Both the position numbers and the translations under genes were made by a program. Below are positions 1-64,000 of a stretch of DNA of 64,000 nt, piece by piece. The notes beneath the pieces are model-generated. The model saw nothing but the letters and a program-made list of their open reading frames with translations. It had not been told where the DNA came from and did no database searches. Numbering within the stretch: the stretch's first letter is position 1; each line of letters opens with the position of its first letter. This stretch comes from an uncultured bacterium (GTDB lineage Bacteria > Verrucomicrobiota > Kiritimatiellia > PWTM01): positions 1 to 64,000 of the forward strand of contig CALLFZ010000009.1 in NCBI GenBank assembly GCA_938010045.1. Direction: 5' to 3'.

Positions 1-429
1 TGCCTGTCCCCAATGTCCCGTCCCAACGTCTATCCGGGTGCCTGTCCCGAGGAAGGCGCCGGCGAATGGTGTGCGGTCGTTGGGGTCAGCGATATTTCCC
101 TCCCTTTGCCGTCGCCGGTAGCGGCCGCTCATTTCCGAACCGCGCAATCGGCTCCGCTGATCGGAGGTGCGGGCGCCTGTCGAACCCGATATCCATGGTG
201 CGTCTCCTCTCGTGGCTGTAGGCCATGTGCAGCGCTACGCGCGCGAGGGACTTGGTCCAGGGAGGCGCGCTGTCGTAATTGCATTCGACAATACCGGTGC
301 GGGATGGCGGCCGCCTCGTGATCAGGGCGCGCGCGAGTTAACTTCGGGTGCTCCGCAGCGTTTTCGAGCGGCGCCATGCTGCGCGGCGCGCCGCACTCCG
401 CCGGGCGGGGACCGTCGGCCGTCGAACAC
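1..429. other. Intergenic region with dispersed repeats
   Basis: I see no convincing gene here. The left edge opens inside a GTGCCTGTCCCC-type dodecamer (from base 1), and a second copy lies at 38-49. Bases 59-154 are a diverged copy of a block found again at 6569-6663; both follow a dodecamer copy. The rest is GC-rich sequence downstream of the nucleotidyltransferase stop, with open frames in several phases but no recognisable domain. Confidence 0.6.
59..154. repeat. Diverged ~95-bp repeat, copy 1
   Basis: This block resembles 6569-6663. Both begin CCGGCGA, continue through a G-rich run, share GGCCGCTCATTT and GCGCAAT.GGCTC, and follow a GTGCCTGTCCCC-type dodecamer by a few tens of bases. 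Identity is about 70 percent by eye. Neither copy keeps an open frame matched in the other, so it is probably non-coding or a long-decayed element. Confidence 0.5.
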
Positions 430-1158
430 CTATCCGCCCGGTTCCGCGCCCCTCAAGCGACCGAACCTCCGCAGCGTTTCCTCCGCCTCGCGAATATTCT
501 TCGCATCGTTGACCGAGACCCACTCTTCGCCCGGCCCCAGCAGACAGCCGGCCACGCGTCCCTCCGCCGCGAGGGGTTCGAAGAGGAGATCTTCGATCGA
601 ACCGCGCGCGGGCAGTCGGTCACGGATCGCCGTGTTGAAGATGTAAATACCGGTGCTCACGGGCACCTGGGGCAGCTCGCGGCCGTACTTGAAGCCTGTG
701 ATGTGTCCGTCGGCGGCCAGGTCCACGACGCTGAACCGGCAGTAGAACGGCGCCAGCGACATCGTCACCAGCGGCCGCAGCCGGCGATGCACCTCCTCCA
801 AGCGTGCAAGGGAAAGATTCGTGATTTCGTCGCAGTTCATCGCGACAAAGTCGTCGTCGTTCACATGCCGCTCGATGGCGAGTCGGAACCCCTCCGCGGT
901 GCCGCCTTCGAGCGTATGTTCGCTGAACCGGACTTCGAGCCCCGGCGCACCGCCGTGCTCGACGAAGTCCATGATGCAGTCGCCGCGCCACGCGATCCCG
1001 ATCACTACGCGCGCGATACCTTCGCCGCGCAGCCAGTCGAGCACCCACCCGATGAGCGGCCGTCCGCCGACGGGCACCATCGCCTTTGGGCGGTCGTCAG
1101 TGAGCGGCTTGAGCCGCTCGCCGCGGCCGCCCGCGATCACCACCGCGGTGCGGATCAT
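430..1158 (-). CDS. Sugar-phosphate nucleotidyltransferase
   Basis: This 242-residue protein is a nucleotidyltransferase that would activate a sugar 1-phosphate with an NTP in the cytoplasm. The N-terminus has the family fingerprint AGGRGERLKPLT followed by DRPKAMVPVGGRPL, and a metal-site region MNCDE lies near residue 110. It lacks the C-terminal left-handed helix of GlmU or RmlA, so it is the short type seen in HddC/RfbF. The start is the ATG that overlaps the methyltransferase stop by 4 bases (ATGA). It is the last gene of a three-gene unit with a GmhB-like phosphatase, so a heptose 1-phosphate substrate is likely. That substrate is inferred from context; other sugars are possible. Confidence 0.85.
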   Translation of the reverse strand: MIRTAVVIAGGRGERLKPLTDDRPKAMVPVGGRPLIGWVLDWLRGEGIARVVIGIAWRGDCIMDFVEHGGAPGLEVRFSEHTLEGGTAEGFRLAIERHVNDDDFVAMNCDEITNLSLARLEEVHRRLRPLVTMSLAPFYCRFSVVDLAADGHITGFKYGRELPQVPVSTGIYIFNTAIRDRLPARGSIEDLLFEPLAAEGRVAGCLLGPGEEWVSVNDAKNIREAEETLRRFGRLRGAEPGG

Positions 1159-1898
1159 GGCGAGGTCTCCGATCCGGCGGGCGGGCGGCGGATGCGGCCG
1201 ACGACGATCGCGTTGCCGCAGGCGTAGGGTGATCCGAACTTTGCCCCGCGCACTTCGAACCACTCCGCTTCGCGCCAACGGTTGTCGCGGCTGATGCGCC
1301 GCAGGAACCGTCGCTCTGTGAACGGCAGCGCGCCGGCCTCGAGCAGCGCGTCCACTTCGGCGTTGTACCCCAGCGGCATCGTGACGAGCAGTTCGCCGCC
1401 GGGCGCGAGCATACCGTGCATCGCCTCAACCGCGCGCAGCACCTTGCCGGGCTCGCGCGGAGTTTCGTCCCAGCCGATGTGTTCGAGCGTCGAGATACAC
1501 AGGATCAGGTCGAACGGCGCGTCGGGGCGGTAGTCCACGATGTCCACGTTTAGCACACCGGCGGCGCGCTCATACTTATCGACGACGACGTGAGGGAAGT
1601 CGGCGTAGGCGCCGAGCACGTTGCCGACCTCGAGGATGCGCGCGCCGGGTCGCCGCTCCACCTCGCGCAGGGCGATCGGGATTTCCACCGTGCGCTCGTT
1701 GTCGAGGATGAAGGGGTGGATCCGATGGCGATAGGTCTCGTTGCCGAGCGTGAAGGGAGGGGCCCCCCGGAGCCGCCGCCAGGCGAACACCGTGCCGCGG
1801 TGCACGATCTTGAGCGCGAGCGCGGGAAGCGATCGGCCCTCCGCGGCGGCGGCGAGCCGCACCTGCTCCCACGCCTTACCGAGGGTTCGTGCGCTCAT
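1155..1898 (-). CDS. SAM-dependent class I methyltransferase
   Basis: This 247-residue protein has a Rossmann-type methyltransferase core. Motif I reads ILEVGNVLGAY (a degenerate E/DxGxGxG loop), followed by VVVDKYE, FDLILCISTLEHIGWDE and MLAPGGELLVTMPLGYN. Its substrate cannot be read from sequence. It lies between the GmhB-like phosphatase and the nucleotidyltransferase and overlaps both by 4 bases, so a surface-sugar methylation role is the simplest inference. A longer upstream reading frame exists, but it would overlap the phosphatase almost completely, so the ATG at 1898 was chosen. Confidence 0.8.
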   Translation of the reverse strand: MSARTLGKAWEQVRLAAAAEGRSLPALALKIVHRGTVFAWRRLRGAPPFTLGNETYRHRIHPFILDNERTVEIPIALREVERRPGARILEVGNVLGAYADFPHVVVDKYERAAGVLNVDIVDYRPDAPFDLILCISTLEHIGWDETPREPGKVLRAVEAMHGMLAPGGELLVTMPLGYNAEVDALLEAGALPFTERRFLRRISRDNRWREAEWFEVRGAKFGSPYACGNAIVVGRIRRPPAGSETSP

Positions 1899-2509
1899 GG
1901 GCGGTGGGCGCGCCGGATCACCTCCAGCGCGCCGCGGAGATTGGCGGCGGTCGCGTCGGGCAGCGCATCGCACTCGTCGAACAACTTTTCGACCACCTCG
2001 GGCTTCAGCTGGCCGACGAAGATTGTGCGGCAACCGGCCGCGCGGCCGGCCTGCACATCCACCACGCCGTCGCCGACCATCCAGCTTTGCCGAAGCGCAA
2101 TGTGCCGTTCGCGCGCGGCTCTCCGCAGCAGGCCCGGCTTCGGCTTTCGGCATGCGCAGGCTCGCACCGAGGGATGGTGCGGGCAGCAGTAGATCGCGTC
2201 GAGCGCCGCGCCGCGCGCGGCCAGCAAGGCCGCGAGCCGGCGGTGGACCGCCTCGAGTTCGGCGGGCGTCAACGTACCTTTCGCAAGACCGGGCTGGTTC
2301 GTCACGACGATGACCTCGTAGCCGAGGGCGCGGACGCCGCGCACGAACGCTGCCGCGCCGGGTCGCAGCCGCACGTGCTCCGGCCGCCGGGGGGAATCGA
2401 AGATGCCATGCGTGTCGTCGTAGACCATCTCGTTGAGCGTGCCGTCGCGATCCACGAACACGGCCGCGCGTGCGGCGGCGCTGGAGACGCTGGAGGATGC
2501 GCGGGACAT
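1895..2509 (-). CDS. gmhB: GmhB-like HAD phosphatase (heptose-1,7-bisphosphate type)
   Basis: This 204-residue HAD-superfamily phosphatase has the nucleophile motif VFVDRDGTLNE, motif II VVTNQPGLAKG and motif IV WMVGDGVVDVQAG. A Cys/His zinc-binding loop (CCPHHPSVRACACRKPKP) is diagnostic of the histidinol-phosphatase/GmhB branch. GmhB removes the 1- or 7-phosphate from D-glycero-D-manno-heptose bisphosphate on the way to ADP- or GDP-heptose for LPS or surface glycans. It is the first gene of a 4-base-overlapping trio with a methyltransferase and a nucleotidyltransferase, which fits nucleotide-heptose synthesis. No kinase or isomerase (hddA/hldE, gmhA) is in the window. Confidence 0.82.
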   Translation of the reverse strand: MSRASSSVSSAAARAAVFVDRDGTLNEMVYDDTHGIFDSPRRPEHVRLRPGAAAFVRGVRALGYEVIVVTNQPGLAKGTLTPAELEAVHRRLAALLAARGAALDAIYCCPHHPSVRACACRKPKPGLLRRAARERHIALRQSWMVGDGVVDVQAGRAAGCRTIFVGQLKPEVVEKLFDECDALPDATAANLRGALEVIRRAHRP

Positions 2510-2540
2510 GTGGCGCCGGCCGGCCCAGAGCGCAGAGCGC

Positions 2541-4241
2541 TCAGGGCTCGATCGTCTCCATACGGGCGTTGAGCACGAGGTCCCGGTTCATCGCGACGCG
2601 CGGTCCGAGCCGCCGGATGAAGCGCGCGGCCACGCGCCGCTTATACTCCCAACGCTCGGCCTGCCGCAGCAGCAGCCACGCGGCGTAGATCTCGACGAAC
2701 ATATCGATCACCTGCGGGCCGACCATCTCGCGGAAGGGCGCATCCTTTTCGCGGAGCCAGCCGATCACGGCGCGGTAGATCTCGTGGCAGCGGTTCACCT
2801 CCTCCTGGAGTCGCGCGAGGTCGGCGTCGGCCAACGTGTGCGCGGCCATCGCGGCGGTCAGATCGTCGAGGTCACCGCGCACGAGGCGCGGGATCGCCCA
2901 GTTGATCTGGATCTGCGAGGTGCCCTCGTAGATGTTCGTGATGCGCACATCGCGGTAGAGCCGTTCGATGGGGTATTCCTGCATGAACCCGTTGCCGCCA
3001 TGGATCTGCAGCGCGTCGTACACGATGCGGTTCGCAACCTCGGTGGTGTAGTACTTTGCGATCGGCGTCAGCGCCTCGGCGAGCCGGCCGTAGCGGCGCG
3101 TCTCCTCACGCAGACCCCGCGCCTCGGCGCCCTGGTGCAGGTCCACGATCTCGCTGACCGCGTAGAGCACCGCGCGCGAGGCCTGCGCAAGCATGTGGAG
3201 ATCGGCGAGCATCGCGGCGACCTGGGGGAGCTCGCGGATCGGTTTGCCGAACTGCTCACGTTGCCGCGCGTAGTTTTCTGCCTCGACGAGCGCGGCCTGG
3301 ATGATGCCCTGCGCCTGCGCGCCGATGGCAAGCCGCGCCGCGAGCATCAGCCAGGCCGTGTAGCGGGCCAGACCCATGCCGCGCGCGCCGATCAGGTAGG
3401 CGGGACACTCGTCGAAATAGAGCTCGCAGGTGGGGGAGCCGTGGATGCCGAGCTTGTGCTCGATGCGACGCACGCGCACGCGCGGGTTCTTTTCGACGAG
3501 GAAAAAGCTCAGCCCGCGGCCGCCGCCCTTTTTCTCCGGGTCCTCGCTGCGCGCGAGCACGAGAATCACATCGCCGCAGCCGTTCGTGATGAAGCGCTTC
3601 GTACCGCTGATCGTCCAGAGGCCCGTCGCGGGGTCCTGCTGCGCGGTCAGGCCGCCGCCGGCGTCCTTCGCGCGCGTCTGCACTGCGGCGAGGTCGCTGC
3701 CGGCGTCGGGCTCGGTGAGCGCCATCGCACCGGTGTACTCGCCGGTGCTCATGCGCGGCAGGTAGCGCTCCTTGAGCTCGTCCGGAGCGAACTGCGCAAT
3801 CGTCTCTGCGATGCCGCCCTGCAAACCAAAGAAGTTCATCAGAGAAGCGTCGGCCTGCGAAATGATCTCGATCGCGGCAGTGTAGACGGTCTCGGGGAAC
3901 TGCAACCCACCGTAGCGGCGCGGGATGGTCATGCCCATCAGTTGGGCGTCGCACAGGTCCTTCAGGTTGCGCCGTAGCGCCTCGGGAAAAACCACGTCGC
4001 CGTTCTCGAAGCGGCAGCCGATGTCGTCCACCTCCTCCGCGCGGGGTGCGATGCGGTTGGCGGCGAGCTCGCCGACCGGATCGCGGAGCATTTCGATGAA
4101 GGTCGCCTTCGCCTCGTCGGCGTCGGCCCAGGGGCAGTCCCCCTCGCCGAAGGTCTCCTTCCACGCGAGGATCGCGGGCCAGTCGACCGTCTGTTCGACA
4201 ATGAACGCGAGGTCCTTGTTATCGGTGTAGAAGTTGGCCAT
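2541..4241 (-). CDS. Acyl-CoA dehydrogenase, long (FadE/DmdC-like) type
   Basis: This 566-residue flavoprotein would oxidise an acyl-CoA to the 2-enoyl-CoA. The ACAD signatures are present: AMALTEPDAGSD (about residues 172-183), ISGTKRFITNG (211-221), and the catalytic-base segment NIYEGTSQIQ with Glu439. The 560-600-residue form with extra N- and C-terminal helices matches the DmdC/AcdA-like clade rather than the 380-residue short ACADs. It stands alone: no thiolase, hydratase or ETF gene is adjacent, so the substrate chain is unknown. The start is the ATG at 4241, giving the usual MxxFYTDNKDL N-terminus of this clade. Confidence 0.88.
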   Translation of the reverse strand: MANFYTDNKDLAFIVEQTVDWPAILAWKETFGEGDCPWADADEAKATFIEMLRDPVGELAANRIAPRAEEVDDIGCRFENGDVVFPEALRRNLKDLCDAQLMGMTIPRRYGGLQFPETVYTAAIEIISQADASLMNFFGLQGGIAETIAQFAPDELKERYLPRMSTGEYTGAMALTEPDAGSDLAAVQTRAKDAGGGLTAQQDPATGLWTISGTKRFITNGCGDVILVLARSEDPEKKGGGRGLSFFLVEKNPRVRVRRIEHKLGIHGSPTCELYFDECPAYLIGARGMGLARYTAWLMLAARLAIGAQAQGIIQAALVEAENYARQREQFGKPIRELPQVAAMLADLHMLAQASRAVLYAVSEIVDLHQGAEARGLREETRRYGRLAEALTPIAKYYTTEVANRIVYDALQIHGGNGFMQEYPIERLYRDVRITNIYEGTSQIQINWAIPRLVRGDLDDLTAAMAAHTLADADLARLQEEVNRCHEIYRAVIGWLREKDAPFREMVGPQVIDMFVEIYAAWLLLRQAERWEYKRRVAARFIRRLGPRVAMNRDLVLNARMETIEP

Positions 4242-4327
4242 GCGTGAGCGCCGTCCTTTCTTGCGGCGCCGACATTTCTATCGGATCGCGCATTCGGAAT
4301 CGAGCCGGCCGTGCCCCGCGCGACCGC

Positions 4328-5557
4328 TCAGCGGGCACGGGACTCTTCCTGGAAGACGATCGCTGCGGTGTCCAGGTACGCGCGCCAGTCTTCGAGGGTC
4401 AGGTTGTGCGGGCCCGCTCGGATATGGTAGGCGAGGCCGTCGCCGCGCATGACCTCCCCGATCGGCGGCATCTCGCTCGACGGCAGGCCCGCACGCCCGA
4501 GCAGACGGTACACGGGCCCCGCGTGCCAGACCCCTAAAAATTCGCCTCGCGGGTCGGCCCAGATGTCGTCCTCGGCGCTGCCGACGTGCACCCAGCGCGG
4601 CGCGACCAGTGCGACGAGCATGTGGTGGTCCACCGGCAGGTCGTCCTCGCGATTCGCGTACTTCTTGAAGTTCGCGTTGAACCAGTGCGGAAAACCGCGG
4701 TTAATGATCTCGACGGTCTCGCGGCCCTCGAACCGACGCCGCAGGATGTTCGCGCCGCCGCAGCCGGACTCGTTCACACAGGCCAGCGCGAACCGTTCGT
4801 CCTGCGCCGCCGCCCACAGCGCCGTCTTGCCGCCGCGCGAGTGGCCGACGATGGCCATGCGGCGCCCATCGATCGCGGGCAGCCCGGCCAGCACATCCAC
4901 GACCCGGCTCGCCGCCCATGCCCACGCTGCGAGAGTGCCCCAGTCATCCGGCTTCGGTTCGCCGTCCGCGAACAGCCCGCGCACACCCTGTGCGAAGCCG
5001 TCCGCGCGGTCAGGATCCACGTCCCCGGCGTAGTAGGCAGCGGTCGCATAGCCGCGCCGGAGGATTTCGGCGACGGCCCAGAACTCCTCGTCCACCGGGC
5101 GGTCCGCATCGAGCGGGACGGTCGGGCGGTTGCAGATCAGTACCACGAGCGGCACGGGTCCCTCGCCCTCCGGCGTGAAGAGCGAGACGGGGAACATGAG
5201 AGCGCGCTCGCCATGGCGCGCCGTCAGCTCGATCCGCCGCCACGTCGCGCGCAGCGCGGGCACCGGCCGCTCGGCGACGAGCTTCCATTCGAGCGGCCGC
5301 TGCGCGGCCGCCGGGATGCGCCCATAGACATGCTCGCGAAAGAGCTCGAGCACCTCGCCACGGCGCCGCGCGATCCAGTCCTCCGCCGTCGCCACCGGCG
5401 CACCGTCCGCAAACTTCAGCGGATCGGGCAGCGTGTAGGCCGGCATGTTCGTCGGATCCAGCCGGAAACGCCGCGGAGCCGACGCGGGCGGTCCTGCCTC
5501 CTGTGCGGTCGCGCCGGCGGCGGCGACGATCCCCAAAGCCAGTATTCGAGGCGTCAC
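4328..5557 (-). CDS. CE15-type glucuronoyl esterase, secreted
   Basis: This 409-residue protein has a short signal peptide (ILALGIVAAAGATAQ) and an alpha/beta-hydrolase fold. The nucleophile elbow is GHSRGGKTALW (Ser240), followed by NESGCGG (Glu263 in the acid position) and a C-terminal AGPHNLT (His384). This Ser-Glu-His arrangement and the NxSGCGGA block are typical of bacterial CE15 enzymes, which cleave esters between lignin alcohols and 4-O-methyl-glucuronic acid on xylan. It lies 3' of, and overlaps by 4 bases, a secreted DUF3047 protein. No xylanase is adjacent. Annotation as acetyl xylan esterase is the main alternative. Confidence 0.82.
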   Translation of the reverse strand: MTPRILALGIVAAAGATAQEAGPPASAPRRFRLDPTNMPAYTLPDPLKFADGAPVATAEDWIARRRGEVLELFREHVYGRIPAAAQRPLEWKLVAERPVPALRATWRRIELTARHGERALMFPVSLFTPEGEGPVPLVVLICNRPTVPLDADRPVDEEFWAVAEILRRGYATAAYYAGDVDPDRADGFAQGVRGLFADGEPKPDDWGTLAAWAWAASRVVDVLAGLPAIDGRRMAIVGHSRGGKTALWAAAQDERFALACVNESGCGGANILRRRFEGRETVEIINRGFPHWFNANFKKYANREDDLPVDHHMLVALVAPRWVHVGSAEDDIWADPRGEFLGVWHAGPVYRLLGRAGLPSSEMPPIGEVMRGDGLAYHIRAGPHNLTLEDWRAYLDTAAIVFQEESRAR

Positions 5558-6294
5558 GGCGGTGTCTCCATGGATGGGCGGTCGGTCGGCACGGGCGAAA
5601 ACTCGAGCCAGTCCAGCTCCGCAGCCGCCCGGCTACCAGTATACTGCGAATTGCAACTGATGCTGATCGCAAACGTCTTCGGCGGCGGGCCGCCCGTCAT
5701 CGCCCGCCAGTCGGCGGCGACGTTCCGCTCCTCCACCAGAAAGTCCGTTCCGCTCTCGCGGTTGCGTAGCGCCATCCAGTGCACGCGGACCATACCTCCT
5801 GCGTAGGAGGCCACTCCGGTCGCGCCGATCGGGGTCAGTGTCTCCCAACGGTAGGCGAGGCTCGTGCGCCGAAACAGTCCATCCGTGGCAATGTACAGAC
5901 CGATCGCCTGATCATCGCGGTCCGGGCGGCGGCCATCCGCGTCGGCCGGCCATTCGATCACGCGCCACCGCCACCGCAGAATCGGTGTGCGCTCGAGGTC
6001 CACTCCCGCCACGGGCACGAGCAGCGCCCCCGACGCGCGATCCGCGGTCATTCGCAGCACATGCCCACCCGCCGCGTCCGCCGAAGGCACCACCTCGAAC
6101 AGCGCCAGCGGCGTGCCGGGACGGCCGCGGATCTCCGAGCGGGGCGGCATCGCCGCGAATTCCTCTCGAAACACTGGGCGCTCCACGACGGCACCCCGCA
6201 CGGCGCATACTCCGAGTCCGGTCCATAGGGCGAGCCAACCGGGCCTCCGCGCCACCGGGCGCGCCGCATGTCTCCGGCAGAGCCATCGCCACAT
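5554..6294 (-). CDS. DUF3047-family exported protein
   Basis: This 246-residue protein has an Arg-rich N-terminus and a hydrophobic segment (PGWLALWTGLGVCAVRGA) that reads as a signal peptide. The body matches DUF3047 as I know it: ILRWRWRVIEWPAD, a D/R-rich loop DRDDQAIGLYIATDG, WETLTPIGATG and a C-terminal FAISISCNSQYTGSRAAAELDWLEF. The fold is probably a beta-sandwich; the function is unknown. It is translationally coupled (ATGA) to the CE15 esterase. The coupling suggests co-secretion, but no direct functional link is known. Confidence 0.7.
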   Translation of the reverse strand: MWRWLCRRHAARPVARRPGWLALWTGLGVCAVRGAVVERPVFREEFAAMPPRSEIRGRPGTPLALFEVVPSADAAGGHVLRMTADRASGALLVPVAGVDLERTPILRWRWRVIEWPADADGRRPDRDDQAIGLYIATDGLFRRTSLAYRWETLTPIGATGVASYAGGMVRVHWMALRNRESGTDFLVEERNVAADWRAMTGGPPPKTFAISISCNSQYTGSRAAAELDWLEFSPVPTDRPSMETPP

Positions 6295-6775
6295 ATGCGG
6301 AAACTATGGCCCCAACGCACCGCGAAGTCCACAACCTGCCCCAGCCGATTGCGATGTGGATTGGAGTGTTCGAGGAGTGCGCTTGTGCCTACGCTTGTGC
6401 CTGTCCCCAACGGCCTCCAACGGCCTCGCTCCGGCGGCGGAGCGCCGGAGCTACAGCGCTGGGCGAACCAATCAGGCCAGCCCGGCGCGCGATGGCGTCC
6501 GGGTGCCTGTCCCCAGGGAGGTCTGGATAGTCGGAACATTCGTATTGTCTGGGCAGCGGCGAGAACCACCGGCGATTACCGCGGCGTTGTCGGGGTAAAC
6601 GATGTTCGCTTCCCTTCGCGGGCGCCTATATGGGCCGCTCATTTGCAACAGCGCAATTGGCTCAACCTGCCCGTGCATCCCTCGCGTACATCGCCCGCCG
6701 AATCGATGCGTCCAATGCTGAGACGGTGCTCCACCGCCGTTGTCCAACCTTTCAAAACTTGCCGCGGGCCGCCGA
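6295..6775. other. Intergenic repeat cluster
   Basis: I see no gene in this gap of about 480 bp. It holds GTGCCTGTCCCC copies at 6397-6408 and 6503-6514, a palindrome GCTCCGGCGGCGGAGCGCCGGAGC followed by TACAGC at 6428-6457, and the second copy of the ~95-bp block (6569-6663). It separates the DUF3047 gene start from the 3' end of the Mrp gene on the same strand, so it must also hold the promoter of the DUF3047-CE15 pair. I could not identify that promoter. Confidence 0.6.
6569..6663. repeat. Diverged ~95-bp repeat, copy 2
   Basis: This block corresponds to 59-154 (see that entry). It begins 55 bases after a GTGCCTGTCCCC dodecamer, shares the GGCCGCTCATTT core and differs mainly by substitutions. 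Confidence 0.5.
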
Positions 6776-8152
6776 TCAGGGCGGCCCCTGTGATCCCACC
6801 GGCTCGCCGAGGGACTCGATCGCCTCGTAGGGGTAGATCGAGGGTCCGTGCCCATCGGACCAGGCAATGGACACCGCATAGTTGCCCATCGGCTCGATCG
6901 CGACCGGCTCGATCGCTGCCGATACGGCGGGTTCAGGAGGGCGGCCGGTCGCGCCGTCGCGGCGCCCAACGCAGTCCGCGCAGCCGCAGGCTTCGCGCAG
7001 CCGCCGCGGTGGGACGGCGAACGTGCGGCCGTCGGCCTGTCGCAGCACAACGCCGCGTCCCGCATCCCAGAGAACCTGCGGGGGACGCACCGCGCCGTGC
7101 TGCACACGGCTGATTTCGCGGACAACACGGTCGGCCAGATCGAGGAACGCCGTCGCGATCTCGCCGTGCGGCTCGGCGAACACCACCGGACGGCCGCGAT
7201 CGCCCCAGTGCGACACCTCGGACCGGATCGGCAGGTCCACCGCGATCGGCAGTCCAAACTCGCGGCCGAGCCGCTCGCGCGCTCCGCGGCCGAAGGGGTG
7301 GTGCTCGGCGCCGCAGTCGGGGCAACGATACCGGCTCATGTTCTCAACGACGCCAATCACGGGCACCTTGAGCCGCTGGAACATCTGGATTCCTTTCACG
7401 ACGTCCACGAGGCTGAGCTCCTGGGGCGTCGTCACCATCAGCGCCGCGGTGATGTTCGAGCGCTGCATCAGCGTCAGGTGAATGTCGCCAGTGCCGGGCG
7501 GCAGGTCGAGCACGAGGTAGTCGAGCGCGCCCCATCGCGTCTGCGTGAGCAGTTGGTCGAGCACCTGACTGACCATCGGGCCGCGCATGATCGCGGGACC
7601 ACCGTCCGGCGCGGCAAATCCAAACGACATCAGCCGCAAGCCCTCGCACACCAGCGGCCACAGCATGCCGTCAGCGACGCGGATCGCGCGGTCGTCCGGC
7701 CGTAGCATCGTCGGCAGGCTCGGACCGAATATGTCGGCATCGAACAGTCCCACCGCGGCGCCGCGGCGCGCGAGCGCGGCCGCGAGATTGACCGCGACGG
7801 TGGACTTTCCAACGCCGCCCTTGCAGCTTCCGACCGCGAGGATCGCTCGGACCTCGGCGAGGCCCTCCGCGCGGGGCGCGGCGGCGGACGGCGGGCGCTG
7901 GGTGGCGAGGTGCACCGTCACCGATCGCACCCACGGCAGGCGGCGCAACGCCGTCTCGCATTGGCGACGGAAGTCCTCGCGCAACGGACAGGCCGGCGTC
8001 GTCAACCGCAGTGTGAACTTCAGATCGCCACTCTCGAGCCCGGCCAGGTTCTGCACGAAGCCGAGCGACACGATATCCCGCCCGAGATCCGGATCGGTGA
8101 TCCGACGTAAGGCGTCGAGAACGTCCTTCTCGCGCGAACCGGCGTCGCTCAT
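6776..8152 (-). CDS. mrp: Mrp/NBP35-type Fe-S carrier ATPase fused to DUF971
   Basis: This 458-residue protein has three parts. Residues 1-85 are an MIP18/DUF59 domain (TTPACPLREDF). Residues ~100-350 are a P-loop ATPase with deviant Walker A GSCKGGVGKST, switch LFDADIFGPSLPTML, DLPPGTGDIHL and the Cys pair YRCPDCG. Residues ~375-455 are a DUF971-like domain (WDAGRGVVLRQADGRTFAVP, then ACGCADCVGRR and SDGHGPSIYPYEAIE). Mrp proteins bind and transfer 4Fe-4S clusters; DUF971 also occurs at the N-terminus of gamma-butyrobetaine hydroxylases. The ATG at 8152 was chosen because upstream codons run into the alkaline phosphatase. Only 16 bases separate it from that gene, so co-transcription is likely. 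Confidence 0.88.
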   Translation of the reverse strand: MSDAGSREKDVLDALRRITDPDLGRDIVSLGFVQNLAGLESGDLKFTLRLTTPACPLREDFRRQCETALRRLPWVRSVTVHLATQRPPSAAAPRAEGLAEVRAILAVGSCKGGVGKSTVAVNLAAALARRGAAVGLFDADIFGPSLPTMLRPDDRAIRVADGMLWPLVCEGLRLMSFGFAAPDGGPAIMRGPMVSQVLDQLLTQTRWGALDYLVLDLPPGTGDIHLTLMQRSNITAALMVTTPQELSLVDVVKGIQMFQRLKVPVIGVVENMSRYRCPDCGAEHHPFGRGARERLGREFGLPIAVDLPIRSEVSHWGDRGRPVVFAEPHGEIATAFLDLADRVVREISRVQHGAVRPPQVLWDAGRGVVLRQADGRTFAVPPRRLREACGCADCVGRRDGATGRPPEPAVSAAIEPVAIEPMGNYAVSIAWSDGHGPSIYPYEAIESLGEPVGSQGPP

Positions 8153-8168
8153 TTCGGCGCTCTCCGGT

Positions 8169-9395
8169 TCAGTCCGCCATTCCACCGCCGAGCGTCGGCT
8201 CTTCGCCGACTTCGGGTGTATAGACGGTCGGCTGGTCGAAGGCACCGGTCATGAATCGCCAGATGTCGGTGTTGTCCCACGTGCCGCCGACCCGTTCCGC
8301 GCCGGGTCCCACCGCCCAGAGTCGCACCTTGGCGCCGGTGTGGCCGCGGCTGCTCCAGGTGACCTCGGGCATCTGGCCCTGCCCGCTGGGGCTCACGACT
8401 CGGAGACCGCCGGTCTCGTGATCTGCCGTGACGATCACGAGCGTGTCGCCCCGGGTTGTCGCCCATTCGACGATCTGCCGCACGGCGCGATCGAACTCGA
8501 TCGTTTCGTAGACGGTGCGCGGAAGGTGGTTTGCGTGGGCGGCCTTATCGATGTTCGCCCCCTCGATCATCAGAAAAAAGCCGGCGCCTCCTTGTTCGAC
8601 GATCCGTGCGGCCGCCATGGCCATCTCGGAGAGATGCGGGATGCGCTCATAGTCCCGACGCGTGGTGTGGGCGTGGTCGTACTCGTAGCACATCGGGCCG
8701 CCGTCGCCGAAGAGTCCGAGCAGACGCGGCGGCGGGTTGGACACCGCCGCCCATAGCTCCTGCCGATCGGTTACGACCGTCCAGCCCGCCTCGGTGGCCG
8801 GGCCGGGGCGAAGAGGAACCTTCGGGTTACGGTCCAGTCCGCCGAGCATCACGGTCACATTCGTCGTGGCGAGGTACTGGCGCGCAATAGCGACGGTCTC
8901 GTTGCGGTTGGTCGCATGCGCGACGAAGGCGGCCGGCGTGGCGTCGGTGAGATGCGCGGTGGTGACGATCCCGACGCGGCGTCCTTCGCGCGCGAATCGT
9001 TCGACGATGGTCTCCAGCGGCGAGCCGTCGCCCGGAAGCGCGAGGCTGACCACGCCGTTGAAGACCTTGTGGCCGGTCGCCATGGCGGTGCCTGCGGCGG
9101 CCGAGTCGGTGACCTTCGGCGGCGTCGCCAACAGGTCCGAACCGGGCGGGATGCGATAGGCCGGCGTGGTGACCACCTCGCCGCGGTGCGGCAGCGACTC
9201 CAAGAAGAGCGCGCCTTCGCGTCCGTGCGCGTAGAGCGAGGCCGCGCGCACATGTTCGGCCCCCATTCCATCGCCGATCATCAGTACGATGTTCGTGACG
9301 GCCGCCCAGCCGACACCCGCAACGAACAGGGCGACGAACACGACGGCGTTCACCCACCGGTCCCGATTCGAGCTGGAGCGATACTTCGATTTCAT
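8169..9395 (-). CDS. phoA: Alkaline phosphatase (PhoA family), exported
   Basis: This 408-residue enzyme hydrolyses phosphomonoesters outside the cytoplasm. An N-terminal anchor or signal (VNAVVFVALFVAGVGWAA) precedes the metal motif MIGDGMG (Asp42). The nucleophile is Ser98 in VTDSAAAGTAMATG; further metal ligands lie in ADHETGG and RGHTG. The start at 9395 has a strong Shine-Dalgarno, GGAGG nine bases upstream; the ATG 30 bases further upstream has none. It is transcribed divergently from the phoU-pst operon, with a Pho-box-like element in the shared upstream region, so phosphate control is likely. Confidence 0.9.
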   Translation of the reverse strand: MKSKYRSSSNRDRWVNAVVFVALFVAGVGWAAVTNIVLMIGDGMGAEHVRAASLYAHGREGALFLESLPHRGEVVTTPAYRIPPGSDLLATPPKVTDSAAAGTAMATGHKVFNGVVSLALPGDGSPLETIVERFAREGRRVGIVTTAHLTDATPAAFVAHATNRNETVAIARQYLATTNVTVMLGGLDRNPKVPLRPGPATEAGWTVVTDRQELWAAVSNPPPRLLGLFGDGGPMCYEYDHAHTTRRDYERIPHLSEMAMAAARIVEQGGAGFFLMIEGANIDKAAHANHLPRTVYETIEFDRAVRQIVEWATTRGDTLVIVTADHETGGLRVVSPSGQGQMPEVTWSSRGHTGAKVRLWAVGPGAERVGGTWDNTDIWRFMTGAFDQPTVYTPEVGEEPTLGGGMAD

Positions 9396-9723
9396 GCCGA
9401 TGATCCTCCGCGGATCCTGACACAAACCTATTCACACTACGCCCACCGTTCCCCCTGGGCAAGACCCCCGGGCGCGGGGTGGGGGACCCGACGCGATGAG
9501 GCCGGGCCGGCGCTGTGCAGCGTGTCACCGCCCCGCCGATGGCTCCGATCGGTCCGCGAGGACGCGAACCGGGTAGGCCCCGAGCCGACCCGGGCTGCGG
9601 CAAGGTTGCGTGCGCCGACCATGGCCGGATCGCGACCGCCACCCCCGCTTGGGGCCGGGGTGCTTCCGGCGAATGCGGCCGGTACAACAGAATGTTGCAC
9701 GGTGGTGACGCGCCAGCGCCTCG
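9396..9723. other. Divergent intergenic region, phoA / pst
   Basis: These 328 bases between phoA (minus) and the Pho-box-like repeats contain no credible gene. The GC-rich sequence must hold the 5' leader of phoA; no clear -10/-35 pair stands out on the minus strand. Confidence 0.5.
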
Positions 9724-9763
9724 GTTAACGATTTCTTGACCTTTGGCTAACCAAAGCTTGACG
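9724..9763 (+). promoter_or_regulatory. Four-repeat Pho-box-like operator
   Basis: Four 7-base units occur at exactly 11-bp spacing: GTTAACG (9724), CTTGACC (9735), GCTAACC (9746) and CTTGACG (9757), each separated by 4 bases. Tandem 7-mers with 4-base spacers are the hallmark of sites for PhoB/PhoP-type winged-helix response regulators. The last unit overlaps a -35-like TTGACG. The element lies 86 bp upstream of phoU and about 330 bp upstream of the divergent phoA. A phoB/phoR pair is not in the window. Confidence 0.7.
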
Positions 9764-9787
9764 GGGGCGGAGAGCGTAGCGGACAAT
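9758..9787 (+). promoter_or_regulatory. Candidate promoter of the phoU-pst operon
   Basis: TTGACG (9758-9763) and GACAAT (9782-9787) are separated by 18 bases. The -35 coincides with the last Pho-box repeat, as in class II activation by PhoB-type regulators. Transcription would begin near 9794. This excludes the ATG at 9785-9787 as the phoU start and supports the one at 9849. Confidence 0.5.
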
Positions 9788-9848
9788 GCGCGCTGTCGTA
9801 CGACGCCGTCCGCTGGCGCCGGTCGCGGGACACCCGAAAGCGAGGGCC

Positions 9849-10943
9849 ATGAACGGCACGACCCATTTCGATGAGCGGATGCAGCGCGAGATCGGCCAAA
9901 TTCGCGATGCGGTCCGTCACATGGGCCAGTTGTGCGAGACCGCGATCCGACTCGCCCTTCGGGCGCTGCGGGAACGTGACCGTCAGGCGGCGTTTTCGGC
10001 GATTCTCCGCGACCAGCGGATCGACGAGATGGAGGTTGAGATTGACCGCCTGTGTCTTGAGTTTTTGGTGCGACAGCAACCGGCCGGCGGCCCGTTGCGG
10101 ATGGTGTACGGCACGATTCGCATCACATTGGAGCTCGAGCGGATCGGGGATTACGCAGAAAGCATCGCGCGGCACACGCTGAGACTGATCGGGGAGGAAT
10201 CGGAGATTCCGACGGCGCGGTATGGCGAGATGGCGGAGCTGACGCTGCAGATGCTCCGCGATGCGGTGGAGGCGTACGCTTCCGAAAACGAGGACCTCGC
10301 GCGGCGGACGATCGCCGCGGACGACGCGGCCGACGAGATGAAGCGCCGCCTGAACCGGGATCTTGTGAAGATGTTTCGGGACCAGCAACTGCCGTTCGAG
10401 GTCCTCGACGCCCTCATGATGATCACGCGGCGGTTCGAGCGGATTTCTGATCAGGCGCGCAATATTTGCCTCGAGGTGCTCTTCATGCGTACGGGTGCCG
10501 AGGCGCGCCATCCCCACTCCGGGCGATACCGCGTGCTGTTCGTCGACAGCGGGGGCTCCTGTCGCAGTCTGATGGCGGAAGCCGCCGCCCGCTCGCTGGG
10601 CGCGGAGCGGGTGGAGTTCGCCTCGGCCAGCGTGGATCCGGCGCCGTTGCCGTCCGCCGCAGCCGAGTTCCTTTTGGCGCAGGGCGCAACGGTTGGCCTC
10701 CTCCTGCCGGCCCCGCTGTTGCAGGCGGGCGATCTCGAAACCTATTCCGTGATCGTGGCGCTCGATCCGAACGTGCGCGCGGCGCTGCCGCGTGCGCTGC
10801 GAAAGGCGGTGGTCATGGACTGGGCGGTTCCGGATCCCTCCGCGTCGCCCGATGACCCGGCGAGCTATGGGGCGACGTGGTCCGAGCTGCGACGTCACAT
10901 CGAGGATCTGCTGCGCGCGATTGAGGGAGAGGATGGGACATGA
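9849..10943 (+). CDS. phoU: PhoU fused to a catalytically altered LMW-phosphatase/ArsC-like domain
   Basis: This 364-residue protein has two domains. Residues 5-215 are the PhoU helical-bundle pair, with metal-site motifs LERIGDYAESI (Glu97, Asp101) and RRFERISDQARNI. Residues 226-360 are a low-molecular-weight phosphotyrosine phosphatase/arsenate-reductase fold, with VLFVDSGGSCRSLMAEA and a late WAVPDP. In active members the P-loop begins with Cys (CX5R); here residue 233 is Asp while Arg239 is kept, so thiol catalysis is lost. PhoU normally couples Pst transport to PhoR. The second domain may be a phosphate-binding sensor (inference). The gene overlaps pstS by 4 bases. Confidence 0.88.
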   Translation: MNGTTHFDERMQREIGQIRDAVRHMGQLCETAIRLALRALRERDRQAAFSAILRDQRIDEMEVEIDRLCLEFLVRQQPAGGPLRMVYGTIRITLELERIGDYAESIARHTLRLIGEESEIPTARYGEMAELTLQMLRDAVEAYASENEDLARRTIAADDAADEMKRRLNRDLVKMFRDQQLPFEVLDALMMITRRFERISDQARNICLEVLFMRTGAEARHPHSGRYRVLFVDSGGSCRSLMAEAAARSLGAERVEFASASVDPAPLPSAAAEFLLAQGATVGLLLPAPLLQAGDLETYSVIVALDPNVRAALPRALRKAVVMDWAVPDPSASPDDPASYGATWSELRRHIEDLLRAIEGEDGT

Positions 10944-11878
10944 GGATACCAGGCACACGGACGGTGATCGAACCGTCGTTCTGGCGGTCGGCGCTCGCTG
11001 CGGGGATGGCGGCGATGATCTGCGCTGGCTGCGGCGGGCAGTCCGCCCCCGAAGGAGGCACCACGCTCCAGATCAAGGGTTCGGACACGATGGTGAACGT
11101 GGCGCAAGCGTGGGCTGAAGCCTATCACCAGGTTCGGCCTGGCGTTCGGGTGGAGGTCTCCGGCGGCGGCAGCGGCGTGGGCATCGCCGCGCTGCTTCGC
11201 GGCACGGTGGACATCGCCGCCTCAAGCCGCGATCTGAAACCGGAGGAGGCCGAGCAGGCGCGCCGCTACACCGGCCGCGAGGTGCGGTCCTTTGTCGTTG
11301 GACACGATGCGCTCGCCGTGTACGTCCACGCCTCGAACCCTCTGGAAGAGATCGCTTTCGAACAGCTCGCGGACATGTTCGCGGAGGGTGGCCGCATCGA
11401 GCGATGGTCGCAGTTGGGGGTCACGATCCCCGGCGGCGGCGATAAGATCATCCGGGTGAGCCGTCAGTCGAGTTCGGGTACCTACGAGTTTTTTCGCGAG
11501 CACGTGTTGGGCCGCCGGGACTTCCGGCTTGGGTCGCGCGACATGAACGGTTCGAAGGAGGTCGTCGAGCTCGTCGCGGCGACGCCCGCGGCGATCGGCT
11601 ACAGCGGCATGGGCTATCACGAGCCCGGGCGCGTAAAGATGCTACGCGTATCGCCGGGCGCGGGGCGGCCGGCCGTCGCGCCGACGATGGAGACAGCGAT
11701 GAGCGGGGAGTATCCGATCGCGCGGTCGCTGCTGCTGCTGACGCTCGGCGAACCGGAGGGCGAGATTCGCGCCTTCCTCGACTGGGTGCGATCGCCGACC
11801 GGGCAGACGATCGTGCGGGAGTGCGGGTATGTGCCGTTGACCCCCGATGAGCGCGCCGCGCTGACGGCGGGTCGCTGA
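10940..11878 (+). CDS. pstS: Phosphate ABC transporter substrate-binding lipoprotein PstS
   Basis: This 312-residue protein binds phosphate in the periplasm for the Pst importer. The N-terminus ends in a lipobox (AAMICAGC), so it is probably a lipoprotein. The mature part starts with the PstS pattern LQIKGSDTMVNVAQAWAEAY, followed by VSGGGSGVGIAAL and DIAASSRDLKPEE; the second half carries SRQSSSGTYEFF and GYSGMGY. These Ser/Thr/Gly loops form the phosphate cradle in the family. It overlaps phoU by 4 bases (ATGA) and leads into pstC. Confidence 0.9.
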   Translation: MRIPGTRTVIEPSFWRSALAAGMAAMICAGCGGQSAPEGGTTLQIKGSDTMVNVAQAWAEAYHQVRPGVRVEVSGGGSGVGIAALLRGTVDIAASSRDLKPEEAEQARRYTGREVRSFVVGHDALAVYVHASNPLEEIAFEQLADMFAEGGRIERWSQLGVTIPGGGDKIIRVSRQSSSGTYEFFREHVLGRRDFRLGSRDMNGSKEVVELVAATPAAIGYSGMGYHEPGRVKMLRVSPGAGRPAVAPTMETAMSGEYPIARSLLLLTLGEPEGEIRAFLDWVRSPTGQTIVRECGYVPLTPDERAALTAGR

Positions 11879-11899
11879 AGCGGGGTCGAACGCATCGGG

Positions 11900-12835
11900 A
11901 TGTCGGCGGCATCTCCAGCGGAGGCGCCTTCGGTCCGGGCGGCTCGTCGTGCTGCTTTGGCCTGCGTCGGCGAGGGCGCGTTGGGGCTGCTGATCCGCCT
12001 CTGCGGTATCAGCGCGATTTTGTTCGTGATGGGTATCCTGCTGTTCATTGTGCGCGAGGCCGCACCTGTGGTGGTCTCGGGGCGCGTCAGCCTGGTTCAA
12101 TTCCTTACCCGCCCGGAGTGGTTTCCCACCTCGGAGGTCCATCGGCGATACGGCGCCCTCGCGATGATCGCCGGCACCTTCAGCGTCACGGGCCTCGCCA
12201 TGCTGATGGCGGTGCCGTTCGGCCTGGGCGCAGCCCTGTACCTCTCAGAGTTCTGCCCGCCACGGCCGAAGGAGGTGCTGAAGATCGTGATGGAGTTGCT
12301 CGCGGCCATCCCGAGCGTCGTGTGGGGGTTCATCGGCTTGACGGTGCTCAGCCGTATCATCGTGACGCTGACCGGTGCGCCGGTGGGCGTCAACATGCTC
12401 AATGGCGCCCTGGTGCTGGCGCTCATGAGCGTGCCGATCATCGTGTCCATCGCCGAGGACGCGCTCAAGGCCGTGCCCGACTCCTATCGCGAGGCCGCGC
12501 TCGCGCTGGGCGCAACACGCTGGCAGGTCACCTGGCGCGTGTTGCTGCCAGCGGCTCGCCACGGTCTGCTCGCCGCGGTCCTGCTCGGTGTCGGGCGGGG
12601 CGTCGGCGAGACGATGGCGGTTCTGATGACCACCGGCCATGCCGTGCAGATGCCGCGCAGCGTGCTCGATTCTGTGCGCACGCTCACCGCGAACATCGCC
12701 GCCGAGCTCGGCGAGGCCCCGGCGGGGTCGGATCACTACCGCGTGCTGTTCCTGACCGGCGTGCTACTGATGGTCATCACACTGGCGATTAACGTCACGG
12801 CGGATCTCATCGTGCGGGGAGTGAAACGGTCGTGA
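11900..12835 (+). CDS. pstC: Phosphate ABC transporter permease PstC
   Basis: This 311-residue inner-membrane permease has about six membrane segments. The first is near residues 28-52 (LLIRLCGISAILFVMGILLFIV). The ABC-permease coupling helix (EAA loop) is EAALALGATRWQVTWRVLLP near residues 198-217. IPSVVWGFIGL and GRGVGETMAVLM are typical of PstC. It follows pstS by 21 bases and overlaps pstA by 4 (GTGA). Confidence 0.93.
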   Translation: MSAASPAEAPSVRAARRAALACVGEGALGLLIRLCGISAILFVMGILLFIVREAAPVVVSGRVSLVQFLTRPEWFPTSEVHRRYGALAMIAGTFSVTGLAMLMAVPFGLGAALYLSEFCPPRPKEVLKIVMELLAAIPSVVWGFIGLTVLSRIIVTLTGAPVGVNMLNGALVLALMSVPIIVSIAEDALKAVPDSYREAALALGATRWQVTWRVLLPAARHGLLAAVLLGVGRGVGETMAVLMTTGHAVQMPRSVLDSVRTLTANIAAELGEAPAGSDHYRVLFLTGVLLMVITLAINVTADLIVRGVKRS

Positions 12836-13743
12836 GCGGCGGCACCGCGAGCCCCCAACCGTTTGCGCCGACGGCCGGCCTGCTTGCCCGGCGGCGCCGC
12901 GAGCGCCTTGCGCGTGGCGTGTTCCTCGCGATGACGGTCCTGATGATCCTGCCGCTGGCGGGAATCCTCGGGTATCTCGTCGTGCGCGCCTGGCCGTCGC
13001 TCAGCTGGTCGTTCCTCGTGGAGGCGCCCGCGCGCGGGATGCGGGAGGGCGGCATCTGGCCCGCCCTCGTCGGCACGATCGATCTGGTTGTGATTTCGCT
13101 GGCCGTCGCGGCGCCGATCGGAGTGCTCGCGGCGATTTACCTGAACGAATACGCGCGGGACAACTGGGTTCACCGCGTCGTGAACCTCGCCGTGATCACA
13201 TTGGCCGGCGTGCCGAGCATCGTCCACGCGCTCTTCGGCCTCGGCGCGTTCGTGTACGCCGCGCGCCTCGGCTATTCGATCCTGTCGGCCTCGCTCACGC
13301 TGGCGTTGATGACCCTGCCGGTGATCATCGCCAGCACCCGTGAGGCGCTCGCGAGCGTGCCGCGCAGCTTCCGCGAAGCCTGCTGGAACGTGGGCGCGAC
13401 GAGGTGGCAGACCATCCGGGCGGTCGTGCTGCCGAACTCGATCGGCGGCATTCTGACGGGCATCATCCTGCAAGTGAGCCGCGCGGCCGGCGAGACCGCG
13501 CCGATCATGTTCACCGGCGCCGTCTTCTACAAGGCCGTGCGCGGCGGCACGCTGCTGCCCTACCGGCTCGACGAACAATGTATGGCGCTCTCAATGCACC
13601 TCTATACCCTCGCTACGCAGGTGCCGAACGTGCGGCCCTCGATTCCGTATGCGACCGCCGTGGTGCTCCTCGCGGTGGTCCTGCTGGTCAACGCCGCCGC
13701 GATCACGCTGCGCCTGCGCGTCCGAACCCGTCCAAAGTGGTGA
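12832..13743 (+). CDS. pstA: Phosphate ABC transporter permease PstA
   Basis: This 303-residue permease partners PstC. Membrane segments begin near residue 30. The family markers are GVPSIVHALFGLGAF, the EAA loop REACWNVGATRWQTIRAVVL, and SRAAGETAPIMFTGAVF. The GTG start at 12832 overlaps the pstC stop, and the gene overlaps the first pstB by 4 bases, so the whole set is probably translationally coupled. Confidence 0.93.
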   Translation: MSGGTASPQPFAPTAGLLARRRRERLARGVFLAMTVLMILPLAGILGYLVVRAWPSLSWSFLVEAPARGMREGGIWPALVGTIDLVVISLAVAAPIGVLAAIYLNEYARDNWVHRVVNLAVITLAGVPSIVHALFGLGAFVYAARLGYSILSASLTLALMTLPVIIASTREALASVPRSFREACWNVGATRWQTIRAVVLPNSIGGILTGIILQVSRAAGETAPIMFTGAVFYKAVRGGTLLPYRLDEQCMALSMHLYTLATQVPNVRPSIPYATAVVLLAVVLLVNAAAITLRLRVRTRPKW

Positions 13744-14510
13744 CACCCGTGGTTGCTCCGTCCCCCTTGCTCGAGGTGCGCGATCTGCGACTGTCCTACC
13801 GCGGCCGCGAGGTCCTTCACGGCATTTCGTTCGAGGTGGCGGAACGCGAAATCCTCGCCGTGATCGGCCCCGCCCAATCCGGCAAGACTTCGTTGCTGCG
13901 CTGCCTGAACCGGACAGTCGAGATGATCCCCGGCGCCGCGGTCTCGGGGAGCATCCGGTTTCGAGGGGAGGAGATCCTGCGCACCCGCCGCGTCCACGAA
14001 CTTCGCCGCCGGATCGGCATGGTGGCCCCCCTGCCCGTGGGCTTGCCGATGAGCGTCTACGATAACGTCGCCTTCGCGCCGCGCTGCGCGGGCGTGTACG
14101 ATCGCGCCGCGTTGGATGCGATCGTCGAGCGCTGCCTGCGGCAGGCCGCGTTGTGGGACGAAGTGCGCGATCGGCTCGACCTGCCCGGCACTCGCCTCTC
14201 AGGTGGCCAGCAGCAGCGGCTGACGATCGCGCGCGCCCTTTCCCACGAGCCGGATATCCTCTGCCTCGATGAGTTCTCGATCGCGATCGATCCGGTCACC
14301 ACCATGCGCATCGAGGAGGTCCTGCGGAAGCTGCGCTCGACCATGACGATCATCCTCGTCACCAACTTGAACCAGCAGGCGCGACGGCTGGCGGACCGCA
14401 CGATGTTCCTGTGGAAGGGCGACATCGTGGAAACGGGCGAGACGACCGCGATGTTCGAATCGCCCCGCGATCCCCGCACGGCCGACTTCCTTAGCGGACG
14501 AGTCGGATGA
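13740..14510 (+). CDS. pstB: PstB-type ATPase 1 with degenerate Q- and H-loops
   Basis: This 256-residue ABC ATPase starts at a GTG overlapping the pstA stop (GTGA). Walker A is GPAQSGKTS (residues 43-51), the signature LSGGQ is intact (153-157) and Walker B is LCLDE (174-178). The Q-loop that reads MVFQ in PstB is MVAP here (Gln lost), and the H-loop that reads VTHN is VTNL (His replaced by Asn at 209). The Pro normally after the Walker B Glu is Phe (DEF). This nucleotide-binding domain can offer a good signature to a partner but is unlikely to hydrolyse ATP at its own Walker site. It overlaps the second ATPase by 4 bases, so a heterodimer with it is the simplest reading. Confidence 0.88.
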   Translation: MTPVVAPSPLLEVRDLRLSYRGREVLHGISFEVAEREILAVIGPAQSGKTSLLRCLNRTVEMIPGAAVSGSIRFRGEEILRTRRVHELRRRIGMVAPLPVGLPMSVYDNVAFAPRCAGVYDRAALDAIVERCLRQAALWDEVRDRLDLPGTRLSGGQQQRLTIARALSHEPDILCLDEFSIAIDPVTTMRIEEVLRKLRSTMTIILVTNLNQQARRLADRTMFLWKGDIVETGETTAMFESPRDPRTADFLSGRVG

Positions 14511-15283
14511 TCCCTCCCGACGACCTGGCGATCGAAACGCGCGGCTTGAACCTCTGGTATGGCTCATTTCAGGCACTTCGCAACGTGAACCTCCGGATCC
14601 GTCGCGGCATCATCACAGCGCTCATCGGGCCCTCCGGCTGCGGCAAGACCACCTTGCTCCGTTGCTTCAACCGCATCAACGAACGCGATCCGAACGTCCG
14701 CACCACCGGCGAGGTTCGCATCCTCGGCCACGAGATTCACGGGCCGCACGTCGCGCTCGAGGAGTTGCGCCGGCATGTGGGCATGGTGTTTCAGCGGCCG
14801 AATCCGCTGCCCTTATCGGTCTATGAAAACGTCGTTTTCGGCCTGCGCGTGCACTGCTCGGCGGGCGCGTTGACGCGCGACGAACTCGATGCCGCGGTCG
14901 AAAGCGCGCTCACCGAGGTCGGGCTCTGGCGCGATCTGCGCGACCGGTTGGACCGGCGCGCCACGGATCTGCAGCTCGAACAACAGCAGAAGCTGTGCAT
15001 CGCGCGCCTGCTGCCGCTGAAACCCGAACTCATCCTGATGGACGAGCCCTGTAGCGCGCTCGATGTCGAGGGCACGCACGCGATCGAGGAGTTGATGTTT
15101 TCGCTTCGCGAACGGTATACGATTGTGATCGTGACCCACAACATGGCCCAGGCGCGGCGCGCCAGCGACGAGTGCGTGTTCATGCTGCTCGGCGAGCTCG
15201 TCGAACACCGTCGCACGGCCGACCTCTTCCTCGCGCCGTCAGATCCCCGCACCGCGGAGTACATCGAGGGCCGCTACGGATGA
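14507..15283 (+). CDS. pstB: PstB-type ATPase 2 with degenerate signature motif
   Basis: This 258-residue ABC ATPase keeps the full catalytic set: Walker A GPSGCGKTT (41-49), Q-loop MVFQRPNP (Gln96), Walker B LILMDEPCSALD (176-187) and H-loop VTHNMAQ (His211). Its signature, LSGGQ in normal PstB, reads LQLEQ (155-159), removing the Ser and both Gly that contact ATP across the dimer. It therefore needs the signature of another subunit, and the adjacent ATPase 1 supplies exactly that. Tandem pstB genes are known in Firmicutes; the reciprocal loss seen here is what is unusual. The gene is the last of the operon. Confidence 0.88.
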   Translation: MIPPDDLAIETRGLNLWYGSFQALRNVNLRIRRGIITALIGPSGCGKTTLLRCFNRINERDPNVRTTGEVRILGHEIHGPHVALEELRRHVGMVFQRPNPLPLSVYENVVFGLRVHCSAGALTRDELDAAVESALTEVGLWRDLRDRLDRRATDLQLEQQQKLCIARLLPLKPELILMDEPCSALDVEGTHAIEELMFSLRERYTIVIVTHNMAQARRASDECVFMLLGELVEHRRTADLFLAPSDPRTAEYIEGRYG

Positions 15284-15307
15284 GGCCGCGGCGGTGAGTC
15301 CGCGAAC

Positions 15308-16150
15308 ATGAGAATCGGCTTGGCGCTGGGCGGTGGGGGCGTGCGGGGACTGGCGCATATCCCGGTGCTGGAGGCGTTCGATGCGGTGGGTGTGCCGCCG
15401 GCCGCGATCGCCGGCACGAGCATGGGAGCCATCCTCGGCGCATTGTACGCGGCCGGCCGCACGGGCCGTGCGATCCGCCGCCGCGTCCGCAGCCGATCGC
15501 CGGCCAGCCTTGACGCGTGGCGCCGCCGGCTGCGCAACCGCGCCGCACTCGCCGGCTGGCTGCGCGCGATCCGTCCCGATCTCCGCCGCGGCGGCGTGCT
15601 GCGGACCGACCGCGTGATCGGCTTGCTCGCCGACGACCTCCCCTGCGAAACCTTTGAGGAGTTGCGGATTCCGCTGCGCGTCACCGCAACCGATTTCTGG
15701 ACGGGCGAGGAAGTTGTGTTCGACCGCGGCCCGCTGCTATCCGCCCTCCAGGCCAGCATGGCCGTGCCGGGCGTATTCACGCCGGTCGAGCGCGACGGCC
15801 GCGTGCTGGTGGACGGGGGCATTGTGAATCTTGTGCCATGGAACCTGCTGCGTGATTGCTGCGATCGCGTCATCGCTGTGCATGTGGCCGCGCCGGTGCC
15901 GCCCCGCGATCGCCGGCCGGTGCCGAACCTTGCCGAGGCCGTTCTCGGCGCATTTGATATCGGCCATGCGGCGTTGCTCGCCGAGCGCCTGCGAGTGTCG
16001 CCGCCGGATCTGTGGGTGCCGGTGCCGTTGCGAGACATCGGTATATTCGAGTTCACGCGGATCGAGGAGGCCCTGCGGCGCGGCGAGGCCGCCGCCGCGC
16101 AGGTCCGGCGCACCCTCGCCGAATGGACCGGCCGCGACGTGCCGTCATGA
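15308..16150 (+). CDS. Patatin-like phospholipase (RssA type)
   Basis: This 280-residue serine hydrolase has a Ser-Asp dyad. The oxyanion loop is LGGGGVRGLAHIPVLEA, the nucleophile elbow is AGTSMGA and the Asp motif is VDGGIVN. The length matches bacterial RssA/YchK-like proteins, which act on membrane or lysophospholipids in the cytoplasm. It follows pstB' by 24 bases and overlaps bioA by 4 (ATGA). The substrate is unknown. Confidence 0.85.
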   Translation: MRIGLALGGGGVRGLAHIPVLEAFDAVGVPPAAIAGTSMGAILGALYAAGRTGRAIRRRVRSRSPASLDAWRRRLRNRAALAGWLRAIRPDLRRGGVLRTDRVIGLLADDLPCETFEELRIPLRVTATDFWTGEEVVFDRGPLLSALQASMAVPGVFTPVERDGRVLVDGGIVNLVPWNLLRDCCDRVIAVHVAAPVPPRDRRPVPNLAEAVLGAFDIGHAALLAERLRVSPPDLWVPVPLRDIGIFEFTRIEEALRRGEAAAAQVRRTLAEWTGRDVPS

Positions 16151-17442
16151 GGGCCTCCGACGACCTTCGCCGCCTCGACCGCGCGCACGTCTGGCATCCG
16201 TACACCCCCCGGCCGGACGTCGAGGCGGGTCTGCCGTGCATCGTTCGCGGGGAGGGCCCGTGGCTCTGGGATTCTGAGGGCCGCCAGTGGTTCGACGCGA
16301 TCTCCTCGTGGTGGTGCTGCGCGGTCGGCCACAATCACCCGCGCATTGTCGAAGCGATCCGGCGGCAGGCGGGGGAACTCGACCACAGCATCCTCGGCGG
16401 TCTGATCCACCCCGGCGCGGCGCGGCTGGCGACAGAACTGGCGCGCCTCATGCCCGATGCACGCGTGCACGTGCATTTCGCCTCCGACGGTGCCAGCGCG
16501 GTCGAGGCGGCCGTGAAGATCGCGCTCCAGTACCACCACATCGCCGGCCGGCCGGAGCGCTGTGGTCTGGTCGCGCTGCAGGGGGCCTACCACGGCGACA
16601 CGCTTGCCGCGGTGGGGCTGGGATTTCTGGAACAGTTTCACGCGCCCTTCCGGCACATCTGCCGCCGCGCCCTCACCGTCCGACCGCCGGTCGAAGATCG
16701 GTCTTCGGAGGTGGCGCTCGCTGACGCGCGCGAGATATTCGAACGACATCGCGATGGGATCGGCGCGGTGATCGTCGAACCGCTCGTGCAGGGTGCGGCG
16801 GGCATGCGGATGTACGCGGCCGACTGGCTGCGCGGGCTCTTCGCGCTCAGCCGCGAGCATGGCGCGCTCTTCATCGCTGATGAAATCGCAACCGGCTTCG
16901 GCCGCACGGGCCAGTGGTTTGCGTTCGAACATGCGGGGATCGCGCCCGACATCGTCTGTGTCGGCAAGGCGCTCTCGGGCGGCACGCTACCGATCAGCGC
17001 GGCGATTGTTCGCGATGAGATCTACGATGCCTTCGATGGTACTTCGCAGGACCGGACGTTTTGGCACGGTCATACATTCGCGGGGGCGCCGATCGCGGCC
17101 GCGGCCGCACTCGCCGCGCTGGACCTCTACCACGAGCTCGATCTGCCCGCCCGAGCGCGCGAGATCGGCGCGGAACTGGAGCATCGGTGGGCGCCGCTGC
17201 GGAACCACCCCGCCGTGCGCGAGGTCCGCATCCTCGGCGCGATCGGAGCGATCGAGATGGCCGGCGCTGCAGAGGCGGTAACCGCCACCGCGCGGCGGGC
17301 TCGCGACGCTCTCCGCGCACGCGGCATTCTGGCCCGACCCCTCGGCGGGGTTCTCTACCTGATGCCCCCCCTCACCACACCTGCCGAGGTGCTGAGATGG
17401 GTGGCCGAGGCGTATCGCGATGCGGTCGCCGCCGCCGTGTGA
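16147..17442 (+). CDS. bioA: Adenosylmethionine-8-amino-7-oxononanoate aminotransferase
   Basis: This 431-residue PLP enzyme converts KAPA to DAPA in biotin synthesis with SAM as amino donor. BioA markers are HVWHPYTP near the N-terminus, WWCCAVGHNHPRI, the GAYHGDT motif, DEIATGFGRTGQWFA and the PLP Lys in VGKALSGGTLPISA. The start is the ATG overlapping the patatin stop; an upstream in-frame extension would overlap patatin by more than 130 bases. No other bio gene is in the window, so biotin genes are scattered or incomplete. Confidence 0.92.
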   Translation: MRASDDLRRLDRAHVWHPYTPRPDVEAGLPCIVRGEGPWLWDSEGRQWFDAISSWWCCAVGHNHPRIVEAIRRQAGELDHSILGGLIHPGAARLATELARLMPDARVHVHFASDGASAVEAAVKIALQYHHIAGRPERCGLVALQGAYHGDTLAAVGLGFLEQFHAPFRHICRRALTVRPPVEDRSSEVALADAREIFERHRDGIGAVIVEPLVQGAAGMRMYAADWLRGLFALSREHGALFIADEIATGFGRTGQWFAFEHAGIAPDIVCVGKALSGGTLPISAAIVRDEIYDAFDGTSQDRTFWHGHTFAGAPIAAAAALAALDLYHELDLPARAREIGAELEHRWAPLRNHPAVREVRILGAIGAIEMAGAAEAVTATARRARDALRARGILARPLGGVLYLMPPLTTPAEVLRWVAEAYRDAVAAAV

Positions 17443-18308
17443 CCCGAGGCGATTCGCGCCATCATGCCCAAGCGTCGCCCTCGAACGTGGTCAACCGGGC
17501 TCCGGGCAGGCTGGGGTCGCATCGACACATTTGATTCCGGTGAACAACAGTGTCGCAGAAGTTTGAATCCGTTGCGCTCGCTAGAATGCCCCGTATGGCG
17601 GATCCCCAATCGGTCCTTGTGTTTTGATCGCTTGAAAATCGTTACGGCCCGCATTGGGAGTGGGTTGTTCAGCGGAATCAAAATTTGAGTGCGAGAGTGG
17701 ACCCCAGATCGAATGCCATCCTGAGCCGCCCCTCATGTGGGTATCGAGCCGTGGCGCCTGACCCTGCCTCGTGTGCCGGCCACCCGGCTTGACCGCCCGG
17801 CGACGTGCCTGTCCTCCGCAGCCATTAGCCGTTGCAGGTCCCTGTTCCCACCACGTGCCTGTCCCCAACGGCCTTGCTCCGGGCGCGGAGCGCCGGAGCG
17901 ACAGCGGCGGAAGAACCGTCGGGTCAGCCCTGCTCGGCCAACGGCGGCCTCGCTCTGCTCGCGGGCTTCAGCCCGGCGGCGCTCGGCATCGATCGCGGCT
18001 CGAAGTGGGGACCGAAGCGGAGACGGGTACCCGACAGGACGTCACAGGAAATGGAAAGCGAGATTGTTGCGCCGTCGACGCATGTGCCTGTCCCCCATCG
18101 CGCGCGCCAGCAACGGACCGGTGCCCGTCACTGGCCCAGACAAACCGGTCTACACTGCCGGCGAACGGCGATGGCAGCGTGACACGCCGGGTTGCGATCG
18201 TGGCGTGTGTCGGGCCGAACAACCCGGCGTACACGCTGGCGAAACAACGGCCGCGCCTAGCTCGGCCGCCATCGCATCACGGCCGCTCCCTGCGTGCCCG
18301 CCCAATTC
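17443..18308. other. Intergenic repeat cluster
   Basis: No gene is recognisable in this gap of about 870 bp. GTGCCTGTCCCC-type dodecamers lie at 17805-17816 (one mismatch), 17855-17866 and 18084-18095. The last two flank a palindromic GCTCCGGGCGCGGAGCGCCGGAGC-ACAGC element (17876-17905, imperfect). The stretch 17677-17880 resembles 28610-28785 on the opposite strand, sharing ATTTGAGT, TGAGCCGC, ACCCTGCC, TGCCGGCCA and CCCCAACGGCCTTGCTCC in order, so a ~200-bp degenerate element occurs twice. Confidence 0.6.
17677..17880 (+). repeat. Degenerate ~200-bp repeat, copy 1
   Basis: Reading left to right, ATCAAAATTTGAGT, CCTGAGCCGC, ACCCTGCC, TGCCGGCCA and GTGCCTGTCCCCAACGGCCTTGCTCC match, in the same order, the reverse complement of 28610-28785. 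No shared open frame was found. It ends in the GTGCCTGTCCCC dodecamer plus the GGAGC palindrome. Confidence 0.45.
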
Positions 18309-19115
18309 TCAAATTTTCTGATTCCGTGTGCCGCCACTGTGAAAACGGCGGCGAATCACATAGACCAGTGCGCCACCCAACGACAGCATCGCCACCGAGC
18401 CCGGCTCCGGAACCACCTGAAGCTGGAAGTCATCCACCGCGAGCCCCGGCGAACTTGTACCGGTTTTGTACCACCGCAGCATCAAGTACTCACCGTCGGC
18501 GAGTGAACCGGATGTGGCCAGCGAAACGGATGAAAACGTGGCCTGGTTCGCGGGATTATTGCCATCGAGCGCACCCGCCGTACCCGACTGTGGAGCGGTG
18601 AAGTCCAGCGCGGTCTGTGGCGTCCACGAACCGCTCAGCGTGTCCGCGATCGGCGCGGACGAGATCTGATAGGCGAACGCAAGGGTCTGCGCCGTCGCCT
18701 GCCGCCGCCACTGCTCGCCGACGTAACTGATCAGAATGTTCGCCAGCGGAATGGCGCTGCCCGAGCTGTTCACGAACTGAACGCCAAACGAGATGTTCAC
18801 GCCGCTCGAGGAGAGGGCACCCATCGCGCGCTCGGAACTCGAGTCCGCGCCGTAGCTATGCCCCGCGCCCGTCGTGTTCGCTCCGCTGTCCGCGATGTAG
18901 CCGTAGGTGCTGGGATCGCGACCGCCGGTGCCGTCCCACCACCAGCCAGGGATTGTGGAGTTGTCCGTCCACGAATTTCCCAATCCGCTGATGGCCAGCG
19001 TATCGAAGTTTTGCACGTACGTAAACGATGTCGCGTTGTTGATGTTGATGATCTGCGCTTGCGCCGCCAGACCCATCGCCACCGTCGTTGCCGCCAGCAC
19101 CGAAGTTTTCATCAT
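18309..19115 (-). CDS. PEP-CTERM surface protein
   Basis: This 268-residue exported protein starts with a clean signal peptide (MMKTSVLAATTVAMGLAAQAQ). A Ser/Gly/Asn-rich beta body of about 210 residues follows, without recognised catalytic motif. The C-terminus is a PEP-CTERM sorting signal: VVPEPGSVAMLSLGG, a hydrophobic stretch and an RRR cluster. Such tails are cut by an exosortase (EpsH/XrtA family), which is not in the window. The start ATG pair at 19110-19115 has GGAG seven bases upstream. Its lower GC and intergenic isolation are typical for this protein class. Confidence 0.85.
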   Translation of the reverse strand: MMKTSVLAATTVAMGLAAQAQIININNATSFTYVQNFDTLAISGLGNSWTDNSTIPGWWWDGTGGRDPSTYGYIADSGANTTGAGHSYGADSSSERAMGALSSSGVNISFGVQFVNSSGSAIPLANILISYVGEQWRRQATAQTLAFAYQISSAPIADTLSGSWTPQTALDFTAPQSGTAGALDGNNPANQATFSSVSLATSGSLADGEYLMLRWYKTGTSSPGLAVDDFQLQVVPEPGSVAMLSLGGALVYVIRRRFHSGGTRNQKI

Positions 19116-19189
19116 CCTACTACTCCATATTTTCCCGTCCAGACCCGCTCGTTCAACCCGCGGCCACCGTACCTCTACCGTATGAAAAT

Positions 19190-19217
19190 TTATTACAGGA
19201 AAAGTTAGAAAAATCAA
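19190..19217 (-). promoter_or_regulatory. Candidate promoter of the PEP-CTERM gene
   Basis: On the minus strand TTGATT (-35, bases 19217-19212) and TAATAA (-10, bases 19195-19190) are separated by 16 bases in an unusually AT-rich patch. Transcription would start about 70 bases upstream of the gene. Confidence 0.4.
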
Positions 19218-19341
19218 AGTTCGAACTCAACGAGGCCAAGGGGGCTGGAGGCGGGTTTCCGCTCATTGTTCTTTGAGCGAGCGCCGGAAGGGCCCCACGA
19301 ATCCCCGCACAGGCCGCCCGAGGGGCAGGGGGAAACACGGC

Positions 19342-21165
19342 TCACCAATCTTTTTCGACGGGGATCGGCGGCGCCCGTGGGCGAGTCCGCCAGCGGATCG
19401 CCCCTTCTTCGGCCTTGATCTGATCGAGCAGCATTTCCGCCTCTTCGCGCGTCATCTGACTCCGCGGCCGGCCCTCGTCCCGCTGCGGTTCGCCCTGCGT
19501 CGCTGCCGGGGTCTGCTCGTCTGGCTTCGGGTCGGTGTTCATGGACGGCTGTTCGGCGCTGGATTCTTGCGGCTGCGGCTCCGTCTCCGGACGGCCTTGG
19601 TCCGACGGCGAGGGTTCCGGACGATTCGGAGAGCTATGCTCCTCTGATGATTGAGCCTGGGACTGCGAAGCGTTGGTCATGTTTCGCACAATCTCTTCGA
19701 GGAGTTCTCGCGCCAACTCGTAGTTGACTCGTGCGTCGTGGTCGCTGGGCCGCAGGAGAAGCGTGTCGCGGAAGTCGGCGGCCGCGAGCGCGGCGTTGGT
19801 CTGCGCGTCGGGCCACCGTCCTTCATTGCGCGCCGCCGCTGCGCGGTTGGCGCGCAGCCATCCGCGGTTGTAGAGCGCGTCGGCCAGAATGCCCCGGTCG
19901 GTGGTGCGCAGTGCCTGTTCGAGGGCGGTCTCGGCGGCGGGATCGCCGGCGCGCAGGCGCGCGAGTGCCTCGTTCAGACGCGCGACGGCCGGATCGAGCC
20001 GCTCGGTGGGCGCGGCGCGCGCGGCCTCGTCGAACGCGGAGGCGGCATCCGACCATCGCTTCGACTCGTAGTGTCGCAGGCCCTCGCGCATGTGCTCGCG
20101 GGCTGAACGGTCGTCGGCGGAGGCACTGCCGCAGAGCAGCACCAACGCGATGAGCGCTGCGACCGTTCGCGCGGCACGGGCGACGTTGCCGGCCAGGAGA
20201 GACTCGAAAAGCAAGAGCAGCAGTGCCGCACCGAGCAGCAGTCCAAACCGTTCCTCCCGCGCACGCAGCGTCTTGCGTTCGTGTTCCGCGCGCTGGAGAC
20301 GCGCCACATGCTCCTCGTACAGCCGATCCAATCCCAGATCGCCGGGGACGGCACGAACGTAGGCGCCGTCGGTTGCGGCGGCGAGCTTGGCCAGCACATC
20401 CTCGCGCAGCCCGGCCTTTACGGTGAGGCCTGCGCGATCCTTGAGAAAGCCACCGTCCGACAGCGGGATCAGTTCGCCCTCCGGAGTGCCGACGCCGACC
20501 GCGTATACCCGAATACCGCGCGCGCGCAGCTCCGCGACCGTCTCGAGCGGGTCGTCCTCATGGCTTTCCCCATCGGTGACCAACATCACCACGCGGTCGC
20601 CGCCGCCCTCGGGGTCAAAGGCGGAGATCGCAGTGCGGATCGCCGCGCCGATCGCGGTGCCGCCGCGGGGGATCGTGTCGGTGGAGACATCGTCGAGCAG
20701 CATCAGAAACGCGCCGTAGTCGGAGGTCAGCGGGCACTGGACGAATGCGGTGCCGGCGAAGGCGACCAGCGCGAGGCGGTCGCCGTGCAGCCGCGCGACG
20801 AGATCGCGAATCCCCCATTTGGCCTGCTGCAGCCGGGAGGGCTTCAGGTCGGGCGCCAACATGCTCTTTGAGACGTCGAGCGCGACGACGATCTGGAGCC
20901 CACGCCGGCGCACAACCTCTTCGCGCTCGCCCCACTGCGGGCGCGCCAAAGCCGCCGTGACCAGCGCGAGCGCCGCAAACCGGAGCGCGAGCCGGCGGCG
21001 CGGACGGCGCGGGTCATGACCGGGGATCACCGCGGGCCAAAGAGCCGGCTCGATGAGCTCGGCCATCGCGCGCTCGCGGCGCCGCAGTTGGGCCCACGCC
21101 AGCCGGGCCGCGATCGCACAGACCGGCAGCAGCCACAGCAGCTGCGGACGTCCCCACGCGATCAT
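19342..21165 (-). CDS. BatB/BatC-type VWA-TPR fusion, membrane protein
   Basis: This 607-residue protein starts with two membrane segments. A VWA domain follows with an intact MIDAS motif (VVALDVSKSM), then VTDGESHEDD. A second membrane pair lies near residues 305-350 (LLLGAALLLLLFESLLAG, TVAALIALVLLCG). TPR-like repeats (LRHYESKRWSDAASAFDEAARA, LADALYNRGWLRANRA) follow, then a Ser/Pro/Gln/Glu-rich tail. BatB (VWA) and BatC (TPR) are separate in Bacteroides; here they are one chain. The start at 21165 overlaps batA by 4 bases. Bat proteins support envelope stress or aerotolerance, with unclear biochemistry. Confidence 0.85.
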   Translation of the reverse strand: MIAWGRPQLLWLLPVCAIAARLAWAQLRRRERAMAELIEPALWPAVIPGHDPRRPRRRLALRFAALALVTAALARPQWGEREEVVRRRGLQIVVALDVSKSMLAPDLKPSRLQQAKWGIRDLVARLHGDRLALVAFAGTAFVQCPLTSDYGAFLMLLDDVSTDTIPRGGTAIGAAIRTAISAFDPEGGGDRVVMLVTDGESHEDDPLETVAELRARGIRVYAVGVGTPEGELIPLSDGGFLKDRAGLTVKAGLREDVLAKLAAATDGAYVRAVPGDLGLDRLYEEHVARLQRAEHERKTLRAREERFGLLLGAALLLLLFESLLAGNVARAARTVAALIALVLLCGSASADDRSAREHMREGLRHYESKRWSDAASAFDEAARAAPTERLDPAVARLNEALARLRAGDPAAETALEQALRTTDRGILADALYNRGWLRANRAAAARNEGRWPDAQTNAALAAADFRDTLLLRPSDHDARVNYELARELLEEIVRNMTNASQSQAQSSEEHSSPNRPEPSPSDQGRPETEPQPQESSAEQPSMNTDPKPDEQTPAATQGEPQRDEGRPRSQMTREEAEMLLDQIKAEEGAIRWRTRPRAPPIPVEKDW

Positions 21166-22157
21166 GGCGGCAGCCTCCCGAATCGCGACAAGGAGAGGGC
21201 GGCGTCGAGCAGCAGCAGAATCGCTCCGGCCGCGGCCCATCCGGCGAACCGCTCTTCGTAGTGCAGATATCGGCGCGACTCGATCGGCGTCTTTTCCATC
21301 CGGTCAATTTGGCGGTACACCTCTTCGAGCGAAGCCAGGTCCGTGGCGCGGAAGTATTGCCCGCCGGTCGCGGCGGCCATGCGCTGGAGCAGCGCCTCAT
21401 CAATCTCGACCGGCTGCGGCACGTATTGCACCCCGAAGGGCGTCTGCACCGGCATCGGCGCGGTGCCCCGCGTACCGGCGCCGATCGTGTAGACCCGCAC
21501 GCCGAGCGCGGCGGCCGCCAGCGCGGCGTCGTCGGGCGAGATTGTTCCGGCGTTGTTCATGCCGTCGGTTAGCAGTACCACAACGCGACTCTTCGCGCGG
21601 CTGTCCCGTAGCCGGTTGACCGCGGCGGCGAGGGCTGAGCCGATCGCGGTGCCATCGCCGACCATGCCGACGCGCAGCTCCGCGATGCGTTGGCGCAGCC
21701 AAGCGTGATCGATCGTTAGGGGGGCAGCGGTGTAGGGCCAGGCCGCGAAGACCACCAGCCCAATCCGGTCCTCGGGGCGCGCGCGCACGAACTCGTCCAT
21801 CACACGCTTGGCGGCGTCGAGCCGGTTCATTCGCCGCTGGCGCGTGGAGAAGTCCTCCGCGGCCATCGAGGGTGAGACGTCCGCAACCAGCACGATGTCC
21901 ACCGCCTCGGTCCGCACGACGCTGTCCTCGATGCCGCGCTGCGGCCGCGCAAGCGCGACGATGAGGCACGTCAAACCCGCACCGAAGAGCACCGGCAGGG
22001 TGGCAGCGACGCGGACCGCGGCGGTCCTGGGCAGGCGTGCGAGCGTGGAGCCGTCCGAAAACCACACGATTCCACGGGCGGTCGGTCGGGCGCGCCACCA
22101 CATCAGCGCCGGCACCCCCACCAGCGCGAGTAGCCACCATGGATCGCGAAACGTCAC
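21162..22157 (-). CDS. batA: BatA-type VWA membrane protein
   Basis: This 331-residue protein begins MTFRDPWWLLALVGVPALMWW, the usual BatA opening, and has a second membrane segment (LPVLFGAGLTCLIVALARPQRG). The VWA domain follows with MIDAS residues LVADVSPSM and VLLTDGMNNAG, and a C-terminal membrane helix closes it. It overlaps the lipoprotein gene upstream and the batB/C fusion downstream by 4 bases each. Confidence 0.88.
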   Translation of the reverse strand: MTFRDPWWLLALVGVPALMWWRARPTARGIVWFSDGSTLARLPRTAAVRVAATLPVLFGAGLTCLIVALARPQRGIEDSVVRTEAVDIVLVADVSPSMAAEDFSTRQRRMNRLDAAKRVMDEFVRARPEDRIGLVVFAAWPYTAAPLTIDHAWLRQRIAELRVGMVGDGTAIGSALAAAVNRLRDSRAKSRVVVLLTDGMNNAGTISPDDAALAAAALGVRVYTIGAGTRGTAPMPVQTPFGVQYVPQPVEIDEALLQRMAAATGGQYFRATDLASLEEVYRQIDRMEKTPIESRRYLHYEERFAGWAAAGAILLLLDAALSLSRFGRLPP

Positions 22158-23149
22158 GGAGCGGTCTCCGGCGCGGCCGTGGGCGGGGCCGTGTCAGCGA
22201 CGAACCGGACCGCGGCCTCGAGAGCGGCGCGCATGTCGTCGGCGCCGGGGCAAGCGCGCGCGAACTTCACCAGGTCGCAGGCCTCGAGCAGGTCGCGCAG
22301 CCGCACCTGATGCGTCGGCGCGAGGACGCCCGAGGCGGCCGCTTCGCGCAGGAACTCTTCGGTGGTGCGTTCGGGCGCATGAAGGCCGAAGCGCGCCTCG
22401 ATGTACTCGCGGACGATGCGGGACAACTCCACATGGAAATAGTCCGCCTGGCCGGCCTCGATTGCGCCCGAGGCGCGCAGCCGTTCGAGCGCCTCGCGCG
22501 CGATGCGGTCGGGTGGGGGCGGCGGCGGCCCGGGCGGCGGCCGCGGTCGCCGACGGCGGGCGGTGAGCCATCCGAGCAAGGCGGCCAGGATGGCCACCAG
22601 TGGCAGCGCCCAGAGCCACCGTGGCACGCCGGCCGGCCAGCGGGCGGGGCCTTTCGGGGGCCGCCAGTCCGTGTCGGTTTCGCCGCGCACGGACTCCACG
22701 TCGATGGCGGCGGGGCATGGAGGCAGGGGCGGCCGGCCAGGCTCGACGGCCAGCGCGGCGGGCGCGCCCGTCCAAAGCACATGCCGCCCGAACTCGAACG
22801 AGGTCACGCGCCAGATCCATTCGCGCTCCTCGCGGTCGCCGCGCCGCCGCACGGGCCGGGTCCACCGATCCAGAACGAGCACCTGACGACTCGCACCGAC
22901 CGGTTCGGCGACCTCGAGAGCGGCGCCCGCTGGGTGAGCGACGCGGAGGCGCACCTCAGCCGGCTCGCCGGCGCCGAAGCGGTTGGTTGGCCAGCTCACC
23001 TCGATGTGCAGCGGGCCGTTGGTGGCCGCCCAGCGGCTGGGGGACGACGGGCGGTCGCCGCATCCGGCGGCCAGCGCGGCGGCCGCGGTCACGACGGCGA
23101 TGCGCACCGCCCCGCTCGACTGCGCGCAGAGTCTCATCGTCGTCCTCAC
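22154..23149 (-). CDS. DUF4381-like lipoprotein of the Bat operon
   Basis: This 331-residue protein has a lipobox at the N-terminus (AALAAGCGD) and a beta-rich periplasmic part. One membrane segment (RWLWALPLVAILAALLGWLTA) precedes an Arg/Pro-rich linker and a helical C-terminal domain (ALERLRASGAIEAGQADYFHVELSRIV). That C-terminal domain resembles the DUF4381 domain encoded in MoxR/Bat operons. It sits between the DUF58 gene and batA with 4-base overlaps. Confidence 0.65.
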   Translation of the reverse strand: MRTTMRLCAQSSGAVRIAVVTAAAALAAGCGDRPSSPSRWAATNGPLHIEVSWPTNRFGAGEPAEVRLRVAHPAGAALEVAEPVGASRQVLVLDRWTRPVRRRGDREEREWIWRVTSFEFGRHVLWTGAPAALAVEPGRPPLPPCPAAIDVESVRGETDTDWRPPKGPARWPAGVPRWLWALPLVAILAALLGWLTARRRRPRPPPGPPPPPPDRIAREALERLRASGAIEAGQADYFHVELSRIVREYIEARFGLHAPERTTEEFLREAAASGVLAPTHQVRLRDLLEACDLVKFARACPGADDMRAALEAAVRFVADTAPPTAAPETAP

Positions 23150-24030
23150 CGCCGAAGGCGGCGCTCCCGCTCGCGGAAGAAGCGCACAAGCGCGCGGTCG
23201 TAGGGCTCGCCCGTGGAGACCTCGATCGTGTCCACTCCGATGCGGCGCAGCCGCTCAAGCCAGCCGGCGCGGTGGGCGGCGGCCGACTCGGTGAGCGCAC
23301 GTCGCACGCGGGCATTCGAGGTGTCGAGCATATGCCGGGTGCCGGTTTCCGCGTCGCACCACTCCACGACACCCACGCGCGGCCAGGCCTGTTCCCGGCG
23401 GTCGCTCACGAACACGGCGATCAGGTCGTGCCGACGGGCGGCGACGGCCATCCGTCGTGCGTGCGGATCGGGGAAGAGAAAATCGCTGAGCAGAAATACG
23501 ACCGCGCGGCGGTGCAGCGCGTGGTTCAGGAACTCCAACGCCGGGCCGGCGTCGGTGCCGGGCCGAGTGGGCTCCGCGGCGAGCACCTCGCGGATCACGC
23601 GCAGGCCGTGGGCGACACCCTTTCGCGGCGGCACGAACCGCTCGACCTGCTCCGAGAACAGCAGCACGCCGACACGGTCGTTGTTCCGAATCGCGGAGAA
23701 GGCCAGCACAGCGGCCAGCTCGGCGATCAGATCGCGCTTGAGTTGCGCGCGGCTGCCGAACCGGTTCGAGGCGCTGACGTCGGCGACCAGCACGACGGTC
23801 AGCTCGCGCTCCTCGACGTACTTCTTCACAAACGGCTGCCCCATGCGCGCGGTCACGTTCCAGTCGATCGTGCGCACGTCGTCGCCGATCGCGTACTCGC
23901 GGACTTCGTCGAACTCGATGCCGCGGCCCTTGAACACGCTGTGGTAGCTGCCGGCGAAGACCTCGTTGACGAGCCGGCGCGAGCGCAGCTCGATGCGGCG
24001 AACCTTGCGCAGCAGTTCGCGCGGAATCAT
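23146..24030 (-). CDS. DUF58 protein
   Basis: This 294-residue cytoplasmic protein has a VWA-like fold. The DUF58 hallmark lies near residues 30-65: GRGIEFDEVREYAIGDDVRTIDW is followed by NVTARMGQPFVKKYVEERE, then VVLVADVSASN with MIDAS-like residues. DUF58 proteins are nearly always next to MoxR ATPases, as here. The start at 24030 was chosen because it overlaps the upstream gene by 4 bases and matches the family N-terminus MIPRELLRKVRRIE. Confidence 0.88.
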   Translation of the reverse strand: MIPRELLRKVRRIELRSRRLVNEVFAGSYHSVFKGRGIEFDEVREYAIGDDVRTIDWNVTARMGQPFVKKYVEERELTVVLVADVSASNRFGSRAQLKRDLIAELAAVLAFSAIRNNDRVGVLLFSEQVERFVPPRKGVAHGLRVIREVLAAEPTRPGTDAGPALEFLNHALHRRAVVFLLSDFLFPDPHARRMAVAARRHDLIAVFVSDRREQAWPRVGVVEWCDAETGTRHMLDTSNARVRRALTESAAAHRAGWLERLRRIGVDTIEVSTGEPYDRALVRFFRERERRLRR

Positions 24031-24479
24031 CGCGCGGCACGGGCCGAGCGCGCGGGACGACGCGGCGCAGCGCGGCGCGAGGCCAGGCGGCGCGGCGGCC
24101 GCGCCGGCTGGGCGGCGCGGCGCGACACGGGGCGCTGCTGCGCCAGCGCATTCGCGAACGCGTGGCCGTGCGCGAGAATCTGCAGCACCCGCGGCGGGTG
24201 GAGCATCTGGGTTCGCCAAAGCAGCTCAACCAGATGGATACAGCGCTTGGTCGTCTGCTCCAGTTCGCCCCAGAGATCGGGGTCGCGGCACGGAAGTCCG
24301 CCGATGCTGTTCCAGGTCTCGACGAAGCGCCGATGGGCGGCCTCGAGTTCGACGCTGAGCGCCTGGCCGGCGAGATCGTCGCGCGGCAGCACCTCTACGA
24401 GGTCGCGGATGCGGGCGATGAACCGTTCGGCGGCCTTCGGCAGGTCGGTGACTTCGTACACGTTGTCCTCCTTTGTCAT
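24027..24479 (-). CDS. Small protein of the MoxR-Bat operon, unknown function
   Basis: I do not recognise this 150-residue protein. The first 105 residues are helical and acidic (KAAERFIARIRDLVEVLPRDDL, then EQTTKRCIHLVELLWRTQMLHPPR). The last 40 are Arg/Ala/Pro-rich (RRLASRRAAPRRPARSARAAR) and look disordered and basic. GAGG lies upstream of the ATG at 24479. It sits between moxR (10 bases away) and the DUF58 gene (4-base overlap), so it is probably a real operon member that may bind one of them. Confidence 0.65.
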   Translation of the reverse strand: MTKEDNVYEVTDLPKAAERFIARIRDLVEVLPRDDLAGQALSVELEAAHRRFVETWNSIGGLPCRDPDLWGELEQTTKRCIHLVELLWRTQMLHPPRVLQILAHGHAFANALAQQRPVSRRAAQPARPPRRLASRRAAPRRPARSARAAR

Positions 24480-24489
24480 GCCGGCGTCC

Positions 24490-25479
24490 TCAGGGCACCG
24501 GCAGTTCACTGAGGATCCGGGCGATCAGCACATCGGGCGTGATCTCTTCGGCCTCAGCTTCATACGTGGGCAGGATACGGTGGCGCAGCACGTCCGGCGC
24601 GACGCTTTTGACGTCCTGCGGCGTCACATAACCGCGTCCGTTCAGAAACGCATGCGCGCGCGCGGCGAGCGTTAGGCAGATCGTTGCGCGCGGCGAGGCG
24701 CCGTAGCGGATGTACGGCGCCAGGTCCAGCTTGAAGGCGCCCGGCGTGCGAGTGGCGGAGACGATGTCGAGCACGTACTCTCGGATCTTCTCGTCCACAT
24801 AAATTTCATCCACCACCGCGCGCGCGGCGAGGATCGCGGCCGGTTCGACGACGGGCCGCACGTCGCGCACCCGGCGCGTGCGCGCCTCGGCCTCGAGAAT
24901 CCGTCGCTCCTCGTCGCGCGTGGGATACTCCACTCGCACCTTCAACATGAACCGGTCCACCTGCGCCTCGGGTAGCGGATAGGTGCCCTCCTGCTCGATC
25001 GGATTTTGCGTCGCGAGCACCAAGAAGGGCTCCGGCAGCGCGTGCGCCTCACCGCCGATCGTCACCTGTCGCTCCTGCATCGCCTCCAGCAGCGCGCTCT
25101 GCACCTTCGCCGGCGCGCGGTTGATCTCGTCGGCGAGCACAATGTTCGCGAAGATCGGGCCGAGCCGGACGCTGAACGTGCCGTCGCGAGGATTGTAGAT
25201 CTGCGTGCCGATCAGGTCGGCCGGCAGAAGGTCGGGCGTGAACTGGATGCGCTGGAACTTTGTGTTCAGCGCCGCCGCCAGCGTGCGTACCGCGAGTGTC
25301 TTTGCAAGCCCCGGCACGCCCTCCAGCAACACGTGGCCGTCGGCCAGAAGCGCGATCAAGAGTCGGTCCACCAGATGCTGCTGGCCGACGATGACCTTCG
25401 CGATTTCCGCGCGCAGCCGCTCTGCCATCTCCGACTGCGCCTTGACCTGCTCGTTGATCCAAGCAATTCCGTTGCTCAT
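24490..25479 (-). CDS. moxR: MoxR-family AAA+ ATPase
   Basis: This 329-residue ATPase is thought to act as a chaperone for VWA proteins. Walker A is GVPGLAKT, Walker B is VLADEINRAP, sensor 1 lies in FLVLATQNPIEQEGTYPLPEAQ, and a C-terminal lid carries GASPRATICL. It is the first gene of the six-gene Bat-like operon that runs to 19342. The region upstream (25480-25683) carries inverted repeats that may control the operon. Confidence 0.93.
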   Translation of the reverse strand: MSNGIAWINEQVKAQSEMAERLRAEIAKVIVGQQHLVDRLLIALLADGHVLLEGVPGLAKTLAVRTLAAALNTKFQRIQFTPDLLPADLIGTQIYNPRDGTFSVRLGPIFANIVLADEINRAPAKVQSALLEAMQERQVTIGGEAHALPEPFLVLATQNPIEQEGTYPLPEAQVDRFMLKVRVEYPTRDEERRILEAEARTRRVRDVRPVVEPAAILAARAVVDEIYVDEKIREYVLDIVSATRTPGAFKLDLAPYIRYGASPRATICLTLAARAHAFLNGRGYVTPQDVKSVAPDVLRHRILPTYEAEAEEITPDVLIARILSELPVP

Positions 25480-25558
25480 GGAGTGCCCGCTGCGTGCACG
25501 TAATGGCCGGTGCGCACCTCCGCGTTAGACATATTTAGAACGAATGACGTTCGATTTA

Positions 25559-25616
25559 GATTGCCCAAAATCGTGATTTTGTGCAAGGAAAAATCGTAAT
25601 CCATGATTGGGCAATC
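25559..25616. promoter_or_regulatory. Inverted repeats upstream of the moxR-bat operon
   Basis: An AT-rich patch in a GC-rich genome. GATTGCCCAA (25559-25568) and TTGGGCAATC (25607-25616) are perfect 10-base inverted arms with a 38-base interior. Inside, CAAAATC-GT-GATTTTG (25566-25581) is a second near-contiguous palindrome. It lies 80-140 bases upstream of the moxR start on the minus strand, so it is a candidate operator or promoter region. No strong -10/-35 pair could be fixed. Confidence 0.5.
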
Positions 25617-25683
25617 GAATACAACTGACTTGACGAGGCGGGTTGCCCTTAGGGACGGGCGCGAAGGGCATGAAATGGCGCAC

Positions 25684-26907
25684 CTACCGCCGTCGGAGCG
25701 GCGGCACGCGGCGGTCGTGCAGGGGCCAGGCAGGTGCGCGCAGAGGGGGCGGCGACGTCGGTGCGGACGGAATGCTGAGCACGACCTGCCGGCTCTGCGC
25801 GAGGACGCGGTTGAGCGCATCACGCTCGACCGCGGCGAACCGGGCGGCCGGCGTGGAAGGGTGGCGTTCGATGAGCGAGGTGAGCCCGTCTCTCACAGCA
25901 CGCAGCGCGTCGAGAGTAACCGCCGACCATTCGGCGGCCAGCCAATGTTCGAGCTCTCGCTCGGCGTTCCATCGGTCGCGCACGGCCGGTTCGCGGGCGA
26001 GCTCGGCGGCGATGCGGTTGAGGTCTGCGACCGCGCCGGATTCGCAGAGCACGAGGCGCGGATCGTCACGGATCGCCTCCAGGTGCATGGCGCGATGCGC
26101 CGGATTGGGCTCGTTGCGGAGCGCGGCGAGCGCGTTCGTCCACCAGCCGTCAAGCGTGGGTTGGGCGTGCGTGCGGTCAAGGCGCCGCATGGCTTGAACC
26201 CAGAGCCACGCGTCGAGGCGCGACGCGCCAGCCGGCACATCGTGGCCGACGCGCTCGAACACCTCGAACGTCACCAGCGCGCCAAGAGATCGGTAGAACG
26301 TCGCCGATCGGCGCGCGGCTGCGAGGTTGGGATCGGTCTCGCCCGCGCCCAGATAGACCGGTCGGCCCGCGAACGGCGCGCGGTACGGCGGCCTCGGGTC
26401 GTCGCTGCGGCGTCCAGCGAGCAGCACGACCAGACCCGCATGGTCGGCCGGATGGCGGTCGTAGAGCGCTGCGGCGGTCCAGCCGCCCATGCTGACGCCC
26501 CCCACCAACATCGCGTTCGTCGCCAGGGGCGCCAGCCGGCCCACGGCGCGGCGCGTCTCGAGCAGCCGCGCGCGTTCGCGCGCCAGCCACGCTTCGTACT
26601 CCGAACGCGTGCGCCCAACCGGCTCGGGTTCGGCATACGGCATGCCGACGAGCACGTAGTTGGAGGCGGCTGGCTGCGATGCCAGCGGTGCGACGGTGGG
26701 CCGGCCGCCCATCCCGTGGTAGAAAAACACCGCGGGCCAGCCATCCGGCGGCGGATCTCCCTCGGGAATTCTCACGACGGCCGCATCGCGGGCGCCAGAT
26801 ACGGACAGCTCGCGCGGCGCGGCCGGAGGGCCCCCGATCACAGTAAGCGGCACCAGGGCGAGGGCCGCAAGGCGGCTACGGCGACTGCGCAAGCACCACA
26901 CGCGCAT
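25684..26907 (-). CDS. Secreted alpha/beta hydrolase
   Basis: This 407-residue protein has a signal peptide (RLAALALVPLTVIGGPPAA) and a single hydrolase domain. An oxyanion motif FFYHGMGG precedes the nucleophile elbow GGVSMGGW (Ser139), the acid in GAGETDPN (Asp192) and the His in RVGHDVP (His222). The C-terminal 180 residues are helical and of unknown role. Esterase or peptidase activity is possible. The start at 26907 has GGAG seven bases upstream and lies inside the 3' end of the GH106-like gene (32-base overlap), so the two are probably coupled. Confidence 0.75.
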   Translation of the reverse strand: MRVWCLRSRRSRLAALALVPLTVIGGPPAAPRELSVSGARDAAVVRIPEGDPPPDGWPAVFFYHGMGGRPTVAPLASQPAASNYVLVGMPYAEPEPVGRTRSEYEAWLARERARLLETRRAVGRLAPLATNAMLVGGVSMGGWTAAALYDRHPADHAGLVVLLAGRRSDDPRPPYRAPFAGRPVYLGAGETDPNLAAARRSATFYRSLGALVTFEVFERVGHDVPAGASRLDAWLWVQAMRRLDRTHAQPTLDGWWTNALAALRNEPNPAHRAMHLEAIRDDPRLVLCESGAVADLNRIAAELAREPAVRDRWNAERELEHWLAAEWSAVTLDALRAVRDGLTSLIERHPSTPAARFAAVERDALNRVLAQSRQVVLSIPSAPTSPPPLRAPAWPLHDRRVPPLRRR

Positions 26908-28225
26908 GACGCAACTCCACCGGACCGATCAGGCCAGACTCCGGCAGAGGATCTTTGGGACCCCACGGATTGTCGGTCGTCCAGGTCACCCGTTCGGACT
27001 GGGGGCGTGCGGAGTCTCCGATCAGGCGGTTGATCCAGAGATTGGTTACGCGTACTTCGACCCGGTTGGTGGCCGCAGGGCGCCACGCCGCGGTGACGTC
27101 CACCCGGCACGGCGGCCGCCAGAGTACGCCAAAGGACCGCCCGTTCACGATCACCTCAGCGAGGTTGTTCACAGTGCCGAGGGCGAGCCAGCGCCGCAGC
27201 GCCGGATCCTGCTCCGCACCATCCACCGGCGGCGGCACATCGAGAATCCACGTCGCCGTGCCGGAGAAGTGTCGAACACCCTCCTCCGGATGGTTCAAGA
27301 GCGACATGAGCCGCTCGAGTTCAATTGCCGGCGGCGCGCTCCGGCCCACCGGAAACTCAACCCGCCACGGCCCCACGAGTGGCTCCGGCGCGGGCACGGC
27401 CGCCGCGCGGACGAGCAGGGTTCGTCCGGCTGCGGTGTCTCCCCGCCATTCGCCGTTGGTCCACGCGGTGACCCGCGGTGCACCCGCGACGTCGCATGTG
27501 AGCCATGCGCCTTCCCCAGGGCCTGTCCAGCGGACGATCGAATCCGTTCCGGCCGCCGAGGCACGGAACACGACGAACACCGATCCGCACGGATCGAAAT
27601 CCAGCGGCAGAAGGATTCGGTCATTCTCCGTCCGCCACTGTGGGGCGGGCTCGATACGGCCGCTGTTCGGATCCCAAAACTCCGGCCGGCGGTCAGTGAT
27701 CCGGAAGGAGATCTCCACGCAGCGCGACGTCGGATCGCGATTACACACAAAGTAGATGTCGGTGGGCGGTTCGCCCGGGATCCTCCGGTGAATCCATCCG
27801 ATTCGGTTCGTGCGGGCGACGGCGATCTCCTGCATCGCGAGCTCGGGTGGAACCCACGGCCCGCCCGATTGGCTCCAACCGGGGCAGATGTGCATCGTGA
27901 TCTCGAGGCCGAGCCGGTTGGCTTCGCGGAGCGCCGGCTGCACCCGCGCGTGCCACGCGTCGGAATACACCACGACGAAGCCCGGTGGCTCTCCGTACGC
28001 GACGTTGAAGAGGTGGGACCCACCCAGACCGATCCGGTGCATCGCTGAAAGGTCCGCGCAGATGCCCTCGGCGGTGATGTTGCCGCTCATCCGGCGCCAC
28101 CACGCCTGCGGCCGGGCCGGTGGCGGTGGCGAACGGAATTCCTCTTCGAGTGAGGCCGCGAGGCCGCACTGAAGAGCCAGACTGCAGACGAGGACGATCC
28201 AACGAGCCGCGACCCGAGCACTCAT
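26876..28225 (-). CDS. Internally shortened GH106-like protein, secreted
   Basis: This 449-residue protein has a signal peptide (WIVLVCSLALQCGLA). Residues 28-137 match the N-terminus of GH106 alpha-L-rhamnosidases: ARPQAWWRRMSGNITAEGI, then CPGWSQSGGPWVPPELAM. From about residue 143 it continues with the C-terminal part of such enzymes (WIHRRIPGEPPTDIYFVCN, then PEFWDPNSGRIEP) and a closing beta-sandwich (LALGTVNNLAEVIVNGRSFG). GH106 enzymes are normally about 1000 residues; the middle, with the catalytic Glu residues, is missing while the frame is intact. It is probably a non-catalytic remnant, a binding protein or an assembly artefact. GGAAG precedes the chosen ATG. Confidence 0.72.
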   Translation of the reverse strand: MSARVAARWIVLVCSLALQCGLAASLEEEFRSPPPPARPQAWWRRMSGNITAEGICADLSAMHRIGLGGSHLFNVAYGEPPGFVVVYSDAWHARVQPALREANRLGLEITMHICPGWSQSGGPWVPPELAMQEIAVARTNRIGWIHRRIPGEPPTDIYFVCNRDPTSRCVEISFRITDRRPEFWDPNSGRIEPAPQWRTENDRILLPLDFDPCGSVFVVFRASAAGTDSIVRWTGPGEGAWLTCDVAGAPRVTAWTNGEWRGDTAAGRTLLVRAAAVPAPEPLVGPWRVEFPVGRSAPPAIELERLMSLLNHPEEGVRHFSGTATWILDVPPPVDGAEQDPALRRWLALGTVNNLAEVIVNGRSFGVLWRPPCRVDVTAAWRPAATNRVEVRVTNLWINRLIGDSARPQSERVTWTTDNPWGPKDPLPESGLIGPVELRHARVVLAQSP

Positions 28226-28877
28226 GCGCACTTCCAGTCCACACACCTATCCAAACCGCGGCCTGCCGGCAAGACGGATCGGCGTCAAGAGGTCCGATGG
28301 CGCTGTTGGGGAATGAGTGGCCAATACAAGCGTTGGCGAAGACCGGGCCTTCCCCGGTGCTTCTCGCCGTTGCCCAAACAAAACGACGGTTTCGACCATC
28401 CAACCCTCCCCGGTGGGGACAGGCACCTCTTTGGGCGCTGTGGCCCCAGATACCGAAAGGGGTTGCGAGGGGGTGGCCGGTGCCGTGCCCGGTGCCTGTC
28501 CCTATCGGAAGCCGCGATCGTTTTGCTTGGGGACAGGCACATGCGCATGTGTCGTAACCATCACGTTTTCAATCAACTGTGATTTCCTATCGGGTGTCTG
28601 TCCCCGCTTCGAGCCGCCGCTGGAGCAAGGCCGTTGGGGACAGGCACCGAATCGGCGTGGGACAGACGGGATGGCCGGCAAGCCCGGCAGGGTAAAGCGC
28701 CGAAGCCCGTGGCCACCCGGAAGTGCGGCTCATGTCGGCATCGGAGGCGGCGCTTCCCGTCGGACAACTCAAATTTCGATGCGGTCCCGGCACGCTTGCC
28801 ACGATGGGCTCGCGTGAAGAGGGCCAGCGCGGAGCGCGCAGGCGGCGGCTGGCGTGGGGCAGCCGTGCCGGGCGAAC
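28226..28877. other. Intergenic repeat cluster
   Basis: No gene is seen in this gap of 650 bp. GTGCCTGTCCCC-type dodecamers occur in both orientations at 28415-28426, 28492-28503 (one mismatch), 28529-28540, 28594-28605 (one mismatch) and 28636-28647. The stretch 28610-28785 is, on the minus strand, the second copy of the degenerate element at 17677-17880. Confidence 0.6.
28610..28785 (-). repeat. Degenerate ~200-bp repeat, copy 2
   Basis: The reverse complement carries ATCGAAATTTGAGT, ACATGAGCCGC, ACCCTGCC, TGCCGGCCA and GGTGCCTGTCCCCAACGG in the order found at 17677-17880. Copies differ by many substitutions and small gaps. Confidence 0.45.
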
Positions 28878-31259
28878 TCAGTCGAATAAGATCAGCGCGC
28901 GGCGCCAGTCGCCTTCGCGCGCGCGGGCGAGCGCGGCCTCGCGGAGGCGCTCGCGCAGCGCGGCGTCGTCGAGGAGCCGGCGCATCGCCTCGGCCCACGC
29001 GTCGGGGTCGTCGCGTTCGACGACGATCCCCGAACCGTGGGAGCCCACGATCTCCGGCGGTCCGCCGCGCGCGGCGACGATCGCGGGGAGTCCTGAGGCG
29101 TGCGCCTCGATCACGGCGTTGCCGAACGTGTCGGTGAGGCTGGGGAACACGAAAATATCGGCGCTCGCGTACGCGCGAGCGAGCTCAGCCCCGTACAACG
29201 CCCCGGTGAAGACGATGCTCCGATCACCACCTTGACGCTCCCGCAGTTCGTTCAACTGTGGACCGTCGCCGACCAGGATCAGCGTCGCATCGGAGCGCTG
29301 GGCGCTCAGCCGTCGAAACGCCTCGATGAGGAGATCGAGATTCTTCTCGCGCGCGATGCGCCCGACATACAGAAACTTGATCCTCCCGTTCACACCGTAC
29401 CGATCCCAGATCGACGTCATACGCCACGCGGGGCTGAACTGGTCGAGGTCAATGCCGCGGGGCATCAGCGCGAGCCGCTGGGGATCAAGGCCCATCTCCA
29501 CGAGCTGGTTGAGCGTGGCGCGGCTGGGCACGTAGACACGATCGAGCCCCCCATAGAACCAGCGCATGTAGCGCACCGCGAGATCGCGCATCAGGTCATC
29601 CTCGGTCCACAGGCGGATGTAGTCGGGGAAGTCCGTGTGGTAAATGCCGGTCTGGCGTAGCGCCAGGAGCCTCGCCGTCCAGAGGCCGCACAAGCCCATG
29701 GGGCCCGGCGTCGAGATCAACACCTGGTCCACGCGTTCGCGTTCGAGAAACTCAATCACATCGAGCACCGGCGGGATCCGCAGCGGCTGCTGGGGGTATT
29801 CGGGCAGCGTGAACTCGCCAATCGGCTCGAAGACCTTCAGGGGATAGTCGGCGGGCGGCACCTCGCTCTGACAGGTGACAACGACCAGCTCCCGCCCCTC
29901 GCGGTGGGCGAGCGAGGCGAGGGAGCGGACCGTACGCGCGACGCCGTTAAGATCGTTGAGCGTGTCGGTGAGCCATGCGGTCCGGCGGCTGCGGCGGCGA
30001 TGTGTGGCGGCGCCGGGTAGTCGGTCGGCGAGCGACTGCAGAAAGGCTTCGTCTTTGTGCTGCGCGGCGACCGCCGTCAGGTACGGTGCGGCGGCCAGTG
30101 CCAACGGTCCGAGCGAGGCGCCCGCCTCGATCGCATCTAAGATGCGGCCCTCGCGTAGGCGTTGCACAAACCGCTCGATGAACACGAGCGCGAGGCGGTG
30201 CGCCACCCGGGTCGCGCGTCGGAAGCCCTCGGTTTCGGGGTCGCCGCGAGACTCCGAGGTGGTTGCAGGCGCCTCCGCCAGCGCGAACAACTCCTCGGCG
30301 AACTGCCGTTCGGCCGGCGGCAGCCGCCGATGGCGCACGCGACGCGCCACGGCCGCGATCGCGCGGCGGAGCCGGTTGGGACCGGCGGCGGGCCGCTCGA
30401 CGCCGCCGAGACGTGCAAGCACCGAGCCCAGCAGGCTGCGGTCGCCCGCCACAGCCGGCCACCGCGCCCGCAGGTATTCGGCCGCAATGTGCAGTACGCT
30501 GCGCGTGAGGCGTAGGCTGTTGCCCGCCCGACCCGCCGGCTCGTGCCGTCCCGCGCGCAGATGGTTCAGAAACTCCGCCGCGGTCGCGGCCAGCGGCGTG
30601 GCGGTGTGGGCGTCAGCGAGGTACAAGCCGCTGTGGTCGTCGCTGCCGCCGGTGCACCGCTTACGGTCGGGGCGCGTCAGCGGATCCGAGACGCCGTGCC
30701 GCTCCGCGAACCGCTCGAGGTCCTCCGCGGTGAGCGCGGCGAGAATCGCGCGAAACATGTCACCCGCCCGCGGATCGCGCGAGCCATTGAGCCCTTCGAA
30801 CGTGTCGAACAACACCAGCAGCCGCTCCACGTGCTCCACCGTGAGCCGTCCGTCCACCCGGAAGAGCGGATGAGCGACCGCGTGCGGCAGTTGGACGGAC
30901 CGCAGCCAACCTCTCAGCTCATAGACGTTGGGCCGCAGGGACTGGACCGTCTCGAACTGCGCCTCGCTCAGTCCCCAAATCAGCAGGTGCAGTTTGGCGC
31001 CGTCTTCTGGGAAATAGCTCGTCGCTTCGACGGATGGAAACACTCCCGGCCGGTCTGCGATTTGGAGCACGCCATCGAGCGTGTTGTGGTCGGTCAGGGT
31101 CACGAAGTCCATACCGCGTTCGCGGCAACGCCGGTACGCTTCGGCCGGCGACAGAAAACTCTCCGGCGCGCCAATCCGGCGGAGAAACCACTCGCTGGGC
31201 CGGTCGGACGCGCAACTGTGCAGGTGCAGATCCGCCCGAGAGAACGCTGGCGAATTCAT
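28878..31259 (-). CDS. PHP-domain / glycosyltransferase family 4 fusion
   Basis: This 793-residue protein has three parts. Residues 1-240 are a PHP phosphoesterase domain with metal ligands in DLHLHSCASDRPSE and LTDHNTLDGV, and a late GGSDDHSGLY. Residues ~240-390 are an Arg/Ala-rich helical linker. Residues ~395-785 are a GT-B glycosyltransferase (NDLNGVARTVRSLA, LYVGRIAREKNLDLLIEAF, then SLTDTFGNAVIEAHASGLP with the donor-site ExxA region). PHP domains hydrolyse phosphoesters, so the protein may couple dephosphorylation with sugar transfer in lipid or surface glycan synthesis. It stands alone with repeat-rich flanks. Confidence 0.85.
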   Translation of the reverse strand: MNSPAFSRADLHLHSCASDRPSEWFLRRIGAPESFLSPAEAYRRCRERGMDFVTLTDHNTLDGVLQIADRPGVFPSVEATSYFPEDGAKLHLLIWGLSEAQFETVQSLRPNVYELRGWLRSVQLPHAVAHPLFRVDGRLTVEHVERLLVLFDTFEGLNGSRDPRAGDMFRAILAALTAEDLERFAERHGVSDPLTRPDRKRCTGGSDDHSGLYLADAHTATPLAATAAEFLNHLRAGRHEPAGRAGNSLRLTRSVLHIAAEYLRARWPAVAGDRSLLGSVLARLGGVERPAAGPNRLRRAIAAVARRVRHRRLPPAERQFAEELFALAEAPATTSESRGDPETEGFRRATRVAHRLALVFIERFVQRLREGRILDAIEAGASLGPLALAAAPYLTAVAAQHKDEAFLQSLADRLPGAATHRRRSRRTAWLTDTLNDLNGVARTVRSLASLAHREGRELVVVTCQSEVPPADYPLKVFEPIGEFTLPEYPQQPLRIPPVLDVIEFLERERVDQVLISTPGPMGLCGLWTARLLALRQTGIYHTDFPDYIRLWTEDDLMRDLAVRYMRWFYGGLDRVYVPSRATLNQLVEMGLDPQRLALMPRGIDLDQFSPAWRMTSIWDRYGVNGRIKFLYVGRIAREKNLDLLIEAFRRLSAQRSDATLILVGDGPQLNELRERQGGDRSIVFTGALYGAELARAYASADIFVFPSLTDTFGNAVIEAHASGLPAIVAARGGPPEIVGSHGSGIVVERDDPDAWAEAMRRLLDDAALRERLREAALARAREGDWRRALILFD

Positions 31260-31701
31260 TCCCGTGATCCCGACGGCGGGCCCCGCGGGCCCGCACCGGC
31301 ATCAGGATCCCCGGCGGCCGTTAGATTCCGATTGAGACAACGCGAGCAAACCGTGCATCCGGGCAGGCCATCGCCGTCGTCCGAAGCTGAGGGCGGCTGC
31401 GCGTCCCGCCCGTCGGATGGCAGAACGGCGGGCACGCGGCTCAGACACCCAGTGACACCTCGCGACGAACGAATGCGGTCCATCACGGCCGCTCGCCACC
31501 GTCAGCCGGAAAAACTCGTGGGCCGCGGAAGCGCCGGCCATCGGGCGCCAGACGGCCGGAGCCACGGCGGGCCACAAGGACGCGCGGGTACCAAGCCAAC
31601 GGCGGCCCGCTCACGGCCTAGCCGATGAAGACGATGCGGTGGGGACGGGTCGGCCCGCCCAGCCCAACTGGCGGCACCACCGCCTCCGCCGCGCTGGGCG
31701 T
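31260..31701. other. Intergenic region, no gene seen
   Basis: This gap of about 440 bp between the PHP-GT start and the C39-like gene end (both minus strand) holds GC-rich sequence without recognisable domain or repeat family. It must carry the PHP-GT promoter, which I could not pinpoint. Confidence 0.4.
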
Positions 31702-32289
31702 TCACGGAGTCGCCGGCCCATCAGCGCGGTCAATCAGGATGAAGTATCCGGCCAGGTGGTGGCCGAGCGTGAGCTCATCGGGCTCGAATCGCTGGTTGGA
31801 GCCGCAGGCCGGATCGAGCACCCACAGTCCGCCGTCGCATATGCGCGCCAGCACATAGTGCAGTTCGTACCCCTCCACTTCGACGAGCGCCAGCAGTCGG
31901 GCGGTGGGACGCTTCGCCAGGTGGCGAAGCACGTCCGACGGCGCTTCGCACGTGTCCGGTGCTACACTCAACTCAGCGAAACGCTCGCACGCCAGCACGT
32001 AGCGGTAGTAGAGCCGCCAGAGGAACGGGCAGCGGCGCAAGAACTCATCGAGCCGCGAGCGCCACACCAGAAGGCGGGCGGCGCATCCCTGCCGCTGTGC
32101 GAATTTCGCCAGCTTCGCCGGTAGGCTGCCGGTGTACAGCCGCGGGTGCGCGTCCCGCCAGATCCGCAGCTCCTGTGTCTCGGAAAGCTCGCTGCAGCCG
32201 AGCTCATGCAACGCCACCATCAGCGCGGCGGCGCCGCACGTGTACTCGCGGCTTTGCGCATACGAAACGATCGGCGTGTTCATCGTCAT
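31702..32289 (-). CDS. C39-like cysteine peptidase family protein
   Basis: This 195-residue protein has the papain-like C39 core. The N-terminal nucleophile block SYAQSREYTCGAAALMVAL resembles C39-like proteins, in which Cys starts an active-site helix; a later ELHYVLARI supplies a His and LDPACGSNQRF an Asp. It lacks the transporter of true bacteriocin-processing C39 proteins and resembles the stand-alone peptidase-C39-like (DUF3335) group. The substrate is unknown. Two ATGs at 32289 and 32283 are possible starts; neither has a strong Shine-Dalgarno. Confidence 0.7.
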   Translation of the reverse strand: MTMNTPIVSYAQSREYTCGAAALMVALHELGCSELSETQELRIWRDAHPRLYTGSLPAKLAKFAQRQGCAARLLVWRSRLDEFLRRCPFLWRLYYRYVLACERFAELSVAPDTCEAPSDVLRHLAKRPTARLLALVEVEGYELHYVLARICDGGLWVLDPACGSNQRFEPDELTLGHHLAGYFILIDRADGPATP

Positions 32290-32474
32290 CTCGGGCGCTG
32301 AGCTGCCAGTGTACACGATCCGCGCGCCGCGCTGGTCCGCCACTCCGCCCTGCGACGTCCGGCGCCGCCTCGTCGCTCGCGATCAAACCGTTCTGCGAAG
32401 CGGAGGCTCGCCTCGGCAGCGGCCTCGATGCTCACGCGGCGGCATTCCAGCGGGCCCGCGTTCTCGTCGCCACC

Positions 32475-32738
32475 CTAGCTGCGGAGGGCGGGGACCATGA
32501 GGATGGCGGTGACGTTGTCGGTGCCTTCGCGCGACACGTCGCTCTCGTCGACATTGGCCACCGGCTCGGGATCATCCTTGAACAACACGCAGCAGCCGCC
32601 GTTCAACGCGGCGCGCGCGAACTGCCGCCGTCGCGGCAAGGGCCACGGTTCGCGGGTAAGGGGCGAGGGGTCTGAACCATCGGCCGTCGGTTCGCCGCCA
32701 CCCGGGCGGAGGGACGCCGGTGTCCGCCGGGCAGCAGA
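32475..32738 (-). pseudogene. Remnant of a PP2C-type Ser/Thr phosphatase C-terminus
   Basis: On the minus strand an open frame ends at 32475 with VSREGTDNVTAILMV before PALRS and stop. GxDNVTxxxV is the last conserved motif of PP2C/Stp phosphatases. The frame extends upstream only to a stop at 32739-32741 and has no ATG before the motif; the rest of the domain is absent. It is probably the decayed 3' end of a phosphatase gene. The short match keeps confidence moderate. Confidence 0.45.
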
Positions 32739-32829
32739 TCACCCCGACTGGCGCGCGGTGCGGCACCGGATGGTCACGCTCTCAGCCTCGAGTGATGCTC
32801 CCGCTGCACCGCGTCGGGGGATGGACCGA

Positions 32830-34215
32830 TCAACCGGTCGGCGGCGGTCCTTTGCATGCTCGGGCCTGCGCGAGGCGCTCGCGGCGCGCGTCGCGCCGGC
32901 GCACCAGCCACTGGCCGATCGGTCCGCATCCGATGCGAAGCAACAACCGTTGCCAGGGCCGCCAGAGCGTGTTGAGCCGGGTCAGCCAAAACACGATCTC
33001 CTTGCGCACCTGTGCGGGGGGAGTGGCGGGCAGGGGCATGGGGTAGCGCGGTACGGGCAGACCCAGGCGGCGGCGCACGCGGATGCGGAACGGGACACGT
33101 TCCTTCTTTTCCGTCATCATCGCCGACTGCCCTTCAACGGGCTCCTCCGGCGGTATTTCGAACGCCCGGATCGCGCCCTCCTCGATGAGCTCCTGCCACA
33201 GCCGTTGGCCATGCTCGGTGTGAACGATGACCACCGAGTAGCCCTCGGGCGCCTCATACTTCCAGCGGCCGGTTGACCCGCGAATCCACGGGTCACCCAC
33301 GGCGAAGTCCGAGAACTCGGCTGCCGCATCCAGGCACAGCAGGCAGCGCCCGAGCGGCGCGAGGCGCGACAGCACGTTGAAGATTCCCCGCGGCGAAAGC
33401 TTGGTCCGCCACTCGGAGCCGTCGTCGTACCAGATGTGCAGCGAGTTGTGCGGCCAGCCTCGCTCATCGCGGTGGCGAGACCGAATGTTCACCGCTCGAG
33501 CGCCGCGCGGCGCGAACGTCTCGGCGGCGAGCCGCACCGCCTCCCAGGGCAGGTTGTAGTGGCATAACAGACCAATGAGGATCGGTAGGCGCGGCCCCCA
33601 CCGCGGATCCATCAGCTGTCGTTTCCGAATCGAGTGAACCTGACAGGGTAGCCCGACGACCGCGAACGGGCCGTCGTCGTTTTGGATCTGCTGCAGCGCC
33701 GCGAGCGTGGGCGCGGTCGTGTAGCGCGACTGCTGCGAGCGGCGGAGCTCCTCTTCCGTCCGCGCGACGACGCCGAGGCCGCGCGCGGGCTCGTCCGGAT
33801 CAACGTCGGTCACAACTGCGCCGCGAATGCGCCCCGTCCGCCACCAGTGCACCAACGCCCCGGTCACGACGCCGCCGCTGGAGCCGTTCCGGCGGAGCGA
33901 TTCGTCCGCGGCGTGCGCGATCCAGGCGCTGCGCACCGGGCCGGCGAGCGGGCCGAACCGGTATCCCTCGCCATACAGCGCACGCCCGATCGCCGGATAG
34001 TCCACCTCAAGCCCCGAGCACACCCGCACGCAGATGTTGCAGTGTATGCATTCGCGCGCCGGCTGCGGATAGCCGTCTCGGACGTCGAACGTGTTGACGG
34101 GACAGAATCCGATGCACGCGCCGCAGCGGTGGCACAGGCCTTCGCGGACCACACGCACAATGCCGTCGGCGTCGCGGTACTCGTCGCCGGCGAACTGGGG
34201 CAGTCGTTCCGTCAT
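32830..34215 (-). CDS. Coenzyme F420 hydrogenase/dehydrogenase beta-subunit family protein
   Basis: This 461-residue protein begins with two 4Fe-4S ferredoxin motifs (CHRCGACIGFCPVN and CIHCNICVRVCSG). The FrhB-like N- and C-domains follow (RNGSSGGVVTGALVHWW, VVGLPCQVHSIRK, GLLCHYNLPWEAV, and FAVGDPWIRGS). The family includes F420-dependent dehydrogenases and many bacterial proteins of polysaccharide loci (pyruvyl transfer or reduction). The last ~80 residues are basic. No F420 biosynthesis gene is in view, so F420 use is doubtful; a flavin-dependent oxidoreductase is more likely. Confidence 0.82.
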   Translation of the reverse strand: MTERLPQFAGDEYRDADGIVRVVREGLCHRCGACIGFCPVNTFDVRDGYPQPARECIHCNICVRVCSGLEVDYPAIGRALYGEGYRFGPLAGPVRSAWIAHAADESLRRNGSSGGVVTGALVHWWRTGRIRGAVVTDVDPDEPARGLGVVARTEEELRRSQQSRYTTAPTLAALQQIQNDDGPFAVVGLPCQVHSIRKRQLMDPRWGPRLPILIGLLCHYNLPWEAVRLAAETFAPRGARAVNIRSRHRDERGWPHNSLHIWYDDGSEWRTKLSPRGIFNVLSRLAPLGRCLLCLDAAAEFSDFAVGDPWIRGSTGRWKYEAPEGYSVVIVHTEHGQRLWQELIEEGAIRAFEIPPEEPVEGQSAMMTEKKERVPFRIRVRRRLGLPVPRYPMPLPATPPAQVRKEIVFWLTRLNTLWRPWQRLLLRIGCGPIGQWLVRRRDARRERLAQARACKGPPPTG

Positions 34216-34280
34216 GTCGCCGGACTCTACGGGAGGGATGCACGCCGCGCAACAACCGCGATTTTGCCCCGCGGCGTGGC

Positions 34281-34350
34281 GTCCAAGCGTTGGAGGCTCT
34301 GTTGGGCGCCCCGTCCAAGCCTTGGACGGCGCGCGGGCAGCGCCCGCGCG
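34281..34350. repeat. TCCAA-TTGGA palindrome cluster with GC hairpin upstream of rpoN
   Basis: GTCCAAGCGTTGGA (34281-34294) and the palindrome GTCCAAGCCTTGGAC (34313-34327) are followed at once by a strong GC hairpin (CGCGCGGGC-AGC-GCCCGCGCG, near 34329-34350). A similar pair lies at 43613-43660. The hairpin is 80 bases before the rpoN ATG and could affect its leader, but the motif looks like a dispersed repeat family. Confidence 0.5.
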
Positions 34351-34427
34351 GTACGGCCTCGAACCGGCTCCTTGTTCAGGATGCCTCGCGGGCCTATCAT
34401 GAGGGCGTGAACGAGACGCCGCGGCCG

Positions 34428-35834
34428 ATGCTAACCCAGACGCAGGACCAGCGCCTGCAGCAGGTGCTGGCGCCGCATTTGCGGCAGTCGCTTGAGGTTC
34501 TGCAAGCCCCGGTGCTCGAACTCCAGACGCTGATCCGCCAGCAACTCGAGCAGAATCCCGCCCTCGAAGAGCGGCTCGAACCCCACGAGACGATCGAACT
34601 CGAATCGCCGCCGGCGCCGACCGCTGAGGAGATCACCGAGGAGGAGCTCCAGCAGTGGCTGGCCTATGACGAAGCCTGGCGCGAGCGCTATCAGCGGGCG
34701 CGGGCTTTGGGTGCGGCCTCGCCCGAGGAGGAAGAGCGGCACCAGCGGCTGCTCGAATCGCTTTCGCGGCCGGAATCGCTTCAGGAACACTTGCTGCGCC
34801 AGATCGCGTTCTCCGATGCGTCGCGCGAGGAGCGGGAGATCGCACGTCTGCTGATCGGCAGCCTCAACGACGACGGCTACCTGAACGTGACGCTCGGGGA
34901 GCTCTCCGAAACCACGGGCATTTCCATCGAACGGTTGGAGGCGGCGCTGAAGCTCGTGCAGGAGCTCGATCCGCCCGGGATCGGCGCCCGGGATCTCAAG
35001 GAATGCCTGGCGCTGCAGTTGGCGCGGCGCGGCGAGCAGGGAAGTCTGGCGGCGCGCGTGGTCGAGTCGCACCTCGAAGACCTCGCCAAGCAGCGGCACC
35101 TGGAGATCGCGCGCGCCCTCAATGTGCCGGTGTCGGAGGTGTACGAGGCGGCGCGGGTGATCCAGTCGCTCGATCCGAAACCGGGCCGCGATTTCGGCGG
35201 CGAACCGCCCGTCGAGGTGGTGCCCGACGCCGCGATCGTCCAAACCGACGACGGCTATGCCGTCGTGCTGAACCGCGAACGGCTGCCACGGGTCCGGGTC
35301 AACCGTCAGTATCTGAAGCTGCTCGACGACCCCTCGACCCCGCCCGAAACGCGCGAATATGTGCGCGAGAAGGTGCGCGCGGGCCTCGCGCTCATCCGGA
35401 GCCTGCACCTGCGGCAGGACACGCTGGGCGCGATCGTGCGCGAAATCGCGGAGCGGCAGCGCGAGTTTTTCGAGCGCGGACCGGCCGGGCTGCGTCCGAT
35501 GACGATGGCCCAGGTGGCCGAGAAGATCGGCGTCCACGAGACGACCGTCAGCCGCGCGGTCGCGGGCAAATACGTCGAGACACCACGCGGCGTGTTCCCC
35601 TTGCGCTATTTTTTCTCGACCGGTTACCAGACGGCCGATGGGCGCGACGTGGCCGCGACGGGCGTGAAGGATGCGATTCGGGCGATGATCGAGCAGGAGG
35701 ATCCAGCGGCGCCGCTGTCCGATGAGACGATTGCGCGGCGGCTGGCGGAGCGGGGGCTCAGCGTGGCGCGGCGCACGGTGGCGAAGTACCGGGAGCAGAT
35801 GGGCATCCCCCCCTCCCATGAGCGGCGCGCATGA
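34428..35834 (+). CDS. rpoN: RNA polymerase sigma-54 factor
   Basis: This 468-residue sigma factor directs RNA polymerase to -24/-12 promoters. Region I is Gln/Leu-rich (LTQTQDQRLQQVLAPHLRQS, then LEVLQAPVLELQ), region II is acidic, and a core-binding region has LNDDGYLNVTLGELSE. The helix-turn-helix reads KIGVHETTVSRAV and the RpoN box ARRTVAKYRE is near the C-terminus. A GTG at 34407 is an alternative start; the ATG at 34428 gives the usual region I opening. It overlaps a small membrane-protein gene by 4 bases. No enhancer-binding activator is in the window. Confidence 0.92.
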   Translation: MLTQTQDQRLQQVLAPHLRQSLEVLQAPVLELQTLIRQQLEQNPALEERLEPHETIELESPPAPTAEEITEEELQQWLAYDEAWRERYQRARALGAASPEEEERHQRLLESLSRPESLQEHLLRQIAFSDASREEREIARLLIGSLNDDGYLNVTLGELSETTGISIERLEAALKLVQELDPPGIGARDLKECLALQLARRGEQGSLAARVVESHLEDLAKQRHLEIARALNVPVSEVYEAARVIQSLDPKPGRDFGGEPPVEVVPDAAIVQTDDGYAVVLNRERLPRVRVNRQYLKLLDDPSTPPETREYVREKVRAGLALIRSLHLRQDTLGAIVREIAERQREFFERGPAGLRPMTMAQVAEKIGVHETTVSRAVAGKYVETPRGVFPLRYFFSTGYQTADGRDVAATGVKDAIRAMIEQEDPAAPLSDETIARRLAERGLSVARRTVAKYREQMGIPPSHERRA

Positions 35835-36037
35835 GCGCAGAGGCGGCCAGCGCCGCACGCGGTGTGCCGGAATTGCCGTTGTGCCCGCCGGACCCCGTCG
35901 CGCTGCGGGACGCGCAGGCCTTCGTGCACACGGTGCTCGTGGTCATGGCGGGATGGGCCGCGTGGAGCGGGTGGCGGTGGTGGCGACGGCGCTGGCCTCC
36001 GCCGAGGCGCCGGGCGCCGTCCGCGCGTGCATCGTGA
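35831..36037 (+). CDS. Small single-span membrane protein, unknown
   Basis: This 68-residue protein has a polar N-terminus, one hydrophobic stretch (AFVHTVLVVMAGWAAWSG) and a Trp/Arg/Pro-rich tail. I do not recognise the family. The gene is supported by context: its ATG overlaps the rpoN stop (ATGA), and its own stop overlaps the GTG start of the efflux lipoprotein (GTGA). It thus couples rpoN to an export system. Confidence 0.6.
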   Translation: MSAEAASAARGVPELPLCPPDPVALRDAQAFVHTVLVVMAGWAAWSGWRWWRRRWPPPRRRAPSARAS

Positions 36038-37464
36038 GGATCCGTCGACGATGCCTGGGGGGCCTGGCGGCCGGCATGTTGTTGGTCGTGGCCGGCTCCA
36101 TCGCGGGCTGCGTGCACCGTCCGGTGCGGACCGCGCTCGGCCCTGCGCCGCTGCCGGATCGGTATTCGCGCGATGTGGTCGGTAGCCCGGCGCCGGAGCG
36201 GTGGTGGACCTCGTTCGGCGACGCGGCGCTCGCGGACTGGGTCGAGCGCGTTCTCTCCAACAACGTCTCGCTCGCGCGCGCGTGGGCTCGGGTCGAACAG
36301 GCGCGGCAGGCGGCGCGGATCGCGGGGGCGGATGAGCTGCCGTCCCTCACGCTCGAGGGCCTTGCGAGGCGGTCGCGCTCCGCGACGGTCATCTCGGGGC
36401 GCGAGACGCCCGCCGCGACGTTCAATTTCTTTTCGCTCAACGCGGCGGCCTCGTATGAGCTCGATGTGTGGGGTCGCGTCGCCGCCCAGGTGCGGGCCGC
36501 CCAGGCGGAATGGACCGCCTCGCGCTACGATGCCGCCGCCGCCGCGATCAGCCTTGCGGCGGAAACCGCGGAGGCGTGGTGGGCGCTGCGCGAGCAGGAG
36601 GTGCTACTTCGGCTGCTGCGCCGGCAGATGGAGGTGAGCGAGGAGTACCGGCAGCTGGTCGAACTGAGGTTCGGCGCCGGACTCGCGGGCGCGCTCGATG
36701 TGTTTCAGCAGCGGCAGCAGACCGCGACGGTCGCCTCACTGATTCCGCCGGTTGAGGCTCGGGCCGAGGCGCTGCGGAATCAGCTGGCCCTGCTCGCGGG
36801 CGAGCCGCCCGGCGCGGTCCGGCCGAGGCCGCCCGCCGCCGCCGACCTGCCGGCGCCGCCGCCGCCCCCGCTGACCGGCCTGCCGGCGGATCTGCTCCGG
36901 CAGCGGCCCGACGTCGCGGCGGCGTACGAGCGGCTGACGGCGGCGGACGACCGTTGGGCGGCCGCGGTCGCGAACCGCCTGCCCACGTTGCGGCTCACCG
37001 GCGGGGCGGGCACCCAGGCGCGAGAACTGTCCGGACTTTTCGACGAAATCCTCTGGAACGTCGCGGCTGGCCTCACCGCGCCGTTGCTCGACGGCGGCCG
37101 CCGCGAGGCCGAGGCCGAGCGCGCCCGCGCGGCGTGCGATGAAGCGTGGCACGCCTGGCGACAGGCGATCCTGCAGGCCGTGCGCGAGGTGGAGGACGCG
37201 CTCGCCGCGGAGGAGCGGATGCGGGAGCTGGCGCAGCGGCTCGACGAACAACGCGCCGCCGCCGCCGCGACGCTGAATGAGGCGCGCGAATCTTACCGGC
37301 ACGGCCTCACGGACTACCTCGCGGTGTTGTCCGCGCTGGACCGTCTGCAACAAACCGAGCGCGCGCGCGTCTCGGCGCGTCGGCAGTGGCTGTCGGCGCG
37401 CGTGCAACTCCATCGGGCGCTCGGCGGCGGTTGGGGAGGGGCCGCGAACAGTTCATCGGAGTAA
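36034..37464 (+). CDS. Outer-membrane efflux lipoprotein (NodT/OprM type)
   Basis: This 476-residue TolC-like channel component has a signal and lipobox (GMLLVVAGSIAGC). Two long coiled-coil hairpins follow (for example ARAWARVEQARQAARIAGAD and VREVEDALAAEERMRELAQR), with the OEP markers AASYELDVWGRV, LRQRPDVAAAYERL and GLTAPLLDGGRREAEAERA. The GTG start at 36034 is chosen because longer in-frame upstream codons run into rpoN, while it overlaps the small gene by 4 bases and places the lipobox about 20 residues in. It is followed after 9 bases by an adaptor gene. Confidence 0.88.
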   Translation: MRIRRRCLGGLAAGMLLVVAGSIAGCVHRPVRTALGPAPLPDRYSRDVVGSPAPERWWTSFGDAALADWVERVLSNNVSLARAWARVEQARQAARIAGADELPSLTLEGLARRSRSATVISGRETPAATFNFFSLNAAASYELDVWGRVAAQVRAAQAEWTASRYDAAAAAISLAAETAEAWWALREQEVLLRLLRRQMEVSEEYRQLVELRFGAGLAGALDVFQQRQQTATVASLIPPVEARAEALRNQLALLAGEPPGAVRPRPPAAADLPAPPPPPLTGLPADLLRQRPDVAAAYERLTAADDRWAAAVANRLPTLRLTGGAGTQARELSGLFDEILWNVAAGLTAPLLDGGRREAEAERARAACDEAWHAWRQAILQAVREVEDALAAEERMRELAQRLDEQRAAAAATLNEARESYRHGLTDYLAVLSALDRLQQTERARVSARRQWLSARVQLHRALGGGWGGAANSSSE

Positions 37465-37473
37465 GGGATAGCT

Positions 37474-38664
37474 ATGCGACGTTTCTTTGCGCGACTGATT
37501 CCTGTGCTCATCCTCGGGGGCGCCGTTGCGGGGATGTGGTATCTGATCCGTACGCGGCCGCGCGCCCGGCCCCGCCCGCAGCCGGAGTTGTCGGCGGCGG
37601 TCGAGCTGATCGAGGTGGCGCCGACGTCGCTGCCCGTTCACGTTCGCGCGCTGGGCGTGATGGTCGCCGCGCGCGAGGTCACGGTGATCCCCGAGGTGTC
37701 GGGACGGATCACCGAGCGGCATCGAAACCTTGAACCGGGTGGCCGTGTGCGCGCAGGCGAAGAGCTGGTGAAAATTGACCCGCGCGATTACGAGGCGGCG
37801 GTGGATCAGGCGGTCGCGGCGCTCGAGCGGGCTCGGTTCGATCTCGCGCTCGAGGAGGGGCGGCGCACGGTGGCCGAGGCGGAGTGGAGCCGACTCGGCG
37901 CCGAGGTGCCGTCGAGCGAAGCGGGCCGGGCGCTGGCGCTGCGCGAGCCGCATCTGCGCGCAGCTCGCGCGGCGCTCGCGGCGGCGGAGAGCGCGCTCGA
38001 ACGGGCGCGCCTGAACCTTGAGCGCACCTCCGTGCGCGCGCCGTTCGATGCGATCGTGCTGGAGAAGGGCGCCGATCTGGGCCAGGTGGTCGGGTCGCCG
38101 TCGCGGATCGCCCGGCTCGCGGATGTTGCGGTGGCGTGGGCCCAGGTGGCGCTGCCGATCGGAGATCTCAACTGGATCGTGCCGCCCGGGCCGGACGGCG
38201 AGGGCGGCTCGACGGCGACCGTCTGGCTGGAGCTGGGCGGCGGCCGGCGCGCGGTGCGAGAGGGCCGCGTCGTGCGCGTGCTGGGCGATGTGGAACCCGC
38301 TGGGCGGCTCGCGCGGGTGCTGATCGCGGTGCCCGATCCGATGTCCACCGCCGAAGGGAGCGTGCCGTTCCCGCTGGGCGTGACAGTTGAAGCCGATATC
38401 ATCGGGCGGGAAGCGACCAACGTTGTCGTGCTGCCGCGCGAGGCGCTCCGCGAAGGCGATCAGGTGTGGCTCGCCGATGAGCGCAACCGTCTCGAAATGC
38501 GTCCGGTCACCGTCGTGCGTCGTTTGCCGGAGAGCGTGTTGGTCGGCGAGGGCCTGCGCGCTGGCGAACGGGTGGTCCTCGGCCGGATTGTGCTCGCGAT
38601 TCCCGGCATGCAACTGCGCCTGAAGTCGGCATTGGCCGCCGGCGCGCCCGTCTCGGCTCAGTGA
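37474..38664 (+). CDS. Periplasmic adaptor of an RND-type efflux pump (HlyD/AcrA family)
   Basis: This 396-residue membrane-fusion protein has an N-terminal anchor (LIPVLILGGAVAGMWYLI). A lipoyl half-domain (VSGRITERHRNLEPGGRVRAGEEL), a coiled-coil hairpin (~110-185) and the second lipoyl half (LERTSVRAPFDAIVLEKGAD) follow, then beta-barrel and membrane-proximal domains. It would bridge an inner-membrane pump and the upstream outer-membrane lipoprotein. The expected RND permease is not next to it; the next gene is convergent and overlaps by 7 bases. Confidence 0.88.
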   Translation: MRRFFARLIPVLILGGAVAGMWYLIRTRPRARPRPQPELSAAVELIEVAPTSLPVHVRALGVMVAAREVTVIPEVSGRITERHRNLEPGGRVRAGEELVKIDPRDYEAAVDQAVAALERARFDLALEEGRRTVAEAEWSRLGAEVPSSEAGRALALREPHLRAARAALAAAESALERARLNLERTSVRAPFDAIVLEKGADLGQVVGSPSRIARLADVAVAWAQVALPIGDLNWIVPPGPDGEGGSTATVWLELGGGRRAVREGRVVRVLGDVEPAGRLARVLIAVPDPMSTAEGSVPFPLGVTVEADIIGREATNVVVLPREALREGDQVWLADERNRLEMRPVTVVRRLPESVLVGEGLRAGERVVLGRIVLAIPGMQLRLKSALAAGAPVSAQ

Positions 38665-39524
38665 TGGCGTTCGACGATGTATCGCGCGATCGCGGCCAGG
38701 GGCTCGACGGGCCCTGGCAGGCCGTGAAGCTCTGCGACGGCCTCGTCGACGAGCGCCCACGCATCGCGTTGGGCGCGGTCGAGGCCGTGCACCACCACCC
38801 AGGTGAGCTTGCCGCGCCGCGCGTCGCTGCCGGCCGCCTTGCCGAGCTGCTCGGGCGTCGAGGTCGCGTTGAGAATGTCGTCCACGATCTGGAACGCCAG
38901 CCCCGCCGACCGGCCGTAGCGGCCGAGCTGCTCGACGAAGTCGTCGCCGCCGGCCGCGATCGCGCCCAGCCGGCACGACGCCTCGATCAACCGCGCGGTT
39001 TTGTGCAGGTGAATCCGGCGCACGCGCTCCGCGTCGGGCGCGGCGCGCTCGGAGGCGATGTCCTCGTACTGTCCGCCCGCGACGCCGCGGCTGCCGGCCG
39101 CGCGCGCCAGTTCCAGCGCGAGCGGGCCCGGACGGGCCGACTGCGCGAGGAGCTCGAAGGCGACCGTCAGCAGGCAGTCGCCGGCGAGGATCGCGTTGGC
39201 CTCTCCGAAGACCTTGTGCGAGGTCGGCCGCCCGCGGCGCAGGTCGTCGTTGTCCATTGCGGGCAGGTCGTCGTGGATCAGCGTGTAGGTGTGGAGGCAC
39301 TCGAGGGCGACGGCCGGCAGCGTCGCGTCCTCCCGCTGGCCACCCACCGCCTCGGCCGCCGCGGCGCAGAGGATGGGCCGCAACCGTTTGCCGCCGCCCA
39401 ACAGACTGTAGCGCATCGCGGCGTGCAGGCCCTCCGGCCACTCGTCGGCCCGCGGCAGCCGACGGTCCATCTCCGCCTCCACCCATTCGCGCGTACGGTC
39501 GAGGTAGTCCTTCAGGTTGAACAT
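38658..39524 (-). CDS. ispA: Polyprenyl (farnesyl/geranylgeranyl) diphosphate synthase
   Basis: This 288-residue prenyl transferase condenses IPP with allylic diphosphates. It has GGGKRLRP, the first aspartate-rich motif DDLPAMDNDDLRRGRP and the second DDILNATSTPEQLGK. The residues before the first DDxxD (LECLHTYTLIH) are of the short-chain type, so C15 or C20 product is likely; the chain length cannot be fixed by eye. It stands divergent from the carotenoid genes starting at 39590, separated by only 65 bases, and probably feeds them. Confidence 0.88.
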   Translation of the reverse strand: MFNLKDYLDRTREWVEAEMDRRLPRADEWPEGLHAAMRYSLLGGGKRLRPILCAAAAEAVGGQREDATLPAVALECLHTYTLIHDDLPAMDNDDLRRGRPTSHKVFGEANAILAGDCLLTVAFELLAQSARPGPLALELARAAGSRGVAGGQYEDIASERAAPDAERVRRIHLHKTARLIEASCRLGAIAAGGDDFVEQLGRYGRSAGLAFQIVDDILNATSTPEQLGKAAGSDARRGKLTWVVVHGLDRAQRDAWALVDEAVAELHGLPGPVEPLAAIARYIVERHH

Positions 39525-39589
39525 GCGGCGAGCATACCGTGCCGGCCCGGCCGCACCAACCGTGGCGCCCGTCGGGGGGCCGGCGCGTG

Positions 39590-40705
39590 ATGACGGTGGC
39601 GCTGCTCGTGGCGCTTGCGCTGCTCGCAGTCGCGGTGTGGAACGCCCTCGCATGGCCGCCGGTCGGGACGCGGACGGACGAGGCCGAGCGGGTCTCGATC
39701 CTGATCCCGGCGCGCAACGAGGAGCGCGAGATCGAGGGGGCGGTGAACACGGCGCTGCGGGCCGACCGCCACGGCGTGGTGGCCGAGGTGCTCGTCTACG
39801 ATGATCACTCGAGCGACCGCACCGCGGCAGTGGTCGCCGAGCTGGCGCGTCGTGATCCGCGCGTGCGGCTCATCCCCCCCGCACCGCTGCGGCCTGGCTG
39901 GTGTGGGAAACCCTTCGCCTGCGCGCAGCTCGCAGAGCAGGCCTCCGCGCCATGGCTTCTGTTTCTCGATGCGGACGCCCGATTGGACGCGGATGCGCCG
40001 GCGCGGCTCGTCGCGGAAGCGCGCCGGCAAGGGGCGACGCTTCTGTCCGCGTGGCCCGCGCTGGACATGCGCAGCACGGCGGAACGCATCTTCATGCCGT
40101 TGCTCAACTTTGTCGTGTTCACGCTTTTTCCGGCGCCGCTCTCGCTGACGATGCCGCGGCCGGCGCTCGGCCTGGCGCATGGCGCATGCCTGTTGGCGCG
40201 GCGCGAGGAGTACCAGCGTGCTGGCGGGCACGCGCGGGTGCGGGCAGAGCTATTCGAGGACACCGCGCTGGCGCGCGCCTGGCGAGCGCAGGGGTTGAGG
40301 TCGCTCTGCCTCGACGGCCGCGGCATCGTGCGCGTGCGCATGTACGACTCGGTGCGCGCGATGTGGCGGGGCTTTCAGAAGATCCTCTATCCGGCGTTCC
40401 GTCGCGAGACGAGTTTCTGGGCGTTTTGCGCGCTGCAGGTGTTCGTGTACGTCGCGCCTTGGGTGGCGGTGGCCGTGGCCGCATCCCGCGGCGCGCTGGA
40501 TCCCGTGGCCGGTGCGGCGGCCATGGCGGGCATCGCCACCCGCCTGGTCCTCGCCGCCCGCTTCCGCCACCCGTGGTGGTCGGCCGCGCTCCATCCGGCC
40601 GCGGTGAGCGCGATGATCGCCGCGGCGCTCTCGGCCTGGTGGCGCTGCCGGTTCGGCGCGGGCGTCGAGTGGCGCGGCCGACGCTACCGGGTGGCGCGCC
40701 CATGA
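39590..40705 (+). CDS. Family 2 glycosyltransferase of a carotenoid cluster (CruC/CrtQ-like)
   Basis: This 371-residue membrane-bound GT2 has an N-terminal helix (MTVALLVALALLAVAVWNAL). The catalytic core has SILIPARNEEREIEGAV, YDDHSSDRT, LFLDADARLDAD and EDTALARAWRAQGL, and several C-terminal membrane helices follow. It overlaps a CrtI-type desaturase by 4 bases and precedes a CruF-like gene, matching the CruC-CruF pairs that hydroxylate and glycosylate carotenoid ends. Sugar and acceptor are inferred from context. Confidence 0.8.
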   Translation: MTVALLVALALLAVAVWNALAWPPVGTRTDEAERVSILIPARNEEREIEGAVNTALRADRHGVVAEVLVYDDHSSDRTAAVVAELARRDPRVRLIPPAPLRPGWCGKPFACAQLAEQASAPWLLFLDADARLDADAPARLVAEARRQGATLLSAWPALDMRSTAERIFMPLLNFVVFTLFPAPLSLTMPRPALGLAHGACLLARREEYQRAGGHARVRAELFEDTALARAWRAQGLRSLCLDGRGIVRVRMYDSVRAMWRGFQKILYPAFRRETSFWAFCALQVFVYVAPWVAVAVAASRGALDPVAGAAAMAGIATRLVLAARFRHPWWSAALHPAAVSAMIAAALSAWWRCRFGAGVEWRGRRYRVARP

Positions 40706-42177
40706 ACGCGGGTGGCCGACGCGCGCTGATCATCGGCGCGGGCCTCGGCGGACTCTCCACCGCCCTACGGCTCGCGCACCGCGGTTGGCGCGTGACGGTC
40801 TGCGAGCGCGCCGCGACGATCGGCGGCAAAATGAACCGGTGGAGCGCGGCCGGTGCAGTCTTCGACACGGGTCCCTCGCTGATCACGATGCCGTGGGCCT
40901 TCCGCGCGCTGTTCGAGTCGGTCGGCGAGCGGCTCGACGATCACCTCGAGCTGATGCGCGTCGAGCCGCTCGCGCGTTACTGGTTCCCGGATGGACAGAT
41001 GATCGATCACACCGCTGCGCTTCCAGAGTGGCTCGAGACGGTGCGCCGCATCGAGGGCGGCGGCGCCGAGGGGTGGCTCGCGCTCATGGCGCTCGGCGCC
41101 CGATTGTACGCGATTTCGCGCGCGGCCTTTTTTGAGCGCGCGCCCGGCGAACCGCCGGAGGCCGCCGTGCTCGCGGCCGCGCGCGCGATGCCGTGGCGCG
41201 CCCTGGCGGGCACACTCGACCGCCTCGTCCGCTGCCACCTGCGCAGCCGCGAGCTGCGTCACCTGCTGTGGCGCTACGCGACCTACGTCGGCTCCTCGCC
41301 GGTTCTCACACCGGCGATGATGGCCGTGATCCCGTATCTCGAGGTGGCCTATGGCGTCTGGCACGTGCGCGGCGGCCTGTACCGCCTGGTCGAGACGATC
41401 GCGGCGCGGGCGGTCGAACGGGGAGCGGAGATCCGTACGGCCACGCCGGTCGCCCGCATCCTGCACGACGGCCGGCGCGTGCGGGGCGTTGAAACCTCCC
41501 ATGGCGAACGGATCAACGCAGAGGTCGTCGTGATGAACGGCGACGCGTCGCGGACCGCGCCGCTGCTCGGCGTCGAGCGAAGGCCGATCCCCGAGGCGCG
41601 CCGCTCCACTTCCGGCTTCATTCTGCTGCTGGCGCTTCGCCGCCGGCCGGCCGACCTACCCCATCACTCGGTGTATTTTTCCAGCGACTACGAGCGCGAA
41701 TTCGCAGACCTCTGGGAGCGGCGGGTCTTCCCGGAGGACCCCACGGTCTACGTGAATGCGCCCGGCGCCGACGATCGCGACATGGCGCGCGGCGGTGTCG
41801 AGCCGGTGTTCGTGATGGCCAACGCCCCCGCCTCCGATGGCGCGGCGTGGGACGAGGCGATGACCGCGGACGCTCGCCGGCGCCTGCTCGCGCGCCTGGC
41901 TGCGGCTGGCGTGCGCATCGAGGAGTCGGACGTCGCGGCGTGGGATGTCTGGACGCCCCGGCGGCTCGCTGAGACCTACGACATGCCGGGCGGCTCGATA
42001 TACGGCGAGGCCGCGCACGGTTGGCGGGGGGCGTTCCTGCGCCCGCCCAACCGCGTGCGTTCGGTTCGAGGCCTGTACCAGGTGGGCGGCAGCACGCATC
42101 CGGGCGGCGGCACCCCGATGGTGGTGTTGTCCTCGGGGATTGTGAGCCGGTTCATTCATGAAGACACGGGCGTCTGA
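40702..42177 (+). CDS. CrtI-type carotenoid desaturase/oxidoreductase
   Basis: This 491-residue FAD protein has the N-terminal dinucleotide fold ALIIGAGLGGLSTALRLAHRG. CrtI-family markers are IGGKMNRW, FDTGPSLITMPW, ARYWFPDG, VWHVRGGLYRLVE and the C-terminal GLYQVGGSTHPGGGTPMVVLS. It could be phytoene or diapophytoene desaturase (CrtI/CrtN) or a ketolase-type relative (CrtP/CrtO); substrate cannot be assigned. No phytoene synthase is in the window. It overlaps GT2 by 4 bases and the CruF-like gene by 20. Confidence 0.88.
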   Translation: MNAGGRRALIIGAGLGGLSTALRLAHRGWRVTVCERAATIGGKMNRWSAAGAVFDTGPSLITMPWAFRALFESVGERLDDHLELMRVEPLARYWFPDGQMIDHTAALPEWLETVRRIEGGGAEGWLALMALGARLYAISRAAFFERAPGEPPEAAVLAAARAMPWRALAGTLDRLVRCHLRSRELRHLLWRYATYVGSSPVLTPAMMAVIPYLEVAYGVWHVRGGLYRLVETIAARAVERGAEIRTATPVARILHDGRRVRGVETSHGERINAEVVVMNGDASRTAPLLGVERRPIPEARRSTSGFILLLALRRRPADLPHHSVYFSSDYEREFADLWERRVFPEDPTVYVNAPGADDRDMARGGVEPVFVMANAPASDGAAWDEAMTADARRRLLARLAAAGVRIEESDVAAWDVWTPRRLAETYDMPGGSIYGEAAHGWRGAFLRPPNRVRSVRGLYQVGGSTHPGGGTPMVVLSSGIVSRFIHEDTGV

Positions 42178-42919
42178 ATGGGTGCGATGGAGTTTGCTGG
42201 CGTCGCACGTGGTGCTGTCGCTCGGCGGGGTGGTGTCGTACGCGGCGCTGGGAGGGCCGCCGCCGGGCAGCGAATGGGCGGCGCCGGCGTATTTGGGGAC
42301 GGCTGGGCTGCTCGCGCTGGCGGTGACGCGACGCGCCGAGTGGCCCGCGTTGCTGAGCGGCGCCGCCGTCGGCTGGCTCGCCGAGGCCGCGGGTGTGGCA
42401 TGGGGCATTCCGTTCGGCGCCTACCACTACACCGCCGCACTCGGTCCGGCGGTCGCGGGCGTGCCGCTGGTGATGGGCGCGGCCTGGATGGTATTGCTCG
42501 CCTACGTGCGGCAATGGGGCCTGCCGCCGTGGGCCGGCGCCCTGGCGCTCACCGCGCTCGATCTCGTGATTGATCCGCTCGCGGCCGGACCGCTCGGCTT
42601 CTGGGTGTGGGAGCGGTCCGGCCCCTACCACGGTGTGCCGCTGAGCAATTACGCGGGCTGGCTCGTGGTCTCCGGCGCGCTGATGGTCGGCTCGGCGCGG
42701 TGGATCTGCGAACCCTCGGCAGCGGCTCGATGGCTCGGGCGCAGCGTCCTGGGCTTCTTCACAGTGCTGGCGGCGCTTTTGAAGATGCCTGTTCCGGCGG
42801 CACTGGGGGTGGGACTGCTCGCGCTGGAGGCGGCGCGGAGCCGTTCAAGAGGGCGTCAATCGCCCGAAAACACGCATCGAGAGTCTCCGCGCTCGCCGCC
42901 CCTTCCCAGCGCCGCGTGA
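42158..42919 (+). CDS. cruF: CruF-like carotenoid biosynthesis membrane protein
   Basis: This 253-residue protein has about seven membrane helices. Its conserved pattern is that of the CruF/DUF422 family (carotenoid 1',2'-hydratase type): EAAGVAWGIPFGAYHYT, DLVIDPLAAGPLGFWVW and GVPLSNYAGWLVV. The last 25 residues are Ser/Pro/Arg-rich and lie in a 161-base convergent overlap with the following minus-strand gene. The role of adding water to a carotenoid end group for later glycosylation fits the upstream GT2. Confidence 0.82.
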   Translation: MKTRASEWVRWSLLASHVVLSLGGVVSYAALGGPPPGSEWAAPAYLGTAGLLALAVTRRAEWPALLSGAAVGWLAEAAGVAWGIPFGAYHYTAALGPAVAGVPLVMGAAWMVLLAYVRQWGLPPWAGALALTALDLVIDPLAAGPLGFWVWERSGPYHGVPLSNYAGWLVVSGALMVGSARWICEPSAAARWLGRSVLGFFTVLAALLKMPVPAALGVGLLALEAARSRSRGRQSPENTHRESPRSPPLPSAA

Positions 42920-43349
42920 CGTGGCCGGCGGCGTCCACGAGCAGCACATTCGCGCGCCCCGGCGCGAACGCGAGCTGCTCGACCACCTCGCCCGACCAGT
43001 CCAACAGCACCGGGTGCGGCACGTGCCGTCGGAACAGCGCGCGGACCAACGGGCGGGCGACGGGCGGCACCCCCCTGAGGCGAGCAACGCCAAGCAGCGG
43101 CACGCGTTCGCCGTACCGCCCACACAGCGCGCGGATCCACCCGTCGAGCTGCGCCGATCCGGCCTGGTCGGCGAGCAGCACGATGTTGGCCGCTCGGAAC
43201 TCGCTGCCGAGGGTGTGCTGCCGGCCGTACTGGTCCTCGAGTTCCACGCGCGGCATATGCAGGAACGTCGCATGCGCGAGTGGGCGGCCCAGCAACGCGC
43301 CAGCCCACGCGCCGACCCCCACGGCCCGAGCGATGAATCTCGAGTTCAT
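42759..43349 (-). CDS. Thioredoxin-fold exported protein
   Basis: This 196-residue protein begins MNSRFIARAVGVGAWAGALL (signal peptide-like). A thioredoxin-like core follows (VELEDQYGRQHTLGSEF, VPLLGVARLRG, HPVLLDWSGEVVEQL, NVLLVDAAGHVTRRWEG). No CxxC is present: the expected active-site position reads LLADQAGSAQ. The C-terminal 28 residues are Pro/Ala-rich and overlap the CruF tail on the other strand. Function is unknown; it may be a redox-dead structural relative of TlpA/AhpC proteins. Confidence 0.65.
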   Translation of the reverse strand: MNSRFIARAVGVGAWAGALLGRPLAHATFLHMPRVELEDQYGRQHTLGSEFRAANIVLLADQAGSAQLDGWIRALCGRYGERVPLLGVARLRGVPPVARPLVRALFRRHVPHPVLLDWSGEVVEQLAFAPGRANVLLVDAAGHVTRRWEGAASAETLDACFRAIDALLNGSAPPPARAVPPPVPPEQASSKAPPAL

Positions 43350-43574
43350 CGCGCCGAACAATACGGATTCGTCCTGCGGCCGCAAGCTCGCCAACGGGCC
43401 GGCACGCCTCGGCACAGCGGAGGCGTCCGCCGCCGCCTTCGTTGCGCGTTCACGTTCACTCTTCCGCGGCGAGCCGACGCCGCGCCGGTGCGCGGTGCGC
43501 AACGCGCGCGGGGAAACGATGTAGAATCTGGCGATCCGCAGCGGTCACGGCGGCGGTAAAGTGGAGGTGAGTCC

Positions 43575-44474
43575 ATGGACCGGTACGACGACATCCGCCC
43601 GAGGAGTGTTGGTGTCCAACGATGGGCCCCCGCGGCGGCTCCGCCGTCCAATCCTTGGACACGCGCGGCTGCCCGGCTCGGCCTTGCGATGTGGCTAATC
43701 GCGACCGGCGCCGGCGCGGCAACGCCATCCGATGAGGTCGGGGCCGCCAACGCGTTCCGTCCGCACGAGCTGCTGCGGGCGGGCCGCGATGATGGTGAGT
43801 CGCCGCGGATTGAGTATCACCTGCTCTGGCCGGAGAGAGGTGAGCCACCCGAGGCGCTGGCGCGGGTGCGCGCGGCGGTCTGGAGCGCGTGGGCGGAGGA
43901 TCCGGACGAGCCCGGCGCCGCGTCCCCGCTGCCGCCGGAGCCGGCCGACGTGGCGCGCGCAATGGCGGCGATCGCGGACCGCGTGGCGGCACGGTACCGC
44001 GAATTCCGCCGCGCGCATCCCGAGGTGCCCGGCGGCTGGAGCGACCGGCGCCGCGTGGACATGGTGTCGCGCGTGGAGCCGTGGCTCTCCATCACCGTCG
44101 CGCGCGAATGGTTCTTTGGCGGCGCGCATCCGGTGCGGCGCATCCGCCACTTTGTGTTCGATCTCGACCGCGGTCGCGCACTCGCGCCAGAGGACGTGTT
44201 TGGCCCAGTGGGAGGGGAGGAGTTTGCGCGCCGCGTCCGCCGCGCGCTGCTCTCGGCGCGGGCCGGTTCGCCCGACGCGCCTCCGGAGGCGGCGGGACTG
44301 TTGCCGGATGCGACGATCGTTCCGACGAACTGGTTCGTGGATCACCGCGGCTTCGGCGTCACCTTTAATGAGGCGGAGATTGCGCCGCGCGTCGCTGGGC
44401 CGATCACGGTGCGCCTCGGCCGCGATGAGGTCGAGGACTTGCTGCGTTCGGCCGGGCCCAAGGAACGCCGATGA
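43575..44474 (+). CDS. DUF3298-type exported protein
   Basis: This 299-residue protein has a late hydrophobic segment (LGLAMWLIATGAGAATP) acting as signal peptide. The C-terminal domain is DUF3298/RsiV-like: WLSITVAREWFFGGAHPVRRIRHFVFD (in two parts), LAPEDVFGPVGGEEF and NWFVDHRGFGVTFNEAEIAP. The start ATG has an excellent Shine-Dalgarno (GGAGGTGA four bases upstream). The first 35 codons contain a dispersed TCCAA..TTGGA palindrome pair, so a repeat has become coding N-terminal sequence. Function is unknown; related domains occur in anti-sigma and peptidoglycan proteins. Confidence 0.72.
   Translation: MDRYDDIRPRSVGVQRWAPAAAPPSNPWTRAAARLGLAMWLIATGAGAATPSDEVGAANAFRPHELLRAGRDDGESPRIEYHLLWPERGEPPEALARVRAAVWSAWAEDPDEPGAASPLPPEPADVARAMAAIADRVAARYREFRRAHPEVPGGWSDRRRVDMVSRVEPWLSITVAREWFFGGAHPVRRIRHFVFDLDRGRALAPEDVFGPVGGEEFARRVRRALLSARAGSPDAPPEAAGLLPDATIVPTNWFVDHRGFGVTFNEAEIAPRVAGPITVRLGRDEVEDLLRSAGPKERR
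43613..43660. repeat. TCCAA-TTGGA palindrome pair inside a coding start
   Basis: GTCCAACGATGGG (43613-43625) and the palindrome GTCCAATCCTTGGAC (43646-43660) match in order and sequence the pair upstream of rpoN (34281-34327). GTCCATGGAC at 43571-43580 is a third related palindrome spanning the start codon. This copy is translated as residues ~13-29 of the DUF3298 protein. Confidence 0.5.
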
Positions 44475-44977
44475 CGAATCGCGCCGCGCGCCGCGGCGTG
44501 TTCGCCGTGGGTGCGACTCGCCACGCCGGCCTCGCTGGATCGCGAGTGGCGGCCGCGGGAACAGTGGCGGCGCGCGTATCCGGCCCCCCCAGTCCTCCTC
44601 GATGGGCGGGGTGATTCGATCCGGGTGCGATTCAACGACGCCGATCTCGATCGCCCGCCGATCGCGAGACGGCGACCGAACGCCGGGATCGTGCGCGCGA
44701 TCGCCGCCGAGCACGACCTGAACCGTGTACCGTTCTGGCGACAGCTCGTTGGCATCGAGGCGGCGGCCCACAGCCGTTCCGTGCGTCGTGAGGGCGCGGC
44801 GCGCTGCGCCGCCGCGCGCGGCGGGGGGACGCCGGAACCCGGCGAGCATTGAGCAGATCAACGCCGACGAGTCCCGCCGCGTCGCACGCGGTCTCGGCCG
44901 GCGCGAGTGCGGCGTGCGGTCGCCTCGGCCGATGCGTGGCGCGCGCGGGCTACTTGCCGATTCGCGGCGGGCGGCGG
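44475..44977. other. Intergenic region, no confident gene
   Basis: In this 500-bp gap the plus-strand frame 44511-44852 (GTG start) stays open and is in phase with the preceding DUF3298 gene, but it shows no recognisable domain and its end is Ala/Arg-rich. It may be a decayed C-terminal extension or chance open sequence. No repeat family member was found. Confidence 0.4.
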
Positions 44978-45439
44978 ATGATGGCCGTAATGTCGAGCCG
45001 CAGTACATCCTTCAACATCACAATCGTCGCGGGTCTCATGGCGTGGACGCTGGCGCAGGCGATCAAGCTCACGCGGGGCGGCATCCGGCAGCGGCGACTC
45101 GACTTCCGGCTGCTCTTCAGCACCGGCGGGATGCCGAGCGCGCACACCGCGATGGTCTGCGCGATGGCGACGTCCATCGGTCTCCGCGAAGGGTTCCACA
45201 GCTCGATCTTCGCGCTCGCGCTCGCATTCGCGGCAGTGGTGATGTTCGACGCGCAGAGCGTCCGCCACGCGGCCGGACAGCAGGCACGGCTGTTGAACCA
45301 GATCGTCGACGAGCTGTTCCGCGAGCACAAGCTATCAGAGCACAAGCTCGCGGAGCTGCTCGGCCACACACGGCTCGAGGTGTTCGCAGGCCTCTTGACC
45401 GGCGTTCTCGTGGCCCTCGCGGTTCACCATTGGCTTTGA
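44978..45439 (+). CDS. Divergent PAP2-family (DUF212/YuiD) membrane protein
   Basis: This 153-residue protein has membrane helices and the DUF212 pattern. NITIVAGLMAWTLAQAIKL is followed by FSTGGMPSAHTAMVCAMATS, a PAP2-like SxHT active-site block, and VMFDAQSVRHAAGQQARLLN. The C-terminus reads LLGHTRLEVFAGLLTGVLVAL. Relatives are annotated as divergent PAP2 or acid-phosphatase-like, and the substrate (lipid or isoprenyl phosphate) is unproven. Adjacent ATGs at 44978 and 44981 follow a GGCGGGCGGCGG stretch. Confidence 0.85.
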   Translation: MMAVMSSRSTSFNITIVAGLMAWTLAQAIKLTRGGIRQRRLDFRLLFSTGGMPSAHTAMVCAMATSIGLREGFHSSIFALALAFAAVVMFDAQSVRHAAGQQARLLNQIVDELFREHKLSEHKLAELLGHTRLEVFAGLLTGVLVALAVHHWL

Positions 45440-45458
45440 TTGCGAACGCCATTTGTGA

Positions 45459-45486
45459 TTGCGTTTTCCGCGGGGCGAGCTATCAT
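45459..45486 (+). promoter_or_regulatory. Candidate promoter of the HU gene
   Basis: TTGCGT (45459-45464) and TATCAT (45481-45486) are 16 bases apart, about 55 bases before the HU start codon. A purine-rich AAAGGGACGG ribosome site follows. Confidence 0.5.
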
Positions 45487-45541
45487 CGCGCGCGGAATGG
45501 GTAGGCCGCCGCACCGCGGCCGAGGACAGAAAGGGACGGAC

Positions 45542-45823
45542 ATGCCGAAGATGACCAAGTCGAAGATGCTGGCCGAGATCGCCGAGGCTGCGGGTATCAG
45601 CCGCAAGCAGGCCGCTGCTGCCGTGGACAAGCTCGTCTCTCTCGCCTACAAGAACGCGAAGGACGGGTTCATGATTCCGGGATTGGGCAAGCTCGTGTTG
45701 GTGAACCGCAAGGCGCGCATGGGGCGTAATCCGGCCACCGGTGAGCAGATCAAGATCCCGGCGAAGAAGGTGCTGAAGTTCCGCATCGCGAAGGCCGCAA
45801 AGGAGGCTGTGCTGGGCAAGTAA
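45542..45823 (+). CDS. hup: HU-family DNA-binding protein
   Basis: This 93-residue basic protein is a nucleoid-associated HU/IHF-type dimer. Helices 1-2 read KSKMLAEIAEAAGISRKQAAAAVDKL in two parts. The body strand is GFMIPGLGKLVLVNRKAR, and the DNA-embracing arm carries GRNPATGEQIKIPAKKVLKFR with the conserved RNPATG loop Pro. It has its own promoter candidate and a terminator just downstream, so it is a single-gene unit. The ATG has AAAGGGACGG upstream. Confidence 0.93.
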   Translation: MPKMTKSKMLAEIAEAAGISRKQAAAAVDKLVSLAYKNAKDGFMIPGLGKLVLVNRKARMGRNPATGEQIKIPAKKVLKFRIAKAAKEAVLGK

Positions 45824-45846
45824 GTCGGGCGACCAGCACACTCATG

Positions 45847-45881
45847 GAATCGCGGCCCGGCCCGGGTCGCGATTCTGTTTT
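45847..45881 (+). terminator. Rho-independent-like terminator after the HU gene
   Basis: GAATCGCG (45847-45854) and CGCGATTC (45868-45875) form an 8-bp stem with GC-rich inner bases that extend it, followed by TGTTTT. It ends the HU transcript about 25 bases past the stop. Confidence 0.65.
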
Positions 45882-45905
45882 GACGCCCGAGACGGGGTGA
45901 ACGAC

Positions 45906-46385
45906 ATGGATCCATTGCTCAAGCTGTTGAAGGTGCGCGGGCGAGAGTCGGTCGAAAACCTCGCCGCGATGCTCGATCTCACGCCCGACGAGGTCCGCGC
46001 GCGCATCGCGGACTATGAGCGGCGCGGTATTATTCGCGGGTATCGCGCGGTGCTGAACGAGGAATCGCTCGAGGAGGAGAAGGTCGTCGCCGTCATCGAG
46101 GTCAAGGTCGTGCCCGAGCGCGAGGGTGGGTTCGACCGCATTGCGCACCGCATCTGCCGGTTTCCCGAGGTCGTCTCGGCCTACCTGATGAGCGGGCAGG
46201 CGGACCTGCTGCTGTTCATCGAGGGACCGGACTTGCACACCGTGGCGCGGTTCGTGAGCGAGAAGCTCGCGCTGATTCCTGGCGTTACCTCGACGACGAC
46301 CTCGTTCATGCTGAAGACCTACAAGAGCCACGGCTTTCTGATGGATGCGCCCGATGAGCATGAACGCCTCTCGGTCTCACCCTGA
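45906..46385 (+). CDS. Lrp/AsnC-family transcriptional regulator
   Basis: This 159-residue regulator has an N-terminal HTH (ESVENLAAMLDLTPDEVRAR, then YERRGIIRGYRAVLN). A RAM ligand-binding domain follows (VVAVIEVKVVPEREGGF, then LMSGQADLLLFIEGPDL). It overlaps the following aminotransferase, so it probably controls or senses the amino-acid product of that gene. The ATG at 45906 has GGGG upstream; a GTG nine bases earlier is possible. Confidence 0.85.
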   Translation: MDPLLKLLKVRGRESVENLAAMLDLTPDEVRARIADYERRGIIRGYRAVLNEESLEEEKVVAVIEVKVVPEREGGFDRIAHRICRFPEVVSAYLMSGQADLLLFIEGPDLHTVARFVSEKLALIPGVTSTTTSFMLKTYKSHGFLMDAPDEHERLSVSP

Positions 46386-47559
46386 CCGCGTCGCCGCGCA
46401 CGTGCGCGCGCTGCCGCGATCGGGGATTCGCGACTTCTTCGACATCGTTAGCACGATGCGCGATGTGATCAGCCTCGGCATCGGAGAGCCCGACTTCGAC
46501 ACGCCGTGGCGCGTGCGCGAAGCGGCGATCTACGCGCTCGAGCGCGGCGCGACGCACTACACCTCGAATCTCGGTCTGCTGCGGTTGCGCCGCGCGATCT
46601 GCGCGTTCGTGCGGCGCACCTACGGCGTCGAGTACGATCCGGAGAGCGAGTGCATCGTCACGGTCGGCGTGAGCGAGGCGGCGGACCTTGCGGTGCGGGC
46701 GCTCGTGAACCCGGGCGACGGCGTGATGTTCCACCAGCCGTGCTACGTCTCCTACGAGCCGCTCGTGCGGCTCGCGCATGGCGACCCCCTGCCCGTGCCG
46801 ACGACGCGCAAGACCGGCTTCCGGCTCACGCGTGAGCTGCTCGAACGCCATGCGGCGCCCCACGCCCGCGTGCTGATCCTCAACTTCCCGAACAACCCGA
46901 CCGGCGCCGCGTTGGACCTGCCCGAACTGGAGGAGATCGCGCGCTTCGCGATCGAGCGCGATCTCATCGTTCTCGCCGACGAGATCTACGGCGAACTGCG
47001 CTACGACGGCGAACCGGTCAGCCTCGCGGCGTTGCCGGGCATGCGCGAGCGGTGCATCTTTCTGCACGGATTTTCCAAGGCGTTTGCGATGACCGGTTTC
47101 CGGCTCGGATTCGCGTGCGCGCCCGCGCCGCTGGTGGAGGCGATGATGAAGATCCACCAGTACACGATGCTGTGCGCGCCGACGCTGAGCCAGGAGGCGG
47201 CCATCGAGGCGTTGAACGATCCCGAACGCGATGTGGCGCCGATGCGCGAGGAGTACCGCGCGCGGCGAAACCTACTGCTGCGAGCGTTCGGCGAGATGGG
47301 GCTGCCGGTGGTCGAGCCGCGCGGCGCCTTCTATATGTTTCCCTACATCGGGCACCTGGGCTTGAGCTCGCGCGAGTTCGCGCTGAAGCTGCTGGAAGAG
47401 GAGCGGGTGGCGGTCGTGCCAGGCGACGTGTTTGGTCCGACCGGCGCCGGTCACGTGCGGTGTTCCTACGCGACCGCGATGGACGACCTCAAAGAGGCCG
47501 CGCGCCGGATCGGAGCCTTCGTCGCGCGCCATGCTCCCGTTTGCCGCGCCCCCGTCTGA
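46345..47559 (+). CDS. Class I/II PLP aminotransferase
   Basis: This 404-residue fold-type I aminotransferase (AspC/PatA-like group) has VISLGIGEPDFDTP, THYTSNLGLLRLR, NFPNNPTGAALDL, LADEIYGELRYDG, the PLP Lys in HGFSKAFAMTGFRLGF and a C-terminal VRCSYATAMDDL. The gene starts inside the Lrp/AsnC gene (about 40-base overlap), with further ATGs at 46354 and 46360 as options. Substrate is unknown: aspartate, aromatic or branched amino acids are all possible. Confidence 0.9.
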   Translation: MRPMSMNASRSHPDRVAAHVRALPRSGIRDFFDIVSTMRDVISLGIGEPDFDTPWRVREAAIYALERGATHYTSNLGLLRLRRAICAFVRRTYGVEYDPESECIVTVGVSEAADLAVRALVNPGDGVMFHQPCYVSYEPLVRLAHGDPLPVPTTRKTGFRLTRELLERHAAPHARVLILNFPNNPTGAALDLPELEEIARFAIERDLIVLADEIYGELRYDGEPVSLAALPGMRERCIFLHGFSKAFAMTGFRLGFACAPAPLVEAMMKIHQYTMLCAPTLSQEAAIEALNDPERDVAPMREEYRARRNLLLRAFGEMGLPVVEPRGAFYMFPYIGHLGLSSREFALKLLEEERVAVVPGDVFGPTGAGHVRCSYATAMDDLKEAARRIGAFVARHAPVCRAPV

Positions 47560-48119
47560 CCCGTCCCCGGCGCCGAGACAACGGAGACTCCGGTGCGCGT
47601 GACATCCGCGTTCCTGCTCGCACTGAGGTGCTCTCCCTGCCTCCAGCCCGGCTCGCGGTGGCAGAGTGCCCGGGAACCTAGCAGGCCGGCGCGCGAGCCC
47701 GCCGTCGGTTCTCGTCAGCGCGGCACCGGTTGGATCCGGCCGGCGCGCGCCGGCACGCTTCCCAGAACGATCGTGACTGAGTCCCACGGAGGCGAGCGCA
47801 GTCAACCGAGAGTGCCCCGTAAGGACCCTCAAGGGATGGTCGGGGACCGCGGTCGGCGTCGTGAATAGCGCCGAGACGAAGGTTTCCCGCAGTGCCTTCA
47901 TCATCAGGCCGTGCCGCATCCGTCCCACGGGTCCCCGCCCGAACGCCGCGATTCGCGGCCTTCGCCCACAGCGCCAGCGGCCGGCTCTGGCCGGTAGTCT
48001 GAACAGTCCGAGCAGTGGTGGGGTGGGCTGCCGCGAGGTGGTGCGCTGCGGTCGGCCGAAGTGCCCGCGGACGCCCGGCACCTCGACGAACGAGCACTAT
48101 AGCGAACCGAAGAAAGTCT
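47560..48119. other. Intergenic region, no gene seen
   Basis: This stretch of about 560 bp between the aminotransferase and the hsdM remnant has open frames in several phases but no recognised domain, and no copies of the intergenic dodecamer. Given the decayed hsdM downstream it may be old mobile or restriction-system DNA. Confidence 0.4.
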
Positions 48120-48888
48120 GTGAATCTTCCAACTACCTCGAACGGAGCAACGATCGGCGATGAGAACCAGCTCTGGACGATGGCCGACGACCTGCGCGGC
48201 AGTATGGACGCCGCCGAGCACAAGCACGTGGTCCTCGGCCGGATCTTTCGAAACTATGTCTCGGATGCCTTCGAGGAGCAGCACGAGCGACTCGAAACCG
48301 GGCGCGCGCAGGGTGCTGACCCCGAAGACCCCGCCGAGTACCCCGCGATCAACATCCTCTGGGTGCTGCCCGCGGCGCGCTGGTTGCACCTCAAGGCCCA
48401 GGCCAAGTCGTCCACCATCGGCCAGCTCGTGGACGACGCCATGGCCGCGATCGAGCGCGATAACCCGGCGCTGAACGACGTGCTCCCCAAGGACTACGCC
48501 CGCGCCGCGCTCGATAAGCAGCGCCTGGCCAGCTCACTGATCTGTTTCGCAACATCCTGGCCGGTGACGAACAAGCCCGTGCCAAAGGCGTGCTGGTCCG
48601 GGTTACGAATACTTCATGTCGCAGTTCACCAGCGCCAAGGGCAGGAAGGGCGGAGAGCTCTACATCCCGCGCTGCGTGGTCCGACTCCTGGTCGAGATGC
48701 TGGAGCCCTACCGTGGGCGCGTCTATGACTCCGGCTGTGGTTCGGGCGGCATGTTGGTGCAACCGATGGAGTTCATCCGCGCCCACGCTACCGGCAACGT
48801 CAACCTGCCTACGCCGAAGCTCCGGCAGGCCGGCGGCGGCTGCGCCCGGGACGATATCTCCATCTATGGCCAGGAGTTCAACCACCTG
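48120..48888 (+). pseudogene. hsdM: Decayed type I restriction-modification methyltransferase (hsdM)
   Basis: From a GTG at 48120 the frame reads as the HsdM N-terminus: [57 protein letters not shown]. At about 48541 the frame breaks; alignment to the usual LIDLFRNI sequence implies loss of one of two tandem GATC tetramers. A second break at ~48603 is a 1-base loss in the YEYF codons. The third frame continues [41 protein letters not shown] and DISIYGQE, then stops matching at ~48888, before the catalytic NPPF motif. hsdS and hsdR are absent. It cannot encode an active enzyme. Confidence 0.82.
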
Positions 48889-49183
48889 TCACATCCTGGT
48901 TTCCGGTGGTCACGTTTTGGGGTTGTTTCCCTCGTGGTTGAGCTCCTGCCAGAGAGCGCCGTTTGCCTCCCGCGAGGGGTAAACAATTTTTTCACGCCGG
49001 CACCCGATGCACCTCTGCCGGCGTCCGATCGTTCAACGCCGTGGGCGGTCGGCAGTGCGACGCGCGTGCTTGATTCCTGGTGTGATGAGAGGCAGTGTCT
49101 GCGCGTCGGAAGGCGCATTCTTAGCGACATTCTCGGCGGCATCAGGACAGAGCGAGCAGACGATGTCAGGGGCTGAACGTGCG
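48889..49183. other. Gap after the hsdM remnant
   Basis: These 295 bases follow the breakpoint of hsdM and lead into the DPP-IV gene. No domain is recognisable; the sequence has a somewhat lower GC content around 48900-49000. Confidence 0.4.
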
Positions 49184-51544
49184 ATGGTACGGTTGATGCG
49201 TCGTTTCGTTGACATGGTCGCCGCGGTGGCCTTTGCGTGGGGAGGTGGCGTCGTGGTTGCGGAGGAGGAGGGGGGGGCTTGGGAGCGGCTCGTTGTGCGC
49301 GGCGAATTTCGAGTGAACTGGAGCGCGGATGGGAGCTCGCTCTGGTACCGGGTGCGAACCGGACCGGAGTCGTACGAGTATGTGCGCGTGTGGACCCACA
49401 CCGGCGTCCGGCAGACGGGGCCTGATCCGGCGGCGATCGGACTGCCGCCCGCCGCTCCGCTGAGATCGTCCGCCATGACGGCCGAGCGCCGGCCCACGCG
49501 TCGCACGGGGCTGCCGATCCGGCTCCGATTCACCAACGTGACAGATCGAGCGGTTGAGCTTCGCTGGATCAACGTCGAAAGGCAGGCGGTGTCCTACGGC
49601 CGGCTCGAGGCTGGGGCGCGCCGAGTCCAGCCGACATTCGAGGGCCATGTGTGGCTGATTCGCGATGCGGATGCGGGCACGGATTGGGCGGTCTTCGAGG
49701 CGGAGAACGATGCAACGGTCATTGTGGACGGACCGGGCCGCGCGGATGTGCGGCCGCGCGTTGGCGACACCCAGCGCGGAACACCGTCGCCCAACGGCCG
49801 TTGGCGAGCCTGGGTGGAAAGCAACCGCGTGTGGCTGGCCGACATGCGTGACGGTTCAGGCCGCCCTTTGGCCACCGCCTTCGACGGACGGCCGGCGTTC
49901 GATACCGCAATCCAGTGGTCGCCGGACTCGTCCGCGTTTGTGGTCTCACATGGCCGGCCGGTTCCGCCTCGGACGATCCCGCTGGTCGAAACTCGGCCGG
50001 CGGATTCCATCCATCCGCGCCTGATCCGCGTCCCGTACGTCAAGCCCGGCGATCCCCTGCCGCAGCCGGTGCCGGTGCTGTTCCGGCTGGATTCGACCGG
50101 CGGGCACGAGTGGGTCGCAATCGAAACGCCATGGGCGACCAACTCCGTCCGCGAACGTCTGCACATTCCGGTTCGTTGGGCGCCGGCCGGCCGGGAGTTC
50201 TACTTCGACCACAACCAGCGCGGACACCAGGTGTTTCGGATTCTGGCGGTGGACGCCCGGACCGGCACAACGCGGTGCGTTGTGGAGGAGACGAGCGCGA
50301 CCTTCGTGGACGCCGCGCACAAGACTTGGCGCCACTGGCTGGACGAGACCGGCGAATTGATCTGGATGAGCGAGCGTGACGGATGGTGTCATCTATGGTT
50401 GTGGGACGTGCGCACGGGGCAACCGATTCGACAGCTCACCCACGGGGAGTGGGTGGTGCGCGAAGTGCTGCGGGTGGATGAAGGGCGGCGCGAGGTCTGG
50501 TTCCTCGCGGGCGGCCGCCGGCCAGGCGAGGATCCGTATCACCGGCATTTGTGCCGCGTGAGTCTGGACGGCAGCGACGTGGTGCAGCTCACCGAGGCCG
50601 ACGGCGACCATGAGGTTGAGTTCTCGCCGAACGGTGAATGGTTCGTGGCGCGCTGGTCACGCCCTGACCACCCGCCGGTGCATGAACTGCGCGCGGCCCG
50701 GGATGGCCGACTGATCGCGATCCTCGAGCGGGCAGACATCTCCGCCCTGTTGGCTGCGGGTTGGACGCTGCCCGAGCGCCTCTGCGCGCCGGGGCGGGAC
50801 GGTCGCACCGAGATCTGGGGCGTCGTGATCCGGCCGGCCGGTTTTGATCCGACAAAGCGGTATCCGGTCGTGGAGAACGTCTACGCTGGGCCGCATGGAC
50901 ATCACGCGCCCGCGCGCTTCGAGCTGCTTAAGTACCAGCATCAGATCGCGAACCTCGGGATGGTGGTGGTGATGGCCGATGGGATGGGCACGAATCATCG
51001 CGGCAAGCGCTTCCACGATGTCTGCTGGAAGAACCTGCGCGATGCCGGCTTTCCGGATCGCATCGCGTGGCTGCGCGCGGTGGCGGCGGAGCGTCCGTGG
51101 ATGGATCTCTCGCGGGTCGGCATCTACGGCGGCAGCGCGGGCGGGCAGAACGCGGTGCGCGCGCTGATCGAGCATGCGGACGTCTACAGCGTGGCGGTCG
51201 CCGACTGCGGTTGCCATGACAACCGGATGGACAAGCGCTGGTGGAACGAGCAATGGCTGGGATGGCCGGTGGATGAGAGCTACGAGCGAAGCTCGAACGT
51301 CGCCGATGCGCACCGGCTGCGTGGACATCTGTTGCTGCTCGTGGGCGAGCTCGATCGCAACGTGGATCCCGCCAGCACCTACCAGTTGGCCGGCGCGCTG
51401 CAACGGGCCGGCATTTCGTTCGAGTTCATGCCGATCCTTGGAGCGGGGCACGGCGCGGCCGAGACGCCGTACGGTTCGCGCCTCCGCGCCGAGTTTCTTG
51501 CGCGGCATCTGCTCGGCGCTTCACGCTCGCCGGCCGACCCCTAG
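49184..51544 (+). CDS. DPP-IV-type S9 serine peptidase with pVHL-like beta-domain insert
   Basis: This 786-residue exported peptidase has a signal-like N-terminus (MVAAVAFAWGGGVVVAEEE), a beta-propeller-type region and an alpha/beta-hydrolase domain. The catalytic Ser lies in GIYGGSAGGQ (~650), Asp in GELDRNVDPAS (~723) and His in GAGHGAAE (~755). Near the N-terminus, residues ~108-182 break the propeller with a segment resembling the pVHL beta domain: LRFTNVTDRAVELRWIN, SYGRLEAG and TFEGHVWLIRDADAG. pVHL has the same order (W-N/D, Y-x-x-L-x-x-G, GHLWLFRDA). The ATG at 49184 has AGGGG ten bases upstream; 49163 and 49196 are alternatives. Confidence 0.82.
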   Translation: MVRLMRRFVDMVAAVAFAWGGGVVVAEEEGGAWERLVVRGEFRVNWSADGSSLWYRVRTGPESYEYVRVWTHTGVRQTGPDPAAIGLPPAAPLRSSAMTAERRPTRRTGLPIRLRFTNVTDRAVELRWINVERQAVSYGRLEAGARRVQPTFEGHVWLIRDADAGTDWAVFEAENDATVIVDGPGRADVRPRVGDTQRGTPSPNGRWRAWVESNRVWLADMRDGSGRPLATAFDGRPAFDTAIQWSPDSSAFVVSHGRPVPPRTIPLVETRPADSIHPRLIRVPYVKPGDPLPQPVPVLFRLDSTGGHEWVAIETPWATNSVRERLHIPVRWAPAGREFYFDHNQRGHQVFRILAVDARTGTTRCVVEETSATFVDAAHKTWRHWLDETGELIWMSERDGWCHLWLWDVRTGQPIRQLTHGEWVVREVLRVDEGRREVWFLAGGRRPGEDPYHRHLCRVSLDGSDVVQLTEADGDHEVEFSPNGEWFVARWSRPDHPPVHELRAARDGRLIAILERADISALLAAGWTLPERLCAPGRDGRTEIWGVVIRPAGFDPTKRYPVVENVYAGPHGHHAPARFELLKYQHQIANLGMVVVMADGMGTNHRGKRFHDVCWKNLRDAGFPDRIAWLRAVAAERPWMDLSRVGIYGGSAGGQNAVRALIEHADVYSVAVADCGCHDNRMDKRWWNEQWLGWPVDESYERSSNVADAHRLRGHLLLLVGELDRNVDPASTYQLAGALQRAGISFEFMPILGAGHGAAETPYGSRLRAEFLARHLLGASRSPADP

Positions 51545-52196
51545 GCAAGGATCGCCACCGAGACGTGGACGCTCGGCGCCGACCATGCTCACCGTGTGGG
51601 GGGACCGTCTCGGGGCCATCCGCATCGTCGCCGCTCCTCGGCGGTCAGCGTGAATTTGTCGCCCATGGGGTGGTTCCATGGGTTGGTTGGCGAGGTCGAC
51701 TCGCCGGGCGGATGGTTTGAGGCCAGCGGATCCGTGCGGGCGATCCGGCTGTTCCGGGGCGCCGTGGGGTGTTTGTTCCTCGGATCGTCGGTGCGGGGGT
51801 CCGGCCCTTGGGTTCGCGGCTCGGCGAACGAATGAGACCCCGCGCCGCGGAGAGCTTTCGCGTCACAAAGAGCGGGTCACATCGGTCGCGCCTCGACATT
51901 GGACCACCTCTTCGCACGGTTGTCCTGCTCGGGGCGTGCTGTCCGCCGGTCGGCTCGCTTCGCTGATGTGTGTTGGTTCACGGCGGGCCCAAGTGGCGCT
52001 GCGCTTCGCTGGGCCCCGACCACCCCAGGCCGCGCTCACCGGGAGCGGTGAGAGGGCATGACCAGGCGGTTGTTCGTCGCCGCAGGCGCCGACTGCGGCC
52101 CATCGAGCTCCTTCCCTCTTGGAGTAGGTGTCGAAAGGAGGCATCCAGTGTGGTGCTCGCTTGCCGGTGGGAGCACGCCCGCCCAGAATCAGCATC
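51545..52196. other. Intergenic region, no gene seen
   Basis: This gap of 650 bp holds no recognisable domain. A GGCCCAAGTGGCGCTGCGC stretch (from 51986) is partly palindromic, and an AAAGGAGG ribosome-site-like sequence lies at ~52134 but leads only to a 23-codon frame. It may be mobile-element debris. Confidence 0.4.
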
Positions 52197-53027
52197 ATGA
52201 ATTGGATGCCGCCCGGTGACTTGCCATCGGCTGTGTCGCTCACGGATCTATGGGACTGCCATGCGCACCTGCAAGACGCCGCGTTCAAGGGCCGCCTCGA
52301 AGAGGTGGTGGGGCGCGCGCGGGCGGCCGGTGTCGCGCGCATCGTGGTCAACGGCACCGCCCCCGACGATTGGCCTGCGGTGGCCGCGCTCGCGCAGCAG
52401 TTCTCCGATCTCGTCCGGCCGGCCTACGGCGTGCACCCGCTGTACGTGGATCGCGCGCACGGCGACTGGCAGACCGACTTGCGGCGCCGGCTGGAGACTG
52501 AACCGGCCGCGTCGGTGGGCGAGATCGGGCTGGACCGCTCCGAGGCGGCTGGGGCCATCGAGCCCCAGCTCGAGGTCTTTGAATGGCAGGTGCGGCTGGC
52601 GGTGGACCTGCGACGGCCGTTCACGATCCACTGCCGTCGCGCCTGGGACTTGATGCTGCCCCGGCTTCAGGCGCTGGCGCCGTTTCCGCGAGGCTTCGTC
52701 CTCCATTCCTTTAACGGTGGGGAGGGGCGGGTGGATCCGCTGGCGGCGCTGGGCGCCTATTTTTCCTTCTCCGGCACGCTGACTTGGCCGCGCAACCGCC
52801 GCAGCCCCGCCGCGTTGGCGGTCGTGCCGGCCGACCGTGTGCTCTGCGAGACCGATTCGCCGGACCTTGCACCCTGGCGTCCGGACAGTGCCGAGGCCTC
52901 CGCGCCAAACGAGCCCGCGAACCTGCTGCTTGTGGTGCGTCGGATCGCAGACCTGCGTAGAGGGACGGTATCGGAGTGGGCACGGCGTCTCTCCGCGAAC
53001 GCGCGCCGTTGTTTTGAGAGCCTGTGA
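52197..53027 (+). CDS. tatD: TatD-family metal-dependent hydrolase
   Basis: This 276-residue TIM-barrel DNase/hydrolase has the first metal pair in WDCHAHLQD, Glu in VGEIGLDR, His in FTIHCRRAWD and FVLHSFNGG, and Asp in LCETDSPDLAP. TatD-like enzymes are 3'-5' exonucleases or hydrolases in DNA repair and quality control. The start is the ATG at 52197; the longer upstream frame is not conserved-looking. It overlaps the next gene by 4 bases (GTGA). Confidence 0.88.
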   Translation: MNWMPPGDLPSAVSLTDLWDCHAHLQDAAFKGRLEEVVGRARAAGVARIVVNGTAPDDWPAVAALAQQFSDLVRPAYGVHPLYVDRAHGDWQTDLRRRLETEPAASVGEIGLDRSEAAGAIEPQLEVFEWQVRLAVDLRRPFTIHCRRAWDLMLPRLQALAPFPRGFVLHSFNGGEGRVDPLAALGAYFSFSGTLTWPRNRRSPAALAVVPADRVLCETDSPDLAPWRPDSAEASAPNEPANLLLVVRRIADLRRGTVSEWARRLSANARRCFESL

Positions 53028-53839
53028 GCGATCGTTCCGTCAACGCCACCGACGAGGCGAGGTGTTCACGCACGCTTGCATTGCTCGGCCATGCTGGGAT
53101 GGAGCGGCTGCGCCGCGCCACGGTGCTCGTTGCGGGACTCGGCGCGGTTGGCTCTTATGCGGTTGAGGCACTGGCGCGCGTGGGGATCGGCCGCCTGCGT
53201 CTCGTGGACTTCGACATCGTCCAGCCGAGCAACCTGAACCGGCAGCTCTTCGCGCTCGGCTCCACGCTTGGCCGTCCGAAGGTCGAGGTGGCGGCGGAGC
53301 GTGTCCGAGATATCCACCCCGGCTGCGAGGTGGAGGCGCGGCGGCTCTTCATCGCGTCGGACACTGTCAGCCAGTTATTCACGGATCCGCCCGACGTGCT
53401 CGTGGACGCGATCGACAGCCTCGGCCCGAAGGTCGCGTTGCTGGCGGCGGCGCACCGCGCGGGAGTCTGGACCGTTTCCGCGATGGGCGCGGCGACCCGG
53501 ACCGATCCGTTCGCGCTGCGCGTGGCGGACATTTCGGAGACCGAGCGATGTCCGCTCGCGCGCTGGGTGCGGAGGCGGCTGCGCGCGCTGGGTATCCGCT
53601 CGGGCCTTCGCTGTGTGTACTCAATTGAGCCTGCGCCGCGTGCCGCGGAGGTCGCCGCCGATCCGCCGCCCGCGGAGTATGAACTGCGCCGCGGCCGACG
53701 GCGCCGTGCGCTGGGCAGCCTGCCGACGGTCACGGGGATGTTTGGGCTTGTGGCCGCCAACGAAGTGATCTTGTATCTTGCGCGCGGGGCGGGGCCGGCA
53801 CCGGCGGGGCTCACTGCCGCGGTTCGGGGCGAGCGGTGA
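53024..53839 (+). CDS. tcdA: tRNA threonylcarbamoyladenosine dehydratase (TcdA/ThiF-like)
   Basis: This 271-residue E1-like enzyme has an N-terminal Rossmann ATP site (VLVAGLGAVGSYAVEALARVG). DFDIVQPSNLNRQ is followed by the ThiF-type loops DVLVDAIDSLGPKVAL and TVSAMGAATRTDP. TcdA cyclises t6A to ct6A at tRNA position 37, using a sulfur relay. The family's MoeB/ThiF relatives act in cofactor synthesis; the length and IDSLGPKVAL motif favour TcdA. The GTG start overlaps tatD, and the gene ends 16 bases from convergent speA. Confidence 0.88.
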   Translation: MSDRSVNATDEARCSRTLALLGHAGMERLRRATVLVAGLGAVGSYAVEALARVGIGRLRLVDFDIVQPSNLNRQLFALGSTLGRPKVEVAAERVRDIHPGCEVEARRLFIASDTVSQLFTDPPDVLVDAIDSLGPKVALLAAAHRAGVWTVSAMGAATRTDPFALRVADISETERCPLARWVRRRLRALGIRSGLRCVYSIEPAPRAAEVAADPPPAEYELRRGRRRRALGSLPTVTGMFGLVAANEVILYLARGAGPAPAGLTAAVRGER

Positions 53840-53855
53840 GCGGCGGTGCGCCGCG

Positions 53856-55769
53856 TTAGCGCTCGAAGTAGGTGTAACCGCGCAGGCCCGCCTCGTAGGC
53901 GTCCATGATCTCGCGCCGTTCCTGCGCGCTGATCCAGCCGTTCCGGACCGCGCGCTCGGCGGTCGCGCGCATGCGCTCGACCATTTCCGACGGGTTGTAT
54001 TCGACGTAGGAGAGCACGTCGGCCACGGTGTCGCCGTCAAACTCGCGCACGTACTCGATGCGGCCGCCCTCGCCGACCCGGATGTTGGCGACGTTGGTGT
54101 CGCCGAACAGGTTGTGCAGGTCGCCGAGCGTCTCTTGATAGGCGCCCGCCAGAAACACGCCCAACACGTACTCGCGGCCGTCGGGCTCGTGCAGCGGCAG
54201 CGCGTTGCGCACGTCATGGAGGTCGACGAACCGCGTGATCTTGCCGTCGCAGTCGCAGGTAATGTCCGAGATCGTGCCGAGCCGGGTTGGGCGCTCGTTG
54301 AGGCGGTGCACGGGCATGATCGGGAAGAGCTGGTCGATCGCCCACACGTCGGGCAGGGACTGGAACACGCTGAAATTCGCGTGGTACACGTCGGCGAGCG
54401 CGGTCGGGATACCGCGCAGCTCCTCGGGCACGTAAGTGCATTCGCCGAGCAGGCCGTTGATGCGGACCATCACGCTCCAAAAGATGCGGTCGGCCAGCGC
54501 GCGCGTGCGCAGATCGGTGAGGCCGTGTTCGAAGAGCGCGCGGATCTCGTCGCGGTAAAACACGGCGTCGTGATAGCTCTCCTGCACGTTTTTCACGTTG
54601 AGGCCCCGCAGCACCTCGTGCAGATTCACGAGCGCCTCGGGCGAGCCCTCGGGCATCCGCTCGGGCGGCGGCGAGGCTTCAAAGCGGGTGACGCCGAGCA
54701 CGTTGAACAGCAGCACCGAATGGTGGGCGACGATGGCGCGGCCGGACTCGCTGACGATCGTCGGGTGCTCCACGCTGCTCTCGTCCATGGCGCGGCCAAT
54801 CCACTCGACGATATCGTCGGCGTACTCCTGGATCGTGTAGTTGCTCGAGCAGGCGAAGCTCGTGTGCGAGCCGTCGTAGTCCACCGCGAGGCCGCCGCCC
54901 ACGTTGAGATAGCCCATCGGCGCACCCTCCGCGACGAGGCCCGCGTAGATGCGCGACGCCTCGCGGCAGGCGTGCTGGATGATGCGGATGTTCGGGATCT
55001 GTGAGCCGACATGGAAGTGCAGCATGCGGAGGCAGTCGAGCAGGCCGGCTTCGCGCAGCCGGTCCACGACTTCAATGATCTGCGAGATCGTGAGCCCGAA
55101 CATGCCCCGGTCGCCGGCCGAGTCGGTCCAGTGTCCGCCGCCGCGCGTGGAGAGCTTCGCGCGCACGCCGAGCACGGGCCGCACGCCGGCGCGGCGCGAT
55201 CGCTCGATCACCAGCGGCAGTTCTTCGGGCATGTCGAGCACCAGCACGGTTTGAAGCCCGAGTTTGCGGCCGTAGAGCGCGAGGTCGGCGAACTCCTCGT
55301 CCTTGTAGCCGTTACAGACGATCAACGCCTCGGGGTCGTCCATGTAGGCCAGCGCCGCGATGAGCTCGGCCTTGCTGCCTGCCTCGAAGCCATAGTGCCA
55401 GTCTCGCCCAAACTCCGCGATGCGCTCGATCACCTGCTGCTGCTGGTTGACCTTGATCGGGTAGACGCCGCGGTACGCGCCGCGGTAACCGGCCTCGCGG
55501 ATGGCGCGGTCAAAGCTCGTATTCAGCAGCTCGATGCGGGAACGGAGAATGTCTTCGAACCGCACGAGCACGGGCAGCGAGAGGCCGCGGTCCCGCAGGC
55601 CGGAAACAATGTCCATGAGGCTCACGGCTGGGCCGTCGGGCCGCCGGTCCGGTCGGACCAGCACCTCTCCCTCGGGTGAAATTTCGAAATAACCGCGGCC
55701 CCAGTGGCGGATGCCGTAGAGCTCCGCTGCCTGGTCCGTCGTCCACCGCTCCAGCAGGTCGGTATTCAT
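53856..55769 (-). CDS. speA: Biosynthetic arginine decarboxylase
   Basis: This 637-residue PLP enzyme (fold type III, SpeA type) makes agmatine for polyamine synthesis. The N-terminal barrel has YPIKVNQQQQVIE with the PLP Lys, and GLEAGSKAEL-like GFEAGSKAELIA. Middle motifs include FHVGSQIPNIRII and YLNVGGGLAVDYDGS. The C-terminal barrel has SESGRAIVAHHSVL and NFSVFQSLPDVWAIDQLFPI. The length matches plant and bacterial SpeA (~630-660). No agmatinase or deiminase gene is adjacent. The ATG at 55769 was chosen, with ppk2 78 bases downstream of its stop side on the far side. Confidence 0.93.
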   Translation of the reverse strand: MNTDLLERWTTDQAAELYGIRHWGRGYFEISPEGEVLVRPDRRPDGPAVSLMDIVSGLRDRGLSLPVLVRFEDILRSRIELLNTSFDRAIREAGYRGAYRGVYPIKVNQQQQVIERIAEFGRDWHYGFEAGSKAELIAALAYMDDPEALIVCNGYKDEEFADLALYGRKLGLQTVLVLDMPEELPLVIERSRRAGVRPVLGVRAKLSTRGGGHWTDSAGDRGMFGLTISQIIEVVDRLREAGLLDCLRMLHFHVGSQIPNIRIIQHACREASRIYAGLVAEGAPMGYLNVGGGLAVDYDGSHTSFACSSNYTIQEYADDIVEWIGRAMDESSVEHPTIVSESGRAIVAHHSVLLFNVLGVTRFEASPPPERMPEGSPEALVNLHEVLRGLNVKNVQESYHDAVFYRDEIRALFEHGLTDLRTRALADRIFWSVMVRINGLLGECTYVPEELRGIPTALADVYHANFSVFQSLPDVWAIDQLFPIMPVHRLNERPTRLGTISDITCDCDGKITRFVDLHDVRNALPLHEPDGREYVLGVFLAGAYQETLGDLHNLFGDTNVANIRVGEGGRIEYVREFDGDTVADVLSYVEYNPSEMVERMRATAERAVRNGWISAQERREIMDAYEAGLRGYTYFER

Positions 55770-55848
55770 GCTCGCGCGTCCGTCTCCTGATCACCATGGC
55801 GCAAACTCCGCGCATGGTAGTGGCGTAATTGCCGCTGGCAAGACGCGA

Positions 55849-56697
55849 TCAATAGTAGTTGGGCACGAAGAGCTGTTTGTGCTTCGGCATGCGACGGTAT
55901 CCGCGCGGCGGCGGCCGCGGCGGCAGCTGGATCTTCGGGCGCGGCACCGACCGGTACGGAATCTGTTCGAGCAGATGCCGGATGCAGTTGAGGCGGGCCC
56001 GGCGCTTGTCGTCGGCCTCGACGACGTGCCAGCGCGCCTCGGGGATGTCCGTGTGCATGAACATCTCGTCCTTCGCTCGCGAGTACTCCTCCCACTTCAT
56101 CCGCGCGGCGAGGTCGATCGGGCTGAGCTTCCAACGTTTGGTGGGATCGCGCAGCCGGTCTTGGAACCGCCGCTCTTGCTCTTCGAGGCTCACGGAGAAC
56201 CAGTACTTGATGAGATGGATCCCCGACCGCACGAGCATGCGCTCGAATTCGGGGCACGAGCGGAAGAACTCTTCGACGTCGGCCTTGGTACAGAACTTCA
56301 TGACTCGTTCGACGCCGGCGCGGTTGTACCAGGAGCGATCGAAGATCACGATCTCGCCCGCCGCCGGCAGGTGGGCGACGTACCGCTGGAAGTACCACTG
56401 CGTTTTCTCGCGTTCGGTCGGCGTTGGTAGCGCCACCACCGTGCAGCCGCGCGGGTTCAGGCAGTCCGTGATGCGTTTGATCGCGCCGCCCTTGCCGGCC
56501 GCGTCTCGCCCCTCGAACACCAGCACGACGCGCAGCCCCTTGTATTTGATCCAGTCCTGCCAGCGCACGAGCTCGCGCTGCAGCCGGGCGAGCTCGCGCT
56601 CGTAGAACTTGCGTTTGAGTTTCGGACGCGGCTCCGGTGCGATATCCCCCAACGTCCGGCGCCCTGCGTGGTTCTGCGTACGGTCCTCGCGGCTCAT
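55849..56697 (-). CDS. ppk2: Polyphosphate kinase 2 (PPK2) family protein
   Basis: This 282-residue P-loop kinase transfers phosphate between polyphosphate and nucleotides. Walker A is FEGRDAAGKGGAI and Walker B DRSWYNRAGVERVM. The family motifs WYFQRYVAHLPAAGE, HLIKYWFSVSLEEQ, KWEEYSRAKDEM and DDKRRARLNCIRHLL are all in place. The C-terminal tail is Pro/Arg-rich. Only a short-type PPK2 domain is present; ADP versus GDP/AMP preference is unclear. It would link to the phosphate regulon metabolically, but it lies far from it. Confidence 0.9.
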   Translation of the reverse strand: MSREDRTQNHAGRRTLGDIAPEPRPKLKRKFYERELARLQRELVRWQDWIKYKGLRVVLVFEGRDAAGKGGAIKRITDCLNPRGCTVVALPTPTEREKTQWYFQRYVAHLPAAGEIVIFDRSWYNRAGVERVMKFCTKADVEEFFRSCPEFERMLVRSGIHLIKYWFSVSLEEQERRFQDRLRDPTKRWKLSPIDLAARMKWEEYSRAKDEMFMHTDIPEARWHVVEADDKRRARLNCIRHLLEQIPYRSVPRPKIQLPPRPPPRGYRRMPKHKQLFVPNYY

Positions 56698-56797
56698 GTG
56701 CGGGTACCCCAGTGCCCGTGAACAGTCCGACCGCCTGCGATGCATAGACCACGCCGCCCGGCCGGTCAATCCGCGGGGCGTGACTCCGCGCGTCGAG

Positions 56798-57616
56798 TCA
56801 GGACGACGGCTCGGTGGCGGGGGATGTTCCGGCAGGCAGATCGGAGCGCCGCAGCCGCAGCGTGCGGCCGGCCGGCGAGGCCGCCTCGGCGAGCGCGAGC
56901 AGCGCATCCGCGCGCACCCACCCTTCGCGGTCGTCGAGCCGGATGCGCCGCCATTCTCCGCGCCGCTCGATCACCGATACAATCGAACCCGGCGGTAGCG
57001 TGAAGTAGGCTCGCGCCTCCTCGAGCGGAGCGAACTGGGCGCGGCAGCCCGTGGCGGTCACCACGTGCTCGGCGTCGAGCCGGCGACCATGGGCGAGCGC
57101 CGCCGCCCCAAGTGCACCGACCAACGCCGCGGCCACCGCGCCGCGTCGCAGCCACGGAGCCACGACCGTCGAGCGCGCGGCCCCCGCTCCGGCCAACAAT
57201 AGCCAGAACGCCCACCAACCGCCCAACGCCAGCGCCCTGGCTTCGTCCGCCGAGAGACGTTCGAGCATCTCCTCGTACCAGCGCCGCGCGGGCGGCGAGG
57301 CGCCACCAGCTTCGAGCGCGAGTTGAAGATTCGAACGGATCTGTGAATCGCGCGGCGCTAGTCGCCGGGCGCGCTGATACGCGGCCACCGCCTCGCCGAC
57401 GCGGCCCAGTTGGAACCTCGCGTTGCCGACGTTGTACCAGAGGGCCGGATCGTCCGCCCCGTTCTGCAGCGCCTGTTCCCAAATTGCCGCGGCGTCCTCG
57501 AAGCGCCGCTCGTTGTACGCAGCGGCCGCCGCCGTCCACTCGGACTCCGCTCCCCCGCGCGCCGTCGCGGACCACACCGCGATGGCCATCCACCACCCTG
57601 GAAGTCGCCGGATCAT
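56798..57616 (-). CDS. batE: BatE-like TPR and SH3-domain protein
   Basis: This 272-residue protein begins with a signal segment (WWMAIAVWSATARGGA). TPR repeats follow (AAYNERRFEDAAAIWEQALQ, PALWYNVGNARFQLGRVGEA), then two membrane helices (WWAFWLLLAGAGAA, AVAAALVGALGAAALAHG) and a C-terminal SH3-like domain (SIVSVIERRGEWRRIRLDD, then REGWVRADALL). BatE is usually the last Bat gene, after BatD, as here (4-base overlap). The remaining Bat genes are at 19-25 kb. Confidence 0.82.
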   Translation of the reverse strand: MIRRLPGWWMAIAVWSATARGGAESEWTAAAAAYNERRFEDAAAIWEQALQNGADDPALWYNVGNARFQLGRVGEAVAAYQRARRLAPRDSQIRSNLQLALEAGGASPPARRWYEEMLERLSADEARALALGGWWAFWLLLAGAGAARSTVVAPWLRRGAVAAALVGALGAAALAHGRRLDAEHVVTATGCRAQFAPLEEARAYFTLPPGSIVSVIERRGEWRRIRLDDREGWVRADALLALAEAASPAGRTLRLRRSDLPAGTSPATEPSS

Positions 57617-59430
57617 CGCCGCACCCGCTCGCACCGGTGAAGTACCTCGAGCAGTCGGTCGAGCTGCGTGCGCCGCTCAGCGCCGGCCGTCTCGCCGCCC
57701 CCAAACCGCACCGCGGCGCATTGCGCGAACAGCTCCCCAATCGCGCGGCGCACCGGTTCCTCGATCGAGGGGCCGAACGCGGCCAGAACGCGGTCCGCGT
57801 CCACTTCGCCCGGCGGCAGATTGAGGCGATGGCCGAAGTAGCCCGTCAGCGCGCTCCACATCGCATCGTAAAAGGGACGCGCGTCGGTGGACGCCAAAGT
57901 CTCACGCATGCGCCGCACGGCTTCCCGGGCCACCCGCGGCGCCTGCATTCGTCGGGCGAGCGCCAAGTCCGACGCGATTCGCTCGCGCCGCCGCACCCAG
58001 CCGACGATTGCGCCGGCCAACAGCGGCGGCGTCGCCAGCAGGACGGCCACCTGCGCCGGCGACCGGTTCCGCGCGCGGCGCGGGCGCACCGGCACCGGTT
58101 TCAGATACTCGATCTCGGCTGTGTCCGATACCACCTGCGATCCGGAGGCGATGACCCCCGGCGCGATTCGTACCGGCCCCGCGCCGTTGGTCGCCGGGCG
58201 CACCACGAGAGGAAACGGACCGCGGACGAGCTCGCGGTAAGAGCCCATCTCGGGATCAAAGTACGAAAAGGGGAGGGGGGGAATTTCGCGGGCGGTCTCG
58301 TCCCGCGGAATCACGATCTGTTCGAACACACGCTCCCGCTCGTCCCGGCCCGGGCGTGGCACGAGCCGCGGCTCGTAGACGCGGAATTCCGGCCCCAGCC
58401 GCAACGCTGGCGCCTGCACGGTCTCGAGATTCGCGTCGCCGCGGATCGTCATCGTGATCGTGACCGGTTCACCGGCCGTCAGCTCCGTCGGCCGCACGTC
58501 CACGTCCCACGAGCATGCGCCCACGGCCCCGCTGAATGACTCTGGCCGCCCGTCCGCCGGCAGCGGCCGCACAACGAGCGTCACGGGTGCGGCGGCGAGT
58601 GTCACAACCCGTCGCTCGGCGCGATCGAACGGAGTGCCCGCGAAGAAATCGTCCAAGAGATTCGGACCGAACGGCCAGTCGCGGGAACGACGGCTCCGCC
58701 TCACGATCACCTGGGTGCGAAGCTGCGGCTGCAGCAGCAGTTCGCCAGAATTCAGTGCGCGAGCCTCGGTCCGAAACGTGCGCACCTCGAACACCTCTCC
58801 CTCCACCACCTCCCGGCGCGCAGGCAATTCGACGAACGGCCCGAGCTTCAGTCCGCCGGCGGGCATGTTGTCGAGCTCGACCTGCCGGTCCAGTTCGACG
58901 CCGCGGAAGAGCAGATCAATCTCGACCGTGAAGCGCTCATGGACGTAGACGGAGGATTTGCTCAAGCGCAAGCGGGCCATCGCACGGGCCTCGGTCGCGC
59001 CTCCAGCGGCCGCGTGTGCTGGCACCACGCTCAGGCGGATCGCCGGCAGATCCCACACACGGCCGCCCGCCTCGTATCGGAACGGGCCGATCGTGTGTTC
59101 GCCGGCCTTCAAGGCGTGGAGCAAGAACTTGTGCACGTGAGAGCGGTTCATGCCCGCTTCATTCATTTCGATCCGCGTCTCGACGCCGGCCGCCTGCACT
59201 TCGAAACCATCGATCGGCGGCAGCGAGGGCGGAGGCGCATGGGGCATGTTCTGCAGCGTGATGGTCGCCTGCGCCGCTTCCCCGACGGCGAGCACGCGCG
59301 GTTGAACGTCAAACACCACCGACGGTTCGGCCGCCCCGACGGTGGCCGAGACCACCGGCAGCAGCGCACTCAGCGCGGCGCCGGCGCACCAACGGAGGTT
59401 GGTCCATCCCCGCGACGTCATACGGTACAT
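57613..59430 (-). CDS. batD: BatD-type (oxygen tolerance) membrane protein
   Basis: This 605-residue exported protein starts with a signal (CAGAALSALLPVVSATVGAA). Repeated beta-sandwich modules follow (QATITLQNMPHAPP, VHERFTVEIDLLFRG, AGEPVTITMTIRGDANL), then a membrane helix (VAVLLATPPLLAGAIVGWV) and a cytoplasmic helical tail. This architecture is that of BatD/"oxygen tolerance" proteins. It overlaps batE by 4 bases. Two ATGs at 59430 and 59421 are candidates; neither has a strong ribosome site. Confidence 0.85.
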   Translation of the reverse strand: MYRMTSRGWTNLRWCAGAALSALLPVVSATVGAAEPSVVFDVQPRVLAVGEAAQATITLQNMPHAPPPSLPPIDGFEVQAAGVETRIEMNEAGMNRSHVHKFLLHALKAGEHTIGPFRYEAGGRVWDLPAIRLSVVPAHAAAGGATEARAMARLRLSKSSVYVHERFTVEIDLLFRGVELDRQVELDNMPAGGLKLGPFVELPARREVVEGEVFEVRTFRTEARALNSGELLLQPQLRTQVIVRRSRRSRDWPFGPNLLDDFFAGTPFDRAERRVVTLAAAPVTLVVRPLPADGRPESFSGAVGACSWDVDVRPTELTAGEPVTITMTIRGDANLETVQAPALRLGPEFRVYEPRLVPRPGRDERERVFEQIVIPRDETAREIPPLPFSYFDPEMGSYRELVRGPFPLVVRPATNGAGPVRIAPGVIASGSQVVSDTAEIEYLKPVPVRPRRARNRSPAQVAVLLATPPLLAGAIVGWVRRRERIASDLALARRMQAPRVAREAVRRMRETLASTDARPFYDAMWSALTGYFGHRLNLPPGEVDADRVLAAFGPSIEEPVRRAIGELFAQCAAVRFGGGETAGAERRTQLDRLLEVLHRCERVRR

Positions 59431-60179
59431 ATTCGACCACGATGCGACCGCGGCGTTCGACACGCAAGCGGCCCCCGCCGTGGAGCGGGTCGGTGCGCGA
59501 GCCCTTCGGGGCAGGATCCGGCGAGGCCCGAGCGGTGGTTGGGCCCACCGTCGCGTGCGAGGAGTACTCAGCGGTCGTCGGAGAACGGCATCATGTGTGC
59601 ACCCGCTGCTCCGCGACGATCCCCCCGCGGTGCGGCGCTTCACTGGGCACCACACTCCAGATTCGCCGCGCTCATCGCGCGCGGCGCCAAAGCGGCTGTT
59701 CTGGCCCCGGGCGGCTCGCCCGCGGTCGGTCGGCTGCGCATCTGGTACGAAGTGGGGGGAGCGCAGCGGAATGGCGTCGCGCCCATTGGCGGGCTCACCA
59801 CGACCGGCGACAACGCTCATGGGAGGGGAAGGCGACGGCCGTCCGGGTCAAAAGCCACACCGGAGCGAGGTTTGGCGGTGCCCACTCGACGAACATCCGT
59901 CCTCCCCGGGGACAGGCACCCGGGAGGCGCTGGGCGCAGGCGCTGGGGACAGGCACAACACCGACACCGGCCGCCGCTGTAGCTCCGGCGCTCTGCCGCC
60001 GGAGCGCCGCGCAAGTGCCTGTCCCCACTGTCCCCAGTGTTCGGTCGCCGTCTTGGATTGGTGGATTGGGGACAGGCACAAGATGGGGACAGGCACAAGA
60101 GGAGACAGGCACAAGACGACCCCTCGCTGGACCTGCGATCGCCACGCCGTAGACTCGGGGTGGAAGCCGGCCCTCCAAC

Positions 60180-60308
60180 GGCCACTGTAGTTCCGCCGGT
60201 CCCCCGGCGGAAGATCTGGGCGAGAAAGCTCCGGCGGCAGAGCGCCGGAGCTACAGCACAGCGCGGGGCTTGCTGCTGCAACGCTGGGGGGTTGGTGGGG
60301 ACAGGCAC
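60180..60308 (+). repeat. Compound palindromic repeat module, copy 1
   Basis: The module reads, in order: GGCCACTGTAG, hairpin TTCCGCCGG-TCCC-CCGGCGGAA, a GGGCGAGAAAG spacer, palindrome GCTCCGGCGGCAGAGCGCCGGAGC plus TACAGCACAGCGC, a TGCAACGCTGGGGG block and a terminal GGGGACAGGCAC. The second copy starts 174 bases later with few differences. Confidence 0.75.
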
Positions 60309-60353
60309 GAACTGTCGGCCGAGCTCTCTGGGGACAGGCAGGTACTGTCCCAC

Positions 60354-62764
<2,411 letters not shown>

Positions 62765-62930
62765 TGCCGTCGAACGTGCAATGTGCCGCACCATGTGAGG
62801 CGGGTTGGTGTCACGCGTGCCTGTAGGCGCAAAAACCGGACGCGCCGGGACAATCCACACTGCAGCTCTGAGCTCTGCGGCCGGAGGCACGGGCAAGCGC
62901 ATGGCATGCGCCAACGTCTGGCAACGGGAG

Positions 62931-63523
62931 ATGAACCAGCGAAGGCAACATAGTGCGGAGTTCAAGGTGCGCCCGCGCCGGAGGCGGAGCGCGCCCGAGG
63001 TTTGGGGCCAACGGTTTGCTTATCTGCTTTGGGACATGGAGATCGTACGTCCCAACCAGGCGTGGTGCGCGGACATCACGTATCTAGCGATGCGGGGCGG
63101 TTTCATGTACCTCACGGTCGTCCTCGACGGGTATTCGCGGAAGGCGCTCGGCTGGTGCCTCTCGAACACGCTGGACACGGGGGGCTACCTGGGGACCTTC
63201 GAGATGGCGGTGGCCGCCACGGGGGCACCGTCCGGAGATCCTGGACACCGACCAGGGCTGTCAGTTCACTTCCGCGGAATGGATCGAGCAGGCGGAAGTT
63301 GGCGGCACGCGGATGAGCATGGACGGCAGAGGCCCCTGGCGGGACAACATTGTCGTGGAGCGGCTCTGGTGGTCGCTGGTCGCTGAAGTATGAGGATGTT
63401 GATCTGCGGACTATGAGACCGTCCCGGAATTGACGGCTGGTCTCGGGGCGTACATCCACCGGTACAGCACCGGGCGACCACATCCGGGGTTGGGTGGCTT
63501 GACGCCGCAGCGGCCTACGATGG
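62931..63523 (+). pseudogene. Broken IS3-family transposase
   Basis: The remnant opens with MNQRRQHSAEFK, the start of an IS3-type orfA, and jumps directly into the orfB integrase core: EIVRPNQAWCADITYLAM, MYLTVVLDGYSRKALGW. The middle of both frames is deleted. A frameshift at ~63225-63235 is followed by PEILDTDQGCQFTS (second catalytic Asp) and MSMDGRGPWRDNIVVERLWW (Glu). A 7-base tandem duplication GTCGCTG (63372-63385) and a 1-base loss near 63410 break the frame again before YETVPELTAGLGAYIHRY and GGLTP. It cannot encode an active transposase. Terminal repeats were not identified. Confidence 0.85.
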
Positions 63524-63852
63524 GAAACGGGCGAATATCGCATAATCGGCGCCGCCCCTTAGAGGGGCGGCAGGGAAGGACGACTCGAGATCAACAACGC
63601 CTTGCGGGAGACTGAGACTATGGTTCGCCCATCCGTCGTTCAAAAACCTAGCCCACGGCTCGGCGTAGAACGAATTACGCCATTCATGCTGTCGCCGAAG
63701 GCCCCGGCGTATCAAGCGATCCGCTTCCACGCGGCCGGGATTCGGTCGCCGTAGAGGGCGACCCTCCACGGATATGGTCAATTGGCGGAAAAGGCTGGTG
63801 CCTGTCCCCATTCGACCTCCCCATTCGACCACGCCGGGCGAGCAAGACGCCC
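63524..63852. other. Intergenic region after the IS3 remnant
   Basis: No gene is supported. A perfect 9-bp hairpin (GCCGCCCCT-TAG-AGGGGCGGC, 63551-63571) lies 28 bases past the transposase remnant, and a GTGCCTGTCCCC dodecamer at 63798-63809. Confidence 0.5.
63551..63571. repeat. Perfect 9-bp-stem hairpin
   Basis: GCCGCCCCT and AGGGGCGGC are exact inverted arms with a 3-base loop. There is no T-tract, so a terminator is unlikely; it may belong to the IS remnant or a dispersed repeat. Confidence 0.5.
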
Positions 63853-64000
63853 TCAACCGTCGTTGGGCTCCAGAAACACGGGTGTGGAGTCGAGGTGGAG
63901 TTCCAGAACGCCGTGCACCGGCGATACGGTGAGCGGCTGGATCTCCTCTCCGGCGGCGATCGGCGTTCGGGTTAGCCGATAACGGGCATCCGGCAGGCGG
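63853..64000 (-). CDS. C-terminal end of a gene cut by the window edge
   Basis: On the minus strand an open frame enters from the right edge and ends at 63853 with VSPVHGVLELHLDSTPVFLEP before NDG and stop. The alternating hydrophobic pattern and the closing TPVFLE are typical of the last beta-strands of glycoside hydrolases and related beta-sandwich proteins, where a similar phrase often ends the chain. Only about 49 residues are visible, so the family is not assigned. Confidence 0.5.
   Translation of the reverse strand, partial: RLPDARYRLTRTPIAAGEEIQPLTVSPVHGVLELHLDSTPVFLEPNDG

Follow-up and report, generated by a model that had tools for sequence, protein, structure and literature searches.

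A PhoU protein fused to a putative ArsC-like pseudoenzyme domain in a six-gene operon for a predicted asymmetric phosphate transporter

The window analysed here (the whole stretch of 64,000 nucleotides) contains an open reading frame of 364 amino acids at positions 9849-10943 on the forward strand, in which a PhoU part (residues 10-217) is joined to a domain with the fold shared by arsenate reductases (ArsC) and low-molecular-weight protein tyrosine phosphatases (LMWPTP; residues 225-359). The N-terminal part was recognized by Pfam PF01895 (E 9.8e-37), the product passed the curated NCBIfam equivalog TIGR02135 (161.1 bits; cut-off, 130.25), and residues 229-353 matched the LMWPc profile PF01451 (27.5 bits; cut-off, 23.2). 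An AlphaFold model of the product had a mean pLDDT of 92 and was confident over most of the C-terminal domain. Within this model, residues 4-217 superposed on the solved PhoU 1t72 (Z 30.3, 1.8 Å over 214 residues) and residues 225-357 on the pI258 ArsC 1lk0 (Z 18.4, 1.9 Å over 129 residues). The fusion of PhoU to an LMWPTP-fold domain named in the original prediction was thus recovered by both profiles and fold matches. The fold assignment of the second domain stood, but its nearest solved proteins are arsenate reductases of the thioredoxin type rather than tyrosine phosphatases, so ArsC-like is the better name.

The P-loop of this domain (10533-10571, forward strand) reads V229-LFV-D233-SGGSC-R239-SL, with Asp in place of the catalytic Cys according to the sequence, its homologues and the fold match. 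In the structural alignment (residue 225 onto residue 2), D233 falls on ArsC Cys10 and R239 on ArsC Arg16. A later element, W325-AVPD-P330 (10821-10838, forward strand), carries Asp329 at the general-acid position. The replaced CX5R nucleophile, the retained Arg239 and the late WAVPDP were therefore all confirmed as first described. The redox Cys pair of ArsC (Cys82/Cys89) was absent from the product and from the clade members inspected. For the window protein, a role as a Cys-based arsenate reductase or tyrosine phosphatase was rejected, given that both the nucleophile and the redox pair are missing; a receiver domain, suggested by the VDE/VDD look of the P-loop, was rejected because the fold is that of ArsC.

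In the PhoU part, predicted E-R-x-x-D metal-site motifs occur in both repeats (E97, R98, G100, D101 and R198 do not vary, and E197 and D201 are almost invariant). The Asp of the canonical QPVAxDLR loop, which is no part of the curated TIGR02135 definition, was lost in the fused clade (H, Q, P or L in 22/22 sampled) and was present in 39/40 canonical PhoUs. A second clade-specific change, GDY, was found in 22/22.

The fusion gene is followed on the forward strand by pstS (10940-11878), which encodes the phosphate-binding protein and whose start overlaps the fusion stop codon, by the permease genes pstC (11900-12835) and pstA (12832-13743), and by two ATPase genes, pstB1 (13767-14510, start codon provisional) and pstB2 (14507-15283), with 4-base overlaps at several junctions. 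PstC and PstA scored above their curated cut-offs (TIGR02138 and TIGR00974, respectively), and the other products scored below theirs (PstS, 202.6 versus 206.6; PstB1 and PstB2, 278.9 and 312.5 versus 343.2). An alkaline phosphatase gene (PF00245; 8172-9392, reverse strand) lies upstream of and divergent from the fusion gene, which fits a Pho regulon, and a histidine kinase gene directly adjoins some of the related operons. A search for a PHO box upstream of the fusion gene gave one weak match in the window, distant and at chance level. The upstream gap holds an inverted repeat, CTTTGG-CTAA-CCAAAG (9741-9756), a possible operator. Directly after pstB2 lies a gene for a patatin-like phospholipase (15308-16150, forward strand). 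Elsewhere in the genome of the window, which was searched by regions, lie canonical copies of pstCAB and phoU, and its canonical PstB passes the curated cut-off.

Related loci were gathered by searching with two PhoU peptides, without selection on the P-loop. This yielded 80 loci, all of which extend into the second domain, from many lineages as read from organism titles, which are unreliable for MAG records. The six-gene operon was complete in 61 of these 80 loci, or 62 when L143 is counted, whose PhoU fell just below the score used. Most incomplete loci stop at contig ends; in L100 and L140 the end of the operon is absent away from contig ends (a run of N lies there in L140). In gammaproteobacterial and Gemmatimonadota-type loci the order is pstS-phoU-pstC-pstA-pstB1-pstB2, with the fusion gene second. 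The fusion is a fixed part of this six-gene operon. Within the class of the window, an intact fusion of this clade was found in 5 of 346 genomes searched, and no intact fusion from other classes turned up in the sample covered by a search of the phylum, although the peptide search yielded many such loci judged by organism titles. One congener (genome G002, loci L004/L185) carries a deletion remnant of the operon, in which a truncated fusion gene (P-loop VDSGSACRD) is joined to the ends of pstA and pstB2; a patatin-like frame apparently adjoins this remnant. Among plasmid records, none covered 80% of the fusion, and tblastn matches to PstB1 were all below 60% identity.

After further genomes were added to the 80 loci, 96 fusions could be compared residue by residue, of which 89 fall on one side of a branch with a support of 97. 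At the nucleophile position these 89 carry Asp in 78, Ser in 4, Cys in 3, Gly in 2, Ala in 1 and Glu in 1; the remaining seven, located in operons of canonical order, carry Cys (5) or Ser (2). Stand-alone LMWP proteins of the same class, used as a control, had Cys..Arg in 27/27 readable cases, although the LMWPc profile used to draw them favours Cys. An isolated mutation at Asp233 was ruled out by this tabulation, in which Cys is the minority residue within the clade, and the lack of a thiol nucleophile noted for the window protein holds for most of its relatives. By the aligned homologues, the residue at the nucleophile position is Asp by lineage and not by accident, and the domain is best described as a putative pseudoenzyme of the ArsC/LMWPTP fold.

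Substitutions were counted on a tree built from PhoU columns only, which is unrooted and so gives no direction for the change between Cys and Asp. Asp233 changed 6 times over the 89 rows against a domain median of 29, ranking eighth slowest of 132 columns, and Arg239 changed 29 times, the median rate. Arg was present at the latter position in 43/89 and replaced in 46/89 (by Leu, His, Thr, Ala, Lys and others). It was kept in all eight Cys-bearing fusions, and in 35/78 Asp rows versus 15/18 non-Asp rows (Fisher p 0.004, phylogeny ignored), a pattern suggesting that the Arg becomes free to change once Cys is lost, whereas the Asp is maintained. Given the strong constraint on Asp233 and the median rate of Arg239, the selected feature appears to be the Asp, not a Cys-less phosphate pocket.

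These counts bear on the proposal that the domain binds phosphate or arsenate without Cys, so that PhoU would sense cytoplasmic phosphate directly, for instance in trans-inhibition of the importer. The fold and the P-loop frame are kept, Arg239 is present in the window protein and about half of its relatives keep the Arg, and the gene sits in a phosphate-import operon. The step from a kept Arg to a phosphate binder is nonetheless weakened by the frequent loss of that Arg beside a strongly kept Asp. A carboxylate within a P-loop is expected to disfavour the phosphate dianion, and an asymmetric branch with unfused PhoU (see below) manages without the domain. The missing thiol of the original interpretation stands, and the direct phosphate sensor is rather unlikely. 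An active Asp233, serving as a phospho-acceptor or nucleophile in the manner of receiver or HAD proteins so that the domain would accept a phosphoryl group as part of Pho signalling, was judged very improbable. No other polar residue of the P-loop is as constrained as Asp233, and Glu or Asp follows this position in 55/89, giving a receiver-like VDE/VDD start (e.g., VLFVDDDTATR in L178); however, the third strand was not seen to end in a second conserved acidic residue, as expected for the phospho-Asp of a receiver, and Ser, Gly, Ala, Glu or Cys occupies the Asp233 position in 11 relatives.

The domain could also be what is left of an ancestral PhoU-ArsC fusion, decaying and without a current function. 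It evolves faster than PhoU in several pairs, most so in the genus of the window (43% identity versus 68% for PhoU, dN/dS about 0.67), the G002 operon is a remnant, and the domain is missing from the unfused branch. It is, however, open and full length across several phyla, its dN/dS in other scorable pairs was 0.04-0.41, and the structure model is confident over most of it. Trp325 is invariant (89/89), Phe231 and Ala243 are each kept in 88/89, and SAG 259-261 is conserved. The kept Asp together with these neighbouring structural residues counts against a phosphate pocket as well as against a mere relic, and the relic reading was considered unlikely.

The two ATPases, which lie outside 9849-10943 and were absent from the original prediction, differ from canonical PstB in separate motifs. 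In the window, PstB1 has an intact LSGGQQQR signature and the Walker B sequence LDEFSIAID, with the Q-loop Gln replaced by Pro (VAPLP) and the switch His by Asn (VTN). In PstB2 the Walker A, Q-loop, Walker B and His are intact, with LQLEQ in place of the LSGGQ signature. Across the PstB1 alignment, the Q-loop Pro was found in 67/67, the His to Asn change in 66/66 and LSGGQQQR in 67/67; the 64 aligned PstB2 sequences keep Walker A, Q-loop, Walker B and His, and almost all read L-[QS]-L-E for LSGG. The catalytic Glu is present in both. Canonical PstBs from the same material had GPSGCGKS and VTHNMQ in 38/39, and LSGGQ in all, LSGGQ being a criterion by which they were selected. Judged from these motifs, PstB1 and PstB2 carry complementary defects, which predicts an asymmetric dimer in which one ATP site is of the consensus type and the other is degenerate.

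Relatives within the class carry a second arrangement, pstS-pstC-pstA-pstB1'-pstB2'-phoU, in which PhoU is unfused and the ATPase defects are split in the same way. At these loci (L201-L206, L208 and L210), pstB1' has an intact LSGGQ, a Q-loop Leu and VTNNTK, and pstB2' has the signature LP[LM]DQ. PstB1 and PstB1' form one clade (support 99; 98.7 with motifs masked), as do PstB2 and PstB2' (support 97; 77 with motifs masked), so the asymmetry probably arose once, with the fused domain probably added in one of the two branches. A sister relation between the fused PhoU and the PhoU of the unfused branch was rejected (AU p 4e-11). Since the unfused branch has the same asymmetry, the extra domain is not required for an asymmetric Pst. 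In two further loci, L166 (7665-10576) and L169, fusions with Asp lie next to ABC genes that are even more degenerate. Gln stands at both Walker B Glu positions in L166 (LLLDQP and LLDQP) and PstS was not detected there, so the complex may perhaps be a non-hydrolysing, signalling-only one.

The explanation favoured here, with moderate confidence, is that the fused PhoU is a dedicated regulator of the asymmetric Pst encoded in the same operon, with the dead ArsC domain serving as a docking or structural module. PstB1 and PstB2 would pair as a heterodimer, in which the hydrolysing site would combine Walker A, Walker B, Q-loop and His of PstB2 with the LSGGQ of PstB1, and the degenerate site, formed by the PstB1 Walker A and the broken PstB2 signature, may hold ATP. 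The fused PhoU would bind this dimer and report its state to phosphate signalling. Its dead domain would no longer read phosphate by Cys/Arg chemistry; the Asp carboxylate probably fills the anion hole of the P-loop, which would hold the loop in place as a surface for docking or structure. Such a fixed loop could help direct the fused PhoU to the asymmetric transporter of its own operon instead of the canonical Pst of the same cell. A bolder version, in which the asymmetric Pst is a sensor-transporter (transceptor) whose degenerate site holds ATP for a gated or signalling state that is read by the fused PhoU with its Asp-locked P-loop, is possible though doubtful. If true, it would link import to Pho signalling in a way that is not available to the symmetric Pst.

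The way in which PhoU detects the transport state of Pst and relays it to PhoR has been debated for a long time. In a natural Pst that combines a working ATP site with a silent one and has a PhoU tailored to it, as predicted here, the two sites and the PhoU contact would become separable, unlike in a symmetric PstB dimer. It would also present a former enzyme domain that has become a pseudoenzyme under selection for Asp, while other operons encode PhoU-ArsC fusions that are apparently catalytic. The open-licence literature held nothing on PhoU fused to LMWPTP or ArsC, nor on a degenerate PstB or an asymmetric Pst, and this version of Pst is widespread and apparently undescribed.

The fused protein shares with canonical PhoU (TIGR02135; PDB 1t72 and 4q25) the two-repeat helical fold and the E-R-x-G-D frames of the metal sites, and differs in its extra pseudo-ArsC domain, the loss of the DLR Asp (22/22) and an asymmetric ATPase pair of its own. 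Compared with canonical pst-phoU operons, its gene is usually first, but it comes second, behind pstS, among the gammaproteobacterial and Gemmatimonadota loci. The second domain has the fold (Z 18.4 to ArsC and about 16 to LMWPTP), P-loop frame and WxxxDP element of pI258 ArsC (1lk0) and the LMW protein tyrosine phosphatases, but has Asp for Cys, lacks the second redox Cys pair and does not conserve the Arg across the family. Five PhoU-ArsC fusions in pst operons of canonical order (L167, L171, L175, L176 and L177) have the same domain order, whereas their CX5R is intact in both Cys and Arg and their PstB is single and intact where read. Their PhoU parts group elsewhere in the tree (a joint clade with the fused PhoU was neither supported nor rejected, AU p 0.46). 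L175 and L176, which carry the ArsC Cys pair in addition to the intact CX5R, resemble catalytic arsenate reductases attached to PhoU.

Neighbouring pstB genes whose roles are unequal are likewise known from the tandem pstB of Enterococcus faecalis and from Bacillus PstBA/PstBB. The Firmicutes tandem pstB1/pstB2 of E. faecalis, whose roles were first compared in 2025 (PMC12096839), has all motifs intact in both proteins, whereas the pair described here has complementary defects. One consensus and one degenerate site over two nucleotide-binding domains (NBDs) are also known from heterodimeric ABC transporters such as TM287/288 and Pdr5 and, among importers, RbsA/NupO; the degenerate signature of Pdr5 is LNVEQ (PMC7756269), and the one read here is L[QS]LEQ. 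Those systems are mostly exporters or importers with fused NBDs, whereas here the catalytic Glu is kept in both PstBs.
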